64,000 nucleotides of DNA from Parafrankia discariae (GTDB lineage Bacteria > Actinomycetota > Actinomycetes > Frankiales > Frankiaceae), in the NCBI RefSeq assembly GCF_000373365.1, contig NZ_KB891126.1, positions 106 through 64,105 on the forward strand, read 5' to 3'. Made by a program: the position numbers and the translations under genes. Each line of letters opens with the position of its first letter. Position 1 is the first letter of the stretch. Positions 1 through 64,000 of this stretch are shown in pieces. The notes beneath the pieces were generated by a model, which ran no database searches, was not told the DNA's origin, and saw only the letters and a list, made by a program, of their open reading frames with translations.

Positions 1-815
1 GGATGGCGGTCGAACATTCCCGAGTAGCAGCTGTTGAGCAGCAGCCGGGAGTTGTTCTGGAACAGCGACGCGCCGCCGATCGCCGGCTTCACGTAGTCGT
101 CCTGGCTCGGCCAGTAGGTCGTGCCGAAGTAGGACAGCGAGGTCTGGCTGGCGCCGATGTGGAAGTGCACCGGCAGGTTCAGCCCGGCACAGACCTCCCA
201 GAACGGGTCCCACGCCGGGTCGCCCAGGTCCGGTGAGCCGGAGTCCTGCGGGTCGGCGGTCATGTTGACCCCGCGGTAGCCCATCTCCGCGCAGCGCTGG
301 GCCTCCCGGACGCAGGCCGCGATGTCCCACGCGGGCATGATCGGCATCGGGAGCAGCCGGTTGCCCGACTCCGCCTGGACCTGCGCCATCGCGTCGTTGT
401 AGAGCTCCACGCAGAGCCGGACGACCGTGGGGTCGGCGACCGCGTTGAACAGGTTCTGGCCGCCGATGCCGATGGCGTTCGGGTAGACCACCTGGGTGTC
501 GATGCCGAGCTCGTCCATCAGGGTGATCCGCCGGCCGGCGTCCCACGCCGCGGGGTGAACGCTCTCGATGCCCCAGTCCCCGCCCTGGGAGTCCTTCCAC
601 GGGTGCTTCTTGCCGTCGTGGTCGATCGTGCCACCGGAGCCCGCGCGGCCGAAGGACTTGCCGGCGACGACCCACATGTCCTGGCCGTTGATCCGCTCGA
701 CGTGCGGGACCTTGTCCTCGTAGCCCTTCGGGGCTCGCTCGGTGAACAGGTCGTGGCGCTCGGTCATGTGCGAGTCGGCGTCAACTACTCGTAAACCTTC
801 GACCAACTTGACCAC
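1..815 (-). CDS. Amidohydrolase family protein (3' end beyond window)
   Basis: This looks like a member of the PF04909 (ACMSD-like) amidohydrolases, TIM-barrel metal-dependent hydrolases or decarboxylases. The visible 271 residues begin MVKLVEGLRVVDADSH, and D12 to H16 match the first metal-binding strand motif of this family. Further family-like stretches are YRGVNMTADP and LPVHFHIGAS, the latter carrying a probable metal-ligand histidine. The GTG start is chosen because AGGAGG lies about 6 bases upstream (821-827). The C-terminus runs off the left edge, so the remaining metal ligands cannot be checked. The gene is divergent from the GntR regulator, which may control it. The substrate is unknown. 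Confidence 0.85.
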   Translation of the reverse strand, partial: MVKLVEGLRVVDADSHMTERHDLFTERAPKGYEDKVPHVERINGQDMWVVAGKSFGRAGSGGTIDHDGKKHPWKDSQGGDWGIESVHPAAWDAGRRITLMDELGIDTQVVYPNAIGIGGQNLFNAVADPTVVRLCVELYNDAMAQVQAESGNRLLPMPIMPAWDIAACVREAQRCAEMGYRGVNMTADPQDSGSPDLGDPAWDPFWEVCAGLNLPVHFHIGASQTSLSYFGTTYWPSQDDYVKPAIGGASLFQNNSRLLLNSCYSGMFDRH

Positions 816-891
816 CGCGTGCCTCCTGGCGTCGACGCAGCGCCCCCGCCTGTCTGGGCGCTCCAGCCGAACGTAACTCACTACGCCAGGA

Positions 892-928
892 CTGGCAATT
901 TCCAATTTTTAATCTACGATCAAGCATG
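892..928 (+). promoter_or_regulatory. Promoter of the GntR gene, apparently leaderless
   Basis: A TACGAT -10 hexamer lies at 915-920, with a weak CTGGCA -35 at 892-897 (17-base spacing). The expected transcription start falls on or next to the GTG codon at 928, and no Shine-Dalgarno sequence precedes it. This suggests a leaderless transcript and supports the 928 start. It is an inference from consensus matching. Confidence 0.45.
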
Positions 929-1647
929 TGGGTCGCCGGGCCTGCGACCATGAGGGTGTGGCCGAACATGCCTTGAAACGAGTCAGGACGAGCCGCGCCG
1001 TGGTCGAGTGGGTGCATCGGCAGATCTTCGACGGGCGGCTGCGCCCCGGCGACCGCATCGACGTCGAGGGCGTCAGCGCGACCCTCGGTGTCAGTCCCAC
1101 GCCCGTCCGCGAGGCCCTGGTGCTGCTCGAACGGGACGGGGTCGTCTCCACCCAGGTGCACCGTGCCGCGTTCGTCGAGCATTTCGACGCCCGTACGCTG
1201 CGCGCCGACTTCCACGTCTTCGGCCTGCTGAGCGGGGTCACGGTCTCCCGGATCGCGCGGCACCGCGAACCGGACGTCCTCGCCGAGCTGCGGCGCCTCC
1301 TCGCCGAGCTGCGGGCCACCCCGCCGGAGGCGCGCACCCGCTGGTACGAGCTGACCACCGAGATGGTGCTGTTCCAGCACCGGGCCGGCGCCACCCCCCG
1401 GCTGCGCGCCGACCTGCGTGGCTTCGGCGACTTCCTCGACTGGACGGCCCGCCAGAGCGACCAGCGCTCCCACACCGAGGTCGTCCGGGCCCACGAGCTC
1501 GTCGTCGACGCCATCGCCGCCGGTGACGAGCACGGCGCCGCGCAGGCCCGCCTCGCCGACGCCCGGGCCGTGGCCGAGGAGGTCATCCGCGAGTTCGTCC
1601 GGCGCGGCGTGCTGTCCGCCGAGGCGGACACGGTCGGCGCGGGCTGA
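928..1647 (+). CDS. GntR family transcriptional regulator (FadR/FCD type)
   Basis: This is a 239-residue DNA-binding regulator. The winged helix-turn-helix spans about residues 20-85, with the typical GntR stretch VSPTPVREAL followed by LLERDGVV. The C-terminal part (about 95-235) is all-helical and matches the FCD/FadR ligand-binding domain in length. Such proteins bind small carboxylates or acyl compounds. The gene is divergent from the amidohydrolase, the usual arrangement for a local regulator. The GTG at 928 is favoured because a -10 box precedes it at leaderless distance; GTG at 958, with weak GAGGG upstream, is the alternative. The effector is unknown. Confidence 0.88.
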   Translation: MGRRACDHEGVAEHALKRVRTSRAVVEWVHRQIFDGRLRPGDRIDVEGVSATLGVSPTPVREALVLLERDGVVSTQVHRAAFVEHFDARTLRADFHVFGLLSGVTVSRIARHREPDVLAELRRLLAELRATPPEARTRWYELTTEMVLFQHRAGATPRLRADLRGFGDFLDWTARQSDQRSHTEVVRAHELVVDAIAAGDEHGAAQARLADARAVAEEVIREFVRRGVLSAEADTVGAG

Positions 1648-1679
1648 GACCTACCGCCGACGGCTGGCGGACAGCACCC

Positions 1680-1707
1680 GGCGGGCATCTGACGGCCGCT
1701 GCCCGCC
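1680..1707. terminator. Hairpin between convergent GntR and MFS genes
   Basis: GGCGGGCA (1680-1687) and TGCCCGCC (1700-1707) form perfect 8-bp arms around a 12-base loop. It lies between the stops of the converging genes and has no T tract, as is common for actinomycete terminators. It could serve both strands. Confidence 0.35.
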
Positions 1708-1740
1708 TGCCCGGCGGCCCGGTCGGCCTGGTGCCGGAGG

Positions 1741-3189
1741 TCACCTTGCCGCGGGACGGGGTTCCCAGGGCCTGATCGCGAGGACCGCCGCCGAGGTCGT
1801 GAGGACCAGCAGCAGGGCCGTGGCCAGCAGAGCACGGGCGTACCCGTCGGTGAGAGCGGTGGCCGGCCCGGCCGGCGTGGCCGCGGCGACGGTGCTGGCG
1901 ACGGCGACGCCCACCGCCCCGCCGAGCTGCTGCATGGTCGTGAGCAGCCCGGCGGTGACGCCCGCGTCGGCGGCCTCGACCCGCGCCATCGCGATCATGG
2001 TCTGCGGCACGAGCACGAGGCCCATCCCGAGCGCGCACACGACGAGCGGACCGAGAACGGCCTGCTGGTAGCTCGAGGCCGCGGTGATCCCGGTCAGCCA
2101 GACCAGCGCCGAGGCGGCCAGAACCCCGCCGGCGGCGATCAGCCAGCCCGGCCGGGTCCGCCCGGCCCGGCGGGCGACCACCTGCGAGGTGACCAGGACC
2201 GTGGCACTGAACGGGACGTACTCGAGGCCGGCGATCAGCGGACGGGTGTGCAGCACGCCCTGCAGGAACTGCGAGCCGATGAAGAACAGGACGAACATGC
2301 CGGCGCCGGCGCCGAACGCCATGATGAACGCGCCGGACCGCGCCCGCTCCGCGATGACCCGCGCGGGCAGCAGGGGATGGCGGCTGCCCCGCTCGACCGC
2401 GGCGAAGACGGCGAGAGCGGCGGCCGCCCCGCACAGAGCGGCGCTCACCCACCCGTCCCGCCAGCCCTCGGTGCCCGCCCGGGACACGCCGTAGACGAGC
2501 AGGACGACCCCGACGGTGACGCTGAGCGCTCCGGGCAGGTCGAACCGACCGGCGCGCCGCGGCGCCTCCCGCAGCGCGCGCGGCCCGGCGGCCAGCACCG
2601 CCAGCCCGATCGGGACGTTCACCAGGAAGATCCATCGCCAGGAGACCCATTCGGTGAGGAGGCCGCCCGCGATGAGGCCGGTGGCGGCACCCACGCTCGA
2701 CATCGCCGCGTAGACGCCGAGCGCCTTCGCCCGGGCCCGCCCGTCGGTGAAGGTGGTGGTGATCAGAGCCAGCACGTTCGGAGCGATGGCGGCGGCGCCC
2801 AGACCCTGCACCGCGCGGGTGGCCAGCAGCTGGCCGCCGTCGGAGGCCAGGCCGCCGAGCAGGGACGCGAAGGTGAACACGGCCATCCCGGCGAGGAGGA
2901 CCCGGCGGCGTCCGAGCAGGTCACCGGCGCGGCCGCCGAGCAGAAGCAGACCGCCGAACGCCAGGTAGTACGAGGTGATCACCCACTGGGCGCCGTCCGG
3001 CCGCAGCCGCAGGTGGTGGGCGATGGTGGGCAGGGCGATGTTCACGATGGTCCCGTCGAGCAGAACCATCAGCTGAGCGGCGCACAACACCAGCAGTGGC
3101 AGGCGCGGGAATGCGCCGTCGTGGCTGTCAGGACCGCTGTGGCCGTCGCCGGGGTGAGCGGTGCGTGGGGGCGCGTCGAGGGTCGTCAT
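1741..3189 (-). CDS. MFS drug exporter, DHA2 (EmrB/QacA) family
   Basis: This is a 482-residue integral membrane transporter with about 14 hydrophobic segments, as expected for the 14-TMS DHA2 drug:H+ antiporters. The first helix carries the family signature (LMVLLDGTIVNIALPTI). The loop after helix 2 has the MFS motif A form GRAGDLLGRRRVL, and motif C-like glycine-rich helices follow. The ATG at 3189 has AGGAGAAGG immediately upstream; an in-frame ATG 19 codons earlier has no ribosome site. The gene is divergent from the SARP-ATPase regulator (191-bp gap), which may control it. The substrate is probably a toxic organic compound or an antibiotic, but this is not determined. Confidence 0.9.
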   Translation of the reverse strand: MTTLDAPPRTAHPGDGHSGPDSHDGAFPRLPLLVLCAAQLMVLLDGTIVNIALPTIAHHLRLRPDGAQWVITSYYLAFGGLLLLGGRAGDLLGRRRVLLAGMAVFTFASLLGGLASDGGQLLATRAVQGLGAAAIAPNVLALITTTFTDGRARAKALGVYAAMSSVGAATGLIAGGLLTEWVSWRWIFLVNVPIGLAVLAAGPRALREAPRRAGRFDLPGALSVTVGVVLLVYGVSRAGTEGWRDGWVSAALCGAAAALAVFAAVERGSRHPLLPARVIAERARSGAFIMAFGAGAGMFVLFFIGSQFLQGVLHTRPLIAGLEYVPFSATVLVTSQVVARRAGRTRPGWLIAAGGVLAASALVWLTGITAASSYQQAVLGPLVVCALGMGLVLVPQTMIAMARVEAADAGVTAGLLTTMQQLGGAVGVAVASTVAAATPAGPATALTDGYARALLATALLLVLTTSAAVLAIRPWEPRPAAR

Positions 3190-3319
3190 GGCCTTCTCCT
3201 TCGTGACGCGGCGGGAAGCCGGACAGACCGGGCTCGAATGCGGCATGCTGCAGGGCGGTCGTCACGGCGTCTCCCCGATCGGCCCGCGGGGCGCTGAATC
3301 CGTAGAGTCCGGCGGCGAC

Positions 3320-3342
3320 CATGCGGCGGCCTTGGCCGCATG
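3320..3342. promoter_or_regulatory. Inverted repeat between divergent exporter and SARP regulator
   Basis: CATGCGGC (3320-3327) and GCCGCATG (3335-3342) are perfect 8-bp arms separated by 7 bases. The element lies 39 bp upstream of the regulator start and 131 bp from the exporter start, so it could be an operator for either gene. Confidence 0.4.
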
Positions 3343-3380
3343 TTGGTGACGATGTTGTGGACCGCTTGCAGGGAGCTCGG

Positions 3381-6300
3381 ATGGGAGAGCAGGCCGGGAA
3401 CCTGCGCCTGGGTGTCCTCGGTGTGGTCACGGCTGATCGCGGCGGGACCACCCTCACGTTGGGCGGGCGCCGGCAGCGGGCGGTCCTCGCGATGCTCATC
3501 GCGGCGCGGGGGGACGTGCTGTCGGCCGCGCGGCTGCTGTCGGCGCTCTGGCCCGACGAACAGCCGCCGAAGGCGCAGGTCGCCCTGCACGCCTATGTCT
3601 CGCATCTGCGGCGCGGACTCGAACCGGACCGACCCGCCCGGTCACGCACCGGCCTGATCGTCAGCCAGGCACCCGGCTACGCCCTGCGGGTCGATCCGGA
3701 CGCCGTCGACGCGTGGCGGTTCGAAGCCGCTGTCGCACGGTGGTCGGGTGCGCTGGCCGATGATCCGGACGGTGCCCGGTCCGGTCTCACCGCGGCGCTC
3801 GCGCTCTGGCGCGGCGAGGCGTACGCGGAGTTCTCCGGACAGCCGTGGGCGGTCGCGGAGAGCGGCCGCCTGGCGCAGCTGCGCTCGGTGGCACGCGAGA
3901 CGGTGGCGGAGGCCCGTCTGCTGGCCGGTGAGGCCGCGGCCCTCGTCCCGGAGCTGGAGTCGATGGCCGCGGCGGAGCCGCTGCGGGAGGGCCGCTGGCG
4001 GTTGCTCGCCCTGGCGCTGTACCGGTCCCACCGGCAGGGCGACGCCCTGGCGGCGCTGCGCCGCGCGCGCGGGATCCTGACCGAGGAGCTGGGTGTCGAT
4101 CCCGGCCCGCAGCTTCGCGCGCTGGAGGCGGACATCCTCGCCCAGTCGCCGGCGCTGGACGGCCCCGCCGCGGCGGCCGCCGCACAGCCGCCTCCGGTCA
4201 GAGTCGTCCCGGTGCCGCCCGCCGTCGCCGCGGCCCGCCCACCGATCCTGCTCGGACGCCACGACGTCGTCGACCAGCTCGCCCGCTCGACCGGCGTCCA
4301 GCTCGCGCTCGTCACCGGGGAGCCGGGAAGCGGCAAGACCGCCGTCGCCGAGGAGCTGTCCCGCCGGCTCGCCGCGGACGGCTGGGAGGTCGCCTGGGGA
4401 CGTTGCCCGGAGGTCGAGGGGACGCCCCCGCTCTGGCCCTGGGCGGCGCTGCTGCGGGCGCTGCCCGGCGCGGGGGACGTGGCGGGTCTTCGGCCACTGG
4501 TGGCGGACCGCGCCGGACCGGACGAGCACGCGGGGGAGGGAGCCGGTGGCGACGCCGGGGCGGGACTCGCCGGGGACGCCGCGACCCGGCGTTTCCGGTT
4601 GCGGCGGGCGGTAGCCGAGTTCCTGCGCGTACGCGCCCGGGACCATCCGCTGCTGGTGGTCCTCGACGACGCGCACCGTGCCGACGACGGGACCCTCGAC
4701 CTGCTCGTGCACGCGGCGGCCGAACTCACCGGCGAGGCGGTGTACCTCGTGGTCACCTATCGGGACGACGAGGTGGGGCCCAGTCTCTCGGCCGCGCTCG
4801 CGCGGCTGGCCACCCGCCATCCCGTCCGGGTCGAGCTGGGGCCGCTGCCCGGGGACGCAGTGGCCGAGCTCATCCGTCGGCTGGCGGAGCGCCCCCTCGA
4901 CGGGCGCACCCTCGCCACCGCCGTCGCCCGAAGCGACGGGAATCCCTTCTACGCCCGGGAGCTCGGCCGGCTCCTCGCCTCCGGCGAGTCGCTGGCAGCC
5001 GTCCCGGTGGGTGTTCGCGACGTCGTGCGGCACCGGGCCGCGTCGCTGCCCGGGGACGCCCTGACCGTGCTGCGGATGGCCGCGGTCATCGGCCGCGACA
5101 TCGACCTGGACGTCCTGTTGGAGGTCGCCGGGCTGCCCGAGGACGGCGTGCTGGACGCGATCGACGCCGCCCTCGTGGCCGGTCTCGTGCACGCCGACGG
5201 CGACTCGATCCGCTTCCAGCACGTGCTGGTGCGGGACGCCTTCTACGAGCAGGTCTCGCCTCCGCGACGGGCCCGCTGGCACGCCCTCGTCGCGCGGGCC
5301 CTCGAACGGCTGCGACCTGGCGACGTGACGGTGCTGGCGCGCCACTACGCCGCCGCCGGCGCCGGTTTCGCCGACCGGGCCGCCGCCTACGCGGCCCGCG
5401 CGGCCGAGGAGGCCGAACGCCGCTCGGCCCACGCCGACGCCGCGGCACTGTGGGGGCAGGCCGCCACCGCCACCGCGGACCCGCGGGAGCGGATCCTCCT
5501 GCTGCTCGCGCAGTGCCGTGCCCTGACTGTGCAGGGCGGCAGCGGCGCCGCGACCCGCCGGCGGGCCGAGGCGATCGAGCTCGCCCGGCGCACCGGTGAC
5601 CGGAACCTGCTCACCCGGGCCATCACCGCGTGGACGGTGCCGACGTCCTGGACACAACGTCGCTACCTGGAGTGGGACAGCGTCCTGATCGGCGAGATCC
5701 GCGAGCTGCTGGGCACCGGACAGGTCACCGAAGCGGACCGGTGCCGGCTGCTGTGCGCGCTGGTCACGGAACTGGACGGCTCGTCCGACCCCGCCCTGCG
5801 TGCGGACGGCCGCGCGGCGCTCGAGATCGCCGGCCGGCTCGATGATCCCGACCTGGTGGGGCTGGCGGCGGCGGCCGGGCTGCGCCTGACCTACTTCGGG
5901 GTCCCGCTGGGGGAGCGGGAGTCGCTCGCCGACCTGCTGCTGGCCACCGGGCGGCGATCCGGACGGCCCGGTCTGACGATGCTGGGCCACCACGCGGCGC
6001 TGCAGGTGGCCGCGGCCCGCGGCGAGCTCACCGGGTTCCGCCACCACCGCGCCCAGGTCGAGGCGATCGCGGGCACGTTCCAACTGGGCGCGGGGGCGTT
6101 GACCGGCCTGGCCGCGCAGGGTCTGGAGCACTCCCTGGCCGGCCGCTTCGCCGAGGCCGAACGTGCCTACGCCCGTCTCGGGGCGGCGATGGACGCCGCC
6201 GGCGCCCATGACAGCGGCGTGCTGGCCCTGGCCTGCACCGCGTGCGTCCGCGAGGCGGCCGGTGGGCTGGAGGCCCTGCGCCCGGCCCTGGAGGCCGCGT

Positions 6301-6722
6301 ACGAGAAGATCCCGTCGCTGCCCACCGACCTGATCGTGCGGGTGCTCCTCGACGCGGGCGAGCCCGCCGAGGCCCGCCGTCGCTGGCGCCCCGACGAGCC
6401 GCACCCGGCCGACTTCCTGGGTGTGCTGTGGCGGGTGCTGCGCCTCGGCAACGCGCTCGCCTTCGAGGAGCACGACGTCGCGCGCGGCCTGTACCGGGAA
6501 CTGCTTCCCTACGCCGACCAGCTCGCCGGAGCGGTCTCCGGGTCACTCACCTGCGGCCCGGTCGCCATGTACCTCGGTGACGCCGCCGCCGCGTGGCGTG
6601 ATCCGCGGCTGGCCGCCGAGCACTACGCCGCGGCGGCCCGGCTGGCCCGCCGGGCCGGCGCGGCGCACTACGCGGTCCGGGCGGAGATGTCACTTCGCCG
6701 GTGCGCGGCGCGGCCCTCGTGA
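3381..6722 (+). CDS. SARP-type regulator with AAA ATPase and TPR-like C-terminus
   Basis: This 1113-residue protein has the layout of large AfsR/SARP regulators. An OmpR-type winged helix covers about residues 5-90 (GGRRQRAVLAMLI, VALHAYVSHLRRGL). A bacterial transcriptional activator domain follows at about 95-245. The P-loop ATPase has Walker A GEPGSGKT at 313-320 and Walker B LLVVLDDAH at 424-432. The remaining ~500 residues are alanine-rich helical repeats resembling TPRs. The ATG at 3381 is chosen for the upstream AGGGAG; the same frame extends 20 codons further without a ribosome site. The product probably activates neighbouring genes, with the divergent exporter the obvious candidate. 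The signal it senses is unknown. Confidence 0.88.
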   Translation: MGEQAGNLRLGVLGVVTADRGGTTLTLGGRRQRAVLAMLIAARGDVLSAARLLSALWPDEQPPKAQVALHAYVSHLRRGLEPDRPARSRTGLIVSQAPGYALRVDPDAVDAWRFEAAVARWSGALADDPDGARSGLTAALALWRGEAYAEFSGQPWAVAESGRLAQLRSVARETVAEARLLAGEAAALVPELESMAAAEPLREGRWRLLALALYRSHRQGDALAALRRARGILTEELGVDPGPQLRALEADILAQSPALDGPAAAAAAQPPPVRVVPVPPAVAAARPPILLGRHDVVDQLARSTGVQLALVTGEPGSGKTAVAEELSRRLAADGWEVAWGRCPEVEGTPPLWPWAALLRALPGAGDVAGLRPLVADRAGPDEHAGEGAGGDAGAGLAGDAATRRFRLRRAVAEFLRVRARDHPLLVVLDDAHRADDGTLDLLVHAAAELTGEAVYLVVTYRDDEVGPSLSAALARLATRHPVRVELGPLPGDAVAELIRRLAERPLDGRTLATAVARSDGNPFYARELGRLLASGESLAAVPVGVRDVVRHRAASLPGDALTVLRMAAVIGRDIDLDVLLEVAGLPEDGVLDAIDAALVAGLVHADGDSIRFQHVLVRDAFYEQVSPPRRARWHALVARALERLRPGDVTVLARHYAAAGAGFADRAAAYAARAAEEAERRSAHADAAALWGQAATATADPRERILLLLAQCRALTVQGGSGAATRRRAEAIELARRTGDRNLLTRAITAWTVPTSWTQRRYLEWDSVLIGEIRELLGTGQVTEADRCRLLCALVTELDGSSDPALRADGRAALEIAGRLDDPDLVGLAAAAGLRLTYFGVPLGERESLADLLLATGRRSGRPGLTMLGHHAALQVAAARGELTGFRHHRAQVEAIAGTFQLGAGALTGLAAQGLEHSLAGRFAEAERAYARLGAAMDAAGAHDSGVLALACTACVREAAGGLEALRPALEAAYEKIPSLPTDLIVRVLLDAGEPAEARRRWRPDEPHPADFLGVLWRVLRLGNALAFEEHDVARGLYRELLPYADQLAGAVSGSLTCGPVAMYLGDAAAAWRDPRLAAEHYAAAARLARRAGAAHYAVRAEMSLRRCAARPS

Positions 6723-6743
6723 CGGGGCCGGTCGCGTCGTCGT

Positions 6744-8153
6744 TCAGGAGGCCGGGCTTCCGGTCCGCGCGAGGTGCTCGTCCAGGAGCCGGACCGCGGC
6801 CGTCCCGTCGGTGACGGCCGCGGCGACCCGCCGGACGGCACCGCCGCGGACGTCGCCGACGGCGAACACACCCGGCCTGCTGGTCTCCAGCACCTGGGGC
6901 GGGCGGTCGCGTCCAGCCGCCTCCGCGGTGTCGTGTCCGGCGTCGTGTCCGGTGGCCCGTTCGGCGTCGTGGCCGGTCAGGACGAAACCGTCGGCGTCGA
7001 GCGCGACGGCGCCCGCGAGCCAGCCGGTGTTCGGCCGTGCGCCGGCGAGGACGAACAGCTCCCGGGCCGGTAGCGTGCCCCGGGCTCCGGAGTGGTTCTC
7101 CCGGACGACGACCTCGCGCAGCGTGCCGTTCCCGACCAGGGCCTCGACCTCGGTGTGCGCCAGGACGACGATCCGCGGCTGGCGGCTGATCCGGTCGACC
7201 AGGTAGCGGGACATGCGCTCGCCCGGCTCCTCCTCCCGCAGCACCAGGTAGACCTCGGTGGCCATGTCGGCGAGCAGGAGGGCGGCCTGGCCGGCCGGGT
7301 CACCGCCGCCGGCGACCGCGACCGGACGTCCACCGCACAGCCGGGCCTCCATGAGCGTCGCCGCGTAGTGGACGCCGCTGCCCTCGAACCGCTCGATGTC
7401 CGCGACCCCGATGCCGGCGATGTCGAGCCGGTTGTACCGGGCACCGGTGGCGGCCACCACCGTCCGGCTGACGATCTCGCGGGGCAGCCCGCCGGGGTCG
7501 TAACGGACGACGTGCAGGTCGCCGTCCGGCCGCAGGGCGAGGGCCGTCGCCGGGACGCTGATCTCCACCCCCAGCCGGTCCGCCTGGACGGCGGCCCGGT
7601 CGGCGAGCTCCCGGCCTGAGATCCCGTCCGGGAATCCGAGATGGTCCGCGACGCGCGAGGCGCCGCCGGCCTGCCCACCCGTCCCGACCGCGTCGAGGAC
7701 CGTGGTGGTCAGCCCCCGCGCGGCGGCGTGTACGGCGACCGCCAGCCCGGCCGGCCCGCCCCCGACGACCAGCACGTCCCGGATGGGCGCGCCCGGCCGC
7801 GCCGCCGGCAGCCCCAGCGCCCGGGCCAGCTCGGCGTTGCTCGGGTTGCGCAGGACCAGCCCGCCGAACCAGATCACCAGCGGGATGTCGCCCGGCGGCA
7901 CGCCGGCGGCGCGCAGCGTCCGCTCGCCGTCCCGGTCCTCTTCCAGGTCGACGAAGTGGTGCGGCAGGCGGTTGCGGCAGGCGAACTCGCGCAGCCGGCG
8001 GCTGCCCGGGCTGAACCGGGAGCCGATCAGCCGGAACCCGGCTTCCAGGCCGACCGGCATCGCCCGACGCTGGAAGTAGGCGAGCACGGTGCTGTCGGCG
8101 TGCGCGGTGCTGTCGGCGTGCGCGGTGTCCGGGTGTACGGCGGGCTGCGACAC
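6744..8153 (-). CDS. Thioredoxin-reductase-like FAD/NAD(P) oxidoreductase without CxxC
   Basis: This is a 469-residue flavoprotein. Residues 1-115 form the glutaredoxin-like N-terminal domain found fused to this subfamily (LIGSRFSPGSRRLREFACR, then VPPGDIPLVI). The FAD fold starts with GGGPAGLAVA at 131-140, the NADPH site has GGGDPAGQ at 282-289, and FAVGDVRGG near residue 435 is the closing FAD motif. The redox CxxC of true thioredoxin reductases is missing: the corresponding place reads GTGGQAGGASRVADH. A hydrophilic insert rich in GHDA and TGHDA repeats lies near residue 395. The gene starts 9 bp after the hsp20 stop, so the two are probably co-transcribed, suggesting a stress role. The electron acceptor is unknown. 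Confidence 0.82.
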   Translation of the reverse strand: MSQPAVHPDTAHADSTAHADSTVLAYFQRRAMPVGLEAGFRLIGSRFSPGSRRLREFACRNRLPHHFVDLEEDRDGERTLRAAGVPPGDIPLVIWFGGLVLRNPSNAELARALGLPAARPGAPIRDVLVVGGGPAGLAVAVHAAARGLTTTVLDAVGTGGQAGGASRVADHLGFPDGISGRELADRAAVQADRLGVEISVPATALALRPDGDLHVVRYDPGGLPREIVSRTVVAATGARYNRLDIAGIGVADIERFEGSGVHYAATLMEARLCGGRPVAVAGGGDPAGQAALLLADMATEVYLVLREEEPGERMSRYLVDRISRQPRIVVLAHTEVEALVGNGTLREVVVRENHSGARGTLPARELFVLAGARPNTGWLAGAVALDADGFVLTGHDAERATGHDAGHDTAEAAGRDRPPQVLETSRPGVFAVGDVRGGAVRRVAAAVTDGTAAVRLLDEHLARTGSPAS

Positions 8154-8162
8154 GGTGCCCGA

Positions 8163-9020
8163 TCAGTCGGCGCCGAAGGAGCTCTGCCCGAAGGGCGTCG
8201 GGGCGTCCGGCAGGCCCCCGCCGCCGGAATCCTCGGCCCGCCGGGCCTTCCCAGCGCCACCCTTGCTCTCCGCGCTCCTGCTCTCAGCGCCCTTGCTCTC
8301 CGCGTTCTTGGACTCGGCTTCCTTCGACCCGGCTCCCGAGCGGCCGCCCCGCGCGGACGACCCGGCCCGCGCGGAACCGGTCCTGGTGGAGTCCGACCGG
8401 GTGGAGCCGGCCCGCGGGGAGTCCGTTCGTCCGGTGTCGTCGCGTCCGGTGTCGCCGCGCCCGGTGTCGTTCCGGCCGGTGGCGTCCTGGGAGGCGTCGC
8501 CGGACGAGCCCTCGATGGTGCGGCCCGGCTCGGCTGACGGCGCGGAGATCTCGATCCGGCGGGGCTGGCTGCGGCGGGCCTTCGCCAGCCGGACCGTCAG
8601 CAGGCCGTCGTCGAGGCTGGCGTTCACCTCGTCCGGGTCGACCTCACCGGGCAGCAGGATGACGTGCTCGAACCGCCCCACCCGGCGGGTCTGGCGGCGC
8701 AGCGTGCCGTGACGCTCCCGTTCCCTGATCTCTCCGGTGACGAACAACTCGCTGTCCCGCAGGTCGATCGAGAGATCCTCGGCCCGGGCACCGGGCAGTT
8801 CGAGCTCCACGACGAACTCGTCGGTGGTCTCCTCGACGTCCACTGCCGGCGCCAGCCCGGCCAGGCCGGCCAGCACGCCGTACGGCCGCCGTTCACCGCC
8901 GCCGGTGACGTCGCCGAGCAGGCTGCCCATGCGGGTCCAGGCGTCCTCGATCTCGCGGAGCGGATCCCAGCGAATGGTCGGTAGCTGCCGGCCGGATGCT
9001 GCGCGCACGGGGTTGGTCAT
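8163..9020 (-). CDS. Hsp20/alpha-crystallin chaperone with long repetitive tail
   Basis: This is a small heat-shock protein. The alpha-crystallin domain spans residues 57-145 (AVDVEETTDEFVVELELPGA at its start, LDDGLLTVRLAKA at its end). The family is normally about 140-160 residues, but this one has 285. Residues 155-285 form a hydrophilic, low-complexity tail with tandem DTGR units (about 184-199) and AESK/AESR units (about 240-265), probably disordered. The ATG at 9020 follows AGGGAG. It is divergent from dnaK (281-bp gap) and precedes the flavoprotein gene. Small Hsps hold unfolding proteins for refolding by DnaK, which fits the location. Confidence 0.9.
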   Translation of the reverse strand: MTNPVRAASGRQLPTIRWDPLREIEDAWTRMGSLLGDVTGGGERRPYGVLAGLAGLAPAVDVEETTDEFVVELELPGARAEDLSIDLRDSELFVTGEIRERERHGTLRRQTRRVGRFEHVILLPGEVDPDEVNASLDDGLLTVRLAKARRSQPRRIEISAPSAEPGRTIEGSSGDASQDATGRNDTGRGDTGRDDTGRTDSPRAGSTRSDSTRTGSARAGSSARGGRSGAGSKEAESKNAESKGAESRSAESKGGAGKARRAEDSGGGGLPDAPTPFGQSSFGAD

Positions 9021-9190
9021 GATTCACTCCCTGGCCATTGCTCATTTTCCTGGGCGGCCTACCCGTCAATCGTCGGCGGGGTTCGCCCGGCCGGCAAGCC
9101 GCCCGCCCACGGGCCGTCCGGGTGGCGATTCCTGATCTCCCGGCCCGGTACGCGGTGTTGCGCGGCCGGTCGGGCCGGTCCTACCGTTAG

Positions 9191-9226
9191 CCGAAGGTGC
9201 TTTGCGTCACCGAAAGTGCTTCGCGT
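9191..9226 (+). promoter_or_regulatory. Pair of 17-bp direct repeats upstream of dnaK
   Basis: CCGAAGGTGCTTTGCGT (9191-9207) and CCGAAAGTGCTTCGCGT (9210-9226) match at 15 of 17 positions with a 19-bp period. They lie in the gap between the divergent hsp20 and dnaK genes, 75-110 bp before dnaK. They do not match the HAIR (HspR) or CIRCE (HrcA) consensus that I know. A regulator site is inferred. Confidence 0.45.
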
Positions 9227-9301
9227 AGTTGTGCGTAGTTGACGGAACCTGCCGCGTCCCCGCCGTCTGTCTGCCGGAAGCGCTCCTGCCGGGAGGACAT
9301 T

Positions 9302-11251
9302 GTGGGAAAGGCTGTTGGAATAGACCTGGGGACGACTAATTCGGTCATCGCGGTCGTTGAGGGCGGCCAGCCGACGGTCATCCCCAACGCCGAGGGCTCG
9401 CGCACGACGCCGTCGGTGGTCGCGTTCACCGAGGGTGGCGAGCGGCTGGTGGGGGAGCTGGCCCGACGCCAGTCGATCCTCAACCCGAAGGGCACGATCA
9501 CCTCGGTCAAGCGTTTCGTCGGGCGCCGCTACAGCGAGGTCGCCAGCGAGCTGCGGACGGTCACCTTCGATCTCGTCCCGGGCCAGGACGACGCCGTGCG
9601 GATCACGGTGCGCGGACGGCAGTACGCGCCCGAGGAGATCTCGGCGATGGTACTGCGAAAGCTCGTCGACGACGCGGCCCGCTTCCTGGGGGAGAAGGTC
9701 ACCGAGGCCGTCATCACCGTCCCGGCGTACTTCAACGACGCCCAGCGCCAGGCGACCAAGGACGCCGGCCGGATCGCCGGCCTGGAGGTGCTGCGGATCA
9801 TCAACGAGCCGACGGCCGCGGCGCTCGCCTACGGGCTGGACAAGCGGTCGCACGAGACCGTCCTGGTTTTCGACCTCGGCGGCGGGACGTTCGACGTGTC
9901 CGTCCTCGACGTCGGCGACGGGATTGTCGAGGTACGGGCGACCGCCGGCGACACCCATCTGGGCGGAAACGACTGGGACCGCCGCCTGGTCGACTTCCTC
10001 GCCGACGAGTTCAAGCATCAGAACGGCATCGACCTACGCGACGATCCGCAGGCGTTGCAGCGGTTGTTCGAGGCCGCGGAGAAAGCGAAGATCGAGCTTT
10101 CCTCGGTCAGTCAGACCCAGCTGAACCTGCCGTTCATCACCGCTGACTCGAACGGCCCGAAGCATCTCAACACCACGCTCACCCGGGGCCAGTTCGAAAT
10201 GAACACGTCCGATCTGCTCGAGCGGTGCATGCCGGCGGTGCGCCGCGCGATGGCGGACGCGAAGATCGCCGAGCCGGACATCGACGAGGTCATCCTGGTC
10301 GGCGGTGCCACCCGGATGCCCGCGGTGCAGGCCGCGGTGCGCCGGCTCACCGGCGGCCGGGACCCGAACATGACCGTCAACCCGGACGAGGTCGTCGCCG
10401 TCGGCGCCGCCATCCAGGCCGCGGTCCTCAAGGGCGAGGTCTCCGACGTGCTGCTGCTCGACGTCACCCCGCTCTCCCTCGGGGTGGAGACCCTCGGCGG
10501 CGTCAGCACGAAGGTGATCGAGCGCAACACGACGATCCCCGCCCGGCGCAGCGAGACGTTCTCCACCGCGGAGGACAACCAGTCCGCCGTGGACATCGTG
10601 GTCCTGCAGGGCGAGCGCGAGATGGCCGCGGACAACCGGACCCTCGGCCGGTTCCGGCTGGAGGGCATCCGGCCCGCGCCACGCGGCCAGGCCCAGGTGG
10701 ACGTCACCTACGACATCGACGCCAACGGCATCCTGAACGTCACCGCGCGCGACACCGACACGGCCGCCGAGCAGCGCATCACCATCTCGGACAACACCAA
10801 CCTTCCCGCGGACGAGATCGAGCGGATGGTGGCCGACGCCGAGCGCAACCGCGCGGAGGACACCCGGCTGCGGGAGAACGCCGACGCCCACAACCAGCTC
10901 GACACGATCGCCTACCAGGTCCAGCGCCGGCTGTCCGAGCTCGGCGACGACGTTCCGGCGCACGAGCGGGCCCGTGCCGAGCAGCTCGTCGCCCACGCCC
11001 GCCGGGCCCTGGCGGAGAACGCCGGCGCCGACCGGGTCCGCCCGATCGTCAACGATCTCCAGCAGGTGCTGTACGCGCTGCCCGCCCCGGGCACGCGTGA
11101 GTCGGCGGCCGCGCCGGGCGGCGGTGGAAGTGCCGCGGCGGCCGGGCCGGGCACCGGCGGTCCGGGTGACGCCGGCCCGGGAACCGGCGGGCACGGCGCC
11201 GGCGGGGACGATGTGATCGACGCCGAGTTCACCACCCGCGATGATGACTGA
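9302..11251 (+). CDS. dnaK: Chaperone DnaK (Hsp70)
   Basis: This is a 649-residue ATP-dependent chaperone. The nucleotide-binding domain begins [18 protein letters not shown] and contains [16 protein letters not shown] and the adenosine-site [13 protein letters not shown]. The substrate-binding domain follows ([17 protein letters not shown]). The C-terminus ends in a Gly/Ala/Pro-rich tail with DDVIDAEF, close to the usual EEVD-like DnaK end. The GTG at 9302 is chosen because GGGAGG precedes it and the protein then begins at the conserved start. It is first in a tight cluster with grpE, cbpA and cbpM. An actinobacterium normally has another dnaK elsewhere, so this may be a secondary set; that is an inference. 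Confidence 0.96.
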
Positions 11252-11726
11252 CCACCCCACTGGCACGGACCTGGCGGCCGAGCTGGAGGAGTCGCAGGCC
11301 AGGCATCTGCGGACGCTGGCCGACTTCGACAACTACCGCCGCCGGGCCGGACGGGAGATCGGCGCCGCCACGGCGGCCGAGCGGGACCGCGTCATCCTCG
11401 CCTGGCTGCCGGTGCTCGACCACCTGGAGCTCGCCCTCGCCCACGCGGACGCCGACCCCGACTCCCTCGTCGACGGCGTGCGCGGGGTGCGCCAGCTGGC
11501 GCTCGACGCGTTGCGGGTCTCCGGCGTCACCCGGCTCGACGACGAGACCGGCCCCTTCGACCCGGCCCGGCACGAGGTCGGCGCCGTCGTCGACAGTGCC
11601 CTGACACCGCGGCCTCCCCCGGCGGGCACCGTCGTCGAGGTCCTGCGCCCCGGCTTCGAGGCCGGTGGACGGGTGCTGCGGCCCGCATCGGTCGCGGTGA
11701 GCGCAGGTCCGCGGTCGGCGTCATGA
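11241..11726 (+). CDS. grpE: GrpE-like nucleotide exchange factor
   Basis: This 161-residue protein is a short GrpE. The signature [18 protein letters not shown] is followed by helical [16 protein letters not shown] and a small beta domain ending [12 protein letters not shown] and [11 protein letters not shown]. Typical GrpE proteins have about 180-220 residues and a long N-terminal coiled coil; here that coil is largely missing. It should release ADP from the DnaK upstream. The start (ATG 11241 or 11244) overlaps the dnaK stop by 8-11 nt and its stop overlaps the next start (ATGA), so translation is coupled. Confidence 0.9.
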
Positions 11727-12751
11727 GCGCCGGGACCACGGGACGCGCGAGCCCGGACTTCTACGAGCTGCTCGGCGTGCCGCGCGACGCCGACGCCGAC
11801 GCCATCCAGCGCGCCTACCGCAAGCTGGCCCGCCGATACCACCCGGACATCAACTCCGACCCGTCCGCCGAGGAGCGGTTCAAGGATCTCTCCGAGGCGT
11901 ACGACGTGCTGTCCGACCCGGACACCCGCGCGCGCTACGACCGGTTCGGCCGGGATTTCCGCCGGGTGCCGGAGGGCGCCGAACGCTGGGCGGACGCCCC
12001 ACCTGGCGGCTTCGGGGCGGCTCCCGGCACCGGGCCGGGCGCCGGCTCCGGGGCCGGCGGGCGCGGCGGGGGCTTCGGGTTCGAGGGGTTTCAGGGGTTT
12101 CAGGGCTTCGACTTCGAGGACCTGTTCGGCGGCGTACGCGGGTTCGCCCGCCGGCGCGGCCGGGCGGGCCCGGTGCCCGGCGCCGACCAGGAGGCGGAGA
12201 TCGAGATCTCGCTCGCCGAGGCCTACCGCGGCGGGCGACGGCGGATCACGCTGCCCGGACCGCACGGCCCGCGGGAGGTCGAGGTGGCCGTCCCGGCCGG
12301 CATCCGCGACGGCCAGCGGCTGCGGCTGGCCGGCCAGGGCGGGCGGGGCCGGGACGGCGCGAGCCCCGGTGACCTCTACCTCATGGTGCGCCTGACTCCC
12401 GACCCGCGGTTCCGGGTCGAGGGCCGCGACGTCCACACCGATCTGCCGCTCGCCCCGTGGGAGGCCGTCCTGGGGACGGCGGCCGGGCTGGACACGCCGG
12501 CCGGTGAGCGGGTGACCGTCACCGTCCCGCCGGGCACCTCCAGCGGCCGCCGGCTCCGTCTGCGCGGCTGGGGCCTGCCGGCGCCGGGCCGGGACGCGGA
12601 CCGGGCGGCCGAGGGTGCGGGTGACCTGTACGCGCACATGCGGATCATGGTGCCGCCCGACCCCACCGAACGGGAGAGCGAACTGTTCCGCGAGCTCGCC
12701 CGCGTCTCGTCCTTCAACCCCAGGTCCGGCAACCCCAGGGGGCGGTCATGA
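11723..12751 (+). CDS. cbpA: DnaJ-type co-chaperone without zinc finger (CbpA type)
   Basis: This 342-residue J-domain protein stimulates DnaK. The J domain covers residues 10-75 with the HPD motif at 40-42. A Gly/Phe-rich linker follows at about 92-140 ([21 protein letters not shown]). Two C-terminal beta-sandwich substrate domains complete it. The four CxxCxGxG zinc repeats of classical DnaJ are missing, which places it with CbpA. It overlaps grpE by 4 nt and cbpM by 4 nt. The pairing with CbpM just downstream strengthens the CbpA assignment. Confidence 0.92.
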
Positions 12752-13053
12752 CCAGGACGCTCGTCCGCATCCGCCCACGGGACCGTGAGCTGGACCTGGA
12801 GTCCTTCTGCGTCGCCGCCCAACTGCACCCCGACCTCGTCCGCAGGCTGGCGACCCTCGGCCTGCTCGACGTCGGGACCGGCCCCGGGGGTCGTCGCGTC
12901 CTCGCCGCGGGGGCGTTGGCCCGCGCCGGGCGCATCGAACGGCTGCGCCGCGACCTCGGGATCACCTACACCGCCACCGGGGTGGTGCTCGACCTGCTCG
13001 ACCGGATCGACGAGCTCGAACGGCTGCTGCGGCAACCGCGGCGGGGACGGTGA
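12748..13053 (+). CDS. cbpM: Chaperone modulator CbpM-like (MerR-like fold)
   Basis: This is a 101-residue protein of CbpM type. It has an N-terminal winged-helix-like stretch ([24 protein letters not shown]) and a C-terminal helix ([28 protein letters not shown]). CbpM binds the J domain of CbpA and holds it inactive. MerR-type HspR repressors sit at the same position in other actinobacterial dnaK operons and are the alternative. Its ATG overlaps the cbpA stop (ATGA), making it the last gene of the four-gene unit. Confidence 0.8.
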
Positions 13054-13069
13054 ACGCCTCGCGCGGGCG

Positions 13070-13117
13070 CGGGGTTCAGGGGCCGCGGGGTTCAGGGGCG
13101 GCGCGGTTCAGGGGCGC
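13070..13117. repeat. Three 16-bp tandem repeats at converging gene ends
   Basis: The units CGGGGTTCAGGGGCCG, CGGGGTTCAGGGGCGG and CGCGGTTCAGGGGCGC run head to tail. The third contains the TGA stop of the tetR gene, read on the minus strand, so repeat number may have changed the end of that gene. No hairpin is evident. Confidence 0.7.
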
Positions 13118-13695
13118 AGCGCGGCCATGACCAGACCCGCGTAGCGGCGCCACTCCTTCGGGTCCCGGATCCCGAGATCGGACAGGACGCGCGCGTAGCC
13201 GCCGACCAGGATGCGGACGTCCAGGGCGGTGACGTCGTCGCGCAGTGTGCCCTGCTCGCGGGCGGCGTCGACGATGCCGGCGAGCACCCTGCTGACCGGC
13301 GCCTCCGCCATCCGGGAATCCCTGGTGGGCAGGACCTCGGCCAGCAGCACCTGGTCGTGGGCCAGCCGTTCGGAGACGTCGTACAGGAAGCCGCACAGCG
13401 CCGCGTAGGGGTCGCTCTCCTCGGCGGCGGCCGCCAGCCGTGCCTCCACCCAGCGGACCTGGTGCTCGGCGACGGCCCGGACCAGGTCGGCCTTGGTGGG
13501 GTAGCTGCGGTAGACCGTTGCCTTGCCCACGCCCGCCCGGGCCGCGACCTCGGGCACGGTGGCGTTGAGGCCCTTCTCCGCGAACACCGCGATGGCCGCC
13601 GCGATGATCTGCTCGTGGTTGCGCCGCGCGTCCGCGCGGCGCTCGGACCAGTCGAGGCACCCGCGTTCCGCCGTCTCGTCGGGCGGGGAGGACAT
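13108..13695 (-). CDS. TetR family repressor
   Basis: This is a 195-residue regulator. The TetR helix-turn-helix lies at about residues 28-72 (IIAAAIAVFAEKGLNATVPE, then VGKATVYRSYPTKADLVRAV), and the remainder is the helical ligand-binding domain. The gene starts 5 bp after the stop of the upstream DHA2 exporter and is co-transcribed with it. The operator pair in front of the exporter is its probable target, giving an autoregulated, substrate-induced efflux unit. The inducer is unknown. Confidence 0.9.
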   Translation of the reverse strand: MSSPPDETAERGCLDWSERRADARRNHEQIIAAAIAVFAEKGLNATVPEVAARAGVGKATVYRSYPTKADLVRAVAEHQVRWVEARLAAAAEESDPYAALCGFLYDVSERLAHDQVLLAEVLPTRDSRMAEAPVSRVLAGIVDAAREQGTLRDDVTALDVRILVGGYARVLSDLGIRDPKEWRRYAGLVMAALRP

Positions 13696-13700
13696 GGCCG

Positions 13701-15281
13701 TCAGTCTGCCTGATCGCCGGCGGTGCGGGTGGCCGCTGGCCCGGTGGCCGCAGTGCTGGTGGACGCTGGGCCGGCGGCCGGGGCCGTGGCCGGCACCGTC
13801 GCGGTGGCCGTCACCGTTGCCGCCGCCGCCGCGATCGCCGCCGTCGCCGGCGCCGGCGCGGCGGGGGCCGGCGGAGCGGTGGGGGCGCCGCCCCTGGGCC
13901 GCCGTGGGATGAACACCGCGGCCACCGCCGCGGCCATCGCCCCGCCGCCGCCCAGGAGGAAGGCCAGGGTGAAGGCCCCGTCGGTCGGCAGCGGGTGCGC
14001 CGTGGTGACGCTCGCGGCCAGCAGGGTCGCCGCGACCTGGGAGCCCACGGCGGAGCCCACGGAGCGCAGGAGCGTGTTGACCCCGGTCGCCTGCCCGGTC
14101 ATCGCGGGCGGCACCGCGCGGACGATGATGTTCGGCACCGCCGCCATGATCATGCCGATGCCCCCGAAGAGGAGCACCGACAGCGCGATCACCACGCCCT
14201 CACCGCCGTGCTCGAAGGCGAGCGCGGTCAGGCCGGTGGCGGAGATCAGGAATCCGGCGATGAGCGAGTCCCGTGAGTCGACGCGGAGCGTCAGCCGCCC
14301 CGAGACACCGGCCGTGACCAGCATCGCCCCGCACGCCGGCAGCAGGAGCAGGCCGGCCCCGGTGGCGTCCAGCCCGAACCCGTAGCCCGAGGACTCCGGG
14401 GTCTGCGAGAGCCGTGGGATGAGCACGAACGCGCCGAACGTGCCGAAGCCGACGAGCGCCGTCGCGAAGTTCGTGGCCATGACCTCCGGGCGGCCGAGCA
14501 GCCGCATGTCCACCAGAGGCTCGGTGACCCTGCGCTCGTACCACCCGAAGAACACCAGGACGGCCAGCCCCGCCGCGATCATGCCCAGGGTGCGCGGGCT
14601 TCCCCACCCCCACGACGGCGTCCTGGTGATCGCGATGAGGGGGGCGGTGAGCCCGAGCGCGAGCAGGACCGCGCCGGGCAGGTCGATCCGCCCGGGGGTG
14701 CGCCCGGCGGAGTCCCGCAGCCGCAGCGCGCCGAGGGCCGCACCCCCGGACATGATCGCCCCGGCCCAGAAGACCCACTCCCACGAGGCGTGGTCGACCA
14801 GGAGACCCCCCATGATCAGGCCGCCGCCGGCGCCGATGCCCGAGATCGCCGAGACCAGCCCGAGCGCGCCGGGCCGACGCTCCGCGCTGAACGTGTCGTT
14901 GATGAGGCCGAAGCACAGGGGGAAGATGCCGCCGCCCGCCCCCTGCACCACCCGGGCCAGGATCAGCAGCCAGACGTTCGGTGCCAGCACCGCCAGCGCG
15001 TTGCCGACGGCGAAGGCCGCGAGGGCGACGACCAGCATCCGCCGCTTGCCGAACATGTCGCCGAGCCGGCCGACGATCGGCGTGAGGATCGCGGCCGAGA
15101 CGAGGTAGGCGCTGAGGACCCACGAGATGTTCTCGGAGGTGGTGTGCAGTGCCTCGGCCAGGGCGCCGAGACCGGGCACGATGGCGGTCTGGGCCAGCGA
15201 GAACGCCGCCGACGCCAGTGCGAGGACGGCCAGCGCCCCGCCGCCGGTCCGAGTCTCCGGTCGCGCCTGACTGCTCCGCAT
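13701..15281 (-). CDS. MFS exporter, DHA2 family, with Ala/Pro/Thr-rich tail
   Basis: This is a 526-residue drug exporter with about 14 hydrophobic segments. Family features are WVLSAYLVSAAILTPIVGRL, the motif A loop GRLGDMFGKRRML, and GLVSAISGIGAGGGLIMGG in the motif C region. The last 60 residues are low-complexity Ala/Pro/Thr and probably a disordered cytoplasmic tail. The ATG at 15281 is chosen because GGGGAGCGGGGA precedes it; an in-frame ATG at 15311 lacks a ribosome site. The promoter with its two operators lies directly upstream, and the tetR gene follows 5 bp downstream. Confidence 0.88.
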   Translation of the reverse strand: MRSSQARPETRTGGGALAVLALASAAFSLAQTAIVPGLGALAEALHTTSENISWVLSAYLVSAAILTPIVGRLGDMFGKRRMLVVALAAFAVGNALAVLAPNVWLLILARVVQGAGGGIFPLCFGLINDTFSAERRPGALGLVSAISGIGAGGGLIMGGLLVDHASWEWVFWAGAIMSGGAALGALRLRDSAGRTPGRIDLPGAVLLALGLTAPLIAITRTPSWGWGSPRTLGMIAAGLAVLVFFGWYERRVTEPLVDMRLLGRPEVMATNFATALVGFGTFGAFVLIPRLSQTPESSGYGFGLDATGAGLLLLPACGAMLVTAGVSGRLTLRVDSRDSLIAGFLISATGLTALAFEHGGEGVVIALSVLLFGGIGMIMAAVPNIIVRAVPPAMTGQATGVNTLLRSVGSAVGSQVAATLLAASVTTAHPLPTDGAFTLAFLLGGGGAMAAAVAAVFIPRRPRGGAPTAPPAPAAPAPATAAIAAAAATVTATATVPATAPAAGPASTSTAATGPAATRTAGDQAD

Positions 15282-15315
15282 CCAGTTCCCCGCTCCCCGC
15301 GCTTCCGGCATCGAA

Positions 15316-15333
15316 GTGGACTCTGGGGTCCGC
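15316..15333. promoter_or_regulatory. TetR operator 1 (downstream of the exporter promoter)
   Basis: GTGGACTCTGGGGTCCGC is an imperfect 18-bp palindrome with GGAC/GTCC arms. Read in reverse it matches operator 2 at all outer positions. It would sit just after the transcription start. Confidence 0.6.
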
Positions 15334-15345
15334 TTGCTCGGGGGT

Positions 15346-15374
15346 ATCGTAGATCCAGCGGACTTTCGGGTCCA
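15346..15374 (-). promoter_or_regulatory. Promoter of the exporter-tetR operon
   Basis: On the minus strand TGGACC (15374-15369) and TACGAT (15351-15346) are separated by 17 bases, a sigma-70-type arrangement. The -35 box is embedded in operator 2, so a bound repressor would block RNA polymerase. Confidence 0.55.
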
Positions 15375-15375
15375 C
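15358..15375. promoter_or_regulatory. TetR operator 2 (over the -35 box)
   Basis: GCGGACTTTCGGGTCCAC is an 18-bp imperfect palindrome, in inverted orientation to operator 1. The two centres are 42 bp apart, close to four helical turns, so two repressor dimers would lie on the same face of the DNA. Confidence 0.6.
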
Positions 15376-15380
15376 TTACG

Positions 15381-15452
15381 ACCCGTCGCGGGGAGACCCG
15401 TCGCGGGGAGTCGGCCGGCCGGTGTCGGCCGGCCGGTGTCGGCCGGCCGGTG
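15381..15452. repeat. Tandem repeats, two 15-bp then three 14-bp units
   Basis: ACCCGTCGCGGGGAG occurs twice (15381-15410), followed directly by three copies of TCGGCCGGCCGGTG (15411-15452). The array separates the exporter operators from the next small reading frame. It has no spacers and is not a CRISPR array. Confidence 0.75.
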
Positions 15453-15749
15453 TCAGCGGCGGCTGATGACCTGGGCCGAGGATCTGGCCGGGTGGTGGAG
15501 CTGGTCGTGGGTGCTGGCCCACGAGTAGGCCTCCGCGGCGACCTGGGTGAACGAGGCCGGTCCGAGACGGCATTCGGCGCAGGACACGCCGAACATCCGG
15601 CTCAGGGTCCGCGCGCTGCGGCTCGGGGCCGTCGGGGCCTTCCCCCGGCCGAGCTCCGCGACCGCGCGGCCGTGCTCGGCGGTGGGGCGGATGCGCTCGG
15701 CCGCGGAGCGGCCGTGTTCCGTGGCGGGGCGGCGACGGAAGAGCCCCAT
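15453..15749 (-). CDS. Small hypothetical protein with CxxC
   Basis: This is a possible 98-residue protein that I do not recognise. The N-terminus is basic (MGLFRRR), the middle is disordered, and the C-terminal half has a more protein-like stretch, FGVSCAECRLGPASFTQV followed by AAEAYSWASTHDQLHH. CAEC plus the His-rich end could bind a metal. The ribosome site is weak (GGGACC). The stop lies immediately at the tandem repeat array. It could also be chance coding in GC-rich DNA. Confidence 0.4.
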   Translation of the reverse strand: MGLFRRRPATEHGRSAAERIRPTAEHGRAVAELGRGKAPTAPSRSARTLSRMFGVSCAECRLGPASFTQVAAEAYSWASTHDQLHHPARSSAQVISRR

Positions 15750-16181
15750 CAGTCGGTCCCCGGTGTCGGCAGCGCGGCGACCGCGGGTGGAAGGCCGTCG
15801 CCGTTCACCGCCCCTCCTCCGAAATGGGGATGGCCGGCGACGGGAGCCTTGTCACCGCTCGCGTTACCGGGAGCTGGCAGCGTGGTCGTGCACCGCGGGT
15901 TCACCAGCCGATGGTAGGACGCCGGCGTCCGAGACTCGACCAGAAGTCCTGTGCGGCATGTTGATGACAGGACGCTGTTGGGTGAAGGTCGACGCAGAGT
16001 CTCCATGGAGGTCGGATTCCCCGATCGAGTGAACCCTGGTTAGCCCGCTTCGGTGGCCTTCGGTCCGCTTCAGGCGTCTTGAGTGTGTTTAGGGACGCTT
16101 AAGGCGTGCTTCACCTCGTTTGGCCTCGGTCGGCCTGGGAGGCCTCGACCGGGACCGCCACTTAGGTCTAGCTTGTCCAAA
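15750..16181. other. Intergenic region, no gene seen
   Basis: This 432-bp stretch holds no convincing gene on either strand. The right end, before the MMPL gene, is less GC-rich and carries a possible -10 box TAGCTT at 16169-16174 with a weak TCGACC -35 at 16145-16150. Confidence 0.6.
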
Positions 16182-18659
16182 ATGAGAGGAAAGTCGGATC
16201 TTGCGGGCGGTGGTGTCCGGGCCTTCGCGGCCATGTGCGCGCGACACCGCTGGATCGTCGTCGCCCTGTGGGTGGCCGGCCTGGCGACACTTCTCGTCTT
16301 CGTGCGGGACTCGGGCGCGCGCTTCGACACCGACGTCGCCGTCCCCGGAACGGACTCCGCCCGGGCCATGGACCTCGTCGGTGAGGTCGTCCCCGGCGGT
16401 GGTCTCCCGGACACCGAGTCGATCGTGCTGCACGCCCGCCGCGGGACGGTCGACGACCCGGTGGTCCGCGAGCAGATCACCGCGATGGCGGCGGAGCTCG
16501 GCAAGCTGCCCAAGGTGGGCGGGGTCATCGACCCGTTCAACCCGGCCGGCGCGGTCGTCCTCGGCGTCGAGCCGGTCAGCGGGAACCGGCGCACCGCGGT
16601 CACATCCGTGATCATGAAAGGCTCGGCGCTGAATCCGGACCGGGCCGCCGCGCGGCGCCTCATCGACACCGCGCGGGCGTACGACGGCCCGGACCTCCAG
16701 GTCGAGGCCGCCGGCCCGGGCGCTACCGCGCTGAGCGCGACCACGGTCTCGCCGCGGCCGATCATCATCGCGCTGGTGGCCGCCCTGCTGCTGCTCGGGG
16801 TGACCCTGCGCTCCCGGGGCGCGGTCGCCGTCTGCGCGGCGACGTCCGCGGTGGCGACGGTGGCCGCCCTCGGCGCCATCGTGCTGCTCTCCCACGCCAC
16901 CACGACCACCGCCTTCGCCCCGCTGCTCGCGGCCGTCGTCGCGGCCGGGACCAGCCTCGGCGGCGCCGTCGTCGTCGTGCACCGGGCCCAGTCCGCGCTG
17001 CGGGAAGGGGCGAGCCCGGCCGAGGCGGCGGCGCAGGCCACCGCCCGCGCCGGCTTCGCCGTCGCCTACGGAGGATTCTGCGTCACCCTCGCGATGGACG
17101 GCGTCGCGCTGCTCGGGCTCAGCTTCTTCGACGGCGTCGCACTCGGCACCGCCGCCGCCGGGGCGGCGACCGGCCTGGTCATCCTCACCCTGCTGCCCGC
17201 GCTGCTGGCGTTGAGCGGGCCGCGGCTGCTCGGCTGGGCCGAACGCCAGCACCTGACGGCCAGCGGCCGCGGCCTGGCGCACCGGCCGGGGCTGCGGGCC
17301 TGGTGGGCCCGGCAGGTGGACCGCCGGCCGGCCGCGATGGCGCTGGCCGCCGGCCTCGGGCTGGTCCTGCTCGCCGTCCCCGCCGTGACCCTCGACCTCG
17401 GTGGCGCCGACGACGGGGCCGAATCGACGTCGATGAGCACCCGGCGGGCCTACGACCTGCTCAGCGCCGACTTCTTCCCCGGGCTGAACGGCCCGATGCT
17501 CGTCGCGGTCGACCGGGGTGACGGGCCGTCCGCCGTGCCCGTGGCCGACGTGGTCAGCGCCATCGCGAAGACGCCCGGCGTCGTCAAGGCGGCACTCAAC
17601 CTCGAGAAGGCCGACGCCGGGCTCGCGGTGATCCGGATCGCGCCGCGGGACGGCCCCCGCTCGCCGGCGGCCGTCGACCTGCTGCACCGGCTGCGCGACG
17701 ACGTCGTCCCACGGGCCGTGGAAGGCACCGGCTCCCGGGTCTACATCGGCGGCTCCACGGCGCTGTTCGTGGACATGGCGGCGGACTTCCGTGGCGCGAC
17801 GACGCTGTTCCTGCTGGTGATCCTGCTCGTGGTCGGGCTCCTCAGCCTGCTGATCCTGCGCTCGGTGGAGATCGCGGCCGCGCTGGCGGTGACCAGCGTG
17901 CTCGCCGTTCTCGCGGCGGCCGGCGTCCTCGCGATCCTGTTCCAGACCGACCTGCCCACCAGGGCGCTGGGGCTGGAGACCGGGCCCGTCGAGCCGTCCA
18001 TGCTGGTGCTCGTGCTGGTCGCCGTGTTCGGCCTGTTACCCGGTCTGAACCTCAGCCTGCTCGTCCGGCTCCTGGAACCGGCCGACCACGCCGGGAGCGG
18101 ACCGCCCGCCCGGAACGGGCGGTCCGCGGAGAATCCGCAGGGCACGCAGGGCACGCAGGGCACGCAGGACGCGCGGAGTACGCGGGACACCGGTGGGCCA
18201 CGGCGCGCGGGGCGGCGCCACCGCACCGACACCGCCCCCATCCGGCGCGGCCACGCCGACGTCGGTCACGTGATGCTGACGATGAACCTCGTGATGCTGT
18301 TCCTCTTCATGGCGATCGCCGCGCAGCCCTCCCGCACCATGAAGGTCATCGGATGCGGCCTCGCCACGGGTATGGCCATCGACGCGTTCGTGCTGCGGGC
18401 GACGCTCCTGCCCGCGCTGCTCCACCTCCTGCGTCCAACCCGTGCGGGTTCGCCGGCCCGCCGTGCCGGTTCACCCGCTCGCCGTGCGGGTTCACCGGCC
18501 CGCCGTGCGGGTTCACCGGCCCGTGGCACCGGCTCGTCGGCCCGCCAGGCCGGCGTGTCCGCCCGTGGCACCGGTGCGGTCATCGGTACCTCGGACTCAG
18601 CCCGGGCCGCGGCCGTCGCCGGCGACGGTGCCCCGCCGGTCCGGGTCCGGCGGGGTTGA
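16182..18659 (+). CDS. MMPL/RND-type membrane protein lacking proton-relay residues
   Basis: This is an 825-residue protein with about 12 hydrophobic segments and two large loops, the MMPL/RND layout. MMPL transporters export lipids using a proton-relay Asp-Tyr pair in TM4 and TM10 (GTDY and DYN). Here TM4 reads GTSLGG (Ser258-Leu259) and TM10 reads PGLN (Gly621-Leu622), so both pairs are absent. The C-terminal tail holds RAGSPAR repeats. The ATG at 16182 has no ribosome site but a TAGCTT box at leaderless distance; ATG at 16233 is the alternative. A rare TTA codon occurs at 18036. It may be a non-transporting relative or may work by another mechanism. Confidence 0.75.
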   Translation: MRGKSDLAGGGVRAFAAMCARHRWIVVALWVAGLATLLVFVRDSGARFDTDVAVPGTDSARAMDLVGEVVPGGGLPDTESIVLHARRGTVDDPVVREQITAMAAELGKLPKVGGVIDPFNPAGAVVLGVEPVSGNRRTAVTSVIMKGSALNPDRAAARRLIDTARAYDGPDLQVEAAGPGATALSATTVSPRPIIIALVAALLLLGVTLRSRGAVAVCAATSAVATVAALGAIVLLSHATTTTAFAPLLAAVVAAGTSLGGAVVVVHRAQSALREGASPAEAAAQATARAGFAVAYGGFCVTLAMDGVALLGLSFFDGVALGTAAAGAATGLVILTLLPALLALSGPRLLGWAERQHLTASGRGLAHRPGLRAWWARQVDRRPAAMALAAGLGLVLLAVPAVTLDLGGADDGAESTSMSTRRAYDLLSADFFPGLNGPMLVAVDRGDGPSAVPVADVVSAIAKTPGVVKAALNLEKADAGLAVIRIAPRDGPRSPAAVDLLHRLRDDVVPRAVEGTGSRVYIGGSTALFVDMAADFRGATTLFLLVILLVVGLLSLLILRSVEIAAALAVTSVLAVLAAAGVLAILFQTDLPTRALGLETGPVEPSMLVLVLVAVFGLLPGLNLSLLVRLLEPADHAGSGPPARNGRSAENPQGTQGTQGTQDARSTRDTGGPRRAGRRHRTDTAPIRRGHADVGHVMLTMNLVMLFLFMAIAAQPSRTMKVIGCGLATGMAIDAFVLRATLLPALLHLLRPTRAGSPARRAGSPARRAGSPARRAGSPARGTGSSARQAGVSARGTGAVIGTSDSARAAAVAGDGAPPVRVRRG
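18141..18167 (+). repeat. Three 9-bp tandem repeats within the MMPL gene
   Basis: GGCACGCAG occurs three times in a row, encoding the GTQ tripeptide repeat in a cytoplasmic loop of the MMPL protein. Repeat number changes would keep the frame. Confidence 0.7.
18441..18524 (+). repeat. Four 21-bp tandem repeats within the MMPL tail
   Basis: Four units close to CGTGCGGGTTCACCGGCCCG encode repeated RAGSPAR heptapeptides. The third and fourth are almost identical, which suggests recent duplication. The repeats are in frame, so they only alter tail length. Confidence 0.8.
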
Positions 18660-18680
18660 TGTGGGGACGTCCGCCCTGTT

Positions 18681-18698
18681 TACTTGAAGCGGCAAGTA
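18681..18698. promoter_or_regulatory. HxlR/YodB-like operator upstream of the FMN reductase
   Basis: TACTTGAAGCGGCAAGTA has perfect 6-bp arms (TACTTG/CAAGTA). HxlR (DUF24) regulators such as YodB bind TACT...AGTA palindromes before quinone and azo reductase genes. The site lies 106 bp upstream of the reductase start. No hxlR gene is in the window. Confidence 0.5.
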
Positions 18699-18803
18699 GT
18701 CGGGTGAGGCCCACCGGTCAGCGTGGCCCAGCGGTCAGCACGGCCCACTGGTCGGGGTGGACCCGATGAGCCCACGTAGGTCCCTCCGGGAGAGAGTTCG
18801 CCA

Positions 18804-19382
18804 ATGACCATCAAGATCGGCATCATCATCGGCAGCACCCGTCCGAACCGCAACGGCGAGCAGGTGGCCAAGTGGGTGTTCGACGTCGCCGCGAAGCGCG
18901 CCGACGCCGAGTTCGAGCTCGTCGACCTGCTGGACTACCCACTGCCGCACCTCGACGAGCCGCTCCCGCCGTCGCTGGGCCAGTACCAGAACGAGCACAC
19001 CAAGCGCTGGGCGGCGAAGATCGCCTCTTTTGACGGCTTCGTGATGGTGACGCCCGAGTACAACCACAGCACCTCCGGCGTGCTGAAGAACGCCATCGAC
19101 TACCTGTTCGCCGAGTGGGCGAACAAGGCGGTCGGCTTCGTCTCCTACGGCGGGGCCGGCGGCGCCCGCGCCACGGAGCACCTGCGCCTCATCGCCGGCG
19201 AGCTGCAGATGGCCGACGTCCGCCAGCAGGTCGTCCTGTCGCTGCTCACCGAGTTCGAGAACTTCAGCGTCTTCAAGCCCGGCGAGTACAACCTGGCCGC
19301 GTTGGGCACGCTGCTCGACCAGGTCGTGGCCTGGAGCGCGGCCCTGGCCCCGCTGCGTCAGCCTGCCGCCGCTCAGGCCTGA
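18804..19382 (+). CDS. NAD(P)H-dependent FMN reductase
   Basis: This 192-residue flavodoxin-like reductase is of the NADPH-dependent FMN/quinone reductase family (PF03358). The phosphate-binding loop GSTRPNRNGEQ lies at residues 10-20, and the flavin-contact motif PEYNHSTSGVLKNAIDYL around 84-101. VGFVSYGGAGGARATEHLR is also family-typical. It probably reduces FMN or quinones with two electrons, protecting against quinone stress. The ATG at 18804 follows CGGGAGAG. An HxlR-like palindrome lies upstream. The gene runs convergent to the decayed Nudix gene, whose frame continues antisense through it. Confidence 0.92.
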   Translation: MTIKIGIIIGSTRPNRNGEQVAKWVFDVAAKRADAEFELVDLLDYPLPHLDEPLPPSLGQYQNEHTKRWAAKIASFDGFVMVTPEYNHSTSGVLKNAIDYLFAEWANKAVGFVSYGGAGGARATEHLRLIAGELQMADVRQQVVLSLLTEFENFSVFKPGEYNLAALGTLLDQVVAWSAALAPLRQPAAAQA

Positions 19383-19469
19383 CCGTTCGCCGTCGGCGCC
19401 CGCGTCCAGCGGGGCGCTCAGGGCGGGGACGGCGTCGCGGTCGGCGGCCGCCCAGCGCGGTGGCCGCCG

Positions 19470-19710
19470 GCGGGGCCAGTCCAGCAGCAACGCCATCGCC
19501 GCGACCAGGGTGGCGCTGCTCACGATCTCCCGATTCCTGGTCATTTCCCGGATGCGGGAGAGCGGGATCCATCCGAGACGGTCGGACTCGTTCTTCTCGG
19601 TCGGCGGCCCGACCAGTTCACACGCGTCGGCCCGGAACAGAAAATTCCGGGCGTTGGTGACGCCGGCCGCGGGTTCGGCGTAGAGAAGTGATGACAGGGC
19701 CGTTGCACGT
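19470..19710 (-). pseudogene. 3' fragment of an interrupted Nudix hydrolase gene
   Basis: The minus-strand frame reads SSLLYAEPAAGVTNARNFLF, then ELVGPPTEKNESDRLGWIPL and REIVSSATLVAAMALLLD. This is the second half of an actinobacterial Nudix (ADP-ribose pyrophosphatase-like) protein, directly after where the Nudix box should end. The box itself (GX5EX7REUXEEXGU) is absent. No stop follows; the frame stays open antisense to the FMN reductase gene, so the 3' end has also decayed. The ends given are approximate. Confidence 0.7.
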
Positions 19711-19949
19711 GAGTGCTCGATGGCGCTTTCATGCCGCCTCACCTTTCGGTGGGGCACCCCGGGTCTGACCGGCCGTGGCTGTGGCTGTGGCCGTGCCCGG
19801 TTCCCGCTTCACGGCCACCTGCCCGCTCGCGTGGGTCCTACGGTCGGCGCCACGGGCGTTTTGCGTCTCCGACGTACTGGCGGCGACGAGGTTACGCAGG
19901 TTGATCGCGGCGTTGGCGTCGAGGTCAATCGCCAGTCCGCAGGACTGGG
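19711..19949 (-). mobile_element. IS200/IS605-family TnpB remnant inserted in the Nudix gene
   Basis: The minus-strand reading CGLAIDLDANAAINLRNLVA, then GADRRTHASGQVAVKREPGT and ending APPKGEAA with a TGA at 19731-19729, is the C-terminal end of a TnpB (OrfB) protein. The second cysteine of the zinc ribbon and the following D...N helix are recognisable. Everything upstream in TnpB, including the RuvC acidic residues, and TnpA are missing. About 20 bases after the stop belong to the element end. It is in the same orientation as the Nudix gene, and its frame fuses to the Nudix 5' part. The element is inactive. Confidence 0.72.
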
Positions 19950-20154
19950 CGATCCGGTGGCGCCACATCATGAGGACCCGGCAATCGTCGACCGCCGCGA
20001 CTACCGCGAGGTCACGGAGCCTGACCACGTGGTAGTCGCCCGCCGTGCCGTCGGGCCGCTCGACGTCGGGCCGCTCGACGTCGGGCCACCCGACATCGAG
20101 CCACCCGACATCGAGCCACGGGATATGGAGAACCTCGCGTTCTCTGTTAACCAT
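19950..20154 (-). pseudogene. 5' fragment of the interrupted Nudix hydrolase gene
   Basis: The fragment begins MVNREREVLHIPWLDVGW and continues with GDYHVVRLRDLAVVAAVDD then RVLMMWRHR, the normal first third of an actinobacterial Nudix protein. The tryptophan-rich run then jumps into TnpB sequence (AQSCGLAIDL). Five 15-bp units (about 20050-20125, WLDVG/WPDVE/RPDVE) lie inside. In intact relatives the next residues carry the Nudix box. The ATG at 20154 has only a weak ribosome site. Confidence 0.7.
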
Positions 20155-20644
20155 CCAGCGTACTGCGGGACCCCCTTGCCTCTGGCCGCGGAGTTCGCCT
20201 TCCTGGAGACCGCCGCTATCCTGTGGCGGGTTTTTGTCGGGAACCCGTGCCGGCGCGGAACTCCACGGGTGGGCGTCGCCGGCATCGCCGTCGCGATTAT
20301 GACCTGACGATGCCGTGGGAGCCGGCCTTTCCCTGTTCCGGCCATCGTTCGGGGCCGGGAGCGCCCGCCCGCCGGCCGGCCGGCGCAGGCGCCCGGCCCT
20401 TCGATATCGCCGGCGTGCGCAACGGATCCGTCGGCGAGTCGCAAACGTGCTGCACGCCGGACCTCGCCGCTAGGTCTGTGGCATCTGTGTGGTATCTGGA
20501 TGAGGGCGGTGGACTCCCTTGATAGACCTGATTTGGGTGGTGGGATCCTTTCTTGTCGGTGGGCGACCGTAGGGTGGCGGCGACGCGGGCAGCCGTGCGG
20601 AGGATTAATTCAGAGCGCAGCAAACGAACAGGTCAGGGGGAGTC
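20155..20644. other. Intergenic region upstream of the giant ATPase
   Basis: About 490 bp between the Nudix remnant and the ATPase gene. Base composition is lower in GC toward 20500-20640 than in the genes around it, consistent with a promoter, but I see no convincing -35/-10 pair. No conserved small gene is visible. Confidence 0.5.
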
Positions 20645-23600
20645 TTGCCGAGAGCGGGGAAGAGTATTTCGCGTGAGGAGAACAACGACCGGGCCGTCGG
20701 CGCGAACGCCGACTCGGGCGTGCCCGAACCTGTTGACGAGGCCACCTGCGAGCACGGGGTCGACGCGTACCCGTCCGTCCCGTCGACGGCGGCCTCCGAG
20801 CACTTAAGGAAGACGTGGTCCGCCGGCCCGGCCGGGCCGGCTGTGAGCGGGCCGGGTGAGGGCTTCCTCGCGATCCTGGGCGAGCTGGCCGGCGGAGGTC
20901 ACGGCGAGCTCGTCCGCGCGGTGCCGCCCGCGATCCTGACGCTGCTGGCCGGTGACCGCCCGGTGCCGGGTGACCCGGTGCCCGGCGCGTCGGTGCCCGG
21001 TGGCCGCCTGGCCGTGCCCGCGCTGTTGGCGGCCGCCGGTGAGCTGGAGTCCGAGCGGCGGGCGCTGGAACGCGAGGCCCTGCTCGCGTTGACCGAGGCG
21101 ATCGTAGGTGGCCGCGGAGTCGACGGTGACGTGTTCGCCCGTCTCGTCTCGTATCTGGCCGGCCTGCACCGGGTCCTCACCACCACCGCCACGCTCGGCG
21201 CGGTCGGCGTACCGCGGACCCTCCGGGAGGCGGCCGAGGTGCTCGCCGACGTGACGGCCCGCGCCGCGACCGCCGAGCTGGTGAGCCGCGTGCGGCGGCT
21301 GGCGACGCTCGCGGGCCCCGAGTACGCGGCGAACCAGGTGGCGAGCCTGGTCGCCCTCGCGGCCTCCGTCGACGAGAGCAGCGATCAGCGGCTCCTCGAG
21401 GGGCTCGACGCCCTCCTGTCACTGGTCGAGCTGGGTGGCAGCGACGGGCGGCGGACGGCGGAGCTCGCCCCGGTGGTCCTCTCGGCCCTGCCGGCCGAGG
21501 CCGCCCTGCTCCTGGCGCTCGCGGGCGAGATCACGGTCTCGGCCGACCCGCCCGCCGGCCCGGAGCCGCCCGCGGTCGGCCCCACCGACGCGGCCGCCAC
21601 CGGCCGGCCCACCGAACCCGCCGACATCAGCGCGGGCGCGGCACCTGACACGGACCTCGCTTCCCCCGTCGGCGAGGACGCCCCCGCCGGCCTGGAAGGC
21701 CCCACCGGCGGGGGTGTCCTCGCCGGCCTGGGTGTCCTCGCTGGGCCGGGAGACCCCGCTGGCCCGGGAGACCCGGGGGACCAGGAGAAGAAGACCGGCC
21801 CGGTCGTGGCCGGACCACCGGCGGCCGACCTGCCGACGACCGACGCCCCGGCGGTCGAGGTACCGACCGGCACACCGGCCGCCGAGGTGCCGGTCGTCGG
21901 CCCGGCGGTGGCCGCGGAGCCGTCGTTGGACGACGTCGTCGCCAGGCTTGACTTCGTCCTGCCCGGCCCCGCCGGTCCGTCCGATGAGCTTCCCGGGCGG
22001 CCGGTCGCGCCGCCCTGCCAGGGGCGCGCCGTCCGCGAGCCGGAGCCCGCTCCCGTCCCGGGCGGTCTCGGGCGCGGTGTGGTCGAGCGCCGGCACACCA
22101 CCGACCGGCTGTACGCGGAGCTCCTGGCCGGCGAGCAGTACGCCCTGGCCTACTGGCTGACCGGCGCGAGGGGTGACCCGGAGGCCGTCCAGGCCGCCCA
22201 CCTGCTCACGGCCCACGCCGCCGCGATACGTACCTCCAGCGGCACGAACGCCGCCGCGTTCGCGCGGGCGCTGCCGTCGCTGGACGTCGACGTCCTGCGC
22301 GACCGGCCCGGTACCCAGATGCTGCTCTACGCGGCGTCGGTGCGCGCCGGTCTGCTGTCGCCGACGGCTGGCGCGGCCGGCCCGTTGAAGGAGATGACGC
22401 CGGCCATCGTCCGCCCCGGGACGGAGGTCGCCGACCTCACCCAGGCGCTGCTGACCGCGATGTACGCGGGCGTCTACCTCACGCCGCGCAGTGTCGACGC
22501 CGCCTCGGCGGCCGCCGCCGCCGAGGACGAGGTCGCGCGGCTCGCCGCGGCCGCCGCGGACATGCTCGAGACCGGTCCGTCCCGGACGATCCTCTACGCG
22601 AAGGCGACGGAGGTCCTGAAGGCGTGGATCTCGCCGTCGGGCATTCTCGGCGGGCCGCTGACCATGATCGTCTCCGGTCGGCAGGACCGGGAGACACTGG
22701 AGCGGGTCAGCCAGGCGGCCGCCCGCCTGCGCGACCGGGCCTGGCTGGCCACGAGCGTGCGGGGCATGCGCAAGGGGAACCGCGTCATCGAGGCGAAGGC
22801 CCGGGAGAAGCTGTTCGACTGGGCCGGCGACGTCGCCGCCCTGCTGTCGGAGTGGATCTCGGCGGTGGAGAACGTCAGCGCGGGCGCGGGCGCGGGATCC
22901 TGGATGGCCGGCCCGACGACCGACCTGCGCGCCCGGGTCGCCGCGCACCGGGCCGGCGCGATCGAGGAGCTGTCCGCGCACGCCACCTCGGGCGACCCTG
23001 GTGCCAGGGCGGGGATCCGCCTGCTGAACGAGACGCTCGACCTGCTGGCGGGCCGCAGCCTGACCGGGGAGGAGCTCGCCGCCGAGAAGCTGATCCGCGG
23101 CCCGCTGACGTTCGCGGCCGACCTGCCGCTGAAGGCCTCGCTCGGCCCGCTGCGCCGGGTCACCGTGGATGACGTCGCGGCCGCCTTCCAGGCCCGCGAC
23201 GCCGGTCCCGAAGGATGGCGGCGGGTGTTCGCCAGCCGCGCCGCCCGCCACGACCAGGTCGGGACGCAGCTGCTCATCGACACCATCCGGCTCGACGAGC
23301 CCCGGGTCGCCCAGCAGCTGACCGCGGAGCGGGAGAAGGCCGTCGACCAGTCCGTCGCCGATGTGGACCGTGCGGTCGCCGAGCTGGCGGCGCGGATCGA
23401 CGCCGACCGCCGGTTCGGCCGGCTCACCGTCGACGAGTGGACGGACCTGGCCAGCCGGGCGCGCGCCTTCCAGCCGGATCACCGCGGCCCGCGCCGCGAC
23501 TTCGACGTCATGCTCGACGACCTGGCCGAGATCGACCACGATCGCTCCAAGAGCGCGCGGGTGGCGGTCGACGCAGAGCGGGACAACCTCTCCCGGGCCG

Positions 23601-26600
23601 TCCAGGCGGCCCGGGAGCAGGGGCTGCGGCCCGGCTTCACCCCCTCGGCACTGGACCGGATCGGCAGGCTCATCGACGACGGTGATCTCACGACGGCGGC
23701 CGAGTGCATCGTGACCGTCGCCGAGGGTCGCACCCTGCCGGGCCCGGCCGACCGGGTCGACCACCTCGCCCGGTTCGCCGGGGTGTTCCCCGCCCTGTTC
23801 GCCCGCGGCAAGCCGCAGCAGGGCCCGCACCGGCTGCTCTCCGACCTCATCGCCCTCCTCAACATCGGGCAGAACCCGAAGGACGGGCCGCTCGCCGCCG
23901 CGTTCGCCGCCGCCGGCGTCGATCTCACGGCCATCGGCCGCGGCACCACCGTCTCGGCCCGGGTCGTGCACTGGCAGGAGCTCTCCAAGGCCCGCTCGTT
24001 CGGCCCGCGGATCAACGGCGTGAAGGCGATCATGGAGCAGGCCGGCTTCATCGTCGACAAGACCACCACCCCGCCGACGAGGCAGGGGCTGGCCGGCGGG
24101 CGCGGCGCCTGGCTCGAACTGCACGGCGTCAAGGCGACCGCCGGCAGGGCGATCATCCCGGCCTTCGGGTCGGCGATGAGCAGCTCGGGCAACCCCCTGC
24201 GGCTGCTGGCCGTGTGGCGCAACCCGAGCCCGGCCGAGCTCGTGCAGATGCTCAAGGACGAGCAGCCCGACCGGTCCGTGGTCGTCCTCTACTTCGGCAC
24301 CCTCGACCTGGACGCGCGGCGCGAGCTGGCGCACGAGTTCCGGACGGGGAGCAAGCTGCCCACCACCGCCGTGATCGACGACGCGGCGTTCGCCTACCTC
24401 GCCTGCCAGGCCAACCCGGGCCGGGACGTCACGATGGCGATCACCCTCCCGTTCACGTCCGCGTCGCCGTTCACCCCGGACGTCGCGGGCCTCGTCCCGG
24501 AGGAGATGTTCTACGGCCGCGGCACCGAGCGTGACCTGGTCACCGACCCGCTCGGGCCGTGCATCGTGTACGGCGGGCGCCAGCTGGGCAAGTCCGCGCT
24601 GCTGCAGGCCGCGGCGCGCAAGTTCCACGACGGCGGCGCGAAGCAGGCGCTCTACAAGTCGATCTTCCGGGTGGGTCAGGCCACCCCGGCCGACGGAGTC
24701 TGGGCCCAGCTCTGGCCCGACCTGGCCGAGCGGGGGATCGTCCCGGCCGAACGGCCCGCCGACGCCCGCGAGGCGTCCGCCGAGCTGACCGCGCACATCG
24801 CGGCCTGGACCGCCGCCGACCCGGACCGGCGGCTGCTGCTCCTGCTCGACGAGTCGGACGCGTTCCTCAACGCCGACGGTGACGCCTCCGGCGGCATGTT
24901 CACCCAGGTCAGCATCTTCAAGGAACTGATGGAGCGGACCAACCGCCACGTCAAGGTGGTCTTCGCCGGGCTGCATCAGACCGCCCGGTTCGAACGGCTG
25001 GCCAACCACCCGCTGGCCCACTTCGGCGACCCGATCTGCGTCGGTCCACTGGCGCCCCAGGCCGCGTTCGACCTGCTCACCAAGCCGCTGGAGGCGCTCG
25101 GCTACCGGTTCGCCGACTCCGACGTCGCGGCGCGGGTGCTGGCGCTCACCAACAGCCAGCCGGCGCTGATCCAGCTCTTCGGCGGGCAGCTGCTCAAGAA
25201 CCTCGCCGCGAGCCCGCTGCCGCCCGGCGCGCCGCCCCAGTACGTCACCGGCGACGACGTCGAGCTCGTCTGGTCGGAGACCAAGCTGCGCGAGTCGTTC
25301 CGCAAGCGCTTCGACTGGACGATCAACCTCGACCCGCGCTACAAGGTCATCGCCTACGTCATCGCCCTGCACGCGCACGACTGCGGCATCGACAGCACCC
25401 TGACACCGTCCAGGCTGCGCGCCGACTGTGAGGAGTGGTGGCCGGCCGGGTTCTCCTCGGCCGACGTCCGGGCCGACGAGTTCCGCGGGCTGCTGGACGA
25501 GTGCGTCGACCTCGGCGTGCTGTCGTACACCGGCCGCGGCTACCGGCTGCGCACCCCGAACGTGCTGGACCTGATCGGCGGCCGGGACGCCGTCTGGGAG
25601 GCGCTGGAGCAGGCCGAGTCGTTCGAGGTCGCCCCCGTGTTCGACGCCAGCCTGATGCGGCCGTCGTACGGCACCGGCGCGACCCGGGCGCCGCTGACCA
25701 GCGCGCAGATCGCCGACCTGCTCGCGCCGCGCAACCAGGTGCGGGTCGTCGCCGGCTCCGCCGCGCTGACCGTCGAGCGCTGCTGGAAGACGCTGGACGA
25801 CGCCAACAAGGACGCCGGCCGTGGCACCCTCCTGCGTGAGGCCGCGGCGGCGACCCTGAAGGCGACCTGCCAGCAGGCCACGCTGAAGGCCGCCCTGCAC
25901 CACGCCGTGCTGGTGGTCGACCTGAAGCAGAACGGCGGAGCGGGCGCCGCGCTGCGCGTGTGGGAGCAGGCCCGGGAGCTGATCGCGGCGCATTCCCCCG
26001 GCACGCTCGGCATCGTGCTCGTCCTCGGTCCCGCGCAGGCCGCCGCCTGGCCGGCGGTGTACCGCGCCTCGGACACCTCCTCGGGCCTGACCGAGGTACG
26101 CCGTTACGAGAACGGTGACCTGCGCCAGTGGCTGGCCGAGACGAACCTGCCCTTCCAGGACGATGCCTCCCGCGCCGAGCTCCTCGCGGTCACCGGCGGC
26201 TGGCCGATCCTGATCAACAAAGTCGCCGACCAGTGGTACAGCGACCACGAGGCGATGTCCACCGATCCGCTGGCCCCGAGCCGCGCCTGGCTCGCCGACC
26301 GGGCGCACGCGGCCGAGCTGGTCATCGCGTCCGGCGTGCGGGCCGACGCGCCGCTGTCCGCGGCCTGGGACTGCATCGTCACGCAGCTCGCCGGGGCGAA
26401 GGAGCCGCTGTCCGAGTTCGTCGACTACCTCGACCTGCTCGCGGACGATGACGACCGCGGCGCCGACCTGCGGCCGGGGGCGCTGGCCGCGGCCGGATAC
26501 CGCGACAACGCGGACGTCGTCCAGGTCCTTCGCGCGCTGGGCCTGCTGCGGCCGACCACCGAGGGCAGGTTCTTCGCGGAACCGGTGCTGGCCGAGGCGA

Positions 26601-26683
26601 CCCGGTTGACCGAGGGGACGCGGCCGGCCGGGACGACGCGGCCGGCCGGGACGAGCGGACTGCCCGGGGCGGCCCGCGGATGA
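20645..26683 (+). CDS. Giant P-loop ATPase (STAND/archaeal-ATPase-like), unknown function
   Basis: This 2012-residue protein has a single obvious P-loop NTPase near its centre. Walker A GGRQLGKS is at 1310-1317 and Walker B LLLLLDESD at about 1397-1405, with D1402 and E1403. After it come VVFAGLHQTARFERLANHPL (sensor-like) and ALTNSQPALIQLFGGQLLK, typical of an archaeal-ATPase/STAND NTPase with a winged helix. The N-terminal ~300 residues are helical, 300-480 are Pro/Ala/Gly-rich linker, and 480-1230 are helical. The C-terminal ~400 residues show no known effector. The TTG at 20645 follows AGGGGGAG. The next gene overlaps its stop by 4 nt. A sensor or switch role is plausible but unproven. 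Confidence 0.75.
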   Translation: MPRAGKSISREENNDRAVGANADSGVPEPVDEATCEHGVDAYPSVPSTAASEHLRKTWSAGPAGPAVSGPGEGFLAILGELAGGGHGELVRAVPPAILTLLAGDRPVPGDPVPGASVPGGRLAVPALLAAAGELESERRALEREALLALTEAIVGGRGVDGDVFARLVSYLAGLHRVLTTTATLGAVGVPRTLREAAEVLADVTARAATAELVSRVRRLATLAGPEYAANQVASLVALAASVDESSDQRLLEGLDALLSLVELGGSDGRRTAELAPVVLSALPAEAALLLALAGEITVSADPPAGPEPPAVGPTDAAATGRPTEPADISAGAAPDTDLASPVGEDAPAGLEGPTGGGVLAGLGVLAGPGDPAGPGDPGDQEKKTGPVVAGPPAADLPTTDAPAVEVPTGTPAAEVPVVGPAVAAEPSLDDVVARLDFVLPGPAGPSDELPGRPVAPPCQGRAVREPEPAPVPGGLGRGVVERRHTTDRLYAELLAGEQYALAYWLTGARGDPEAVQAAHLLTAHAAAIRTSSGTNAAAFARALPSLDVDVLRDRPGTQMLLYAASVRAGLLSPTAGAAGPLKEMTPAIVRPGTEVADLTQALLTAMYAGVYLTPRSVDAASAAAAAEDEVARLAAAAADMLETGPSRTILYAKATEVLKAWISPSGILGGPLTMIVSGRQDRETLERVSQAAARLRDRAWLATSVRGMRKGNRVIEAKAREKLFDWAGDVAALLSEWISAVENVSAGAGAGSWMAGPTTDLRARVAAHRAGAIEELSAHATSGDPGARAGIRLLNETLDLLAGRSLTGEELAAEKLIRGPLTFAADLPLKASLGPLRRVTVDDVAAAFQARDAGPEGWRRVFASRAARHDQVGTQLLIDTIRLDEPRVAQQLTAEREKAVDQSVADVDRAVAELAARIDADRRFGRLTVDEWTDLASRARAFQPDHRGPRRDFDVMLDDLAEIDHDRSKSARVAVDAERDNLSRAVQAAREQGLRPGFTPSALDRIGRLIDDGDLTTAAECIVTVAEGRTLPGPADRVDHLARFAGVFPALFARGKPQQGPHRLLSDLIALLNIGQNPKDGPLAAAFAAAGVDLTAIGRGTTVSARVVHWQELSKARSFGPRINGVKAIMEQAGFIVDKTTTPPTRQGLAGGRGAWLELHGVKATAGRAIIPAFGSAMSSSGNPLRLLAVWRNPSPAELVQMLKDEQPDRSVVVLYFGTLDLDARRELAHEFRTGSKLPTTAVIDDAAFAYLACQANPGRDVTMAITLPFTSASPFTPDVAGLVPEEMFYGRGTERDLVTDPLGPCIVYGGRQLGKSALLQAAARKFHDGGAKQALYKSIFRVGQATPADGVWAQLWPDLAERGIVPAERPADAREASAELTAHIAAWTAADPDRRLLLLLDESDAFLNADGDASGGMFTQVSIFKELMERTNRHVKVVFAGLHQTARFERLANHPLAHFGDPICVGPLAPQAAFDLLTKPLEALGYRFADSDVAARVLALTNSQPALIQLFGGQLLKNLAASPLPPGAPPQYVTGDDVELVWSETKLRESFRKRFDWTINLDPRYKVIAYVIALHAHDCGIDSTLTPSRLRADCEEWWPAGFSSADVRADEFRGLLDECVDLGVLSYTGRGYRLRTPNVLDLIGGRDAVWEALEQAESFEVAPVFDASLMRPSYGTGATRAPLTSAQIADLLAPRNQVRVVAGSAALTVERCWKTLDDANKDAGRGTLLREAAAATLKATCQQATLKAALHHAVLVVDLKQNGGAGAALRVWEQARELIAAHSPGTLGIVLVLGPAQAAAWPAVYRASDTSSGLTEVRRYENGDLRQWLAETNLPFQDDASRAELLAVTGGWPILINKVADQWYSDHEAMSTDPLAPSRAWLADRAHAAELVIASGVRADAPLSAAWDCIVTQLAGAKEPLSEFVDYLDLLADDDDRGADLRPGALAAAGYRDNADVVQVLRALGLLRPTTEGRFFAEPVLAEATRLTEGTRPAGTTRPAGTSGLPGAARG
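26619..26654 (+). repeat. Two 18-bp repeats at the end of the ATPase gene
   Basis: GACGCGGCCGGCCGGGAC occurs twice in tandem, encoding repeated TRPAG in the extreme C-terminus of the ATPase. It lies just before the overlap with the nuclease gene. Confidence 0.6.
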
Positions 26684-29007
26684 GGCCCGGTTCCGCGGAG
26701 CTCGTGGACGGAATCCTGGCCCACGCCACCACCCGGGTACTGGCCACCGCCCGGTTCGCCGGGCAGCGGATCCCGCCAGCCGCCTTCGCCACCGACAACC
26801 GGGCCATGCTGTTGCTCGACGTGATCGCCCGGATCCCGGCGATGCGGGCCGAGCTGGCCGCCAGGCACGCCGACGACCTCGCCGGCCAGCCGGCGGCCGT
26901 GCTGGCGCTGCTCGGCGACGACACCGCCGCGGCCGAGCGAGCCGCGGTGCTGCTCGCCGACCAGCGTCGCGTCCGCGCCATGACCCGCGCGGCGGTGCGC
27001 GGTCCGGACAGCCCCCTGGTGCCCGCGTCCGCGTCCGCGTCCGCCGACACTCCTGCCGGGGCCGGGGCCGGGGCCGGGGCCGGGGCCGGGGCCGACGCGG
27101 CTGCCGCGGTCGGGCCCGACGACCCGCGCAAGGCCAGGAACCTGGCGAAGAAGCTCGAGGAGGCCCGCCGTCGCATCGAGGTCGCCAACGGCCGGATCGG
27201 GTACCGGGACGTGGAGATCCGGGCGCTACGGGCACAGCTCGCCGCGCTCACCGACGACCTCGACGAGGCGCAGGCGGTCATGAGCGCGCTGCGTTCGGAG
27301 CTGGCGGCCGTCCGGGCCGCCTCCCGGGCGCTGGCCGGGGATGTCACGGCGGCCGCCACCCTGCTGGCCGCGGCCGTCGCGCCGCCACCGCCGGGCCCGG
27401 CACCGGAGTTCGATCCACGGGAGCAGGACCGGATCGGCCACACCCTGCCCGACCCGGGCGGTGCCGCCGCCATGAACGGTGCCGCCCACCCGCACGGTGC
27501 CGCCGAGCCGTGCCCCGGGGAGGAGCTGTCCGTCGACCCACGCGTCGCCAGCGCCGTGACGGGCGCCGGGCTGGCCATCGACGTGTTCCGCCGTGTCCTG
27601 CAGGTGATCGGCGCGCCGGGGCGGGTGGCGCCGGGGGAGGCCACCACCCGGGAGATCACCCTGACCCCGCTCGGGGGCGGCACGGAGATCGGCGGCTCGT
27701 GCATGCTCGTCGCGGCCGGGGACGTCCGGGTCCTCGTGGACGCCGGGATGCGCCTGCGGCAGCCGATCGACCGGGCGGGGCCGCCCGACATCGGCGTTGT
27801 CGAGCGGGGCGGCCGGCTCGACGCGATCGTGATCACCCACGCCCACAACGACCACGCCGGGTACGTGCCCGCGCTGACCGCCCGGTTCCCGGACGTCCCC
27901 GTGCTCTGCACCGCGGAGACCAGGGCGCTGCTGCCGGTGATGTGGAACGACTCGGCGAAGGTGTTCCGCGCCGCCCGCGCCGCCCGCCTCACGCCCGCCG
28001 ACCACCCGCCGGCCGGCGGGGCGGCGGCGGTGGTGGCGCCGCCGTACGGCGAGGTCGAGGTCGAGGCCGCGCTGCGGCGAGTCGTGGCGGTCGGGTACGG
28101 CCGGCGTGTCCCGATCCGCGACGGTGTCGCCGTCGAGCTGTTCCCCGCCGGGCACATCCTCGGCGCGGCCGGTGTCGTGGTCTCCGCCGGCTCCAGCCGG
28201 GTCACCGTCACCGGCGACGTGTCCACCCCGGGGCAGGCCAGCGTCGGCGGCCTGGTCGTACCCCCGGCGGCCCGCGCCAGTGATCTGCTCGTCATCGAGT
28301 CCACCTACTGCAACCACGACGGCCGTGACCGCGAGCACGAGGTCAACGACTTCGTCGCCCGGGTCGCGGCGACCGTCGAGTACGGCCGGGTCCTCGTGCC
28401 GGCGTTCGCGCTCGGCCGGGCCCAGGAGGTCGCCCTCATCCTGCGTTCCCGGCTGCCGGACGTTCCCGTCCTCGTCGACGGCATGGCCCGGGAGATCAGC
28501 CGCGTCTACGAGGAGCAGACGGCCGCCGCCGGCCGGCCGCTTCAGATCTTCGGCGGTCCGGTCCGGCCCGTCCGCCCCCAGCTGCGCGCCGCGGAGATGA
28601 GCTCGTTTCGCCGCGGTGTGATCATAACGACGTCCGGGATGCTGTCCGCCGGTCCCGCGGTCCAGTGGGCGCGCCGGATTCTGCCGGACCCGAACTCGGC
28701 GCTGCTGCTGTGCGGCTACCAGGACGAGGACTCTCCCGGCCGGGAGCTGCTGGAGCTCGCCGAAGGCGGCGGTGTCTTCCGGCTCGGCGGAGAGGTGGTG
28801 CCGGTCAGCGCCGAGGTGAAGAAGTTCGGTCTCTCCGCGCACGCCGACCGGCGTGGCCTGACCGACGTCATCAGGCAGGTGGCACCGGAGGAGGTGATGC
28901 TCGTCCACGGCGACCGGTACCGCCAGCTGGAGTACGGCCAGCACCTGCGCCGCCTGCACTACCGGGTCGCCGACACGTCCCGCTGGGAGCGACGCCCGGC
29001 CGGCTAG
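26680..29007 (+). CDS. Beta-CASP metallo-beta-lactamase nuclease with coiled-coil N-domain
   Basis: This 775-residue protein ends in a complete MBL/beta-CASP RNase module (CPSF73/RNase J type). Zinc ligands are THAHNDH (H387, H389, D391, H392), GHILGAAG (H492), TGDVS (D513), SAHAD (H721, motif B) and VHGD (H743). ESTYCNHDGRD (E540) is motif A, and GRAQEVALIL follows. The N-terminal ~330 residues are unusual: an all-helical part, a run of AG repeats (about 27050-27100) and a coiled coil near 145-205 (KLEEARRRIEVANGRIGYRD). Its ATG overlaps the ATPase stop (ATGA), so the two are co-expressed. It probably cleaves RNA, perhaps under ATPase control. Confidence 0.85.
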   Translation: MRPGSAELVDGILAHATTRVLATARFAGQRIPPAAFATDNRAMLLLDVIARIPAMRAELAARHADDLAGQPAAVLALLGDDTAAAERAAVLLADQRRVRAMTRAAVRGPDSPLVPASASASADTPAGAGAGAGAGAGADAAAAVGPDDPRKARNLAKKLEEARRRIEVANGRIGYRDVEIRALRAQLAALTDDLDEAQAVMSALRSELAAVRAASRALAGDVTAAATLLAAAVAPPPPGPAPEFDPREQDRIGHTLPDPGGAAAMNGAAHPHGAAEPCPGEELSVDPRVASAVTGAGLAIDVFRRVLQVIGAPGRVAPGEATTREITLTPLGGGTEIGGSCMLVAAGDVRVLVDAGMRLRQPIDRAGPPDIGVVERGGRLDAIVITHAHNDHAGYVPALTARFPDVPVLCTAETRALLPVMWNDSAKVFRAARAARLTPADHPPAGGAAAVVAPPYGEVEVEAALRRVVAVGYGRRVPIRDGVAVELFPAGHILGAAGVVVSAGSSRVTVTGDVSTPGQASVGGLVVPPAARASDLLVIESTYCNHDGRDREHEVNDFVARVAATVEYGRVLVPAFALGRAQEVALILRSRLPDVPVLVDGMAREISRVYEEQTAAAGRPLQIFGGPVRPVRPQLRAAEMSSFRRGVIITTSGMLSAGPAVQWARRILPDPNSALLLCGYQDEDSPGRELLELAEGGGVFRLGGEVVPVSAEVKKFGLSAHADRRGLTDVIRQVAPEEVMLVHGDRYRQLEYGQHLRRLHYRVADTSRWERRPAG
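27052..27092 (+). repeat. 6-bp repeats encoding Ala-Gly in the nuclease gene
   Basis: GCCGGG units (GGGGCC phase) repeat about six times, encoding (AG)n as a flexible linker between the N-terminal helical domain and the coiled coil. Changes in unit number keep the frame. Confidence 0.7.
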
Positions 29008-29013
29008 CCGGCC

Positions 29014-30030
29014 TCAGCTGTCGGGCATCAGGTAGGCCACACCGCCCGCCTCGATCCGCTCGACATCCACCGGCCGCACCGGGTGGCCGGTGGACCGCTC
29101 GACGGCTACCAGGCATTTTTCGATCTTGTTCCGGTGGTCGGTGAGGTCCAGCCCCTCCAGGTAGGGCAGCGCGGCCGGCGCGATCTCGGCCGCCCGGTCG
29201 AGCCCGGGTTCGAAGGACGCGACGATCCTGCCGTGCTCCGCGAGCGACAGCCGGGTGAGCGCGTTGACATTCCAGAACATGCTGGCAGCCCGGCCCCGCC
29301 GGGACAACGCCCGCAGCACCTGCGCCTGGGCGCCCTGGAAGCCGTTGTCCTCGACGGCCAGCACGGCACCCTCCACGGCCAGCACGGCCACCCAGAACCG
29401 GCCGGCGCGCCACGTCTCGCGCAGCATGGCCATCGACATTGGTGTGGTGGCGTCCGCGCCGAACGCGCGGAGCACCCGCGTGATGTCGGCCCCCGGGATG
29501 ACCGTGACGGTGGCCGCCTCCCCGATCGGGCTGCGGCGAACCCAGCGGTAGGCGGCCTCCGGCCGGACCGGGGGCGGTGGCTCGCCGCGCAGCCGGTGCC
29601 CCAACCGGTCGGACCGCCGGTACACGACCTCCGGCGCGGCCGGGGCCTCCCAGACGACGAGCAGGTAGCCCTCTCCGCTGCGCGGGTCGCCCTCGTACTC
29701 CTCGCCGTCGTCCCGGTCGCGGGCGTGCACGCGCAGTCGGTACGTGCCCGGCCACGGCGGGGTCTCGCCTTCCACCGCGGGGATCGCCGGGCCGGCCCCG
29801 ACGACGGAGGCGGACCCGGCCGCCGTGCTCCAGCTGACCTCCACTACCTCGTCCCAGCCGGCGAGCTCGACCTCGTCCGGCGGGCCCTGGAGAACCGCCA
29901 GGCGGACATGCGGCGAGCCGGCCGCCGCCCCGGTGCGGATCAGCGCGCCACCGGGGATGGTCTCGACCAGCCCGTTCGCGGCGAACGCCGCGGGTGCCGC
30001 CGATGCCGGCACCGCGACAGCGACCGCCAC
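29014..30030 (-). CDS. DUF6461-like protein (may be the 3' part of a frameshifted gene)
   Basis: This is a 338-residue reading frame. The C-terminal ~180 residues match the DUF6461 pattern that I recall: VTVIPGADITRVLRAFGADA, VAVEDNGFQGAQAQVLRAL, RGRAASMFWNVNALTRLSLA, and FEPGL after a GRIVASF strand. Its function is unknown. The N-terminal half is an unassigned beta-rich stretch. The 91-nt overlap with the upstream frame (29940-30851) and lack of a ribosome site suggest it was once continuous with it. The start (GTG 30030 or 30012) is therefore doubtful. It ends 6 bp from the stop of the convergent nuclease gene. Confidence 0.65.
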   Translation of the reverse strand: MAVAVAVPASAAPAAFAANGLVETIPGGALIRTGAAAGSPHVRLAVLQGPPDEVELAGWDEVVEVSWSTAAGSASVVGAGPAIPAVEGETPPWPGTYRLRVHARDRDDGEEYEGDPRSGEGYLLVVWEAPAAPEVVYRRSDRLGHRLRGEPPPPVRPEAAYRWVRRSPIGEAATVTVIPGADITRVLRAFGADATTPMSMAMLRETWRAGRFWVAVLAVEGAVLAVEDNGFQGAQAQVLRALSRRGRAASMFWNVNALTRLSLAEHGRIVASFEPGLDRAAEIAPAALPYLEGLDLTDHRNKIEKCLVAVERSTGHPVRPVDVERIEAGGVAYLMPDS

Positions 30031-30851
30031 CGCGAGGGCGAGGTGCGCCGCACCGTGCCGTGCCGTGCCGCGACCGCCTCCTCGGCCGCGGCCGCCTCTT
30101 CAGCCGGGACCGCGACCTCGGTTTCGGTCGTGACCTCGGCTCCGCCGATGGCGATGGCCGCTGCCTCCACCGCGAGCAGCGGGGTGACCCGCGGGTGGGA
30201 GCTGAGTGCTCGCACCAGCTCGCAGGTGAGCGTGCTCGCGCCCCAGCGGGCCTGGTCGACCATGATCACGGCGGCCTCCGGTTCGCCGCCGCCACTGGCC
30301 ATGGCGAACGCGACCACCTGCCCGCCGGCGGGCGCCGGGACCCCGGCCGCCAGCCCGGTCGGGACGCCACCCAGCTCCAGCGCGCCGAGGGTCAGATCCA
30401 GCGCGCCGAGCAGGCGTTGCGCCAGCAACGGGCCGAGACCGCGCAACGCGCGCAGCACGGGCGACTCGGCCGCGCCGGCGGGGAAGGGCGGTACGAAGAA
30501 CGGCTGCGGTGCGGGCGGCGGGCCCGGCCGCGCCGGTGGGATCGGCCCAGGCCCGGACAGGCTCACGCGCGCCACCGACGGCCCCGGGCGCGGCGACCGT
30601 GGCTGATCGAGCAGGACCTGCTCCTGACAGCCGGCTCGGCCGGAGCGCCCCCTCGGGCTCGTGCCCTGACCGGCGGTGCCCGGCGCCCATGACCCTCCGG
30701 GCACGCCGAGCCGGCCGAGCTGGGCCGCCGGGGCAGGTGGGATGACGTCCGCCAGCGCCGGCACGACCCGGGCCACGGCCTCCGCGAGCGCGTCAAGCGC
30801 CGCTTCCGGGGGCATCGTCGTGCCGTCCGCAGCGCCTGTCCGGTGTTCCAC
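29940..30851 (-). CDS. Unknown protein, probably the 5' part of the same gene
   Basis: This frame of 303 residues is not recognised. After a Pro-rich linker (about residues 70-125) comes an ordered stretch: ESPVLRALRGLGPLLAQRLL, then ALELGGVPTGLAAGVPAP and VVAFAMASGGGEPEAAVIMV. The last ~35 residues are Arg/Ser-rich (RTSPSRWRSLSRCRHRRHPRR), which looks like reading in the wrong frame. The other frame there (AVAVAVPASAAPAAFAANG) looks natural. A frame change near 30045-30070, at a 5-bp repeat, would join the two parts into one ~600-residue protein. Confidence 0.5.
   Translation of the reverse strand: MEHRTGAADGTTMPPEAALDALAEAVARVVPALADVIPPAPAAQLGRLGVPGGSWAPGTAGQGTSPRGRSGRAGCQEQVLLDQPRSPRPGPSVARVSLSGPGPIPPARPGPPPAPQPFFVPPFPAGAAESPVLRALRGLGPLLAQRLLGALDLTLGALELGGVPTGLAAGVPAPAGGQVVAFAMASGGGEPEAAVIMVDQARWGASTLTCELVRALSSHPRVTPLLAVEAAAIAIGGAEVTTETEVAVPAEEAAAAEEAVAARHGTVRRTSPSRWRSLSRCRHRRHPRRSPRTGWSRPSPVAR
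30055..30069. repeat. Three 5-bp repeats at the suspected frameshift
   Basis: GTGCC occurs three times in a row (plus strand). A unit not divisible by three can shift the frame when copy number changes. It lies where the DUF6461 gene changes reading frame. Confidence 0.6.
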
Positions 30852-31178
30852 AGTCCGCCTCCTGCCTCACGGTTCCGGTGAGGGTGTGAATTCTCGGCTG
30901 GTGGTTCCCGCGCGGGCCGGTTGAATCCCGCGCCCGGATGCTTCCACGGAGGTCCGACAGAAATTCGCCGCGCCGGGACGGCCGGTGCCGGCGCCCGCCC
31001 GGGCGCCGGCACCGGCGTACACTCGCGGCGGTTTCCCCTGTCTGGCATGAGGCTCCTGCTGAAATACCCGAGGTGAGAACATCCGAAGGGATTCTTGTCG
31101 CCGGTGTGACGTGCTCCGTGGTGTGCGCGGGGAAACGGCCAACACCGACCCGGCGAGTGTTTTCGCTGGTCATAGCGG
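30852..31178. other. Intergenic region with a strong hairpin, between divergent genes
   Basis: No gene is seen in this 327-bp stretch. It holds a perfect 16-bp stem: GCCGGTGCCGGCGCCC (30981-30996), loop GCCC, and the complementary arm (31001-31016). Being between divergent starts it is not at a normal terminator place. It could end a small RNA or be part of a control region. Confidence 0.6.
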
Positions 31179-31958
31179 GTGGTACCGAGATTGAGTGAGC
31201 CGTGCGCGAGCCCGGGTCGGCGTCCGACGATCGAGCCGGGCCCCTGGCCGGTCACCGCGGCGGAGGCGGAGGACGTCCAACGGCGGTTGCGCGCGCGGGT
31301 CGAGGTCGTTCCCGCGGCGTCCGGGATCGATACGGTCGCCGGTGTCGACGTGGCCTACGACACCGGTTCGGACCTGGTCGCCGGGGCCGTCGTCGTACTC
31401 GACGCGGCTTCGCTGAGTGTCGTGGTGTCGTCGACGGTCGTGGGCCGTGCCGCGTTCCCGTACGTGCCGGGGCTGCTCGCCTTTCGGGAACTGCCGACGC
31501 TCGTGACGGCGTGGAACAGGCTGCCGCCCGACATCTGTCCCGATCTCGTGGTGTGCGACGGCTACGGCCTGGCGCACCCCCGCCGCTTCGGCCTCGCGTG
31601 CCACTTCGGAGTGCTGACGGGCCTGCCGACCTTCGGTGTCGGCAAGACCGCGTTCGTCGGCGCCGCCGAGCCACCGCCCGCCGCCCGCGGTGGCTCCTCG
31701 CCGCTGATCGTCGATGGCGAGGTCGTCGGCCGTGCGCTGCGTACCCAGGACGGGGTCAAGGAGGTCCACGTCTCGGTGGGGCACCGGATCGAGCTCGACC
31801 AGGCCTGCGCGCACGTCCTCGCGCTGACGCCGCGGTTCCGGCTGCCCCAGACCACCCGGGCCGCCGATCAGGCCGCCCGCCGCGTGCTGCGGTCCGCTCG
31901 GGCGGCCCGGATGGAACCGAAAGGCCGGCAGGACGTCACTGACAGCCCCGGGGACTGA
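31179..31958 (+). CDS. nfi: Endonuclease V (deoxyinosine-specific)
   Basis: This 259-residue protein is a DNA repair enzyme that nicks next to deoxyinosine. Motifs are present in order: AGVDVAYD with catalytic D57, PYVPGLLAFRELP with the wedge Tyr95 and E104, DLVVCDGYGLAHPRRFGLA with D127, and GVGKT near 154. The usual length is about 220-240, so it carries a short N-terminal extension. The GTG at 31179 has no clear ribosome site; a later start around residue 20 is possible. It converges on the membrane-protein gene, with a 23-bp overlap of the ends. Confidence 0.92.
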   Translation: MVPRLSEPCASPGRRPTIEPGPWPVTAAEAEDVQRRLRARVEVVPAASGIDTVAGVDVAYDTGSDLVAGAVVVLDAASLSVVVSSTVVGRAAFPYVPGLLAFRELPTLVTAWNRLPPDICPDLVVCDGYGLAHPRRFGLACHFGVLTGLPTFGVGKTAFVGAAEPPPAARGGSSPLIVDGEVVGRALRTQDGVKEVHVSVGHRIELDQACAHVLALTPRFRLPQTTRAADQAARRVLRSARAARMEPKGRQDVTDSPGD

Positions 31959-32565
31959 ACGGACGAGACGCGCTGCCGAGTGTTCCCGCGGCGAACAGCG
32001 TCCCGGACAGCACGAGCATGTACGCCGGGAAACCGCAGGCGGCGAAGGACGGTCCGTCGACGGTCAGCAGGGTGATCGCCGCGCTCGCCACGGCGAGGAG
32101 ATACACCCGGCGGCCCTCGGAGTCGGGCCACCGAAAGGCCTTGCGTACGGTCGGCGCGGCGGCGCACGCGTCCGCGGTGATGCTCAGCGCGATGCTGATG
32201 TTCCCGTCCCGGAGCAGTGCGAGAAACAGCAGGCCGAGCAGGGAGAGCCCGCCGCAGCCGAGATCGAACCGCGACGACGCCCAGTAGGCGTTTCGGCCGA
32301 TGAACGAGCAGCCCAGGATGACGAGCGGCCCGAGGCCCACCATCAGGGTGGTCAGGGAGGTGATCCCGACTCCCTCGGCCAGTTGCGCGGTGAAGGCCAC
32401 CAGCGGTGCGAGCGCCCACAGAAACCAGGTGACCCGGTTCGGCCTGATCCTGCCGCGCAGGGTCCCGCTCGCGTAGGCCGCGGTGCCGACGGCATTGCAG
32501 GCGATGGCCGCGACGACAAACCAACGGCTCAGCACCCGACATCCCGATGGCTCAGCACCCGACAT
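31936..32565 (-). CDS. Integral membrane protein, unknown
   Basis: This 209-residue protein has about six hydrophobic segments: WFVVAAIACNAVGTAAYASG, VTWFLWALAPLVAFTAQL, LTTLMVGLGPLVILGCSFI, LSLLGLLFLALL and two near the C-terminus. RGRIRPNRVTWFLWALAP resembles a conserved actinobacterial membrane family that I cannot name. The start lies in an 18-bp sequence present twice (32526-32543, 32549-32566; period 23), so ATG 32565 and ATG 32542 are in different frames; only the 32565 frame (or GTG 32535) leads into the membrane segments. GAAGGAG touches the ATG at 32565. Confidence 0.65.
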   Translation of the reverse strand: MSGAEPSGCRVLSRWFVVAAIACNAVGTAAYASGTLRGRIRPNRVTWFLWALAPLVAFTAQLAEGVGITSLTTLMVGLGPLVILGCSFIGRNAYWASSRFDLGCGGLSLLGLLFLALLRDGNISIALSITADACAAAPTVRKAFRWPDSEGRRVYLLAVASAAITLLTVDGPSFAACGFPAYMLVLSGTLFAAGTLGSASRPFSPRGCQ

Positions 32566-32566
32566 C
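32526..32566. repeat. 18-bp direct repeat at a start site (23-bp period)
   Basis: GGCTCAGCACCCGACATC occurs at 32526-32543 and 32549-32566. A 23-bp duplication is not divisible by three, so it places an identical ATG context in two frames at the 5' end of the membrane-protein gene. Confidence 0.75.
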
Positions 32567-32609
32567 TCCTTCGGCCGGTGGGCGGTGTTCCCAATGCCAC
32601 GATGAACGG

Positions 32610-33317
32610 GTGGACGAGTGGACGTACGGACCGGTGAACGAGCTTGTGGACGCTTGGTCTGAGCTGGTGGCGGGAGTCAAGATCGGAGTGAGCCTGCCGC
32701 ATCTGGCGGCGGACGCGCTGGCGGCCGGGGTCGACAGCCCCGCGCTGCGTGAGCTGGCCGCCCTGGGAGTTCGTGACGATCTCGAGGCGCGTCGCCTGCT
32801 GCCCGTCGTGCTCGTGGAGCTGGGCCGCGACCTCGAGCCGACGACGGACGCGTGGGGTGAGCTGTTTCCCTGGGAGGAGTCGCGCGCCCGGTTCGAGCCC
32901 GGTCTCGTGGCTCGCACCGAGCAGGCCCTGGTCATCGTGCAGCGGGACCTGGACGGGACCGAGGCCGGTCTGGGCCGCCTGACGCTCCACTGGTCGGGTG
33001 GATACGGCGATGACGGCGAGCCGCAGCTCCTCGTCGGCTTCGACGGCGAGCCCTATCGCGGCGGGGGCAACCCCGTGGAGTGCCTGGGCGGCACCGACCT
33101 GCCCCGCAGGGTGCTGTCGCTCGCCGCGAACGTGCAGGAGTGCGTGATGGAGATGTTCCAGTTCTACTGGCCGACCTGCGCCCGTCATCGCCGCGGGCTG
33201 CACCTGCCGGACTGGGACTGGGACGGAGCCGGATGGCCGGTGTGGCGCTGCCGGGCCGAGGGAGGTCATGTGGCAGTCCCGGTCGGGGGACTGCGGACGG
33301 AACCGTCGATCTCCTGA
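32610..33317 (+). CDS. Hypothetical protein
   Basis: This 235-residue protein is not recognised. It is acidic and soluble, with no signal peptide or membrane segment. A helical N-terminal half (NELVDAWSELVAGVKIGVSL) is followed by a beta stretch (LGRLTLHWSGGYGDDGEPQL) and a C-terminal part with VMEMFQFYWPTCARHRRGLH, whose Cys and His could bind metal. The GTG at 32610 is preferred because the ATG at 32547 would overlap the divergent membrane gene. It is convergent with the pentapeptide-repeat gene. Confidence 0.65.
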   Translation: MDEWTYGPVNELVDAWSELVAGVKIGVSLPHLAADALAAGVDSPALRELAALGVRDDLEARRLLPVVLVELGRDLEPTTDAWGELFPWEESRARFEPGLVARTEQALVIVQRDLDGTEAGLGRLTLHWSGGYGDDGEPQLLVGFDGEPYRGGGNPVECLGGTDLPRRVLSLAANVQECVMEMFQFYWPTCARHRRGLHLPDWDWDGAGWPVWRCRAEGGHVAVPVGGLRTEPSIS

Positions 33318-33441
33318 TTCGCCCGCCAGCCCCAGGAGGCCAGAACGATGTCGTGCGCACCCGACCGCCGCCGTGGGGTGCTCGCCGTGGGCGGCTCGGC
33401 GGTGCGCCGCGGAACATCTCCTCGGTGGGTCGCCGGGTGGG

Positions 33442-34350
33442 TCAGCCGGGCGTCCGGCGCTGGTGGCCGGGACGGGTCGGCTCGTCGGAGATCTGGAAGA
33501 CACCCGGGGCGACCTGCCGGGACGCCGACCGCGTCCGGTAGGTCCACTCGCCGGGTGGCCAGGTCGTCGCGGTCGACCAGTACACCCGGTCGAGGCGGGC
33601 GGAGCTGAGCCGGGCGGTGCCCAGGTCCGCGCCGCGCAGGTCCGCGCCGCGCAGGTCGACTCCGCGTAGGACCGCCCCGGTCAGGCGGATCCCGCGCAGG
33701 TCCGCCTGCCGCAGGTCGGCCTGCCGCAGGACGGCGTCGGTGGCGTCCGCCGCGCGCAGGTCCGCGCCGCGCAGGATGATCCGGTCGGCGTCGGCTCCGC
33801 GCAGGTCAGCGCGGGCGAGGAAGGCCTTCCGGAGATCCACGCCGTGGAGGAAGGCTCCGTGCAGGTCCGTCCCGTGCAGGTCGGCGCCGGTGAGGAAGGC
33901 GCCGGCGAGCAGCGCGCCGGCGAGGTCCGCGCCGCCGAGCGCGGCCTGGCTGAGATCGGCGTCCCGCAGGTCGGCCCCGCGCAGGCAGGCGTCCCGGAGG
34001 TCCGCGCCGCGCAGGTCGGCGCCGCTGAGGTAGGCGCCGTGCAGCCGCGCCCCGCGCAGGATCCGGCCGGTGAGGCACACCCCGGCCAGGTCCGCGCCGG
34101 TCAGGTCCGAGCCGGCGGCGTACCCGCCCGTCCGAGGCCTCCCGCGCAGCGCGGCGAGCAGGCCACCCAGCGACCCCAGTCGCGCGGGGGCGCCGCCCTG
34201 GGGCCCGGCGCCCGGTGCGGCCTGACCCGGTGCGGCCTGACCCGGTGCGGCCTGATCTGCCGCTGCGTGATCCGGAGCCGGGTGGCCCGGCGTGTCGGAA
34301 CCTGGGGTGCTGAGCGGCCGGGTGTGCAAATCCCGGCGCTCAGCACCCAT
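33442..34350 (-). CDS. Pentapeptide-repeat protein
   Basis: This is a 302-residue protein. Residues ~80-260 are tandem A(D/N)LxG-type pentapeptides (GADLRGADLRDACLRGADL, AVLRQADLRQADLRG), which fold as a right-handed quadrilateral beta helix. The N-terminal ~75 residues are a linker with repeated APGQA units. Some such proteins (MfpA, Qnr) mimic DNA and protect gyrase, but no specific feature shows that here. The ATG at 34350 is preferred over the TTG at 34404; its start overlaps the end of a 22-codon upstream frame, suggesting coupling. Confidence 0.85.
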   Translation of the reverse strand: MGAERRDLHTRPLSTPGSDTPGHPAPDHAAADQAAPGQAAPGQAAPGAGPQGGAPARLGSLGGLLAALRGRPRTGGYAAGSDLTGADLAGVCLTGRILRGARLHGAYLSGADLRGADLRDACLRGADLRDADLSQAALGGADLAGALLAGAFLTGADLHGTDLHGAFLHGVDLRKAFLARADLRGADADRIILRGADLRAADATDAVLRQADLRQADLRGIRLTGAVLRGVDLRGADLRGADLGTARLSSARLDRVYWSTATTWPPGEWTYRTRSASRQVAPGVFQISDEPTRPGHQRRTPG

Positions 34351-34408
34351 CGTGATCACCCGTACGTCGCGAAAGCGGGGCGACCGGTAACTCCACCGCG
34401 GCAATCAT
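34340..34408 (-). CDS. 22-codon upstream frame (possible leader peptide)
   Basis: ATG at 34408 has GGGGAG five bases upstream (34411-34419 region) and opens a 22-codon frame, MIAAVELPVAPLSRRTGDHD plus GC. Its TGA at 34342-34340 lies inside the sequence ATGGGTGCTGA, eight bases after the start of the pentapeptide gene. This arrangement fits translational coupling or a regulatory leader. No attenuator-like codon run is seen. Confidence 0.4.
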   Translation of the reverse strand: MIAAVELPVAPLSRRTGDHDGC

Positions 34409-34619
34409 GGTTTCTCCCCGGGAGCCCGGACGCCCGCACGTGGCCTGCGTCATAGGCAGTGACATTAGCCACATGCGAGCTGAGAGGGGAGTGATTGCCC
34501 CGGTCGATGCTCTCCCGACCGGAATTCGGGTGGTTAAGGTGCCTGATCTCGCCGTCAGACGGGTCTCGTCGTCAGGCTGATCCGGTTGTCAGACCGGTTC
34601 TGCCGTCAGGCGGGGGCCG

Positions 34620-35366
34620 TCAGGCGGGGGCCGCCGGGCGGGGGGTCACGGCCACCGAGGGGATGGTGCCGCCGCACTGCAGCACGACGTCCACCACACG
34701 CAGCAGCTCCGCGACGTCGAGCAGCGTGCCGGCCATGTAGCCACGCTGCGCCCAGATCTGGTGCACCTCCCCGGCGTACTCCCTGTCCCATCCCGTGACG
34801 AACTCGGTCCCGGAGTCACCTTCGCCGCCGGCGCAGTCCCCGACGATGACCCGGGTGAAGCCGATGGACGGGTGCTCGCCGCGCATCGAGTCGATGAGCT
34901 TGTCGAGCGCGGCCTTGCTCACGTTGTAGGCCGCGAACCCCGGCCAGGGCGGCGTCAGGGACGCGCTCACCGAGGACAGATAGGCCGCCACGCCACCCGA
35001 GGCCTTCAGGTGGGGGAGGGCCGCGGCGGTGATCAGCGCGGCGCCGATCACGTTGGTGTCGAACGCCTTGCGCCAGGTGGCGGCGCTGGTCGTCTCGAAC
35101 CGGGAGAGCGGCCCGATGCCGGTGGCGTAGACGATCGCGTCGATCCCGCCCAGGCCCGTCGCCGCCTCCTCGATCGCCGCCTGGCAGGACTCCTCGTCGG
35201 TCACGTCGCAGGCGATGGCGAGCGTGCCCGGCCCGGCCTCCTTGGCCGCCTCGACCAACCGGTGCTGCCTGCGGGCGAGCAGGGCCACCTGGTTGCCGCG
35301 CTGGCCCTGGTCGACGCCGATACACCGGCCGAGGCCGCTCGACGCACCGACCACCACAACTCTCAT
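34620..35366 (-). CDS. Short-chain dehydrogenase/reductase
   Basis: This 248-residue SDR binds NAD(P) through GASSGLG (residues 7-13) and carries the active-site residues S131/S132 and YNVSK (Y147, K151). DVTD at 54-57 is the adenine-binding acidic stretch. R32-R33 after strand 2 suggests NADP preference. The start ATG 35366 is chosen because the protein then begins at strand 1 (MRVVVVGASS), with GGAG about 12 bases upstream. The substrate is unknown. Downstream is a 210-bp gap before the pentapeptide leader. Confidence 0.88.
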   Translation of the reverse strand: MRVVVVGASSGLGRCIGVDQGQRGNQVALLARRQHRLVEAAKEAGPGTLAIACDVTDEESCQAAIEEAATGLGGIDAIVYATGIGPLSRFETTSAATWRKAFDTNVIGAALITAAALPHLKASGGVAAYLSSVSASLTPPWPGFAAYNVSKAALDKLIDSMRGEHPSIGFTRVIVGDCAGGEGDSGTEFVTGWDREYAGEVHQIWAQRGYMAGTLLDVAELLRVVDVVLQCGGTIPSVAVTPRPAAPA

Positions 35367-35602
35367 CGCCTGCACTCCAGTTCTGTAGGCAGTTCTGCCG
35401 GGTCGTGGGCCATGGGCCGCAGGAAGCGGGGTCGCTCGGCGCCCACATGCCGCGGTGGACGGCCCGATGTCAAGCTCCGCCGGGCCGTCAGGCCTCATAA
35501 GTGAACACAAACACGGACGAGTATCGAGTGAACCACGTCACCGCCACCGGCGGGGCGGGCCGGAGACAGCGCGGCCGACGGCGCGGGCCTGCGACCGGCG
35601 GG

Positions 35603-36619
35603 TCAGGTGGGCAGGAGGCGGCGCAGCCACTGGAGCCGCGCGGCCTTCGCCGCCCGCGAGAGCGCGGCCTGCGGGGCCACCAGGTCGAACCCGTGGAAGC
35701 CACCGGGCCAGACGTGCAGCTCGGCCGCGCCCCCGGCCTGCCAGATGCGGCTCGCGTAGGTCACGTCCTCGTCCCGGAACGTCTCGGCCGAGCCGACGTC
35801 GACGAAGGTGGGCGGCAGCCCGGAGAGGTCCGCGGCCCGGGCCGGGGCCGCGTAGGAGGAGACATCGGGGCCACCGCGGGCCTCGCCCAGCAGAGCCGAC
35901 CAGCCCATCTCGTTCATCGACCGGTCCCAGATCCCCAGCCCCGCCATCTGCCGGGCGGACGGGGTGTCGTTGCGGTCGTCGAGCATCGGGCACATCAGCA
36001 GCTGCCCGGCCAGGACCGGGCCGCCGCGGTCGCGGGCCAGCAGCGCGGTCGCCGCGGCCAGGCCGCCGCCGGCGCTCTGCCCCGCGATGATGATCCGGGC
36101 CGGGTCGACGCCCAGGTCGGCCGCGTGCGCGGCGGTCCACGCCAGGCCCGCGTAGCAGTCCTCGACCGGTGCCGGATGGGGATGCTCAGGTGCGAGACGG
36201 TAGTCCACCGAGACCACCACGAGGCCCAGTTCCTGCGCCCAGTCCAGCGGTTCGTCCAGCCCCAGCCGGTTGTCGCCGATGATCATCCCGCCGCCGTGCG
36301 CGAAGTACAGGATGGCGCGGGGTGTGGTGAGCGCGGTGGGGCGGCACACGAGCAGGGACACCTCGGGTCCCCCGGGCGGGCCGGGTACCGACACCTCCGT
36401 CAGCTCGACGGCCCCGTCGCGGGCCAGCCGCGCGTCCTGGTCCTTGTCCCGGGCCCCGCCGGTGCGCCCCCGGACGGCCAGGACGGCGTCCAGCGTCCGC
36501 ATCCCCTCCAGCGCCTGCCGCATGATCGCCATCGTCGGGCTCACCTCGGCGTCGAACGGCGGCGGCGGCCCGGCGACGCCGTCCTGGCGCGGGGTCGATA
36601 ACGGGGAGTCGACGGTCAT
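35603..36619 (-). CDS. Alpha/beta hydrolase, HSL-type esterase
   Basis: This 338-residue esterase belongs to the hormone-sensitive-lipase family. The oxyanion motif HGGG is at 108-111, the nucleophile S182 in GQSAG (180-184), and the C-terminal Asp and His fit ETFRDEDVTYA and GGFHGFD. Such enzymes hydrolyse short acyl esters. The ATG at 36619 has AGGAGG eight bases upstream. It starts 40 bp after the stop of the SARP-type regulator on the same strand, so co-transcription is possible. Confidence 0.9.
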   Translation of the reverse strand: MTVDSPLSTPRQDGVAGPPPPFDAEVSPTMAIMRQALEGMRTLDAVLAVRGRTGGARDKDQDARLARDGAVELTEVSVPGPPGGPEVSLLVCRPTALTTPRAILYFAHGGGMIIGDNRLGLDEPLDWAQELGLVVVSVDYRLAPEHPHPAPVEDCYAGLAWTAAHAADLGVDPARIIIAGQSAGGGLAAATALLARDRGGPVLAGQLLMCPMLDDRNDTPSARQMAGLGIWDRSMNEMGWSALLGEARGGPDVSSYAAPARAADLSGLPPTFVDVGSAETFRDEDVTYASRIWQAGGAAELHVWPGGFHGFDLVAPQAALSRAAKAARLQWLRRLLPT

Positions 36620-36659
36620 CGGCGGTCCTCCTGCGTCGGCGCGGAGCATGAGCGGGCGT

Positions 36660-39600
36660 TCACGCAATGCCCGTCGAGCATCGTCCCTGCTTGTCGTCCG
36701 ACGGGCGACCGGTCGGGCCGGGGGCCTGGGAGAGCAGGCCCAGGACCCCGCGCATGTACTCCAGGGCCCGGCGGTCGTCGAGCCGCCGGCCGCCGGCCCG
36801 CTCCCGTTCCGGGTCCACGCGGGGGTCGGCGGCGACCCGGGCCGCCGCGCCCTCGACGAGCGTCCGCCACGCGGGATGTTCGAGCAGGCCGGTCGTCTCC
36901 AGGAAGCCCAGCATGCGGGCCGCGTCCTCGAGCCGGCCGACGGCCGCCGCCATGTTGACGAACTCGACCGTGGTGACGCAGGCGGCCTGCATGTTCCCGT
37001 CGTCGAGCAGCTGCTCGACGTGCGCGTGCAGGATGGCGAACGCCCGGGCCCGCTCGCCGCGGCGGAAGACCGCCCGGGCCTGGACGGCCCGGTTCGGCGA
37101 GTGCGTCCGGGCCGGCACCTCGACGCCGACGGCCTCGTCGAACAGCCGGTCGGCGCGGTCGTGCCGGCCGCGCAGCAGCGCCGAGTAGCCGAGCAGCACC
37201 AGCGTCAGGTTCAGCAGGGTGGGCGGCCCCTGCCGGCGGTACCGCTCGACCAGCGTCCCGACCACGGCGTCGTGCTCGGCGAACCGGCCGGTGAACAGCA
37301 GGGCGGCGCCGACGTCCAGCTCGAACTGCTCGGCCAGGTCGCCCTCGCCGCGTCGGCGCAGCTCGGCCACGGCCGGCGCGGCCCAGGTCAGGTGGGCCGG
37401 GTAGTCCTCGTAGACGGACGCCCGCGCATGGTGGACGAGCGGGTGGTCCGGCTCGCCGTGGCGGGCGACGAGCCGTTCGTAGGCGGCGCTGTCCTGGCTC
37501 ATCTTGTAGCGCTGCGCCGCCCAGGTGAGCGCGAAGACGACGAGGTCGGGGTCCGGCTCCGGCTCCGGCCGGCCGGGGGTGAGGTCCGGCTCCGGCCGGC
37601 CGAGCGTCAGGAGCCGTTCGATCCAGTCGCCGATCTCGTGGCGGCTGCGGCGGACGACCTCCACCACGACACGGCGCACGAGCGCCCGGGCCAGCGCCAC
37701 GTCGCCGGCCGCGCACGCCCGGTCGAACGCGGCCCGCAGATCGGGCCAGAGCTCGTCGAGCCGGGCGACGCCCTCGACCTCGGCCGGACCGGCGAGCAGC
37801 ACCTGGATCCGGGTGGCCGCCGCCAGGCACCAGCGGGCGTGCCGCTCGGTCGCCTGCCGGGTCTCGCCGGCCTCGGCGAGCCGTTCGGCGGCGAACTGGC
37901 GCATCGTCTCCAGCAGCCGGAAGCGCCGCCCGAACGGCCCCGCCTCCGCCACCAGCATCGACCTCGCGACAAGGTCCCCGAGCAGATACTCCGCCTCGCC
38001 CGCCTCGCCCGCCGCGACGGCGGTGGCCGCGCCCAGGTCGAACGGCCCGGCGAAGACCGACAACTGCCGGAACAGGCGTCGCGCGCCGGGAACGAGCAGG
38101 TCGTAGGACCACCGCACGGTGGCACGCAGCGTCCGGTGCCGCTCGTCGGCGGTCCGCGCCCCGCCGACGAGCAGGCGAAGCTGGTCGTCGAGACGCTCGA
38201 GCAGATCGGTGAGGCCGAGCGCCGCGGTGCGCGCGGCGGCCAGCTCGATGGCCAACGGGAGGCCGTCGAGCCGGCGGCAGATCTCGGTGATCTCGGCGCG
38301 CCCGGCCCGCGCGTCGAAGGCGGGGAAGACCGCGCGGGCCCGTTCCGCGAACAGCTCGGCGCCCGCCCCGGCGGGTTCCAGCGGGCCGACGGCGACCAGC
38401 CGCTCGAAGCCGTGCCCGAGGCCGAGGGGTTCCCGGGAGGTGGCCATGATCCGCACCTCGGGGCACCCTTCGGCGATCGCCTGGGCGAGCACCGCGGCGC
38501 CGTCGACGACATGCTCGCAGTTGTCCAGGACGAGCAGCACCCGACGCTGGCGCAGCGCCGCCACGACGGACTCGCCCAGCGGGCGCCCGGAGCTCTCCGT
38601 CACGCCCACGACGCCCGCCACCGCCCGCGCCACGTCGGACGACGCCGCGATCTCGGTGAGCTTGACCAGCCAGACGGCGCCCGCGTCGGGGTGCCGCGCC
38701 GCCGCCGCGAGGGCCAGCCGGGTCTTGCCGATCCCGCCCGGCCCCACCAGGGTCACCACCGGCGCGACGGCCAGCGCGCCGCCGACGGCCTCCAGATCAT
38801 GCTCGCGGCCGAGCAGCCGCCCCAGCCGGCGGGGGAGATTGCCTGGGCGGTCGTCCGGCCCAGGCCGGACGACCGCCTCTCCGAGCCCTTCACCCGCCTC
38901 GCCGGGCCCCTTGCCTGCCTGGCCGAAGCCACCGCCTGCCCGGCGACCGATGCCACCGCCGTGCGGGAGGAGCCGCTCGTCGTGCGCCAGGACCAGCGCC
39001 TCGAGTTCGCGCAGCGCCGGCCCCGGCTCCACCCCGAGCGTCTCGACGAGGTGCGTACGGGCGGCACGGAACGCGGCCAGCGCCTCGGAAGGCCGCCCGG
39101 CCCGGTAGAGCGCCGTCATCAGCAGCGCCCACAGGCCCTCCCGGAGCGGGTGGGCGGCGGTCAGCTCGGTGAGCCGGCCCAGCGCGGAACGCGCGTCGCT
39201 CTCCACCCGGTGGGCCAGGTCCACCTCGACGGCGGCCAGCCACCGCTCGACCAGCCCGTCGACGGCCCCGGCCAGCCCGGGGGCGGCCAGCCCGGCCAGC
39301 GGCGGGCCCGCCCACTCGGCGAGGGCGGCGGCGACGTCCCGCTCGTCGAGCAGCCGCTGGAAGCGGACGACGTCCACCGCCTCCGGGGCGACGTCCAGCA
39401 GGTATGCGGCGCCGACGCGGCGGATCGAACCGGGGCCGAGCGCCCGGCGCAGCCGGGTGGCGTAGGACTGCAGGGTGCGCTCGGCCGTCCTGGGCGGGTG
39501 CGGGCCCCAGACCAGCTCCACCAGCCGCCCGACCGGCACGACCCTGCCGGGGGCGAGCGCGAGCGCGGCGAGCAGCGCCTGGCACTTGGCCGGGCCGACG

Positions 39601-39662
39601 TCGACCGGCTCGCCGCCGGACGTGACGACACCGACCCCGCCCAGCAGCCGGATCCGCAGCAC
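36660..39662 (-). CDS. SARP/AfsR-type regulator with NB-ARC ATPase and TPR region
   Basis: This is a 1000-residue regulator. An OmpR-type winged helix and BTAD cover about residues 1-245 (TAERTLQSYATRLRRAL, EALAAFRAARTHLVETLGVE). The NB-ARC-like ATPase has Walker A GPGGIGKT at 307-314 and Walker B VLLVLDN at 375-381. The C-terminal half has TPR-like helical repeats. A Gly/Glu-rich linker separates BTAD and ATPase. GTG at 39662 is preferred because AGGGAG lies upstream and the protein then starts at strand 1. It is divergent from the quinone-oxidoreductase-like gene (259-bp gap) and may control it and the esterase downstream. Confidence 0.87.
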   Translation of the reverse strand: MLRIRLLGGVGVVTSGGEPVDVGPAKCQALLAALALAPGRVVPVGRLVELVWGPHPPRTAERTLQSYATRLRRALGPGSIRRVGAAYLLDVAPEAVDVVRFQRLLDERDVAAALAEWAGPPLAGLAAPGLAGAVDGLVERWLAAVEVDLAHRVESDARSALGRLTELTAAHPLREGLWALLMTALYRAGRPSEALAAFRAARTHLVETLGVEPGPALRELEALVLAHDERLLPHGGGIGRRAGGGFGQAGKGPGEAGEGLGEAVVRPGPDDRPGNLPRRLGRLLGREHDLEAVGGALAVAPVVTLVGPGGIGKTRLALAAAARHPDAGAVWLVKLTEIAASSDVARAVAGVVGVTESSGRPLGESVVAALRQRRVLLVLDNCEHVVDGAAVLAQAIAEGCPEVRIMATSREPLGLGHGFERLVAVGPLEPAGAGAELFAERARAVFPAFDARAGRAEITEICRRLDGLPLAIELAAARTAALGLTDLLERLDDQLRLLVGGARTADERHRTLRATVRWSYDLLVPGARRLFRQLSVFAGPFDLGAATAVAAGEAGEAEYLLGDLVARSMLVAEAGPFGRRFRLLETMRQFAAERLAEAGETRQATERHARWCLAAATRIQVLLAGPAEVEGVARLDELWPDLRAAFDRACAAGDVALARALVRRVVVEVVRRSRHEIGDWIERLLTLGRPEPDLTPGRPEPEPDPDLVVFALTWAAQRYKMSQDSAAYERLVARHGEPDHPLVHHARASVYEDYPAHLTWAAPAVAELRRRGEGDLAEQFELDVGAALLFTGRFAEHDAVVGTLVERYRRQGPPTLLNLTLVLLGYSALLRGRHDRADRLFDEAVGVEVPARTHSPNRAVQARAVFRRGERARAFAILHAHVEQLLDDGNMQAACVTTVEFVNMAAAVGRLEDAARMLGFLETTGLLEHPAWRTLVEGAAARVAADPRVDPERERAGGRRLDDRRALEYMRGVLGLLSQAPGPTGRPSDDKQGRCSTGIA

Positions 39663-39921
39663 GGGCGCGCTCCCTGCCTCGACGACTTCCTGCCTCGACC
39701 TGCCTCGGCGAATTCCCTGTCGTCTCGACGGTTCTCCGCCCCGGCGATCAATTCCTCCGCCGCCAGTATGCGGCCCGCCACCGACACTCAACCGCCGCGC
39801 CAGCGATTCACCGCCGCCGCTCAACACGGCGCCGCCACCGTCGCCTCATGACGGTTCTCAGCTTGGACGCCAGGCGCGCCCGCGCCGCCGCGACAGCCGG
39901 TCGGTCCGGTCGGAGATCACG

Positions 39922-40914
39922 GTGAAGGCGATCGTCCAGGACAGGTTCGGCCCGCCGGACGTCCTGCGGCTGGCCGATGTCGACGTGCCGGTACCGGGGC
40001 CGGACGAGGTACTGGTGCGGGTGCGGGCCGCCGCGCTCAACCCGTACGACTGGCACATGCTGCGCGGCGACCCGTACGTCGCCCGGCTGCTGGGCGGGAT
40101 GGGGCTGCGCCGGCCGAAGAACCCCGTGGCCGGGCTCGACGCGGCCGGGGTGGTCGAGGCGGTCGGCGTGAACGTGCGTGATCTGAGCCCGGGGACGGAG
40201 GTGTTCGGCTTCTGCCCGGGTGCCTTCGCCGAGCTCGCCCGCACCCGGCCGGCCCTGCTGGCCCGCAAACCGGCCGGCCTCACGTTCGCCGCCGCGGCGG
40301 CGCTGCCGACCGCCGGCACGACGGCGCTGCGCGGGGTGCGGGACACCGGCGAGGTGGGGGCCGGGACCAGACTGCTGGTCAACGGGGCCGCCGGCGGGGT
40401 GGGCACCTACGCCGTCCAGATCGCCGCCGGGCTGGGCGCGCGGGTGACCGGTGTGTGCGGCGGGCGCAACACCGAGCTGGTCCGCTCGCTCGGCGCCGCG
40501 CACGTCGTGGACTACACCTCGGACGACTTCACCACGGACGGCTTCCTCGCCCGGCACGGGCGTTACGACGTGATCCTCGACAACGTGGGCAACCACCCGC
40601 TGCGCCGGCTGCGCCGGGCGCTCGCCCCACGCGGCACGCTGGTGGTCAACGCGGGCGGCTCACCGGGGCGGGTGTTCGGCGCGGTCGGCGCCATGCTCGG
40701 AGCGCTCGCGGCGGACAGGTTCGTCCGCCAGCGCCTGCGTGTCCTGCCGACCCGGATGGACCGCGCTGAGCTGGCCGTGCTCGCCGACCTCGCCGCGGCC
40801 GGCGGGCTCACCACCGTCGTCGACCGGACGATCCCGCTGGTGGACGTCCCCGCCGGGCTGGCCCTGGTCGAGGACGGCCACGTCCGGGGAAAGATCGTCG
40901 TCGACGTCGCCTGA
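39922..40914 (+). CDS. Zinc-independent medium-chain dehydrogenase (quinone-oxidoreductase-like)
   Basis: This 330-residue MDR protein has the GroES-like N-terminal domain (VRVRAAALNPYDWHMLRG) and a Rossmann domain with NGAAGGVGTYAVQIAAGLGA. The structural and catalytic zinc cysteines of alcohol dehydrogenases are absent, so it fits NADPH:quinone oxidoreductase-like enzymes. The GTG at 39922 has GGAG seven bases upstream. It is divergent from the SARP regulator, a common layout for a regulated redox gene. Confidence 0.88.
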   Translation: MKAIVQDRFGPPDVLRLADVDVPVPGPDEVLVRVRAAALNPYDWHMLRGDPYVARLLGGMGLRRPKNPVAGLDAAGVVEAVGVNVRDLSPGTEVFGFCPGAFAELARTRPALLARKPAGLTFAAAAALPTAGTTALRGVRDTGEVGAGTRLLVNGAAGGVGTYAVQIAAGLGARVTGVCGGRNTELVRSLGAAHVVDYTSDDFTTDGFLARHGRYDVILDNVGNHPLRRLRRALAPRGTLVVNAGGSPGRVFGAVGAMLGALAADRFVRQRLRVLPTRMDRAELAVLADLAAAGGLTTVVDRTIPLVDVPAGLALVEDGHVRGKIVVDVA

Positions 40915-40989
40915 CGCCGGGCCGGGCCGGGCCGGTGGTCACGCCGCGGGTCGCCCGGCACCACGGTCGATCACGGCCCAGGCCGGGGC

Positions 40990-41529
40990 TCAGGTCACGA
41001 GGTCGGCGTCGGAGCGGGGCAGCCGCAGGTGCCTGCCCTCGGCCGCCATCCGGTGCGTCAGGGCGACCGCGTCGCGCTTGTCGACATGGCCGTCGGCGAC
41101 CGCCATCCCCAGGACGTCGATCGTCTCGCCGGTGGTGATGCCGCGCCGGCGGGCGTACCGCAGCGACTCCCGGTCGTCGGAGATCCACCAGGAGCCGGCG
41201 AAGGCCGCCCATTCGAGGATCACGAAGCAGCTCTCCGCCTCGCCGAGGTGCCGCAGTGGTTCGGCGTCGGTGCCGCCGAACACGGCCCGCCGGATGCGGT
41301 TGACCCGCCGGATGTCGGCCTCGTCGACGATCTCGATCGCCTCGCCGAGCCAGCCTTCCACCGGCAGCATGGCCAGGTCCGGGAAATAACGCGCGGAGCG
41401 GCCCGCCTCGTAGGCGACGGCGGCCGTCCAGCGCCCGCGCCCCCGCAGCACCGACCGGAGCAGGTCGAGGCGCCCCACGGCGGCGAAGTTGCACAGGACG
41501 GTGTTGTCGGGGAAGAGGAATTCCGTGAC
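40990..41529 (-). CDS. PIN-domain protein (toxin-like), start codon apparently lost
   Basis: The frame reads TEFLFPDNTVLCNFAAVGRL after the stop of the upstream XRE/ImmA gene, then WTAAVAYEAGRS and SWWISDDRESLRYARRRG. The acidic residues (D in FPDN, E in AYEA, DD in SDDR) and hydrophobic pattern fit a PIN nuclease fold. No ATG, GTG or TTG lies at the natural start: where a GTG would overlap the upstream TAG the sequence is TAGTC, not TAGTG. The first usable start is GTG 41478, which would remove the first catalytic Asp. It may be silent or start at an unusual codon. About 179 residues are seen from 41529. Confidence 0.62.
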   Translation of the reverse strand, partial: VTEFLFPDNTVLCNFAAVGRLDLLRSVLRGRGRWTAAVAYEAGRSARYFPDLAMLPVEGWLGEAIEIVDEADIRRVNRIRRAVFGGTDAEPLRHLGEAESCFVILEWAAFAGSWWISDDRESLRYARRRGITTGETIDVLGMAVADGHVDKRDAVALTHRMAAEGRHLRLPRSDADLVT

Positions 41530-42743
41530 TACTCCCCGGGCGCCGGGCGGTCCGCTTCGAGCGCGGCGCTGAGATCGTCCACGTCCACGCCGAGCAGGTT
41601 GGCATAGGGGCGCAGGGTTGTCACGCCGGTTTCGTAGGCGGCGTAGGTGTCCCGGAGCATGAGGCCGGGGGGCCGCGGGGTGCCGGCGACCGCGGCCCGC
41701 CGGGCGAACTGGTCGCTGCGGCCGGCGAGGTGGGCCGCCCTCGACCCGGTCATCCGCTTCAGCCGGTCACACGTGGCCGAGTCGATCATCTCAAGGCCGC
41801 GCAGCCGGTACGCCAGCGCCGACGGGGTCACCATCAGGTCACAGGCGAGGGCGGCGAAACAGCTGTCGGTGAGGCCCGCCGGATCGCCCGCTGCACCGCC
41901 CGCTGCACCGACCGCGTCGCCGAGGGCGTCGGCCGGCATCAGGAACGCCGCGGCGAACGCGTTCGCGCGGATCTCGCTGGGATCCCGCGCCTGGGCGGGG
42001 TCGAAGATGTCCCGGTCGAGGTGGACGTCCTGGTCGTCGCCGGCGAGCAGGTGGCCGAGCTCGTGGGCGAGAGTGAACCGCTGGCGGGCCGGCACCGGCG
42101 ATGTAGCCAGCAGGATCAGTGCCACCTCGGTGGAGGCGGCGGCCAGGCCGTCGAGGCCCGGGCCGAGGTCGGCGACGGCGATGTCGACGCCGAAGACGGC
42201 CTCGATCACGTCGATCAGATCCTCCTCCAGCACCGACCGGCCCGCCTTGTCGACCTCGCCGAGCGCCCGCCCGGCCAACCGCCGGCCCTGCTCGGACCAG
42301 CCGACCGGCACGTGCTCCAGCCGGGGCCCCTGCCAGGGCGCCGGGTAGCCGAGATCGGCGAGGTCGGCGCGCATCGTGCCCAGACGCCTGGCCGTGGCGA
42401 GCGCGCCGCCCGCGTCACCGCCCGCCGTTCTGGCGGCGAGTGAGAGGGCCGGCTCGTCACCGGTGAGCAGCCAGTCGACGGTGACCTCGCAGGCCTGCGC
42501 GATGCGGGCCAGATCCGTCGAGGAGAAGCGGCGGGTGCCGCGCAACGACTTCGACATCTTCGACTCGTCGAGCCCGATGCGCTGCCCGAAGTCGCGCCTG
42601 GTCAGCCCGGAGGCCTCGATGAGCCCGGCGACCCGCTCGGTGACCGTGGCGTGCCCGGCCGCGGCCGCGGGCCCCTGGGGCGGTGCTGCTCCGGAGAACG
42701 GTGCTGCTCCGGAGAACGGTGGGCGTTCGGGAAGGCTGAGCAC
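41529..42743 (-). CDS. XRE-family regulator with ImmA/IrrE-type metallopeptidase domain
   Basis: This 404-residue protein joins an XRE helix-turn-helix (about residues 35-95; FGQRIGLDESKMSKSLRGTR) to a zinc peptidase-like domain with HELGH at 227-231 in LAHELGHLLAGDDQ. Such proteins act as antitoxins or phage-type regulators and can be cleaved or activated by stress. The GTG at 42743 is preceded by a TACCGT -10 box at leaderless distance. The PIN frame begins where it ends, the usual layout of a toxin-antitoxin pair. The palindrome over its promoter is probably its own operator. Confidence 0.85.
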   Translation of the reverse strand: MLSLPERPPFSGAAPFSGAAPPQGPAAAAGHATVTERVAGLIEASGLTRRDFGQRIGLDESKMSKSLRGTRRFSSTDLARIAQACEVTVDWLLTGDEPALSLAARTAGGDAGGALATARRLGTMRADLADLGYPAPWQGPRLEHVPVGWSEQGRRLAGRALGEVDKAGRSVLEEDLIDVIEAVFGVDIAVADLGPGLDGLAAASTEVALILLATSPVPARQRFTLAHELGHLLAGDDQDVHLDRDIFDPAQARDPSEIRANAFAAAFLMPADALGDAVGAAGGAAGDPAGLTDSCFAALACDLMVTPSALAYRLRGLEMIDSATCDRLKRMTGSRAAHLAGRSDQFARRAAVAGTPRPPGLMLRDTYAAYETGVTTLRPYANLLGVDVDDLSAALEADRPAPGE

Positions 42744-42749
42744 TCCGCC

Positions 42750-42779
42750 ACGGTAGCCACGCCTTGCGATTTTCGCAAG
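42750..42779 (-). promoter_or_regulatory. Promoter and palindromic operator of the XRE/ImmA gene
   Basis: CTTGCGATTTTCGCAAG (42763-42779) is a perfect palindrome with 7-bp arms and 3-base centre. On the minus strand TTGCGA (42778-42773) within it serves as -35, and TACCGT (42755-42750) is -10 with 17-base spacing. The -10 ends 6 bases before the GTG. The layout suggests autorepression. Confidence 0.65.
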
Positions 42780-43384
42780 ATGACCGGCGGCGGCCGAGAC
42801 CGTCGGTGCCGAGCCGGGCGGCCCGCTCCCGCTCCGCGGCCAGCGCGGTGGCGCGCAGCGCCCCAGGTCGGGTGCCGTCAACCGCCCTCGACGCCACCGG
42901 GACGATCCCGGCGGGGCATCGTCACGCACATCCGGTGGTTTCTTCGTGGCCGATGGCCGCGCATTCCGTCGGGCACCCGCCGTCGGACGATCGCCGCGGC
43001 GGCGATGAGCGCCTCGTGCAGCCACCCGCCGCGGCGGGTGCACCGCCGGCTCACCCGGATCGAGTACACCCAGACCGGCTGTAGGCCGTCGCCGGAGCCA
43101 CCGAGGTGCCCGGGCCGCCGGGCAGTACGGGCATTCTGACCAGGCATAGGTCGATCTGGCAGCTCCGGGGAGCCGTGGCCGAAACACTCGGCGGGAAGCC
43201 TGCGGGACAGGCCCAGCCCCTGGCACCCGGCGAGGGCCCCGCGGACCGGGGACTTGCGACGTCCGCCGACGGTGCTCTCTGCCGTGGGCGGGCCGGTCCG
43301 TGCCGCGTAGCGTTCACAACCGGCCGGGTTCCTGGACGTCGGACCAGGCGCCGGACCGAGCCGTCCGGAGGGTGACGACCGAAG
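42780..43384. other. Intergenic region, no gene seen
   Basis: About 600 bp between the XRE operator and the next small gene. Frames on both strands are Arg/Pro-rich shadows without ribosome sites. No RNA gene or repeat was recognised. Confidence 0.55.
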
Positions 43385-43774
43385 ATGATCGTTGTGCTGA
43401 TCGTGCTGTTCCCCTTCGCGCTGATGGTGATGATGCTGGGGATGAACGCGATCGAGGGGGCCCTCACCAGGCCGGCCGTCTCCGTCGAGCCGCCGACTCT
43501 GACTCTCGCCGCGCCGCCCGGGGGCTCCGCGGCCGCCGCGCCGGCGACGCGCGGCCGGTCCGTCGCCCGTCCGGCGGCGGTGCCCGACCTGGCCGGCGCG
43601 CCCCGTCCGGCGGCGGCGCCCCTCCTGTCGATCGTGCCCCGTCAGACCCCTGCGTTCCGGCCCACGGCGCCGTCCCGTCCGGCGGCGTCATCCCGGGAGA
43701 CGGGGCCCCGCCTCTCGGTCGTGCCGGCGCATCCGTCCCGTCACGTCACGCCGTCGACGGTGCCGACCGTCTAG
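43385..43774 (+). CDS. Small membrane-anchored protein, unknown
   Basis: This possible 129-residue protein has one N-terminal hydrophobic helix (residues 2-20, VVLIVLFPFALMVMMLGMN), then a Pro/Ala-rich tail with repeated RPAA units, likely disordered and cytoplasmic or exported. GGAGGG lies about 14 bases before the ATG, rather far. It is not recognised and stands alone between intergenic stretches. Confidence 0.45.
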   Translation: MIVVLIVLFPFALMVMMLGMNAIEGALTRPAVSVEPPTLTLAAPPGGSAAAAPATRGRSVARPAAVPDLAGAPRPAAAPLLSIVPRQTPAFRPTAPSRPAASSRETGPRLSVVPAHPSRHVTPSTVPTV

Positions 43775-43992
43775 CGTTCCTGCCGGGTGGCACCGCGGAA
43801 CCGGCTGCCGGAGCGCTGGTCCGCTGTGGCGTCAGCTGTGGCCTCGGCGCCCGTACGGATGATCAGCGGGCGGATGGTCGGCGGCACGAGGTCCGTCGGC
43901 CTGGCCGGCCAGGTACGGGTGCAGGTGCCGGCGCCGCCAGGCCCGCCGCTGCCACCACCGACGGCGAGGCCGTACCGGGTGCCGTCGCGGTA

Positions 43993-44766
43993 CTAGCCGA
44001 AGGCCCGGGTGGTGGCGAGGACGGCGAGGCGGTCGCCGCCGCCGGCGTCGCGGGCCTCGACGCGGCCGAGCCCGTCCCGTACCCGGGCCGTGGCCACGAC
44101 GGGGCCGGTGCGGACCGGCCGCAGGAAGCGCAGGGCCAGGGAGGAGAGCGAGGTGCCCGGGGTCAGCGAGAGTGCCGCCTCCTCGACGGCCAGGGCGATC
44201 AGTCCGCCGCTCACCGTGTTCGACGAGTTCAGACCGTCCTCGGTGCGGGGGAGTACCGCGACACCCGGTTCGCGGATCTGGAGGCGGGCGCGCTCGGCCA
44301 GCGGGACCTGTAGCCGTCCGCCGCGGGGACGGGAGGCCAGCTGGGTGTCCGCCGGTGGCATGACCATGTCCGGGTTCGGCGCGGCCATGAAGGACGCGGT
44401 GCAGAACGCCAGCTCCGCGCCGTCGGCGCCGGTGAAGACCACCTCGACGCCACAGACCGACTTCCCGGCCTTGACCAGCCGGGCCACGGTGTTGATGGCC
44501 CGGGACTCGTGCAGCGGGCGGTAGACGTGCACGTCGAGGTCGAGGGTGACCGGGACCCGCGGGGCGACGGCGGCCATCACGGCGTGCCCGCACGCGGTGT
44601 CGGCCCAGACGGCGAGAATCGACGTCCGGACGCTCGGCGTGCCGGGCACGAACATCTCGGGGGCGACCTGCGCCGACCCGCGCAGCTCGTCCCCGACCCG
44701 GGCCAGCTCGAAACCGAGGTCGGACAGGATGTGCGTGCTCGGGCGCACGTCGCTGTCACTGCTCAC
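43993..44766 (-). CDS. Double-hotdog thioesterase-like protein
   Basis: This 257-residue protein contains two hotdog folds. The first covers about 10-130 (SILAVWADTACGHAVMAA, NTVARLVKAGKSVCGVEVVF). The second covers ~150-257 (EDGLNSSNTVSGGLIALAVE, LRFLRPVRTGPVVATARV). Both have PaaI-like patterns; the second carries SSNTVSGG in the active-site helix. It probably hydrolyses an acyl-CoA. The GTG at 44766 follows AGGAG. It precedes the pheA-bkd genes on the same strand but 122 bp downstream of pheA, so it may be a separate or last gene of that transcript. Confidence 0.8.
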   Translation of the reverse strand: MSSDSDVRPSTHILSDLGFELARVGDELRGSAQVAPEMFVPGTPSVRTSILAVWADTACGHAVMAAVAPRVPVTLDLDVHVYRPLHESRAINTVARLVKAGKSVCGVEVVFTGADGAELAFCTASFMAAPNPDMVMPPADTQLASRPRGGRLQVPLAERARLQIREPGVAVLPRTEDGLNSSNTVSGGLIALAVEEAALSLTPGTSLSSLALRFLRPVRTGPVVATARVRDGLGRVEARDAGGGDRLAVLATTRAFG

Positions 44767-44888
44767 GCGGCACGCTCCTGGTCCGGGGCACTGGGACTGA
44801 GGCTGGAACGGGCACCACACTAAGCAAATATTGACGTCGGAATCAAAGTAAGTCGGTGCGGGTCGGCGCGACGACACGGCCGCCGCGG

Positions 44889-45842
44889 TCAGGGCTCCCA
44901 GTCCGCGGCGTCGCCGCTGAGACAGCGGGAGAGCCAGTCCGCGGCCTCGACGAAATCGTGCCCCGTCAGCCGCTGGCCCGCGGGCGGCGCCGGCCGGTCG
45001 GCGCGGGGATAGGACCCCAGAAAACGGATCTTCCGGCAGTTGCGGCGCAGCCCCATCAGGGCCTCGCTGACCCCGCGCGCGCTGACATGCCCCTCCGCGT
45101 CGATCGAGAAGCAGTACCGGCCCAGCCCCTCACCGGTCGGCCGGGACTCGATCCGGACCAGGTTGACCTTGCGGACCGCCCACTCCTGCAACAGCGCCAG
45201 CAGGGCACCCGGCTCGTCCTCGGTCGGCCACACCACGATGGACGTCTTGTCCGCGCGCGTCGGCGCCGTCGTCGGGCCGGGCCGTCCGAGCAGGACGAAC
45301 CGGGTCGTGGCGTCGGCGGCGTCGTTGACGTCGGTCAGCAGCGCCTCCAGGCCGTAGCGCCGCGCGGTGAACTCCCCGGCGAAGCAGCAGTCGAACCGCC
45401 CGTCCCGGACCAGCCTGGCGCCCTCGGCGTTGGACGACGCCGACTCCCACTCCGCGTGCGGCAGGTTCGCCGCCAGCCAGCGGCGCACCTGGGCCTGGGT
45501 GACCGAGTGGCCGGTGACCGTCTTGACGTCGTCCAGCGTCGTGCCCGGCCGCACCAGCAGCGCGAAGCTGATCGGCAGCAGCACCTCGCGGCGGATGATC
45601 AGCGGCCGGCCGGTCGCCAGCTCGTCCAGGGTGGCGGTGACCGCGCCCTCCACCGAGTTCTCGATCGGCACCAGCGCGGCGGCGGCGTCCTCGTTGCGCA
45701 CCGCGTCCAGCGCCGCCGCCACCGACATGGACGGGAACAGCTCGTGGGTCGCCGCCTCCGGCAGCGTGCGCAGCGCGGCTTCGGTGAAAGTGCCCTCGGG
45801 GCCCAGGTAGGTCAGGCGGGCGTGCGGGGCGTGGGCAGGCAA
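44889..45842 (-). CDS. pheA: Prephenate dehydratase
   Basis: This 317-residue monofunctional enzyme makes phenylpyruvate from prephenate in phenylalanine synthesis. The dehydratase domain runs to ~185 with LTYLGPEGTFTEAAL at the start and the catalytic TRF at 180-182. A C-terminal ACT domain (200-275) carries IESRPTGEGLGRYCF, the Phe-binding ESRP (232-235). The TTG at 45842 follows CCAGGAGAC. It lies 59 bp after the E2 gene, so it may be the last gene of the bkd transcript. Confidence 0.93.
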   Translation of the reverse strand: MPAHAPHARLTYLGPEGTFTEAALRTLPEAATHELFPSMSVAAALDAVRNEDAAAALVPIENSVEGAVTATLDELATGRPLIIRREVLLPISFALLVRPGTTLDDVKTVTGHSVTQAQVRRWLAANLPHAEWESASSNAEGARLVRDGRFDCCFAGEFTARRYGLEALLTDVNDAADATTRFVLLGRPGPTTAPTRADKTSIVVWPTEDEPGALLALLQEWAVRKVNLVRIESRPTGEGLGRYCFSIDAEGHVSARGVSEALMGLRRNCRKIRFLGSYPRADRPAPPAGQRLTGHDFVEAADWLSRCLSGDAADWEP

Positions 45843-45901
45843 GACATGTCTCCTGGGACCGGTTCGGTGGCGGTCGTCGCCTGCGGAGTGAAGGTCGGCG
45901 G

Positions 45902-47206
45902 TCACAGGTACCGGAGCAGCGTTGTGGGGTTCTCGACCGCGTCGGCGACGAGGCGCAGGAACGCGCCGGCGGTGGCGCCGTCGCAGACCCGGTGGTCGAA
46001 CGTGAACGAGAGCTGGGTGATCCGGCGGACGGCCAGCTCGCCGTCCACCACCCACGGCCTGGGAAGGATCCGGCCGACGCCGATCATGGCCACCTCGGGG
46101 TGGTTCACGATGGGCGTGGCGCCGTCGACGCCGAAGACGCCGTAGTTGTTCAGCGTGAACGTGCCGCCGGTCAGCTCGGCGGGGGTGAGCCGGCCCGCCC
46201 GGGCGGCGGCGGTCAGCCGGGCCACCTCGGCGGCGAGGCCGGCGGTGGTGTGATCCTGGGCGTCGCGCACCACCGGGACGACGAGCCCGCGCGGGGTCTG
46301 CGCGGCGAACCCGAGGTGGACTGCGCGGTGCCGGCGCACACCGGTCGCGCGGCCGTCGGCGTCGGTGACTACGGCCGAGTTCAGCTCGGGGAAGCGGCGC
46401 AGCGCGGCGACGCAGACCCGGGCCAGCAGCGCCAGCAGACCGACGCGGGGCTCGGCGCCGCCCGCGTTGAGGGCGTCCCGGGCGGCGAGCAGCCCGGTGG
46501 CGTCCGCGTCGACCCAGGTGGTCGCGTCCGGCACCTCGCGCCGGCTGCGCCCGAACGCCTCCGCCGCGCGCCGCGCCAGCGGGCTCAACGGGACGACGTC
46601 CGCGTCGGCCGGGCCGGCCAGGTCCGCCAGGGGGGCCGTGCCGGTGCGGGTGGCCGTGGTGATGGCCGCCTCGACGTCCCGGCGGCGGATCAGGCCGTCC
46701 GGGCCGGTGCCGGTGAGCGCGCGCAGGTCGACGGCGTTGTCCCGGGCGAGTCGCCGGACCAGCGGCGAGATCACCTTGACCGGCGACCGGTCGGTACGGC
46801 TCGTGCGGCCGGCCCGGCTGGTCGGTGCCGGCTCGGCCCGGGGGCCGTAGCCGACGAGGACCCTGCCGGGCGCCGCGCCCTCCCCTGAAGTGCCCTCAGT
46901 CCCGGGCGGGCCAGGTGGGCCGGGCGGGGCGGGTGGGCTGTCCGCCGGCTGTTCCGCGGGTCCGTCGACCGTCACGGTGATCAGCGGGGCGCCGACCGGG
47001 ACGGCGGTGCCGGTCGGGCCGGCCAGCGCGGTGACGACGCCCGCGTGCGGGCACGGCACCTCGACGACCGCCTTCGCCGTCTCGACCTCGGCCACCGGCT
47101 GGTCGACGACGATGACGTCCCCGATGCCGACCATCCAACGGACGATCTCGGCGGAGGTCAGCCCCTCGCCGAGGTCCGGGAGGGCGAATTCGAGTACCGC
47201 GGCCAC
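45902..47206 (-). CDS. bkdC: Dihydrolipoamide acyltransferase E2 of branched-chain 2-oxoacid dehydrogenase
   Basis: This 434-residue E2 subunit transfers acyl groups to CoA. The lipoyl domain (1-80) has the lipoylated K45 in ETAKAVVEV. After a Pro/Gly linker comes the E3-binding domain (about 143-180; VISPLVRRLARDNAVDLRAL). The catalytic domain covers ~220-434 and ends with the active-site FDHRVCDGATA (H405, D409). It follows E1beta after 4 bp. Pyruvate E2 is the other possibility; the E1alpha/E1beta type and lack of several lipoyl domains favour BCKDH. Confidence 0.9.
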   Translation of the reverse strand: MAAVLEFALPDLGEGLTSAEIVRWMVGIGDVIVVDQPVAEVETAKAVVEVPCPHAGVVTALAGPTGTAVPVGAPLITVTVDGPAEQPADSPPAPPGPPGPPGTEGTSGEGAAPGRVLVGYGPRAEPAPTSRAGRTSRTDRSPVKVISPLVRRLARDNAVDLRALTGTGPDGLIRRRDVEAAITTATRTGTAPLADLAGPADADVVPLSPLARRAAEAFGRSRREVPDATTWVDADATGLLAARDALNAGGAEPRVGLLALLARVCVAALRRFPELNSAVVTDADGRATGVRRHRAVHLGFAAQTPRGLVVPVVRDAQDHTTAGLAAEVARLTAAARAGRLTPAELTGGTFTLNNYGVFGVDGATPIVNHPEVAMIGVGRILPRPWVVDGELAVRRITQLSFTFDHRVCDGATAGAFLRLVADAVENPTTLLRYL

Positions 47207-47210
47207 GGTG

Positions 47211-48203
47211 TCACTGCTCCCACTGGAGTCGGGCGACGGCGTCGAGGACGCGGTCGACGCTGGGAAGGTAGTGATGTTCGAGCATCGGCGGCGGGTACGG
47301 GATGTCGAACCCGGTCACCCGCAGCACCGGGGCGGCCAGGTGGTGGAAGCACCGCTCGGTGACCCGGGCGGCGATCTCCGCGCCGACGCCGCCGAAGCCC
47401 GCGGCCTCGTGCACCACGACCGCCCGCCCGGTGGCCCGGACCGCCGCGCAGACCGTCTCGTCGTCGAAGGGCACCAGCGAGCGCAGGTCGACGACCGCCA
47501 GGTCCCAGCCCTCGGCGAGGGCGGCCTCGGCGGCCCGCAGGCACACCGGCAGCGCCGGGCCGTAGGTCAGCAGCGTCGCCGAGGCACCCGGCCGGCGGAC
47601 GACGGCGCGCCCGATCGGCCCGACCTCGGCGCGGGCGACCTCGGCGGGGGAGAGGCCGTCCTCGGTGGACCAGTAGAGCCGTTTGGGTTCGAGGAAGACG
47701 ACCGGGTCGTCCGACGCGATCGCGGCGCGCAGCAGCCCGTAGCTGTCGGTGACGGTGGCCGGGGTGACCACGTGCAGCCCGGGGGTGTGCGCGTAGTACG
47801 CCTCGCTGGAGTCGCTGTGATGCTCCACGCCGCCGATGCCCCCGCCGTACGGGACGCGGATCGTCAGCGGCAGCCCGACCGCCCCGCCGGTGCGGTTGCG
47901 CATCTTGGCCACGTGCGACGCGAGCTGCTCGAACGCCGGGTACGCGAAGGCGTCGAACTGCATCTCGACGACGGGCCGCAGCCCGTACATCGCCATCCCG
48001 ACCGCGGTGCCGAGGATCCCCGCCTCGGCCAGCGGGGTGTCGAGGCAGCGCTGCGCGCCGAACTCGGCGGCGAGGCCGTCGGTTACGCGGAACACGCCGC
48101 CGAGCGCACCGACGTCCTCACCGAGCACGTGGACGTCGGGATCGGCCCGCAGCGAGTCGCGCAGCGCGGCGTTGAGCGCCTGCACCATCGTCGCCGCGCT
48201 CAC
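47211..48203 (-). CDS. bkdB: 2-oxoacid dehydrogenase E1 beta subunit
   Basis: This 330-residue subunit forms half of the ThDP site. It has VHVLGEDVGALGGVFRVTDG, DTPLAEAGILGTAVGMAMYG and MQFDAFAYPAFEQL. It starts in the GTGA overlap with the E1alpha stop, and E2 follows after 4 bp. A full E1alpha-E1beta-E2 set suggests the branched-chain complex that feeds isobutyryl-, isovaleryl- and 2-methylbutyryl-CoA. Confidence 0.93.
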   Translation of the reverse strand: MSAATMVQALNAALRDSLRADPDVHVLGEDVGALGGVFRVTDGLAAEFGAQRCLDTPLAEAGILGTAVGMAMYGLRPVVEMQFDAFAYPAFEQLASHVAKMRNRTGGAVGLPLTIRVPYGGGIGGVEHHSDSSEAYYAHTPGLHVVTPATVTDSYGLLRAAIASDDPVVFLEPKRLYWSTEDGLSPAEVARAEVGPIGRAVVRRPGASATLLTYGPALPVCLRAAEAALAEGWDLAVVDLRSLVPFDDETVCAAVRATGRAVVVHEAAGFGGVGAEIAARVTERCFHHLAAPVLRVTGFDIPYPPPMLEHHYLPSVDRVLDAVARLQWEQ

Positions 48204-49447
48204 CGGACCTCGCCCCCGGCCGGATCGGTGCCGGCCCAGCCGGTGGCCGCCGGGTCCGCCTCGGCGGCGATGCGGGCGGCCAGCTCGGCGGCCTGCTCCC
48301 GCAGCTGGCTGGTCGGGCGGGCGTAGACGTGCGCGAACAGCGAGGCCGGGTCCACCGCGGGGGGCTCGGCGCCGAGCTCGGAGCGCATCTCGGCGGCGAG
48401 CTCCTCGGCCGCCGCGGCCACGGTGGCCCTCGCCGCGTCGTCGAGGAGGCCGGCGTCACGGAGATGCCGTTCGATCAGTGTCACCGGATCCCGGGCCTGC
48501 CAGGCGGCGACCTCCTGCGCCGTGCGGTAGCGGGTCGCGTCGTCGGCGCTGGTGTGCGCGTCCAGCCGGTAGGTGACCGCCTCGACCAGCACCGGCCCGT
48601 GCCCCGCCCGCGCGTGCTCGACCGCGGCACCGAGCACGGCGTGCACCGCCGGCGCGTCGTTGCCGTCGACGAGACGTCCGGTGACGCCGTAACCCACCGC
48701 CTTGTGCGCCAGCGTCGGCGCCGCGGACTGCCGCGCCAGCGGCACCGAGATCGCGTAGCCGTTGTTCTGCACCAGGAACACCACCGGCGCGCTCAGCACC
48801 CCCGCGAAGGTCAGCGCCTCGTGGAAGTCACCCTCACTGGTGGCCCCGTCGCCGACGAGGGCGAGCGCCACGACGTCGCGCGGCGCCGCCGGACCGGACG
48901 CCGCGCGCAGCCGGGCGGCGTGCGCCAGCCCGACGGCGTGGCAGGCCTGGGTGGCCAGCGGGGTGGCCAGCGGCGCGATCCGGTGCGCCCGCGGGTCGTA
49001 GCCACCGTGCGTGTGCCCGCGCATCGTGGCCAGGACGTCCGCCGGCCGCACCCCGCGCGACACCACCGCCAGCGTGTCGCGGTAGGTCGGGAACAGCCAG
49101 TCCGTCTCTCGCAGCACCATCGCCGGGGCGATCTGGCACGCCTCCTGCCCGGTGGACGCCGGATAGACCGCGAGGCGGCCCTGCCGGGCCAGGGTGGTGG
49201 CCTGCTGGTTGTAGCGACGTCCCAGCACCAGGCGGCGGTGGAGCGTACGCAGCAGCTCGGCGTCGAGCGCCCGCGCCGCCGGCGTGCCGAGCACCCGGAC
49301 CGGCTCGGGACCGGGCAGCAACGGCCCCGGATCACGCCGCGGACCGTGGTAGACCGGCCCACGGTCGGTCGGCCCATGGTCGGTCGGGCCGGGGGAGCCT
49401 GGCTGCCCGGCGAGGCCGGACGCGGCGCTGGCGTCGAGGATCGTCAT
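48200..49447 (-). CDS. bkdA: 2-oxoacid dehydrogenase E1 alpha subunit
   Basis: This 415-residue subunit binds ThDP through GDGATSEGD at 199-207 with NN at 228-229. RLAVYPASTGQEACQIAPAM and LFPTYRDTLAVVSRGV are E1alpha-typical. The first ~45 residues are a Gly/Pro/His-rich extension (GPTDHGPTDRGPVYHGPRR) with no known role. The ATG at 49447 follows AAGGTGG. It is the first gene of the operon; no Lrp/AsnC gene is divergent from it, unlike many bkd loci. Confidence 0.93.
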   Translation of the reverse strand: MTILDASAASGLAGQPGSPGPTDHGPTDRGPVYHGPRRDPGPLLPGPEPVRVLGTPAARALDAELLRTLHRRLVLGRRYNQQATTLARQGRLAVYPASTGQEACQIAPAMVLRETDWLFPTYRDTLAVVSRGVRPADVLATMRGHTHGGYDPRAHRIAPLATPLATQACHAVGLAHAARLRAASGPAAPRDVVALALVGDGATSEGDFHEALTFAGVLSAPVVFLVQNNGYAISVPLARQSAAPTLAHKAVGYGVTGRLVDGNDAPAVHAVLGAAVEHARAGHGPVLVEAVTYRLDAHTSADDATRYRTAQEVAAWQARDPVTLIERHLRDAGLLDDAARATVAAAAEELAAEMRSELGAEPPAVDPASLFAHVYARPTSQLREQAAELAARIAAEADPAATGWAGTDPAGGEVR

Positions 49448-50314
49448 GTCCACCTTCGGCAGTTGGCGGCGGAAAGGGTTCGAATGCGGCCCGTCGCCGG
49501 CTCTGCAGCCCGACCGAGATGTGGCGGTGCCGCTCGACTTCTTGGCACTGGATGGGCTTCGCGGCGTCCCCTTGACGGTATCCGGGAGGTAGCCGGCCGC
49601 TGCCAACCGATTTTCCGCCTCCCGTCGACAGCTGGACCGTGTTCAGAATCACTCTGGGGGTTGCGGAATATCGTCAGCTGTGTGGGTTCCGTCGAGAGCG
49701 ACGTCGGCGAAAATCTTGCAGATTCTTAACGTGTAATGCATTGTTGAAATGGTCGACCGGCAGCCTCGACGGCATTTTTGTGGAGGACTGGAGCTCGCTG
49801 GCCCGACTCGTCGTGGCTCGCATATTGCCTGTTCAGCGGCCTGGAGGCGCCCTGCTCGTCGCTGTTTTCCGCATCGGGTGCGGGGTGTGCGGCATGCTTT
49901 TTGTCGACCGTGATGTTCAGTGCTCCCGCCGGCCGGAGCGAAAAATCCTGGACGGCTGGACGCCGACCGGAATTCGCCTGACTTCCGGCTCTCATGGCCT
50001 GTGATCAGGGTCTCCCGCGGGCCCGCCGAAAGTGCCCTCGACGGTTGTCATCCTGCCGTCCCGTTCCGTTCCGGATCCTATTGGGTTGGGAAAGACGAGC
50101 CAATGCATACGCCCGGGTGCATGAAAACGCGGCCCTCCCGCGGCCGCACCTGCCCCCGCCCCGCCCCGCAGTCTCCAGCCCGCGGCCCGTGGCCCGTGGC
50201 CCGTGGCCCGTGGCCCGTGGCCTGAGGCCCGTGGCCTGAGGGCCGTGGCCTGAGGGCCGGGGGTCTGGGTCGTCGGAGCTCGTGGCCTCGGAGGTGTTCC
50301 CGCGGCTGTGGACC
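49448..50314. other. Long intergenic region with an AT-rich patch and 7-bp repeats
   Basis: About 870 bp before the phosphotransferase. From ~49600 to 49770 the DNA is clearly less GC-rich than elsewhere in the window, and includes GATTCTTAACGTGTAATGCA. At 50184-50260 about eleven 7-bp units alternate GGCCCGT and GGCCTGA. Frames here look non-coding. The bkd promoter should lie in the left part, but I cannot place it. Confidence 0.55.
50184..50260. repeat. 7-bp tandem repeats (GGCCCGT / GGCCTGA)
   Basis: About eleven consecutive 7-bp units; the first ones are GGCCCGT and later ones alternate with GGCCTGA. They lie in untranslated DNA 55-130 bp before the phosphotransferase promoter. Confidence 0.75.
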
Positions 50315-50351
50315 TTGACGGTCTTATTAAGTGAACGCATACTCGCCCGAA
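50315..50351 (+). promoter_or_regulatory. Leaderless promoter with operator-like site, phosphotransferase
   Basis: TTGACG (50315-50320) and CATACT (50338-50343) are 17 bases apart; the ATG at 50351 falls at the expected start of transcription. AGTGAACGCATACT (50330-50343) overlaps the -10 and matches 12 of 14 bases of the site before the racemase gene. Confidence 0.6.
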
Positions 50352-51454
50352 TGTCGAACGGTGGGAACGATGGACCGGAACCGAGAGCACTTCCGATACC
50401 GGCGGACTGGGATGACGTCACTCCCGCCTGGATGACGGCGGCGCTCACCGGTCGGCACCCGGGCGCGGAGGTCAGCGAGGTCAAGCTGGTCCTGCGGGAC
50501 GACGGCAACAACCGGCGCGCCCGCTTCGGCGTCACCTACGGCGCGGGCACCGGCCCGGACACCGTGTTCTGCAAGGCTGAGGGCCTCGGCGAGCACCGGG
50601 TGCTGCACCGGAACAACGGCAACATGTTCAACGAGCCGGACCTGTTCGCCTCGGGCGCCCCGCTCCCGGTCGACCATCCCCTCGCGTACCTGGTCGTCAT
50701 CGACCGCCCGGCCGAGGACTACGTGATCGTCATGGAGGACGTGACCGGGCGCGGTGCCGATCCGCGCGACGCCACCCGGCCGATGACACCCGACCAGGTC
50801 GCGCACGGGCTGCGCGGACTCGCCCGGCTGCACAGCCGGTACTGGGGGTTCTCCGGCGAGACGAACCCGGAGCTGGCCTGGCTGCGGACCTGGGCGGCGA
50901 CGGAGGGTTTCGCCGGGGCGCTGCGGACCCGCGTGCCGACCGGGGTCGAGCGCGCCGTCGGCCTGCTGCCCGACGAGGTCGGCTCGCGTAGCGCCGACGA
51001 GCTCGTCGGGCTGTGGTGGCGTTACGTGGACTCGCTGGCCGCCGACCCGCCGACCCTGCTGCACGGCGACGCCCACATCGGCAACACCTACGTCCTGCCC
51101 GACGGTGACGTCGGGTTCCTCGACTGGCAGGTGGCGCGCCGCGGCGGTTGGTCGCAGGACATCGGCTACTTCCTGGTGGGCTCGCTGACGGTGGCGGACC
51201 GGCGCGCGCACGAGGCCGACCTGGTCGCGGAGTACCTGGGCGCGCTGGAGCTGCCGGGGGAGCGGCGTTTGTCCCGGGAGGCCGGCTGGCTGTCCTACCG
51301 TGCCTCGGCCGCCTACGGTCTCGCGGTGTGGCTGTCGACGCTGGGCACCGACGGCTGGCAGCGCCGGGACGTCTCGCTCGCCCTGGTCGAGCGGTACGCG
51401 GCGGCGTTCGTCGAGCTGGAGACCGAGGCGGCCCTGGACCGCCTGCGGTCCTGA
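50351..51454 (+). CDS. Phosphotransferase (APH/ecdysteroid-kinase-like)
   Basis: This 367-residue protein has the aminoglycoside-phosphotransferase fold. The catalytic loop HGDAHIGN is at 238-245 and the metal-binding FLDWQ with D258 follows. A kinase-type N-lobe covers about 30-110. Similar proteins in actinobacteria phosphorylate small alcohols or act next to acyl-CoA enzymes. The ATG at 50351 lacks a ribosome site, consistent with a leaderless mRNA. The racemase gene follows 74 bp later with a nearly identical promoter, so the two may share a regulator. Confidence 0.82.
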   Translation: MSNGGNDGPEPRALPIPADWDDVTPAWMTAALTGRHPGAEVSEVKLVLRDDGNNRRARFGVTYGAGTGPDTVFCKAEGLGEHRVLHRNNGNMFNEPDLFASGAPLPVDHPLAYLVVIDRPAEDYVIVMEDVTGRGADPRDATRPMTPDQVAHGLRGLARLHSRYWGFSGETNPELAWLRTWAATEGFAGALRTRVPTGVERAVGLLPDEVGSRSADELVGLWWRYVDSLAADPPTLLHGDAHIGNTYVLPDGDVGFLDWQVARRGGWSQDIGYFLVGSLTVADRRAHEADLVAEYLGALELPGERRLSREAGWLSYRASAAYGLAVWLSTLGTDGWQRRDVSLALVERYAAAFVELETEAALDRLRS

Positions 51455-51490
51455 GCGCCTGCGGTCCTCGGCCGGGCGGCCGGGTGGCCG

Positions 51491-51529
51491 TTGCCGTCCA
51501 CAACAAAGTGAACGTACACTCCGAAACTG
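51491..51529 (+). promoter_or_regulatory. Leaderless promoter with operator-like palindrome, racemase gene
   Basis: TTGCCG (51491-51496) and TACACT (51515-51520) are 18 bases apart, and the GTG at 51529 is at the start of transcription. AGTGAACGTACACT (51507-51520) is palindromic at 12 of 14 positions and covers the -10. Confidence 0.62.
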
Positions 51530-52779
51530 TGGATCCGTTGTCTGAGCGCAAGGATGGCAGGCCGGGAAGCGGGCCGCTGGCGGGTGTGCGGGTCGTCGAG
51601 CTCGCCGGCCGCGGTCCGGGGCCCTTCGGCGCGATGATCCTCGCCGATCTGGGCGCCGAGGTCGTCCGCGTCGCCCGGCTCGAGGACGTCGCGCCGAGCG
51701 AGGCGGAGAGCGCGACCGAGCGCGCCCTCAACGGGCACCGCCGGATCGATCTGCTGACCCGCGGCCGCCGGTCCGTCGCACTCGACCTCAAGCGGCCCGG
51801 CGGCGTCGAGGCCGTCCTGCGGATGGTCGACCGGGCGGACGTCCTCGTCGAGGGCTACCGGCCGGGGGTGGCCGAACGGCTCGGGCTGGGGCCGGACGAG
51901 TGCCTGCGGCGCAACCCCCGGCTGGTGTACGCGCGGATGACCGGCTTCGGGCAGGAGGGCCCCTACGCCCGCAGCCCCGGGCACGACATCAACTACGTCG
52001 CCCTCGCCGGGGCGCTGGAGCCGCTGCGCCGGCCCGGCCAGCCACCCGCCCCGCCGCTGAACCTGCTCGGCGACTTCGGCGGCGGCGGGATGCTGCTGGT
52101 CATCGGGGTGCTCGGCGCGCTGGTCGAGCGGGCCCGGTCGGGGCTCGGCCAGGTCGTCGACGCGGCGATGGTCGACGGCGTCGCGCTGCTGACCACCCTG
52201 TTCCACGGGATGCGCGCCGAGGGACTGTGGTCCGACGAGCCGGACGGCAACATCCTCAGCCTGGCGGCCCCGTTCTACAACGTCTACGAGACGTCCGACG
52301 GCCGGCACGTCGCGGTCGGCGCGGGCGAGCGCCAGTTCTACGCGGAGCTGCTCCAACGGCTCGGCCTCGGCGACGAACTGCTCCGCCAGCAGGGCGACCC
52401 GGCGACCTGGCCGGCCGGCCGGGCCGCGCTGGAGGCCGTCTTCCGCACCCGCACGCTGGCGCAGTGGACGGCCGAGCTCGAGGGCACCGACACCTGTTTC
52501 ACCCCGGTGCTGACGATGGACGAGGCCACCCGCCACCCGCACAACGTCGAGCGGCGGACCTTCATCGAGGTGGACGGCGTCGTCCAGCCGGCACCCGCCC
52601 CGCGGTTCAGCCGGACCCCGGCGGGGCCGGGCGGGCCACCCGCGGCGGCGGGCCAGCACACCCGGGAGGTCCTGCTCGACTGGGGTTTCGCGGCGGACGA
52701 GCTGGACGAGCTGCTCGACTCCGGCGCGGCCCGCCAGGCACCCACCCGCGAGACGCCCGGCGGTGACGGGCCGGCGTGA
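51529..52779 (+). CDS. CaiB/BaiF family, alpha-methylacyl-CoA racemase-like
   Basis: This 416-residue protein is in the CaiB family and has the racemase (AMACR/MCR) active-site residues: GHDINY with H152-D153, LLGDFGGG with D182, and NVYETSDG with E254. These fit the His/Asp/Glu set of mycobacterial MCR. Racemases interconvert 2R- and 2S-methylacyl-CoAs before beta-oxidation. The GTG at 51529 sits at the expected leaderless start. It converges on the membrane protein of the sigma locus, with the ends adjacent if the frame of that gene is corrected. Confidence 0.85.
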   Translation: MDPLSERKDGRPGSGPLAGVRVVELAGRGPGPFGAMILADLGAEVVRVARLEDVAPSEAESATERALNGHRRIDLLTRGRRSVALDLKRPGGVEAVLRMVDRADVLVEGYRPGVAERLGLGPDECLRRNPRLVYARMTGFGQEGPYARSPGHDINYVALAGALEPLRRPGQPPAPPLNLLGDFGGGGMLLVIGVLGALVERARSGLGQVVDAAMVDGVALLTTLFHGMRAEGLWSDEPDGNILSLAAPFYNVYETSDGRHVAVGAGERQFYAELLQRLGLGDELLRQQGDPATWPAGRAALEAVFRTRTLAQWTAELEGTDTCFTPVLTMDEATRHPHNVERRTFIEVDGVVQPAPAPRFSRTPAGPGGPPAAAGQHTREVLLDWGFAADELDELLDSGAARQAPTRETPGGDGPA

Positions 52780-53930
52780 TCAGCCGAGCCGCCAGAGCCG
52801 CCAGAGCCGGCCGAACCGCTCGCGCATCCCGCTGACCGGGGCACCGAAGCCCCGGTTCCGGGGCTGGTGGACGGCCGCCATTCCGACGGCGTCGCCACGA
52901 GCTCCAGCACGCCGCTCACGGTGGTGCCCGCCCGCGGCGCCCCGGCGGGCGCGGTGGGCGCGGTGGGGTCGCGCAGCTCGTACCCGGCCATGGCCTCGGT
53001 CCCGCTCAGGAAGACGACCGGCGTGACCCGGTCCACCGCGAGACCCGCGACCCCACCGGCCTGGCCGACCCCATCGACCTGGCCGGCCCAACCGGCCTGC
53101 CCGGTCCCACCCGCGGCGGGCGGGCCGCTGCCGGCCGATCGCCCCGTGCCGAAACAGGCCCGCACCGCGGCCTCGACCGACCTCCGCGCGCCCGCCGCGT
53201 CGGGTGGGCCCGGCGGCACCGGGCCCACCACGAGGCTGTCCGCGATCCGGGCGACCTCGTCCGCCCTGCCCCCGCCGACGCTGAGCACGAGACCCGGCCC
53301 GGGACTCCACCGCAGCGAGAACGACCGTCGGTCACCGATCCCGGTGCTGAGGAGGAACCCGTCGTGACCGTCGACGACGGCGGCCAGCACCGTGTCCCAG
53401 CCGTCGCTCGGAGCGTGCGCCACCTCGGCGGCCAGGTCGACCGCCGGCCCGCGCCGGACACCGATCCCGTACGTCGCCGGCCCCACCGGGAGGTCCCCAC
53501 CGGCACCGGGGCTCCCGGCACTGGCGTTGACGGGTCGGGCGCTGGCAAGCCGGGTGCTCGCGTCGCCGGCGGGCGCGGCGGCGTAGACCACCCGCACCTC
53601 GAAATGGTCGCGCCGCGGGCCGCGGACGTCCCGGAAGTACTCGCCCTCGCGCGACTGCCGGCGGAACCCGGCGGGAACCCACCCGACGCCCACTCCCCAG
53701 ACCTGGTCCCGGATCTCACCGACGGCGCCGAGCCGGCTCGGCGCGTCATGGGTGGTGCGCTGCTTCGCCGGTACGACGGCGCTGGTGGCAAGGACGGTGC
53801 TGACAGCGAGGACGGCCGCCAGCATCACGGCCGCGACGACTACGGGTAACCTCCGGAGCCGCCGGGCATCGGGGACGGCTGTGGTGTCCTTGGGCCCGCT
53901 GAAGGGACGGCCCCGATGTCTCCTGGTCAC
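52780..53930 (-). CDS. Membrane-anchored paralogue of the sigma-locus protein, probably frameshifted
   Basis: Read from GTG 53930 (overlapping the stop of the upstream gene) it has an N-terminal membrane helix (VVVAAVMLAAVLAVSTVLAT) and an outside domain similar to its neighbour: VWGVGVGWVPAGF, IADSLVVGPVPPGP and VVFLSGTEAM. The frame stays open to 52338, across the convergent racemase gene. A shift near 52880-52892 instead leads to GMAAVHQPRNRGFGAPVSG and ends RLWRLWRLG with a stop at 52780, next to the racemase stop. I take that as the natural end. Function unknown. Confidence 0.6.
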
Positions 53931-55051
53931 GAGATGGTGATCGGTGGGCAGATCAGCGCCAACGTCATGTGGGCGCAGTAGTCCTGTTGTCGGACCTTCC
54001 ATCCGTCGGCGGTTCGGATCATGCGGACGGAGGCGGGCCATGAGATCTTGCTCATCGCGCGGCCCTGCCATTCCTGGGCGTTGATCAGAAGGGTGATCAT
54101 TGCTTCGGTCTCGCTCAGGAAGGTGACCGGCCCGGTCGACGTCACCTGGATGCTCTCCACCCGCTTCCGATCGGTCCGTACCCCCTCGGCCATGGCCGCG
54201 CGCAGGCCGTCGCCGCCCTCCACCCGGTCGAGGGCGGCCCACGGGGCCGTTCCGGAGCCGGGAGTGAAGGCGTCGCGCGCCGCCTGCTCGACCTGGAGCG
54301 ACTGTCCCGGGTCCCGAGGACCGCGCGGCGCCGGCCCGACGACGAGACTCTCGGCGATCTTCCGTATGTCGGCCTCCGACGGCCCCCACACGGTGAGCAC
54401 CACCGCCGGCTCCGGACTCCAGGCCAGCCAGTAGATCAGGTTCTCCGCGCCGTCGCTCATCGTGTACGTGTAGGTCCGGTGGCCACCCACACCCGATGTC
54501 AGTCTCGGTCTCCCCAGGACGGGGTGGACGGCCACTTCGTTCATCTGCCGCATCCTGGCGTCAAGATCTACTTTGGGATCGCGGCTGACCGCCACCGTGT
54601 AGTTGGGGCTTTCCGGTGTGTATCGGACGATGCGGGGAGAGAACCTCCCGGTCGTCGGAAGGCTGCTGTAGTCGGTGGCGATCTGAGACGGCCCGAGGTC
54701 CGAGCCCGGTCCCAGGAGGTCCTCGGGCTGGCGCGAGCGCACGCCGTAGCCGTCGGGGAGCCAGTGGACGTCCACCCCGTAGGCCGTGTCGAGCGGCGGG
54801 CTCAGGACGCTGATGCCGGCGGGGTACGCCGCCGATCTCCTCTCGGGGAGGATCTGTGGAATGACCACCGCGCCGACGGCCGCGACGGCCAGCGCCATGG
54901 CGGCGGCGAGCGCCTTGCGCCGTCGACGGCGGCGCCCGCGTTCGATCACTTGTCGCGCCAGGCCGGATGGCTGCTGGATGGTCCGGGCGGCCGAGGTCAT
55001 CGTCGCGCGCAGGTGCAGCTCGAACCCGGTGTCCGGGTCTGGGCCAGTCAT
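53927..55051 (-). CDS. Membrane-anchored protein of the SigE-type sigma operon
   Basis: This 374-residue protein has a basic cytoplasmic N-terminus, one membrane helix (about 47-67, KALAAAMALAVAAVGAVVIP) and a large extracytoplasmic part (GVDVHWLPDGYGVRSRQPED, IAESLVVGPAPRGPRDPG). The topology fits an anti-sigma factor for the preceding ECF gene, but no known anti-sigma domain is seen. Its ATG overlaps the sigma stop and its stop overlaps the next start. The next gene is a diverged copy. Confidence 0.7.
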   Translation of the reverse strand: MTGPDPDTGFELHLRATMTSAARTIQQPSGLARQVIERGRRRRRRKALAAAMALAVAAVGAVVIPQILPERRSAAYPAGISVLSPPLDTAYGVDVHWLPDGYGVRSRQPEDLLGPGSDLGPSQIATDYSSLPTTGRFSPRIVRYTPESPNYTVAVSRDPKVDLDARMRQMNEVAVHPVLGRPRLTSGVGGHRTYTYTMSDGAENLIYWLAWSPEPAVVLTVWGPSEADIRKIAESLVVGPAPRGPRDPGQSLQVEQAARDAFTPGSGTAPWAALDRVEGGDGLRAAMAEGVRTDRKRVESIQVTSTGPVTFLSETEAMITLLINAQEWQGRAMSKISWPASVRMIRTADGWKVRQQDYCAHMTLALICPPITIS

Positions 55052-55575
55052 GGGGTGCTGCTCCTTTCCGCTGGGGTGTACTCCGGGCCGAGGACGGTGC
55101 GCAGCCGGGCGAGGCCGCGGGCGGCATGGGTTTTGACGCTGCCCGGGGCGCAGCCGACGGCGGCCGCTATCTGGGTCTCGCTGAGGTCGTCGAAGTAACG
55201 CAGCACGATCACCGCGCGTTGGCGCGGTGGGAGCTGGCGCAGCGCGGTGAACAGCTGGTCGCGGGTGGAGAGCGCGTCCGTGCTGTCCGGGGCGCTGTCC
55301 GCGATCGGCTCCGTGGCGATGTCGAGCGGGTCCTCGCGGAAGCGCCGCCGGCGCCGTCGGCTGGCGGCGGCGTTGACGAGCGCCCGCCGCACGTAGGCGT
55401 CGGGGTCGTCGACGCGGCGCCAGTGTCGGTAGACGCGCAGCAGGACATCCTGGAGCAGGTCCTCGCCCGTGTGCGGGTCACCGGCCAGGAAGACGGCGGT
55501 GCGCAGCATCGCGGTGCCGCGGTTGGCGACGAAGAGCTCGAACACCGCCGTCTTCGAGGCGGAGTGTTCCGCCAT
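55048..55575 (-). CDS. ECF RNA polymerase sigma factor, SigE family
   Basis: This 175-residue sigma factor has region 2 (LFVANRGTAMLRTAVFLAGD, GEDLLQDVLLRVYRHW) and region 4 (RQLPPRQRAVIVLRYFDDLS, then CAPGSVKTHAARGLARLR). It fits the SigE/TIGR02983 type of actinobacteria. ATG 55575 has GGGAGGGG six bases upstream; a same-frame start 12 codons earlier has none. It is first in a three-gene unit with two related membrane proteins, a typical signal-transduction layout. Confidence 0.93.
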   Translation of the reverse strand: MAEHSASKTAVFELFVANRGTAMLRTAVFLAGDPHTGEDLLQDVLLRVYRHWRRVDDPDAYVRRALVNAAASRRRRRRFREDPLDIATEPIADSAPDSTDALSTRDQLFTALRQLPPRQRAVIVLRYFDDLSETQIAAAVGCAPGSVKTHAARGLARLRTVLGPEYTPAERSSTP

Positions 55576-55690
55576 TGATGCCCCTCCCAGCCGCGATCCT
55601 CGGCTCCCCACTGGATGCCGCCGGAACGTCAGTCACCTTCAAGACGCCGGCGGGTGGGAAACCGGTGGACACGCGACCCGAGGAAATGCG

Positions 55691-55739
55691 AAAAAATTGT
55701 GCGGACGGCCCCGGACGGGAAACCGGGGCCGTCCGCACA
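55691..55739 (-). terminator. Intrinsic terminator of the double-CaiB gene
   Basis: A perfect 17-bp stem (55698-55714 with 55723-55739) and an 8-base loop are followed, on the minus strand, by TTTTTT (55696-55691). It lies 20 bp after the stop at 55760. This is the clearest terminator in the window. Confidence 0.85.
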
Positions 55740-55759
55740 GGGTCAGCCGGCGGGCAGGG

Positions 55760-58180
55760 TCAGCCGGCGGGCACGGCCTCCGGCCGGGGGATGGCGCCGG
55801 CGGCTACCAGGGCGGCCCGCTCGTCGGCGTCGAAGCCAAGGGCGTCAAGCACCTCGTGGGTGTGCTCGCCCAGCCGGGGGATGGCCCGCGGGGCGCCGGG
55901 CCGGGCCGCCGGGCCGAGCCACAGGGGGAACGCCGGCTGGTCGAGCCGGCCCCGCTCACCCCAGTCGAAGCTGACGACCCGGCCGAGCTGCTGGTTGACC
56001 GGGTCGTCGACCAGCCGGGCGATGAACCCCGTGCGGTCCACCTCGGCGACGAGTTCCGCGGGTACCCCGGCCGCCTGCAGCCGGGCCACCCAGTCCGCGG
56101 CGGCACCGGTGCGGAAGACCTTCTCCAGCAGCTCCTCGGCGGGCTGGCGCTCGCCGCGCCGCGTCCGCAGCGGCGGCGGGTCCTGCGGCAGGCCGACGTC
56201 CGCGGCGCCCTCGCCTGTCGCGACCCCACCTGTCGCGACCCCGCCCGCCACGGCCTCGCGCAGCCGTCGCCAGGCCGCCGTGTCGGGCACCGCGAGGGCG
56301 AGCCACCCGCCGTCGCCGCACCGGTAGATCCGGTACGCGGCGCCGTAGCCGGTCTGGTCGTGGTCCAGAACCGGGCCCTCGACGACGGCGCCGTCCGCGA
56401 CGAACGCGCCGGACTTCAGCATCAGGGCCGCACCGAGCAGGGACGTCCGCACCGACTGGCCCGTGCCGCCGCCGCGGCGGCGCGCGTAGAGGCCGGCGAG
56501 CACCGCGCACGCCGCCACCCAGCCGCTGGTGACGTCGATCGCGCCCCAGACGAGGAACGTCGGTGGCTGGTCCGTCCCGCCCTGGGCCGCCTCGACGCCG
56601 GACAGCGCCTGCATCAGATGGTCGTTGGCGGGCAGCGGAGCGCGGGGGCCGGTCGCGCCGAAGCCGCTGGAGTGGCTGTAGACGACGCCGGGATTGGCGG
56701 CGCGCACCGTCGCCTCGTCGTAGCCGAGCCGCTCGGCGAGGCCCACCCGCGCGTTGTGGTGCACGACGTCGCTCCAGCGGAACAGCCGGTCGAGAACGTC
56801 CGCGGCGCCGGGCGCCTTCATGTCCATCGCGACGGCCCGCTTGCCGCGCTGGCCGGCGGCGAACATGGGCTCCATGCTTCGGTGGACGTCCCCGGTGCCC
56901 GGCTCCAGTTTGATCACGTCGGCGCCGAGCTCGGCGAGGATCAGTGGGGCGATCGGCCCGGCCAGGTAGGCCGACACGTCGAGGACGCGGACGCCGGTGA
57001 GCAGCCGCGCGCCCGGGGTCGGGGTGGTGCCCGGGGTCGGGGTGGCGGCGGCCCATGGAGTCACCTGGCCGACCGGCCCCAGCGTCGTGATGGTGCCGTG
57101 GTCGGGGTCGGCGCGCTCCACGCTCAGCCCGATCTCCCGCACGTGCGGGTCCAGCAGTGCCTCGCCGGGGCGGAGCACCGGCTCGCAGCGGAAGTTCGCC
57201 CCGGCCAGGTCCCGCAGCCACCAGGACCGGTCGCGGGCGGCGAACGCGCGGGTCCACCGCTCGCCGCGCTCGGCCATCGCACCGGACACCAGGTCGGCGG
57301 TGTAGCCGTGCTCGCTCGGCGGCTCGTTCATGTGCTCGAGGAACGCCTCGTAGGCACCCTTGGCGCCGAACCACAGCTGGACGTACCCGCCGTCGGCGCA
57401 CCGGTAGGCCAAAGTCTCGGCGGGCCCCTGCTCCTTCCAGAGCAGCCTGGTCGACGGCGAGGGATTCTCCACCCGTCCGATGATCATCGGCAGGATCGCC
57501 TGCAGGCCGTCGACGAGCGAGGTCTCGGCCCAGCCGCCGACGCCGGTCGACTCCCGCTCGTAGAGCCCGGCCAGGGCGCCCACCGTCGCCGCGAGACCGG
57601 CGCCCGCGCTGGCCACGGTGAGGTCGGCGAACGCCGGGCCGGGGCGGTTCGCCCGGATCTGGGTGAGCAGGCCGGACCGGGCCGCCAGCAGGATCTCCAG
57701 CCCCTCGGTCCCGCCCCCGGCGTTGAAACCGGTCCCGACGCGGACGGCGACCAGCCGCGGGTTGGCCCGGCCGAGGTCCGCGCAGCCCAGCCCCCGCAGC
57801 TCGATCGTCTCCTCCGGCCCGGCGAGGAGGATGACGTCGGCGTCGCGGGCGAGCGCGGCGATGGTCTCCGCCGCCGCGGGCTCACCCTCGTCCACCTCGA
57901 CGATCCGCTTGCCGTGGTCCCAGACCCGGTTGAACTCCACCCCGGTGTCCAGGGCGGGACGGCGGCGCGGGCGCACCCGCGTCACCCGCGCGCCGAAGTC
58001 GCGCAGCAGCGCGCCGGGGAGGCTGGCGGCGAGCCCCGCGCCGACCGCGGTCACCCCCAGGGCGACCTCGACCACCCGAATCCCGGCCAACGGAGCGGCG
58101 CTGACAGCGCCGTCAGCGGCGGTGGTGCCGTCGGCCGGCCGCGGTAACTCCGAGTCCGATCGTGATGTTGCCGTGCTCAT
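55760..58180 (-). CDS. Tandem CaiB/BaiF CoA-transferase (two-domain)
   Basis: This 806-residue protein carries two CaiB folds: about 25-395 (APLAGIRVVEVALGVTAVGA, GFNAGGGTEGLEILLAA) and 405-806 (LLTGVRVLDVSAYLAGPIAP, AVRAANPGVVYSHSSGFGAT). Usual family members have about 400 residues and work as dimers, so the fusion makes a built-in pair. The second half keeps the typical start and GHSSGFG-like stretch better than the first. The ATG at 58180 has GGAGGGG four bases upstream. Which acyl-CoA it uses is unknown. It is divergent from the WS/DGAT gene. Confidence 0.87.
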   Translation of the reverse strand: MSTATSRSDSELPRPADGTTAADGAVSAAPLAGIRVVEVALGVTAVGAGLAASLPGALLRDFGARVTRVRPRRRPALDTGVEFNRVWDHGKRIVEVDEGEPAAAETIAALARDADVILLAGPEETIELRGLGCADLGRANPRLVAVRVGTGFNAGGGTEGLEILLAARSGLLTQIRANRPGPAFADLTVASAGAGLAATVGALAGLYERESTGVGGWAETSLVDGLQAILPMIIGRVENPSPSTRLLWKEQGPAETLAYRCADGGYVQLWFGAKGAYEAFLEHMNEPPSEHGYTADLVSGAMAERGERWTRAFAARDRSWWLRDLAGANFRCEPVLRPGEALLDPHVREIGLSVERADPDHGTITTLGPVGQVTPWAAATPTPGTTPTPGARLLTGVRVLDVSAYLAGPIAPLILAELGADVIKLEPGTGDVHRSMEPMFAAGQRGKRAVAMDMKAPGAADVLDRLFRWSDVVHHNARVGLAERLGYDEATVRAANPGVVYSHSSGFGATGPRAPLPANDHLMQALSGVEAAQGGTDQPPTFLVWGAIDVTSGWVAACAVLAGLYARRRGGGTGQSVRTSLLGAALMLKSGAFVADGAVVEGPVLDHDQTGYGAAYRIYRCGDGGWLALAVPDTAAWRRLREAVAGGVATGGVATGEGAADVGLPQDPPPLRTRRGERQPAEELLEKVFRTGAAADWVARLQAAGVPAELVAEVDRTGFIARLVDDPVNQQLGRVVSFDWGERGRLDQPAFPLWLGPAARPGAPRAIPRLGEHTHEVLDALGFDADERAALVAAGAIPRPEAVPAG

Positions 58181-58716
58181 CGAGCCCCTCCAACCAGGTG
58201 GCGGCCGGCGGGACCCGTCAGCCGAGGGAGAATGTCGACGTGGACGTCGGCCAACTCTCCCCGGCGGGCGCGGTGACGTGCAAGGCCACCGTCGGCGACC
58301 GCCCGCCGGCCTGACCTGCGTCCTGTCGCCGGCGGGGCCCGCGGCGCCCGCCGGCGGGACCTGTGGTGCGCCACTGCGTGACCTGCGGTGGTCTGACCAG
58401 CTGACCCAATTAACCCGTTTCGCCTCCTTTATGGCACTTTGGTGCGCCCGACCGAAGGTACCGTGGTCATAGCCGGACGCGGCGTATGCGCTGGTCACCC
58501 CCAATGATCGCTGCAGGTTGCAGATCGCTTGCTGTGCGTCTCCGATCGGCGACGAGAGACCTCCACCACAACTGCGGATGTTCCTGTCGGTACTGGCAGT
58601 AATCAATGCATGGGTATAGGTATCTCTCGCGCACAGTCGCGCCGATCCGCCAGGACCGTTGATCAGTTGGTTCCGGCCTGTACCCGACGCCCGCGGACGG
58701 GTTGGGGCAGCGTCTG
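58181..58716. other. Intergenic region between divergent CaiB and WS/DGAT genes
   Basis: About 535 bp without a gene. The part 58390-58640 is less GC-rich and is a likely promoter region for both sides, but no -35/-10 pair stands out. Short inverted words (GATCGCTGCAGG / TTGCAGATCGC, about 58505-58530) occur. Confidence 0.5.
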
Positions 58717-60303
58717 ATGGGTCTGCTCGACGCGATCACGAACATGGGCCACACTCCGGCGCACGTCCGCCCGCTGACCCCGGGCGACCGCGCCTATCTC
58801 GCCTTCGTCCGCCGCAATCCCGGCGAGTACCAGGACATCGGCGCGCTGCTGCACTTCGACGGCGCCCCGCTGGACCTGCCGGCCCTGCGGGCCCACGTGG
58901 CCGAGCGGCTGCGTGACCCGCGGGCGCGGATGTTGACCGACCGTCTCGACACGGTGCGGGTCTGGTCCCCGGAGCGGGGAGCGTCGGCCGAGGAGACCCG
59001 CTGGGTCTCCGACCCCGACATGAACCTCGACGACCACGTCGTCGCCGTCGACCTGCCCCCCGCCGACGGGGCCACCGCGACGGGCCAGGCCGCGGACGCC
59101 GCCCACGACGTCCGGCTGCGGGCCGCCGTCGACGCGATCGCCGCCCGGCCGATCGACCTCACCCGGCCGCCGTGGATGCTCTACCTGCTGCGTGACCCGA
59201 CCCCGGGCGCGACGGGCACCGCGCTGGTCTACCGCTCCAGCCACGTCCAGCAGGACGGCTTCGCGCTCTACCGGGTGATGCACCTGCTGTTCGGCGAGAG
59301 CGACGAGGTCGATCTCGGGCTGGCGCCGGCGATCCGCCGCCCCCGCCCGGCCGACTACGCCCGGTTCGTCGGCCGCGGGATCTCCTGCCTGCTGCCGACC
59401 CGGCGTCTCGAGTCCTGGGGCGGCCCGCCGAGCGGTCCGGCCCGGCACACCTGGGTGACCGTGGAGCTCGCCACGCTGCGCGCGGTGGCCCGTCAGCACG
59501 GCGTCACCGTGAACGACGTCTACCTCGCCGCGCTCGCCGGGGCCCTGCGCGCCTGGTCGCTGCCGGAGTGGGAGCGCAGCGGCCGGCAGCTGCACGCGCT
59601 GATGCCGGTCAGCATCCGCTCCGCGGCCGAGCAGGACATCCTGTCGAACCACAGCACGGGAGCGCGTGTCCCGCTGTTCTGCAGTGAGCCCGACCCGGCC
59701 CGGCGGGTGGCCCTGATCGCGGCGGAGACCCGCCGGATGAAGCAGGGCGGGCTGGGCCTGGTGGAGCGCCACCACTTCCCGCTCATGGCGGCGCGGGCCT
59801 CCCAGCGGATACTCGCCAGCGTCGGCAGCTACCCGGCGCAGATCAACAAGATGGCGGTGGTGGCGACCAACGCCCGGTCGATCCGCGGCCCGTTCTCCAT
59901 CGCCGGCCGCCGGATGACCAGCCTGGTCGGCATGGGCCCGCTGCTCGTCGGACGTCAGCACCTGGCCGTGGCGATGTTCGGCGTGGACGACCGGGTCGGG
60001 GTCACCTTCGTGGCCAGCGAGAGCGTCCCGGACCATGCCCGGCTCGCCGACCTGTGGCTGGCCGAGCTGGCCGCGCTGGGCCGCTCCGACGCGCCGGCCG
60101 GGGTGAGCGTGCCGACCCAGCGCCTGCCCGCGGCTTCGGCCGCGGTGACCGCCGTCATGGCCGGCGCGGTGCCCGGTGCCGTCTCCGGTGCCGTTTCGGG
60201 CGCTGTCTCGAATGCGGTGACCGGTGCCGTCCGGACCGAGGTCGGCGCCCTCATCCGCCCCTGGCGCCGCCGCCTCGCCACCCCGGCGACCCCCGCCGTG
60301 TGA
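58717..60303 (+). CDS. WS/DGAT-type acyltransferase with changed active-site motif
   Basis: This 528-residue protein is a wax-ester/triacylglycerol synthase-like acyltransferase. The canonical HHxxxDG is here SHVQQDG (S175, H176, D180, G181): the second His, taken as the catalytic base, is kept and the first is lost. LMPVSIRS and the C-terminal domain with GRQHLAVAMFGVDD are family-typical. Residues near 475-505 hold GAVSGAV repeats. The ATG at 58717 (weak GGGGCAG) is preferred over TTG 58702. Activity may be reduced or specialised; it would esterify acyl-CoA at the membrane. Confidence 0.82.
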   Translation: MGLLDAITNMGHTPAHVRPLTPGDRAYLAFVRRNPGEYQDIGALLHFDGAPLDLPALRAHVAERLRDPRARMLTDRLDTVRVWSPERGASAEETRWVSDPDMNLDDHVVAVDLPPADGATATGQAADAAHDVRLRAAVDAIAARPIDLTRPPWMLYLLRDPTPGATGTALVYRSSHVQQDGFALYRVMHLLFGESDEVDLGLAPAIRRPRPADYARFVGRGISCLLPTRRLESWGGPPSGPARHTWVTVELATLRAVARQHGVTVNDVYLAALAGALRAWSLPEWERSGRQLHALMPVSIRSAAEQDILSNHSTGARVPLFCSEPDPARRVALIAAETRRMKQGGLGLVERHHFPLMAARASQRILASVGSYPAQINKMAVVATNARSIRGPFSIAGRRMTSLVGMGPLLVGRQHLAVAMFGVDDRVGVTFVASESVPDHARLADLWLAELAALGRSDAPAGVSVPTQRLPAASAAVTAVMAGAVPGAVSGAVSGAVSNAVTGAVRTEVGALIRPWRRRLATPATPAV

Positions 60304-60350
60304 CTCTCCCGTTCCCTGCCGGAACCACCCCCGCGGCGGCCCGGTGATAC

Positions 60351-60390
60351 GTGGTGGGTGAGTGATCCCTGGATGTCACTCACCCACCGC
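60351..60390. terminator. Bidirectional hairpin between WS/DGAT and AraC genes
   Basis: A perfect 13-bp stem pairs GGTGGGTGAGTGA (60353-60365) with TCACTCACCCACC (60376-60388), around a 10-base loop; G-T and G-C pairs may extend it by two. The arm contains the AraC stop (60378-60376), so the hairpin follows both convergent genes. There is no T tract. Confidence 0.65.
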
Positions 60391-61383
60391 GCATCCTCCG
60401 GCGCTGAGACGGGACCCCGGGCTCGGGGGTCCGGCGGGCTGGCGGCGCCATTGCTGGGGAGTGGTGCCGTAGGCGGCTCGGAAACGGCGGGTGAAGTGGG
60501 AGGGGTCGGCGAAGCCGTTGGCCCGGGCGATGGCGGCGATGCTGCGGCCGCGGGCGTCCCGGGCCACGAGCTGGGAGCGGGCGCGTTCCAGCCGGTTGCG
60601 CACGATCCACTGTTCCAGGCTGAACTCCGCCTCCCGGCACAGCCGGTAGAGGTGACGCACGGAGATCCCGACCGCGGCCGCGACGCCGTCCGCGTTCAGA
60701 CCGGGATCGGCCAGGTGGGTCAGGACGTGGTGCCGCACCCGGGCCAGCGTGATCTCCGCCGGTGTTCCCGGGGCCCCGTCGGGGCCGCGGGCCGCGCTCA
60801 CCAGTAGCGCCCGGACGAGCTCGACGGTCGCGGTGCCGATGCCCGCGGCGGACTCGTCCCGCTCGAGGGCCGGGGCGTCGCGGGCCAGCGCGGCGAGATG
60901 GTCGGCGACCAGCGGGTAGAGCGGGCTGCGCGCGAGGTTCGGGGCGCCGCGCCGGACGACCTCGCCCGGCAGGCCGAGCGAGGCGAGCGGTACCTGCAGG
61001 CCCTGGCCGCATCCGCCCTCGGCGTTGGCGTACTCGAACGCGGAACTCAGATCGGTGCAGTACAGCTCGCCGGCGCCCAGCTCGCGGCGGACCCCGAACT
61101 GCTCCTGGACGGCGCGCCCGTGCCGGCGCTGCGCGAAGGACAGCACCGGGGGAGCACTGTCCCGGCGCACGTGCCGGTCGGTACGGATCATGTGCTGGCC
61201 GGCGTTGACGGTCGTGCGGATCAGGGCGACCTCGCCGAAGCTCCACGACTCGATCCGGCCCCGGATGTCGTGCCGCGCGTGCACGCTGAACCGACTGGGG
61301 ACGGTGAGCGCCACGATGGCGTCCCGGGCGACCTCGGCCCGCCGCGGCGCCGGCAGATGGTCGAGATCCAGAACCGTCCCCAC
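60376..61383 (-). CDS. AraC-family transcriptional regulator
   Basis: This 335-residue regulator has an N-terminal AraC ligand-binding-like domain (RDAIVALTVPSRFSVHARHD) and a C-terminal double helix-turn-helix (about 225-320; AAAVGISVRHLYRLCREAEF, IAAIARANGFADPSHFTRRF). The GTG at 61383 follows GGAGGAG. It is divergent from the two-gene hydrolase operon and probably activates it. Confidence 0.92.
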   Translation of the reverse strand: MGTVLDLDHLPAPRRAEVARDAIVALTVPSRFSVHARHDIRGRIESWSFGEVALIRTTVNAGQHMIRTDRHVRRDSAPPVLSFAQRRHGRAVQEQFGVRRELGAGELYCTDLSSAFEYANAEGGCGQGLQVPLASLGLPGEVVRRGAPNLARSPLYPLVADHLAALARDAPALERDESAAGIGTATVELVRALLVSAARGPDGAPGTPAEITLARVRHHVLTHLADPGLNADGVAAAVGISVRHLYRLCREAEFSLEQWIVRNRLERARSQLVARDARGRSIAAIARANGFADPSHFTRRFRAAYGTTPQQWRRQPAGPPSPGSRLSAGGCAVGE

Positions 61384-61631
61384 CGGTGCTCCTCCCGTCC
61401 CGCTTCTTTCTGCCCGGCCGGCGCGGGGTGGCGGCGGACCGGCCATGAGCCCCGCCGAACGGTCCGATCAGTCGTCCCAAGGCTCGCGGATGTGGCACGG
61501 AGAGTCCAGAACCGTGCGCGCAGAGACCAGCGGAATCCACCCGATCCGCCTAGCGTGGAAGTGAGAGGACGCCTGCTGACGACCGGCGCCGGGGTCGACT
61601 CGCACGACCCGGGCCGCCGAGAGGAGACATC

Positions 61632-62471
61632 GTGGCGACCGTGACGACGCTGGACGGCACCGAGATCTACTACAAGGACTGGGGCGAGGGCCGGCCCGTG
61701 CTCCTCAGCCACGGCTGGCCGCTGCAGGCGGACAGCTGGGAGGCCCAGATGCTCTTCCTGGCCTCGAACGGGTACCGCGTCGTCGCGCACGACCGCCGCG
61801 GGCACGGGCGGTCGTCCCAGCCGTGGAACGGCAACGACATGAACACCTACGCCGACGACCTCGCCGCCCTGATCAGCCACCTGGACCTGCGCGAGGTGAC
61901 TCTGGTCGGGTTCTCGACGGGCGGCGGTGAGGTCGCCCGCTACGTCGGCCGGCACGGCACGGACCGGGTCGCGCAGATCGTGCTGGTCTCCTCCGTGCCG
62001 CCGTTCATGCTGAAGACCGACGACAATCCCGGCGGCGTTCCGATCGAGGTTTTCGACGGCCTGCGGGCCGCCTCGCTCGCCGACCGCTCGCAGGCCTACC
62101 GGGATCTCGCCGACGGGCCGTTCTTCGGCGCCAACCGCCCCGGGCAGGAACGCTCCCAGGGCATCCGTGACTCGTTCTGGCTGCAGGGGATGCAGACCGG
62201 CGCGCGCAACGCCTACGAATGCATCGCCGCGTTCTCGGCCACCGACTTCCGGCCCGATCTCGCCGCGTTCGACGTGCCGACGCTGGTGATCCACGGGGAC
62301 GACGACCAGGTGGTCCCGATCGAGGTCGGCGGCAGGCGTTCGGTGGAACTGGTCAAGGGCGCCGAGCTGACGGTGTACGAAGGTGCTCCGCACGGCCTCA
62401 CCGAAACGCACAAGGACCGGCTGAACGCCGACCTGCTCGCTTTTCTCGCCACCCATCCCGCCTCCGTCTGA
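61632..62471 (+). CDS. Alpha/beta hydrolase (haloperoxidase/arylesterase-like)
   Basis: This 279-residue hydrolase has nucleophile S95 in GFSTGG, Asp in [11 protein letters not shown] (near 215-225) and His in [20 protein letters not shown] and [13 protein letters not shown] match the cofactor-free non-haem chloroperoxidase family, enzymes that also hydrolyse esters. The GTG at 61632 has GAGGAG upstream. It starts a two-gene unit divergent from the AraC gene. The substrate is unknown. Confidence 0.9.
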
Positions 62472-62487
62472 CCGACAAGGAGACACG

Positions 62488-63345
62488 TTGAGCATCGACA
62501 GCGGCTCGGCCGGCCCCGCCGGCCCCGGCGAACCCGACACGATCGTCCTGGTGCACGGCCTGTGGATGACTCCACGCAGCTGGGAGGGCTGGGTCAGCCG
62601 GTTCGAGGAGAAGGGGTACCGGGTCATCGCGCCGGCCTACCCCGGTTTCGAGGTGGAGGTCGAGGCACTGCGGGCGGACCCGCAGGTCATCGCGGACCTC
62701 ACCGTCCCGGCCACCGTCGACCATCTGGCCGCGGTGATCGAGGGCCTCGACTCCCCGCCGATCATCATCGGACACTCGTTCGGGGGCACTCTCACCCAGC
62801 TGCTGCTCGCTCGCGGGCTGGGCGCCGCGGGGGTCGTCGTCGACTCGGCGCCGACCGAGGGAGTGCACGTCAACCCGCTGTCCCAGGTGAAGTCGCTGTT
62901 CCCGATCCTGAAGAATCCCGGGAACTTCCACAAGGCGGTCGGGTTCACCCCGGAGGAGTTCCACTACGCCTTCGCCAACACCCTCAGCCGGGAGGATTCC
63001 GACAAGGTCCACGAGCGTTACCACATCCCGGCTCCGGGGAACTGGGTGTGGGTCTACGGCCTGATCGCCAACTTCAAACCGGGACACCAGGAGACCTGGG
63101 TCGACTACGACCGCGACGACCGGGCACCGCTGCTGTTCATCGGCGGCGGGTCGGACCACATCATGCCGCCGTCGGTGAACAGGTCGAACGCGAAGAAGTA
63201 CCACAACTCCGCCGCACTGACCGAGTACTTCGAGTTCGAGGGCCGGTCGCACTGGACCTGCGCCGAGCCCGGCTGGGAGGCCGTCGCCGACCACGCGCTG
63301 CAGTGGGCCCTGAAGCACGCCGGCCAGCGCCCGGCCACCGGCTGA
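62488..63345 (+). CDS. Alpha/beta hydrolase
   Basis: This 285-residue hydrolase has the nucleophile S97 in GHSFGG and the oxyanion stretch LVHGLWMTPRSW near residue 22. The catalytic His fits FEGRSHWTCAE near 258. The TTG at 62488 has AAGGAG seven bases upstream and starts 16 bp after the stop of the first hydrolase, so both are one transcript. Two similar hydrolases with one AraC regulator suggest successive ester- or lactone-cleavage steps; this is an inference. Confidence 0.87.
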   Translation: MSIDSGSAGPAGPGEPDTIVLVHGLWMTPRSWEGWVSRFEEKGYRVIAPAYPGFEVEVEALRADPQVIADLTVPATVDHLAAVIEGLDSPPIIIGHSFGGTLTQLLLARGLGAAGVVVDSAPTEGVHVNPLSQVKSLFPILKNPGNFHKAVGFTPEEFHYAFANTLSREDSDKVHERYHIPAPGNWVWVYGLIANFKPGHQETWVDYDRDDRAPLLFIGGGSDHIMPPSVNRSNAKKYHNSAALTEYFEFEGRSHWTCAEPGWEAVADHALQWALKHAGQRPATG

Positions 63346-63396
63346 CCCCGCCCGTCCCACTTCACCCGCTGATACCGGGGTGACCTTCGGTCGCCC

Positions 63397-63451
63397 TCCG
63401 GGCGCGCCGGCGCCGCGACCTGCGTGCGGTAGCGGCGCCGGCGCGCCCGGA
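63397..63451. terminator. Very strong hairpin between convergent genes
   Basis: A perfect 20-bp stem pairs 63397-63416 with 63432-63451, around a 15-base loop. The arms are almost only G and C. It lies between the stops of the second hydrolase (63345) and the TIGR03084-like gene (63459), and can act in both directions. Confidence 0.75.
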
Positions 63452-63458
63452 CGTCAAC

Positions 63459-64000
63459 TCAGGACGCGTAGTTCCGCAGGACTCGCAGTGCCAGTTCGGC
63501 GTGCGGCCCGCGGGCGACCAGGCCGGAGGCGGCCGGGTCCAGCCGGCCTGCCCCGACCCGGCAGAACGCGCCCGCGGAGCCCGTGACGGTCGAGGCGGCC
63601 GCGGGGGGTCCGTACCGCCAGGCCGAGCCGTCCGGCGCGGTCAGCTCGCAGTACACCTCGTGCGGTTCCGCGCCGGCGATGATGAAGGAGTAGGGAAGCG
63701 TGCGGTGCCCCAGCCACGCGATGTGGCGCAGCCGGGCGGTGTCGGGAAAGTCGATCCCGAACGGGCTGGTGATGTCGAGCCCGTGCGCCCAGTGCTCCGC
63801 GATCCGGGTGACCGCAAGCGTCGCCGGCCGCAGTGGTGCCGCCACCCAGCGGAGCTGGCTGCCCGGATCGGCTCGCCGCAGCGCGGCGAGCGCGGCGTGC
63901 CGCGCGGTGCGCCAGCGTTCGAAGACGGCGCTGGGCGCGGCGCGCTCCCGGCGCACCCAGACATCCATGAGGTCGTCCACGGTGGACGTGCCGCCGTCCG
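63459..64000 (-). CDS. TIGR03084-like (DinB/MDMPI-type) protein, 5' end beyond window
   Basis: About 180 residues are visible. The pattern (STVDDLMDVWVRRERAA, WVAAPLRPATLAVTRIAEHW, AHGLDI) fits the actinobacterial TIGR03084 family, related to mycothiol-dependent maleylpyruvate isomerase. The H in EHWAHGLDI is a probable metal ligand. The C-terminal domain ends ALRVLRNYAS. The N-terminal metal-binding helices lie beyond the right edge. Function not assigned. Confidence 0.75.
   Translation of the reverse strand, partial: DGGTSTVDDLMDVWVRRERAAPSAVFERWRTARHAALAALRRADPGSQLRWVAAPLRPATLAVTRIAEHWAHGLDITSPFGIDFPDTARLRHIAWLGHRTLPYSFIIAGAEPHEVYCELTAPDGSAWRYGPPAAASTVTGSAGAFCRVGAGRLDPAASGLVARGPHAELALRVLRNYAS

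Follow-up and report, generated by a model that had tools for sequence, protein, structure and literature searches.

A shared operator-like site in two predicted leaderless promoters of Parafrankia discariae points to an autoregulated TetR-family regulator

Introduction

Why do two neighbouring genes of Parafrankia discariae carry nearly the same sequence over their −10 hexamers, at nearly the same distance from their start codons, and which protein would read it? The genes lie in a stretch of 64,000 nucleotides (contig NZ_KB891126.1, positions 106 to 64,105, forward strand), referred to below as the window. The first is predicted to code for a kinase of the APH type, a family best known for antibiotic kinases, and the second for a class III CoA-transferase; the Parafrankia clade consists of nitrogen-fixing plant symbionts. 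The answer that we consider probable from the comparisons below is that both sites are operators of one autoregulated TetR-family repressor of a catabolic regulon, and that the two window genes have leaderless starts. On the best reading, some 22 bp at each of these two genes hold operator, −10 and start codon.

Results

Two promoters with one site

The elements of the two putative promoters, all on the plus strand, are as follows.

50315-50320, plus strand: −35 hexamer TTGACG of the kinase promoter, read from the sequence (TTGACN in eight kinase promoters, this one included)
50330-50343, plus strand: putative operator AGTGAACGCATACT, imperfect inverted repeat, exact 14-mer, its last six bases CATACT (50338-50343) being the −10
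50351-51454, plus strand: APH/EcKL-fold small-molecule kinase, 367 aa, predicted leaderless ATG (Pfam APH 4.1e-11, EcKL 3.5e-10)
51491-51496, plus strand: weak −35 hexamer TTGCCG of the CoA-transferase promoter, read from the sequence
51507-51520, plus strand: putative operator AGTGAACGTACACT, exact 14-mer, its last six bases TACACT (51515-51520) being the −10
51529-52779, plus strand: class III CoA-transferase (CaiB/BaiF type), 416 aa, predicted leaderless GTG (Pfam CoA_transf_3 2e-82)

Before the kinase, TTGACG is followed by a 17-bp spacer, CATACT and 7 nt up to the ATG at 50351; before the CoA-transferase, TTGCCG is followed by an 18-bp spacer, TACACT and 8 nt up to the GTG at 51529. The preliminary description had announced a good −35/−10 pair ending at each start codon: the pairs are indeed present, 7-8 nt from the start, but their hexamers are fair rather than perfect, CATACT and TTGCCG being weak. 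It had also placed a shared site over the −10, beginning 21 bases before the kinase ATG and 22 before the CoA-transferase GTG, and this is what we found, both 14-mers being exact and on the plus strand. No Shine-Dalgarno sequence was seen by eye before either gene. In eight kinase promoters the spacers are 15-18 bp long and 6-8 nt separate the −10 from the ATG; the window's CoA-transferase promoter shows the same short distance, which supports the leaderless starts predicted earlier. We therefore infer that the transcripts of both window genes would begin at the start codon. A GTG in frame inside the second operator, at 51508 and thus 21 nt before 51529, is a possible alternative start of the CoA-transferase. 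Just 5' of the kinase promoter (50178-50260), short tandem GGCCCGTG/GGCCTGAG repeats are visible by eye.

Conservation of the site before the orthologous genes

The assignment of the first gene to the APH/EcKL fold is based on a Pfam score above the cut-off and on catalytic residues (HxDxHxxN and DW) that are invariant in 17 sequences. Its structure model (pLDDT 91.9) matches choline, homoserine, aminoglycoside and 4-hydroxytryptamine kinases at the level of the fold only, with TM values of about 0.36-0.57 among the best 50 matches listed, and this comparison with solved structures indicated no substrate.

Among 40 genomes searched, nine besides the window's own possess a kinase ortholog of at least 66% identity. 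The pattern AGTRARCRCATACT together with an upstream TTGACN is kept in seven of these ten promoters (window's included; six of the nine orthologs). Of the three others, that of G010 has an insertion within the site, and those of G004 and G005 are without it. In the seven matching promoters (the window's included, three pairs of them being close relatives and G010, G004 and G005 left out), the mean pairwise identity of the operator is 90%, against 33-36% in its flanks. The first eight operator bases, which lie outside the −10, are 83% identical, as compared with 35% for the adjoining spacer and 33% for the downstream bases. In G017, which keeps tetR (see below), the closest relative of the kinase consists of two fragments only (G017:C1:3616566-3616978), which suggests the decay of a regulon member.

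For the second gene the CoA_transf_3 match covers the whole profile (1-366 of 366), in agreement with a class III CoA-transferase; no NCBIfam equivalog cut-off was reached. Kinase and CoA-transferase occur together, with at least 66% identity each, in four genomes, and the two genes are adjacent only in the window's genome (G000) and in G003. The site also precedes the CoA-transferase orthologs of G003, G008 and G010; in G008 kinase and CoA-transferase each have a site of their own.

Since the operator contains a GTG that opens a frame into some of the genes, we considered a coding cause of its conservation. This GTG shares the frame of the kinase in G001 and G002 but not in G000, G003 and G008 (20 nt), and the same position reads GTA, which is not a start codon, in G014 and G023. 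With the CoA-transferase it shares the frame in G000 and G003 but not, judged by eye, in G008 (where the start is ambiguous) and G010. Thus coding does not explain the conservation, because the frame of the GTG differs among genomes, and this cause was rejected.

The sites against chance

Allowing one mismatch at most, the 7.9-Mb draft genome contains six places (two of them exact), as compared with none for the reversed control. At two mismatches or fewer the counts are 27 (three of which are second-strand counts of the same place) and 12 respectively, so that about half of these loose matches are noise. We then scored the window with a matrix of 13 site sequences from which all strings found at kinase or CoA-transferase promoters had been removed. 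The two window sites obtained 24.7 and 22.1 bits and thereby the first two places in the window; the best of 30 simulated windows reached 18.2 bits. A matrix of 16 sequences, which includes strings also present at kinase or CoA-transferase promoters, gave 25.2 and 23.4 bits for a simulated maximum of 16.7. The count inside the window at three mismatches was not significant (7 versus 3.5 expected; 8 of 100 shuffles reach 7). The window sites are not due to chance: a matrix built from other genes ranks both of them at the top, and the site is kept in six of nine kinase orthologs.

Several of the genome copies are intergenic and stand before a TetR gene, amidohydrolases, a thiolase and a luciferase-like monooxygenase; the gene of the last is divergent from an OB-fold/thiolase-like pair, in which the OB-fold was recognised by eye. 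The preliminary description had called for a genome-wide search and named a lack of further copies near metabolic genes as the adverse outcome, which did not occur.

A TetR-family gene preceded by the site

The TetR gene lies on another contig of the window's genome.

G000:C80:44810-45481, minus strand: TetR-family protein, 224 residues (PF00440, TetR_N, 9.1e-13; 48.2 bits for a cut-off of 24)

A site is located 50 bp before its start, so that the same operator-like sequence stands before a putative regulator with a TetR_N domain and before its putative targets. It is an imperfect inverted repeat, AGTGARC-GYRYACT, which overlaps the predicted −10 at the window genes and lies, by eye, just downstream of a −10 at tetR. 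A regulator gene of the TetR or GntR family had been expected near further copies; besides this TetR gene, GntR genes with a site were found too (see below).

TetR orthologs of at least 76% identity are present in 11 of the 40 genomes, in three genera, and the other genomes contain only weak TetR matches. They occur in Parafrankia soli, Parafrankia sp. EUN1f, Parafrankia colletiae and Frankia sp. EI5c. AATGAACGTACACT or AATGAACGTACGCT precedes tetR in 10 of the 11, roughly 30-70 bp 5' of the start, and the tetR of G008 has a three-mismatch site only. In the helix-turn-helix, GISEGVIYRHFE is invariant in 16 of 16 orthologs. Outside this group, six of 120 Thermomonosporaceae genomes possess a TetR ortholog, including Actinocorallia populi (73% identical), and a variant site, AGTATGYGCMCACT, directly follows a −10 (by eye) in all five of the Thermomonosporaceae tetR orthologs that reach near the N-terminus.

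KstR, KstR2, FasR, FadR and MftR are TetR-family regulators of lipid and related catabolism. The Parafrankia TetR shares the TetR_N domain with them, but it does not qualify as an equivalog of KstR, FasR, FadR or MftR, its scores being far below the curated NCBIfam cut-offs: 36 of 330 bits for FasR, 20 of 280 for KstR, 20 of 225 for MftR and 20 of 200 for FadR of the Bacillus type. Among solved structures its best relative is 3bhq (E 8.5e-14), and KstR2 is a weak match (7e-5). Nif-like genes, recognised by eye from predicted proteins, adjoin the tetR cluster (G000:C80:20000-36500).

Distribution of the site and the genes that carry it

The exact pattern ARTRARCRYAYACT occurs at 44 places in 10 of the 11 genomes with TetR and at one place in one of the 29 genomes without it; its reversed control occurs at two places in the 40 genomes taken together. 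Fisher's test for the co-occurrence gives 1.4e-7, a value that ignores relatedness, related genomes not being independent. The genomes tested had in part served to define the pattern, and about 27 of the 44 places were new after it was formed. G020, of the same genus as four of the genomes with TetR, has neither a close TetR nor the site, and G017 possesses TetR without any exact copy, a weaker form being found at tetR only. In the family of Actinocorallia a looser pattern, ARTRRRCRYAYACT, gave 13 matches versus 16 for the control in 26 genomes and is thus uninformative by itself; matches were found in four of six genomes with TetR and four of 20 without (the first 20 of 114 lacking a TetR match).

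Forty of the 44 exact copies stand before seven gene classes, each recurring in at least three genomes; three stand before single metabolic genes and one (L155) before none. The classes are distributed as follows.

tetR with a divergent amidohydrolase_3 gene: 5 of 44 places
kinase: 7 of 44 places
CoA-transferase: 4 of 44 places, one shared with a divergent luciferase-like gene
luciferase-like gene: 9 of 44 places, 8 also facing an OB-fold gene
amidohydrolase_2 (DADGHYYEPDD type): 6 of 44 places, one of them a 47% relative
thiolase: 6 of 44 places
another amidohydrolase_2 with a divergent GntR gene: 3 of 44 places

The reference proteins of these classes were chosen from the neighbours of sites, and for this reason recurrence across genomes is the informative figure. 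In Actinocorallia similar kinds of genes, read from predicted proteins, stand beside tetR, and a second site precedes an amidohydrolase-like gene. As far as these sequence data allow a judgement, the earlier proposal of a single regulator of CoA-linked metabolism is correct, the recurring targets being CoA-thioester and amidohydrolase enzymes and the exact copies tracking TetR. Its CoA-linked part holds less well, since the amidohydrolases and the luciferase-like monooxygenase are not obviously CoA-linked; of the two families it had named, TetR is the more probable.

Which protein would read the site?

The most serious competitor is a GntR/FCD-type regulator, of which the sites would be the operators and tetR merely one target, or which would use the site together with TetR. 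Eleven GntR genes in seven genomes of the Frankiaceae clade (G001, G002, G004, G005, G010, G014 and G023, with two genes each in G001, G004, G005 and G010) are preceded by a site or near-site, 29-45 bp upstream of the predicted start; in G001, G004 and G005 an exact copy stands 36 bp before a GntR gene, and the other eight genes have near-sites of 15-21 bits. At E 1e-30, GntR relatives are found in nine of nine genomes with TetR and in none of 15 without it (24 searched), and also in G023. They are present in all genomes of the clade that contain exact sites, and G017, which is without exact sites, has GntR fragments only. Co-occurrence alone thus does not single out TetR, because GntR relatives share its distribution in the Frankiaceae clade. 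Against the GntR reading, the sole GntR match in the window's genome and in G003 (six and seven exact sites) is 63% identical and has no adjoining site, nor does the GntR copy of G008 have one; in G017, where GntR is fragmentary, tetR retains a site. Outside the clade, G040, G072, G106 and G115 have the variant site at tetR and no GntR match at E 1e-20, and in G107 the only GntR match has 40% identity. TetR is therefore favoured, because the variant site persists at tetR without GntR outside the clade and because in the window's genome tetR has a site and GntR has none, and we regard a GntR regulator as an unlikely principal or joint reader. From its sites, the GntR gene is likely either a further target of the regulator or the gene of a rival reader. 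The window itself contains a GntR-type gene (943-1314) with no adjoining site; over about 124 residues its product is 63% identical to the GntR beside sites in G001, G004 and G005.

Two other readings appear very improbable to us. As the 3' end of the motif is the −10 in the kinase and CoA-transferase promoters, it could be a promoter element only, extended −10 or sigma-specific, to which no regulator binds. But its first eight bases, outside the −10, are conserved, unlike the spacer next to them, it is found downstream of the −10 at tetR (by eye) and in opposite orientation or more than 100 bp off at several targets, and it is nearly absent where tetR is absent; on these grounds we rejected the pure promoter-element reading. 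TetR could also bind and yet activate, or act as a dual regulator, at some targets, since the orientation of the site and its distance from the start (7 to more than 200 bp) vary by target. The overlap with the −10 at both window genes is nevertheless the position of a repressor, and an excerpt of PMC7810876 describes a mycobacterial TetR repressor as blocking the −10; a role other than repression would surprise us as much as an unbound motif. The imperfect operator keeps a fixed orientation in each recurring target class, except for one amidohydrolase relative. This fixed asymmetry with an orientation set per target is not explained by simple dimer repression and speaks against the repressor reading that we prefer.

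Discussion

The preferred reading, an autoregulated TetR repressor, implies the following chain of events. A TetR dimer, encoded elsewhere in the genome, would bind the imperfect inverted repeat AGTGARC-GYRYACT and would also repress its own gene. At the window genes the bound protein would cover the −10 hexamer, with which the right half of the operator coincides, and would keep RNA polymerase off both promoters. An inducer, perhaps a CoA thioester or another intermediate of the pathway, would release TetR and switch on the kinase, the CoA-transferase, the amidohydrolases, the luciferase-like monooxygenase with the divergent OB-fold/thiolase-like pair and the thiolase; the GntR-type regulator gene, where present, would probably be released too. 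The genomes themselves show the sites, how well they are conserved, before which gene classes they stand and that they co-occur with TetR, and from this we infer binding by TetR, repression rather than activation, an inducer and a leaderless transcript.

Known systems resemble parts of this arrangement. At Rv3160c-Rv3161c of M. tuberculosis, according to the excerpt cited above, a TetR-type protein acts on palindromes before an operon that contains its own gene, the palindromes and the −10 region are both needed for binding, and a small molecule inhibits binding (PMC7810876). The likeness, as far as that excerpt goes, resides in a TetR-type regulator with palindromic sites before its own gene and in the involvement of the −10. 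In contrast to that single operon with two nested palindromes, Parafrankia has a 14-bp site at several places per genome and promoters that run into the start codon. In mycobacterial leaderless genes, as part of PMC4633059 describes them, the −10 stands directly before an RTG start without Shine-Dalgarno sequence; the two window genes are similar in having a −10 close to the start and no Shine-Dalgarno, and differ from that description in that their leaderless state is predicted only and that an operator lies over the −10.

As to the function of the kinase, LvaA and ACAD10/11 kinases phosphorylate 4-hydroxyacyl-CoA and work with acyl-CoA dehydrogenases, according to parts of PMC12440821 and PMC11342911. 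The resemblance, a kinase domain with a protein-kinase-like core, is drawn from these partial descriptions, and a profile search of solved structures returned no LvaA/ACAD10/11-type match to the kinase. By analogy the kinase may phosphorylate a hydroxyacyl-CoA-type substrate.

More speculatively, and with considerable doubt on our part, the regulon might represent an undescribed catabolic pathway of the Frankiaceae clade and some Thermomonosporaceae, in which the APH-fold kinase acts on a hydroxyacyl-CoA-type intermediate as LvaA and ACAD10/11 do. The evolution of the 14-bp operator within leaderless promoters might have brought outlying genes under a single TetR, which perhaps forms a two-regulator circuit with a GntR protein that uses the same site; repressor, polymerase and ribosome would then all have these 22 bp as their common starting point.

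The four literal operator sequences were not found in the literature searched (subscription papers and preprints being mostly outside its scope), and searches for Frankia TetR regulons, for this gene set and for Frankia leaderless starts, judged by titles and the beginnings of abstracts, returned no publication on this regulon. The present results provide a candidate regulator gene and operator, both testable, for a catabolic gene set without a described regulon in that literature. They place an APH-type kinase under putative common control with CoA-thioester enzymes, and they offer a compact case for studying repression at promoters that lead directly into the start codon. The presence of the site at both TetR and GntR genes raises the question of which protein reads it.

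Downstream of the two genes, the window also contains an ECF-type sigma factor gene and an adjoining gene whose protein has no Pfam match (53927-55611); the latter is possibly the anti-sigma partner.
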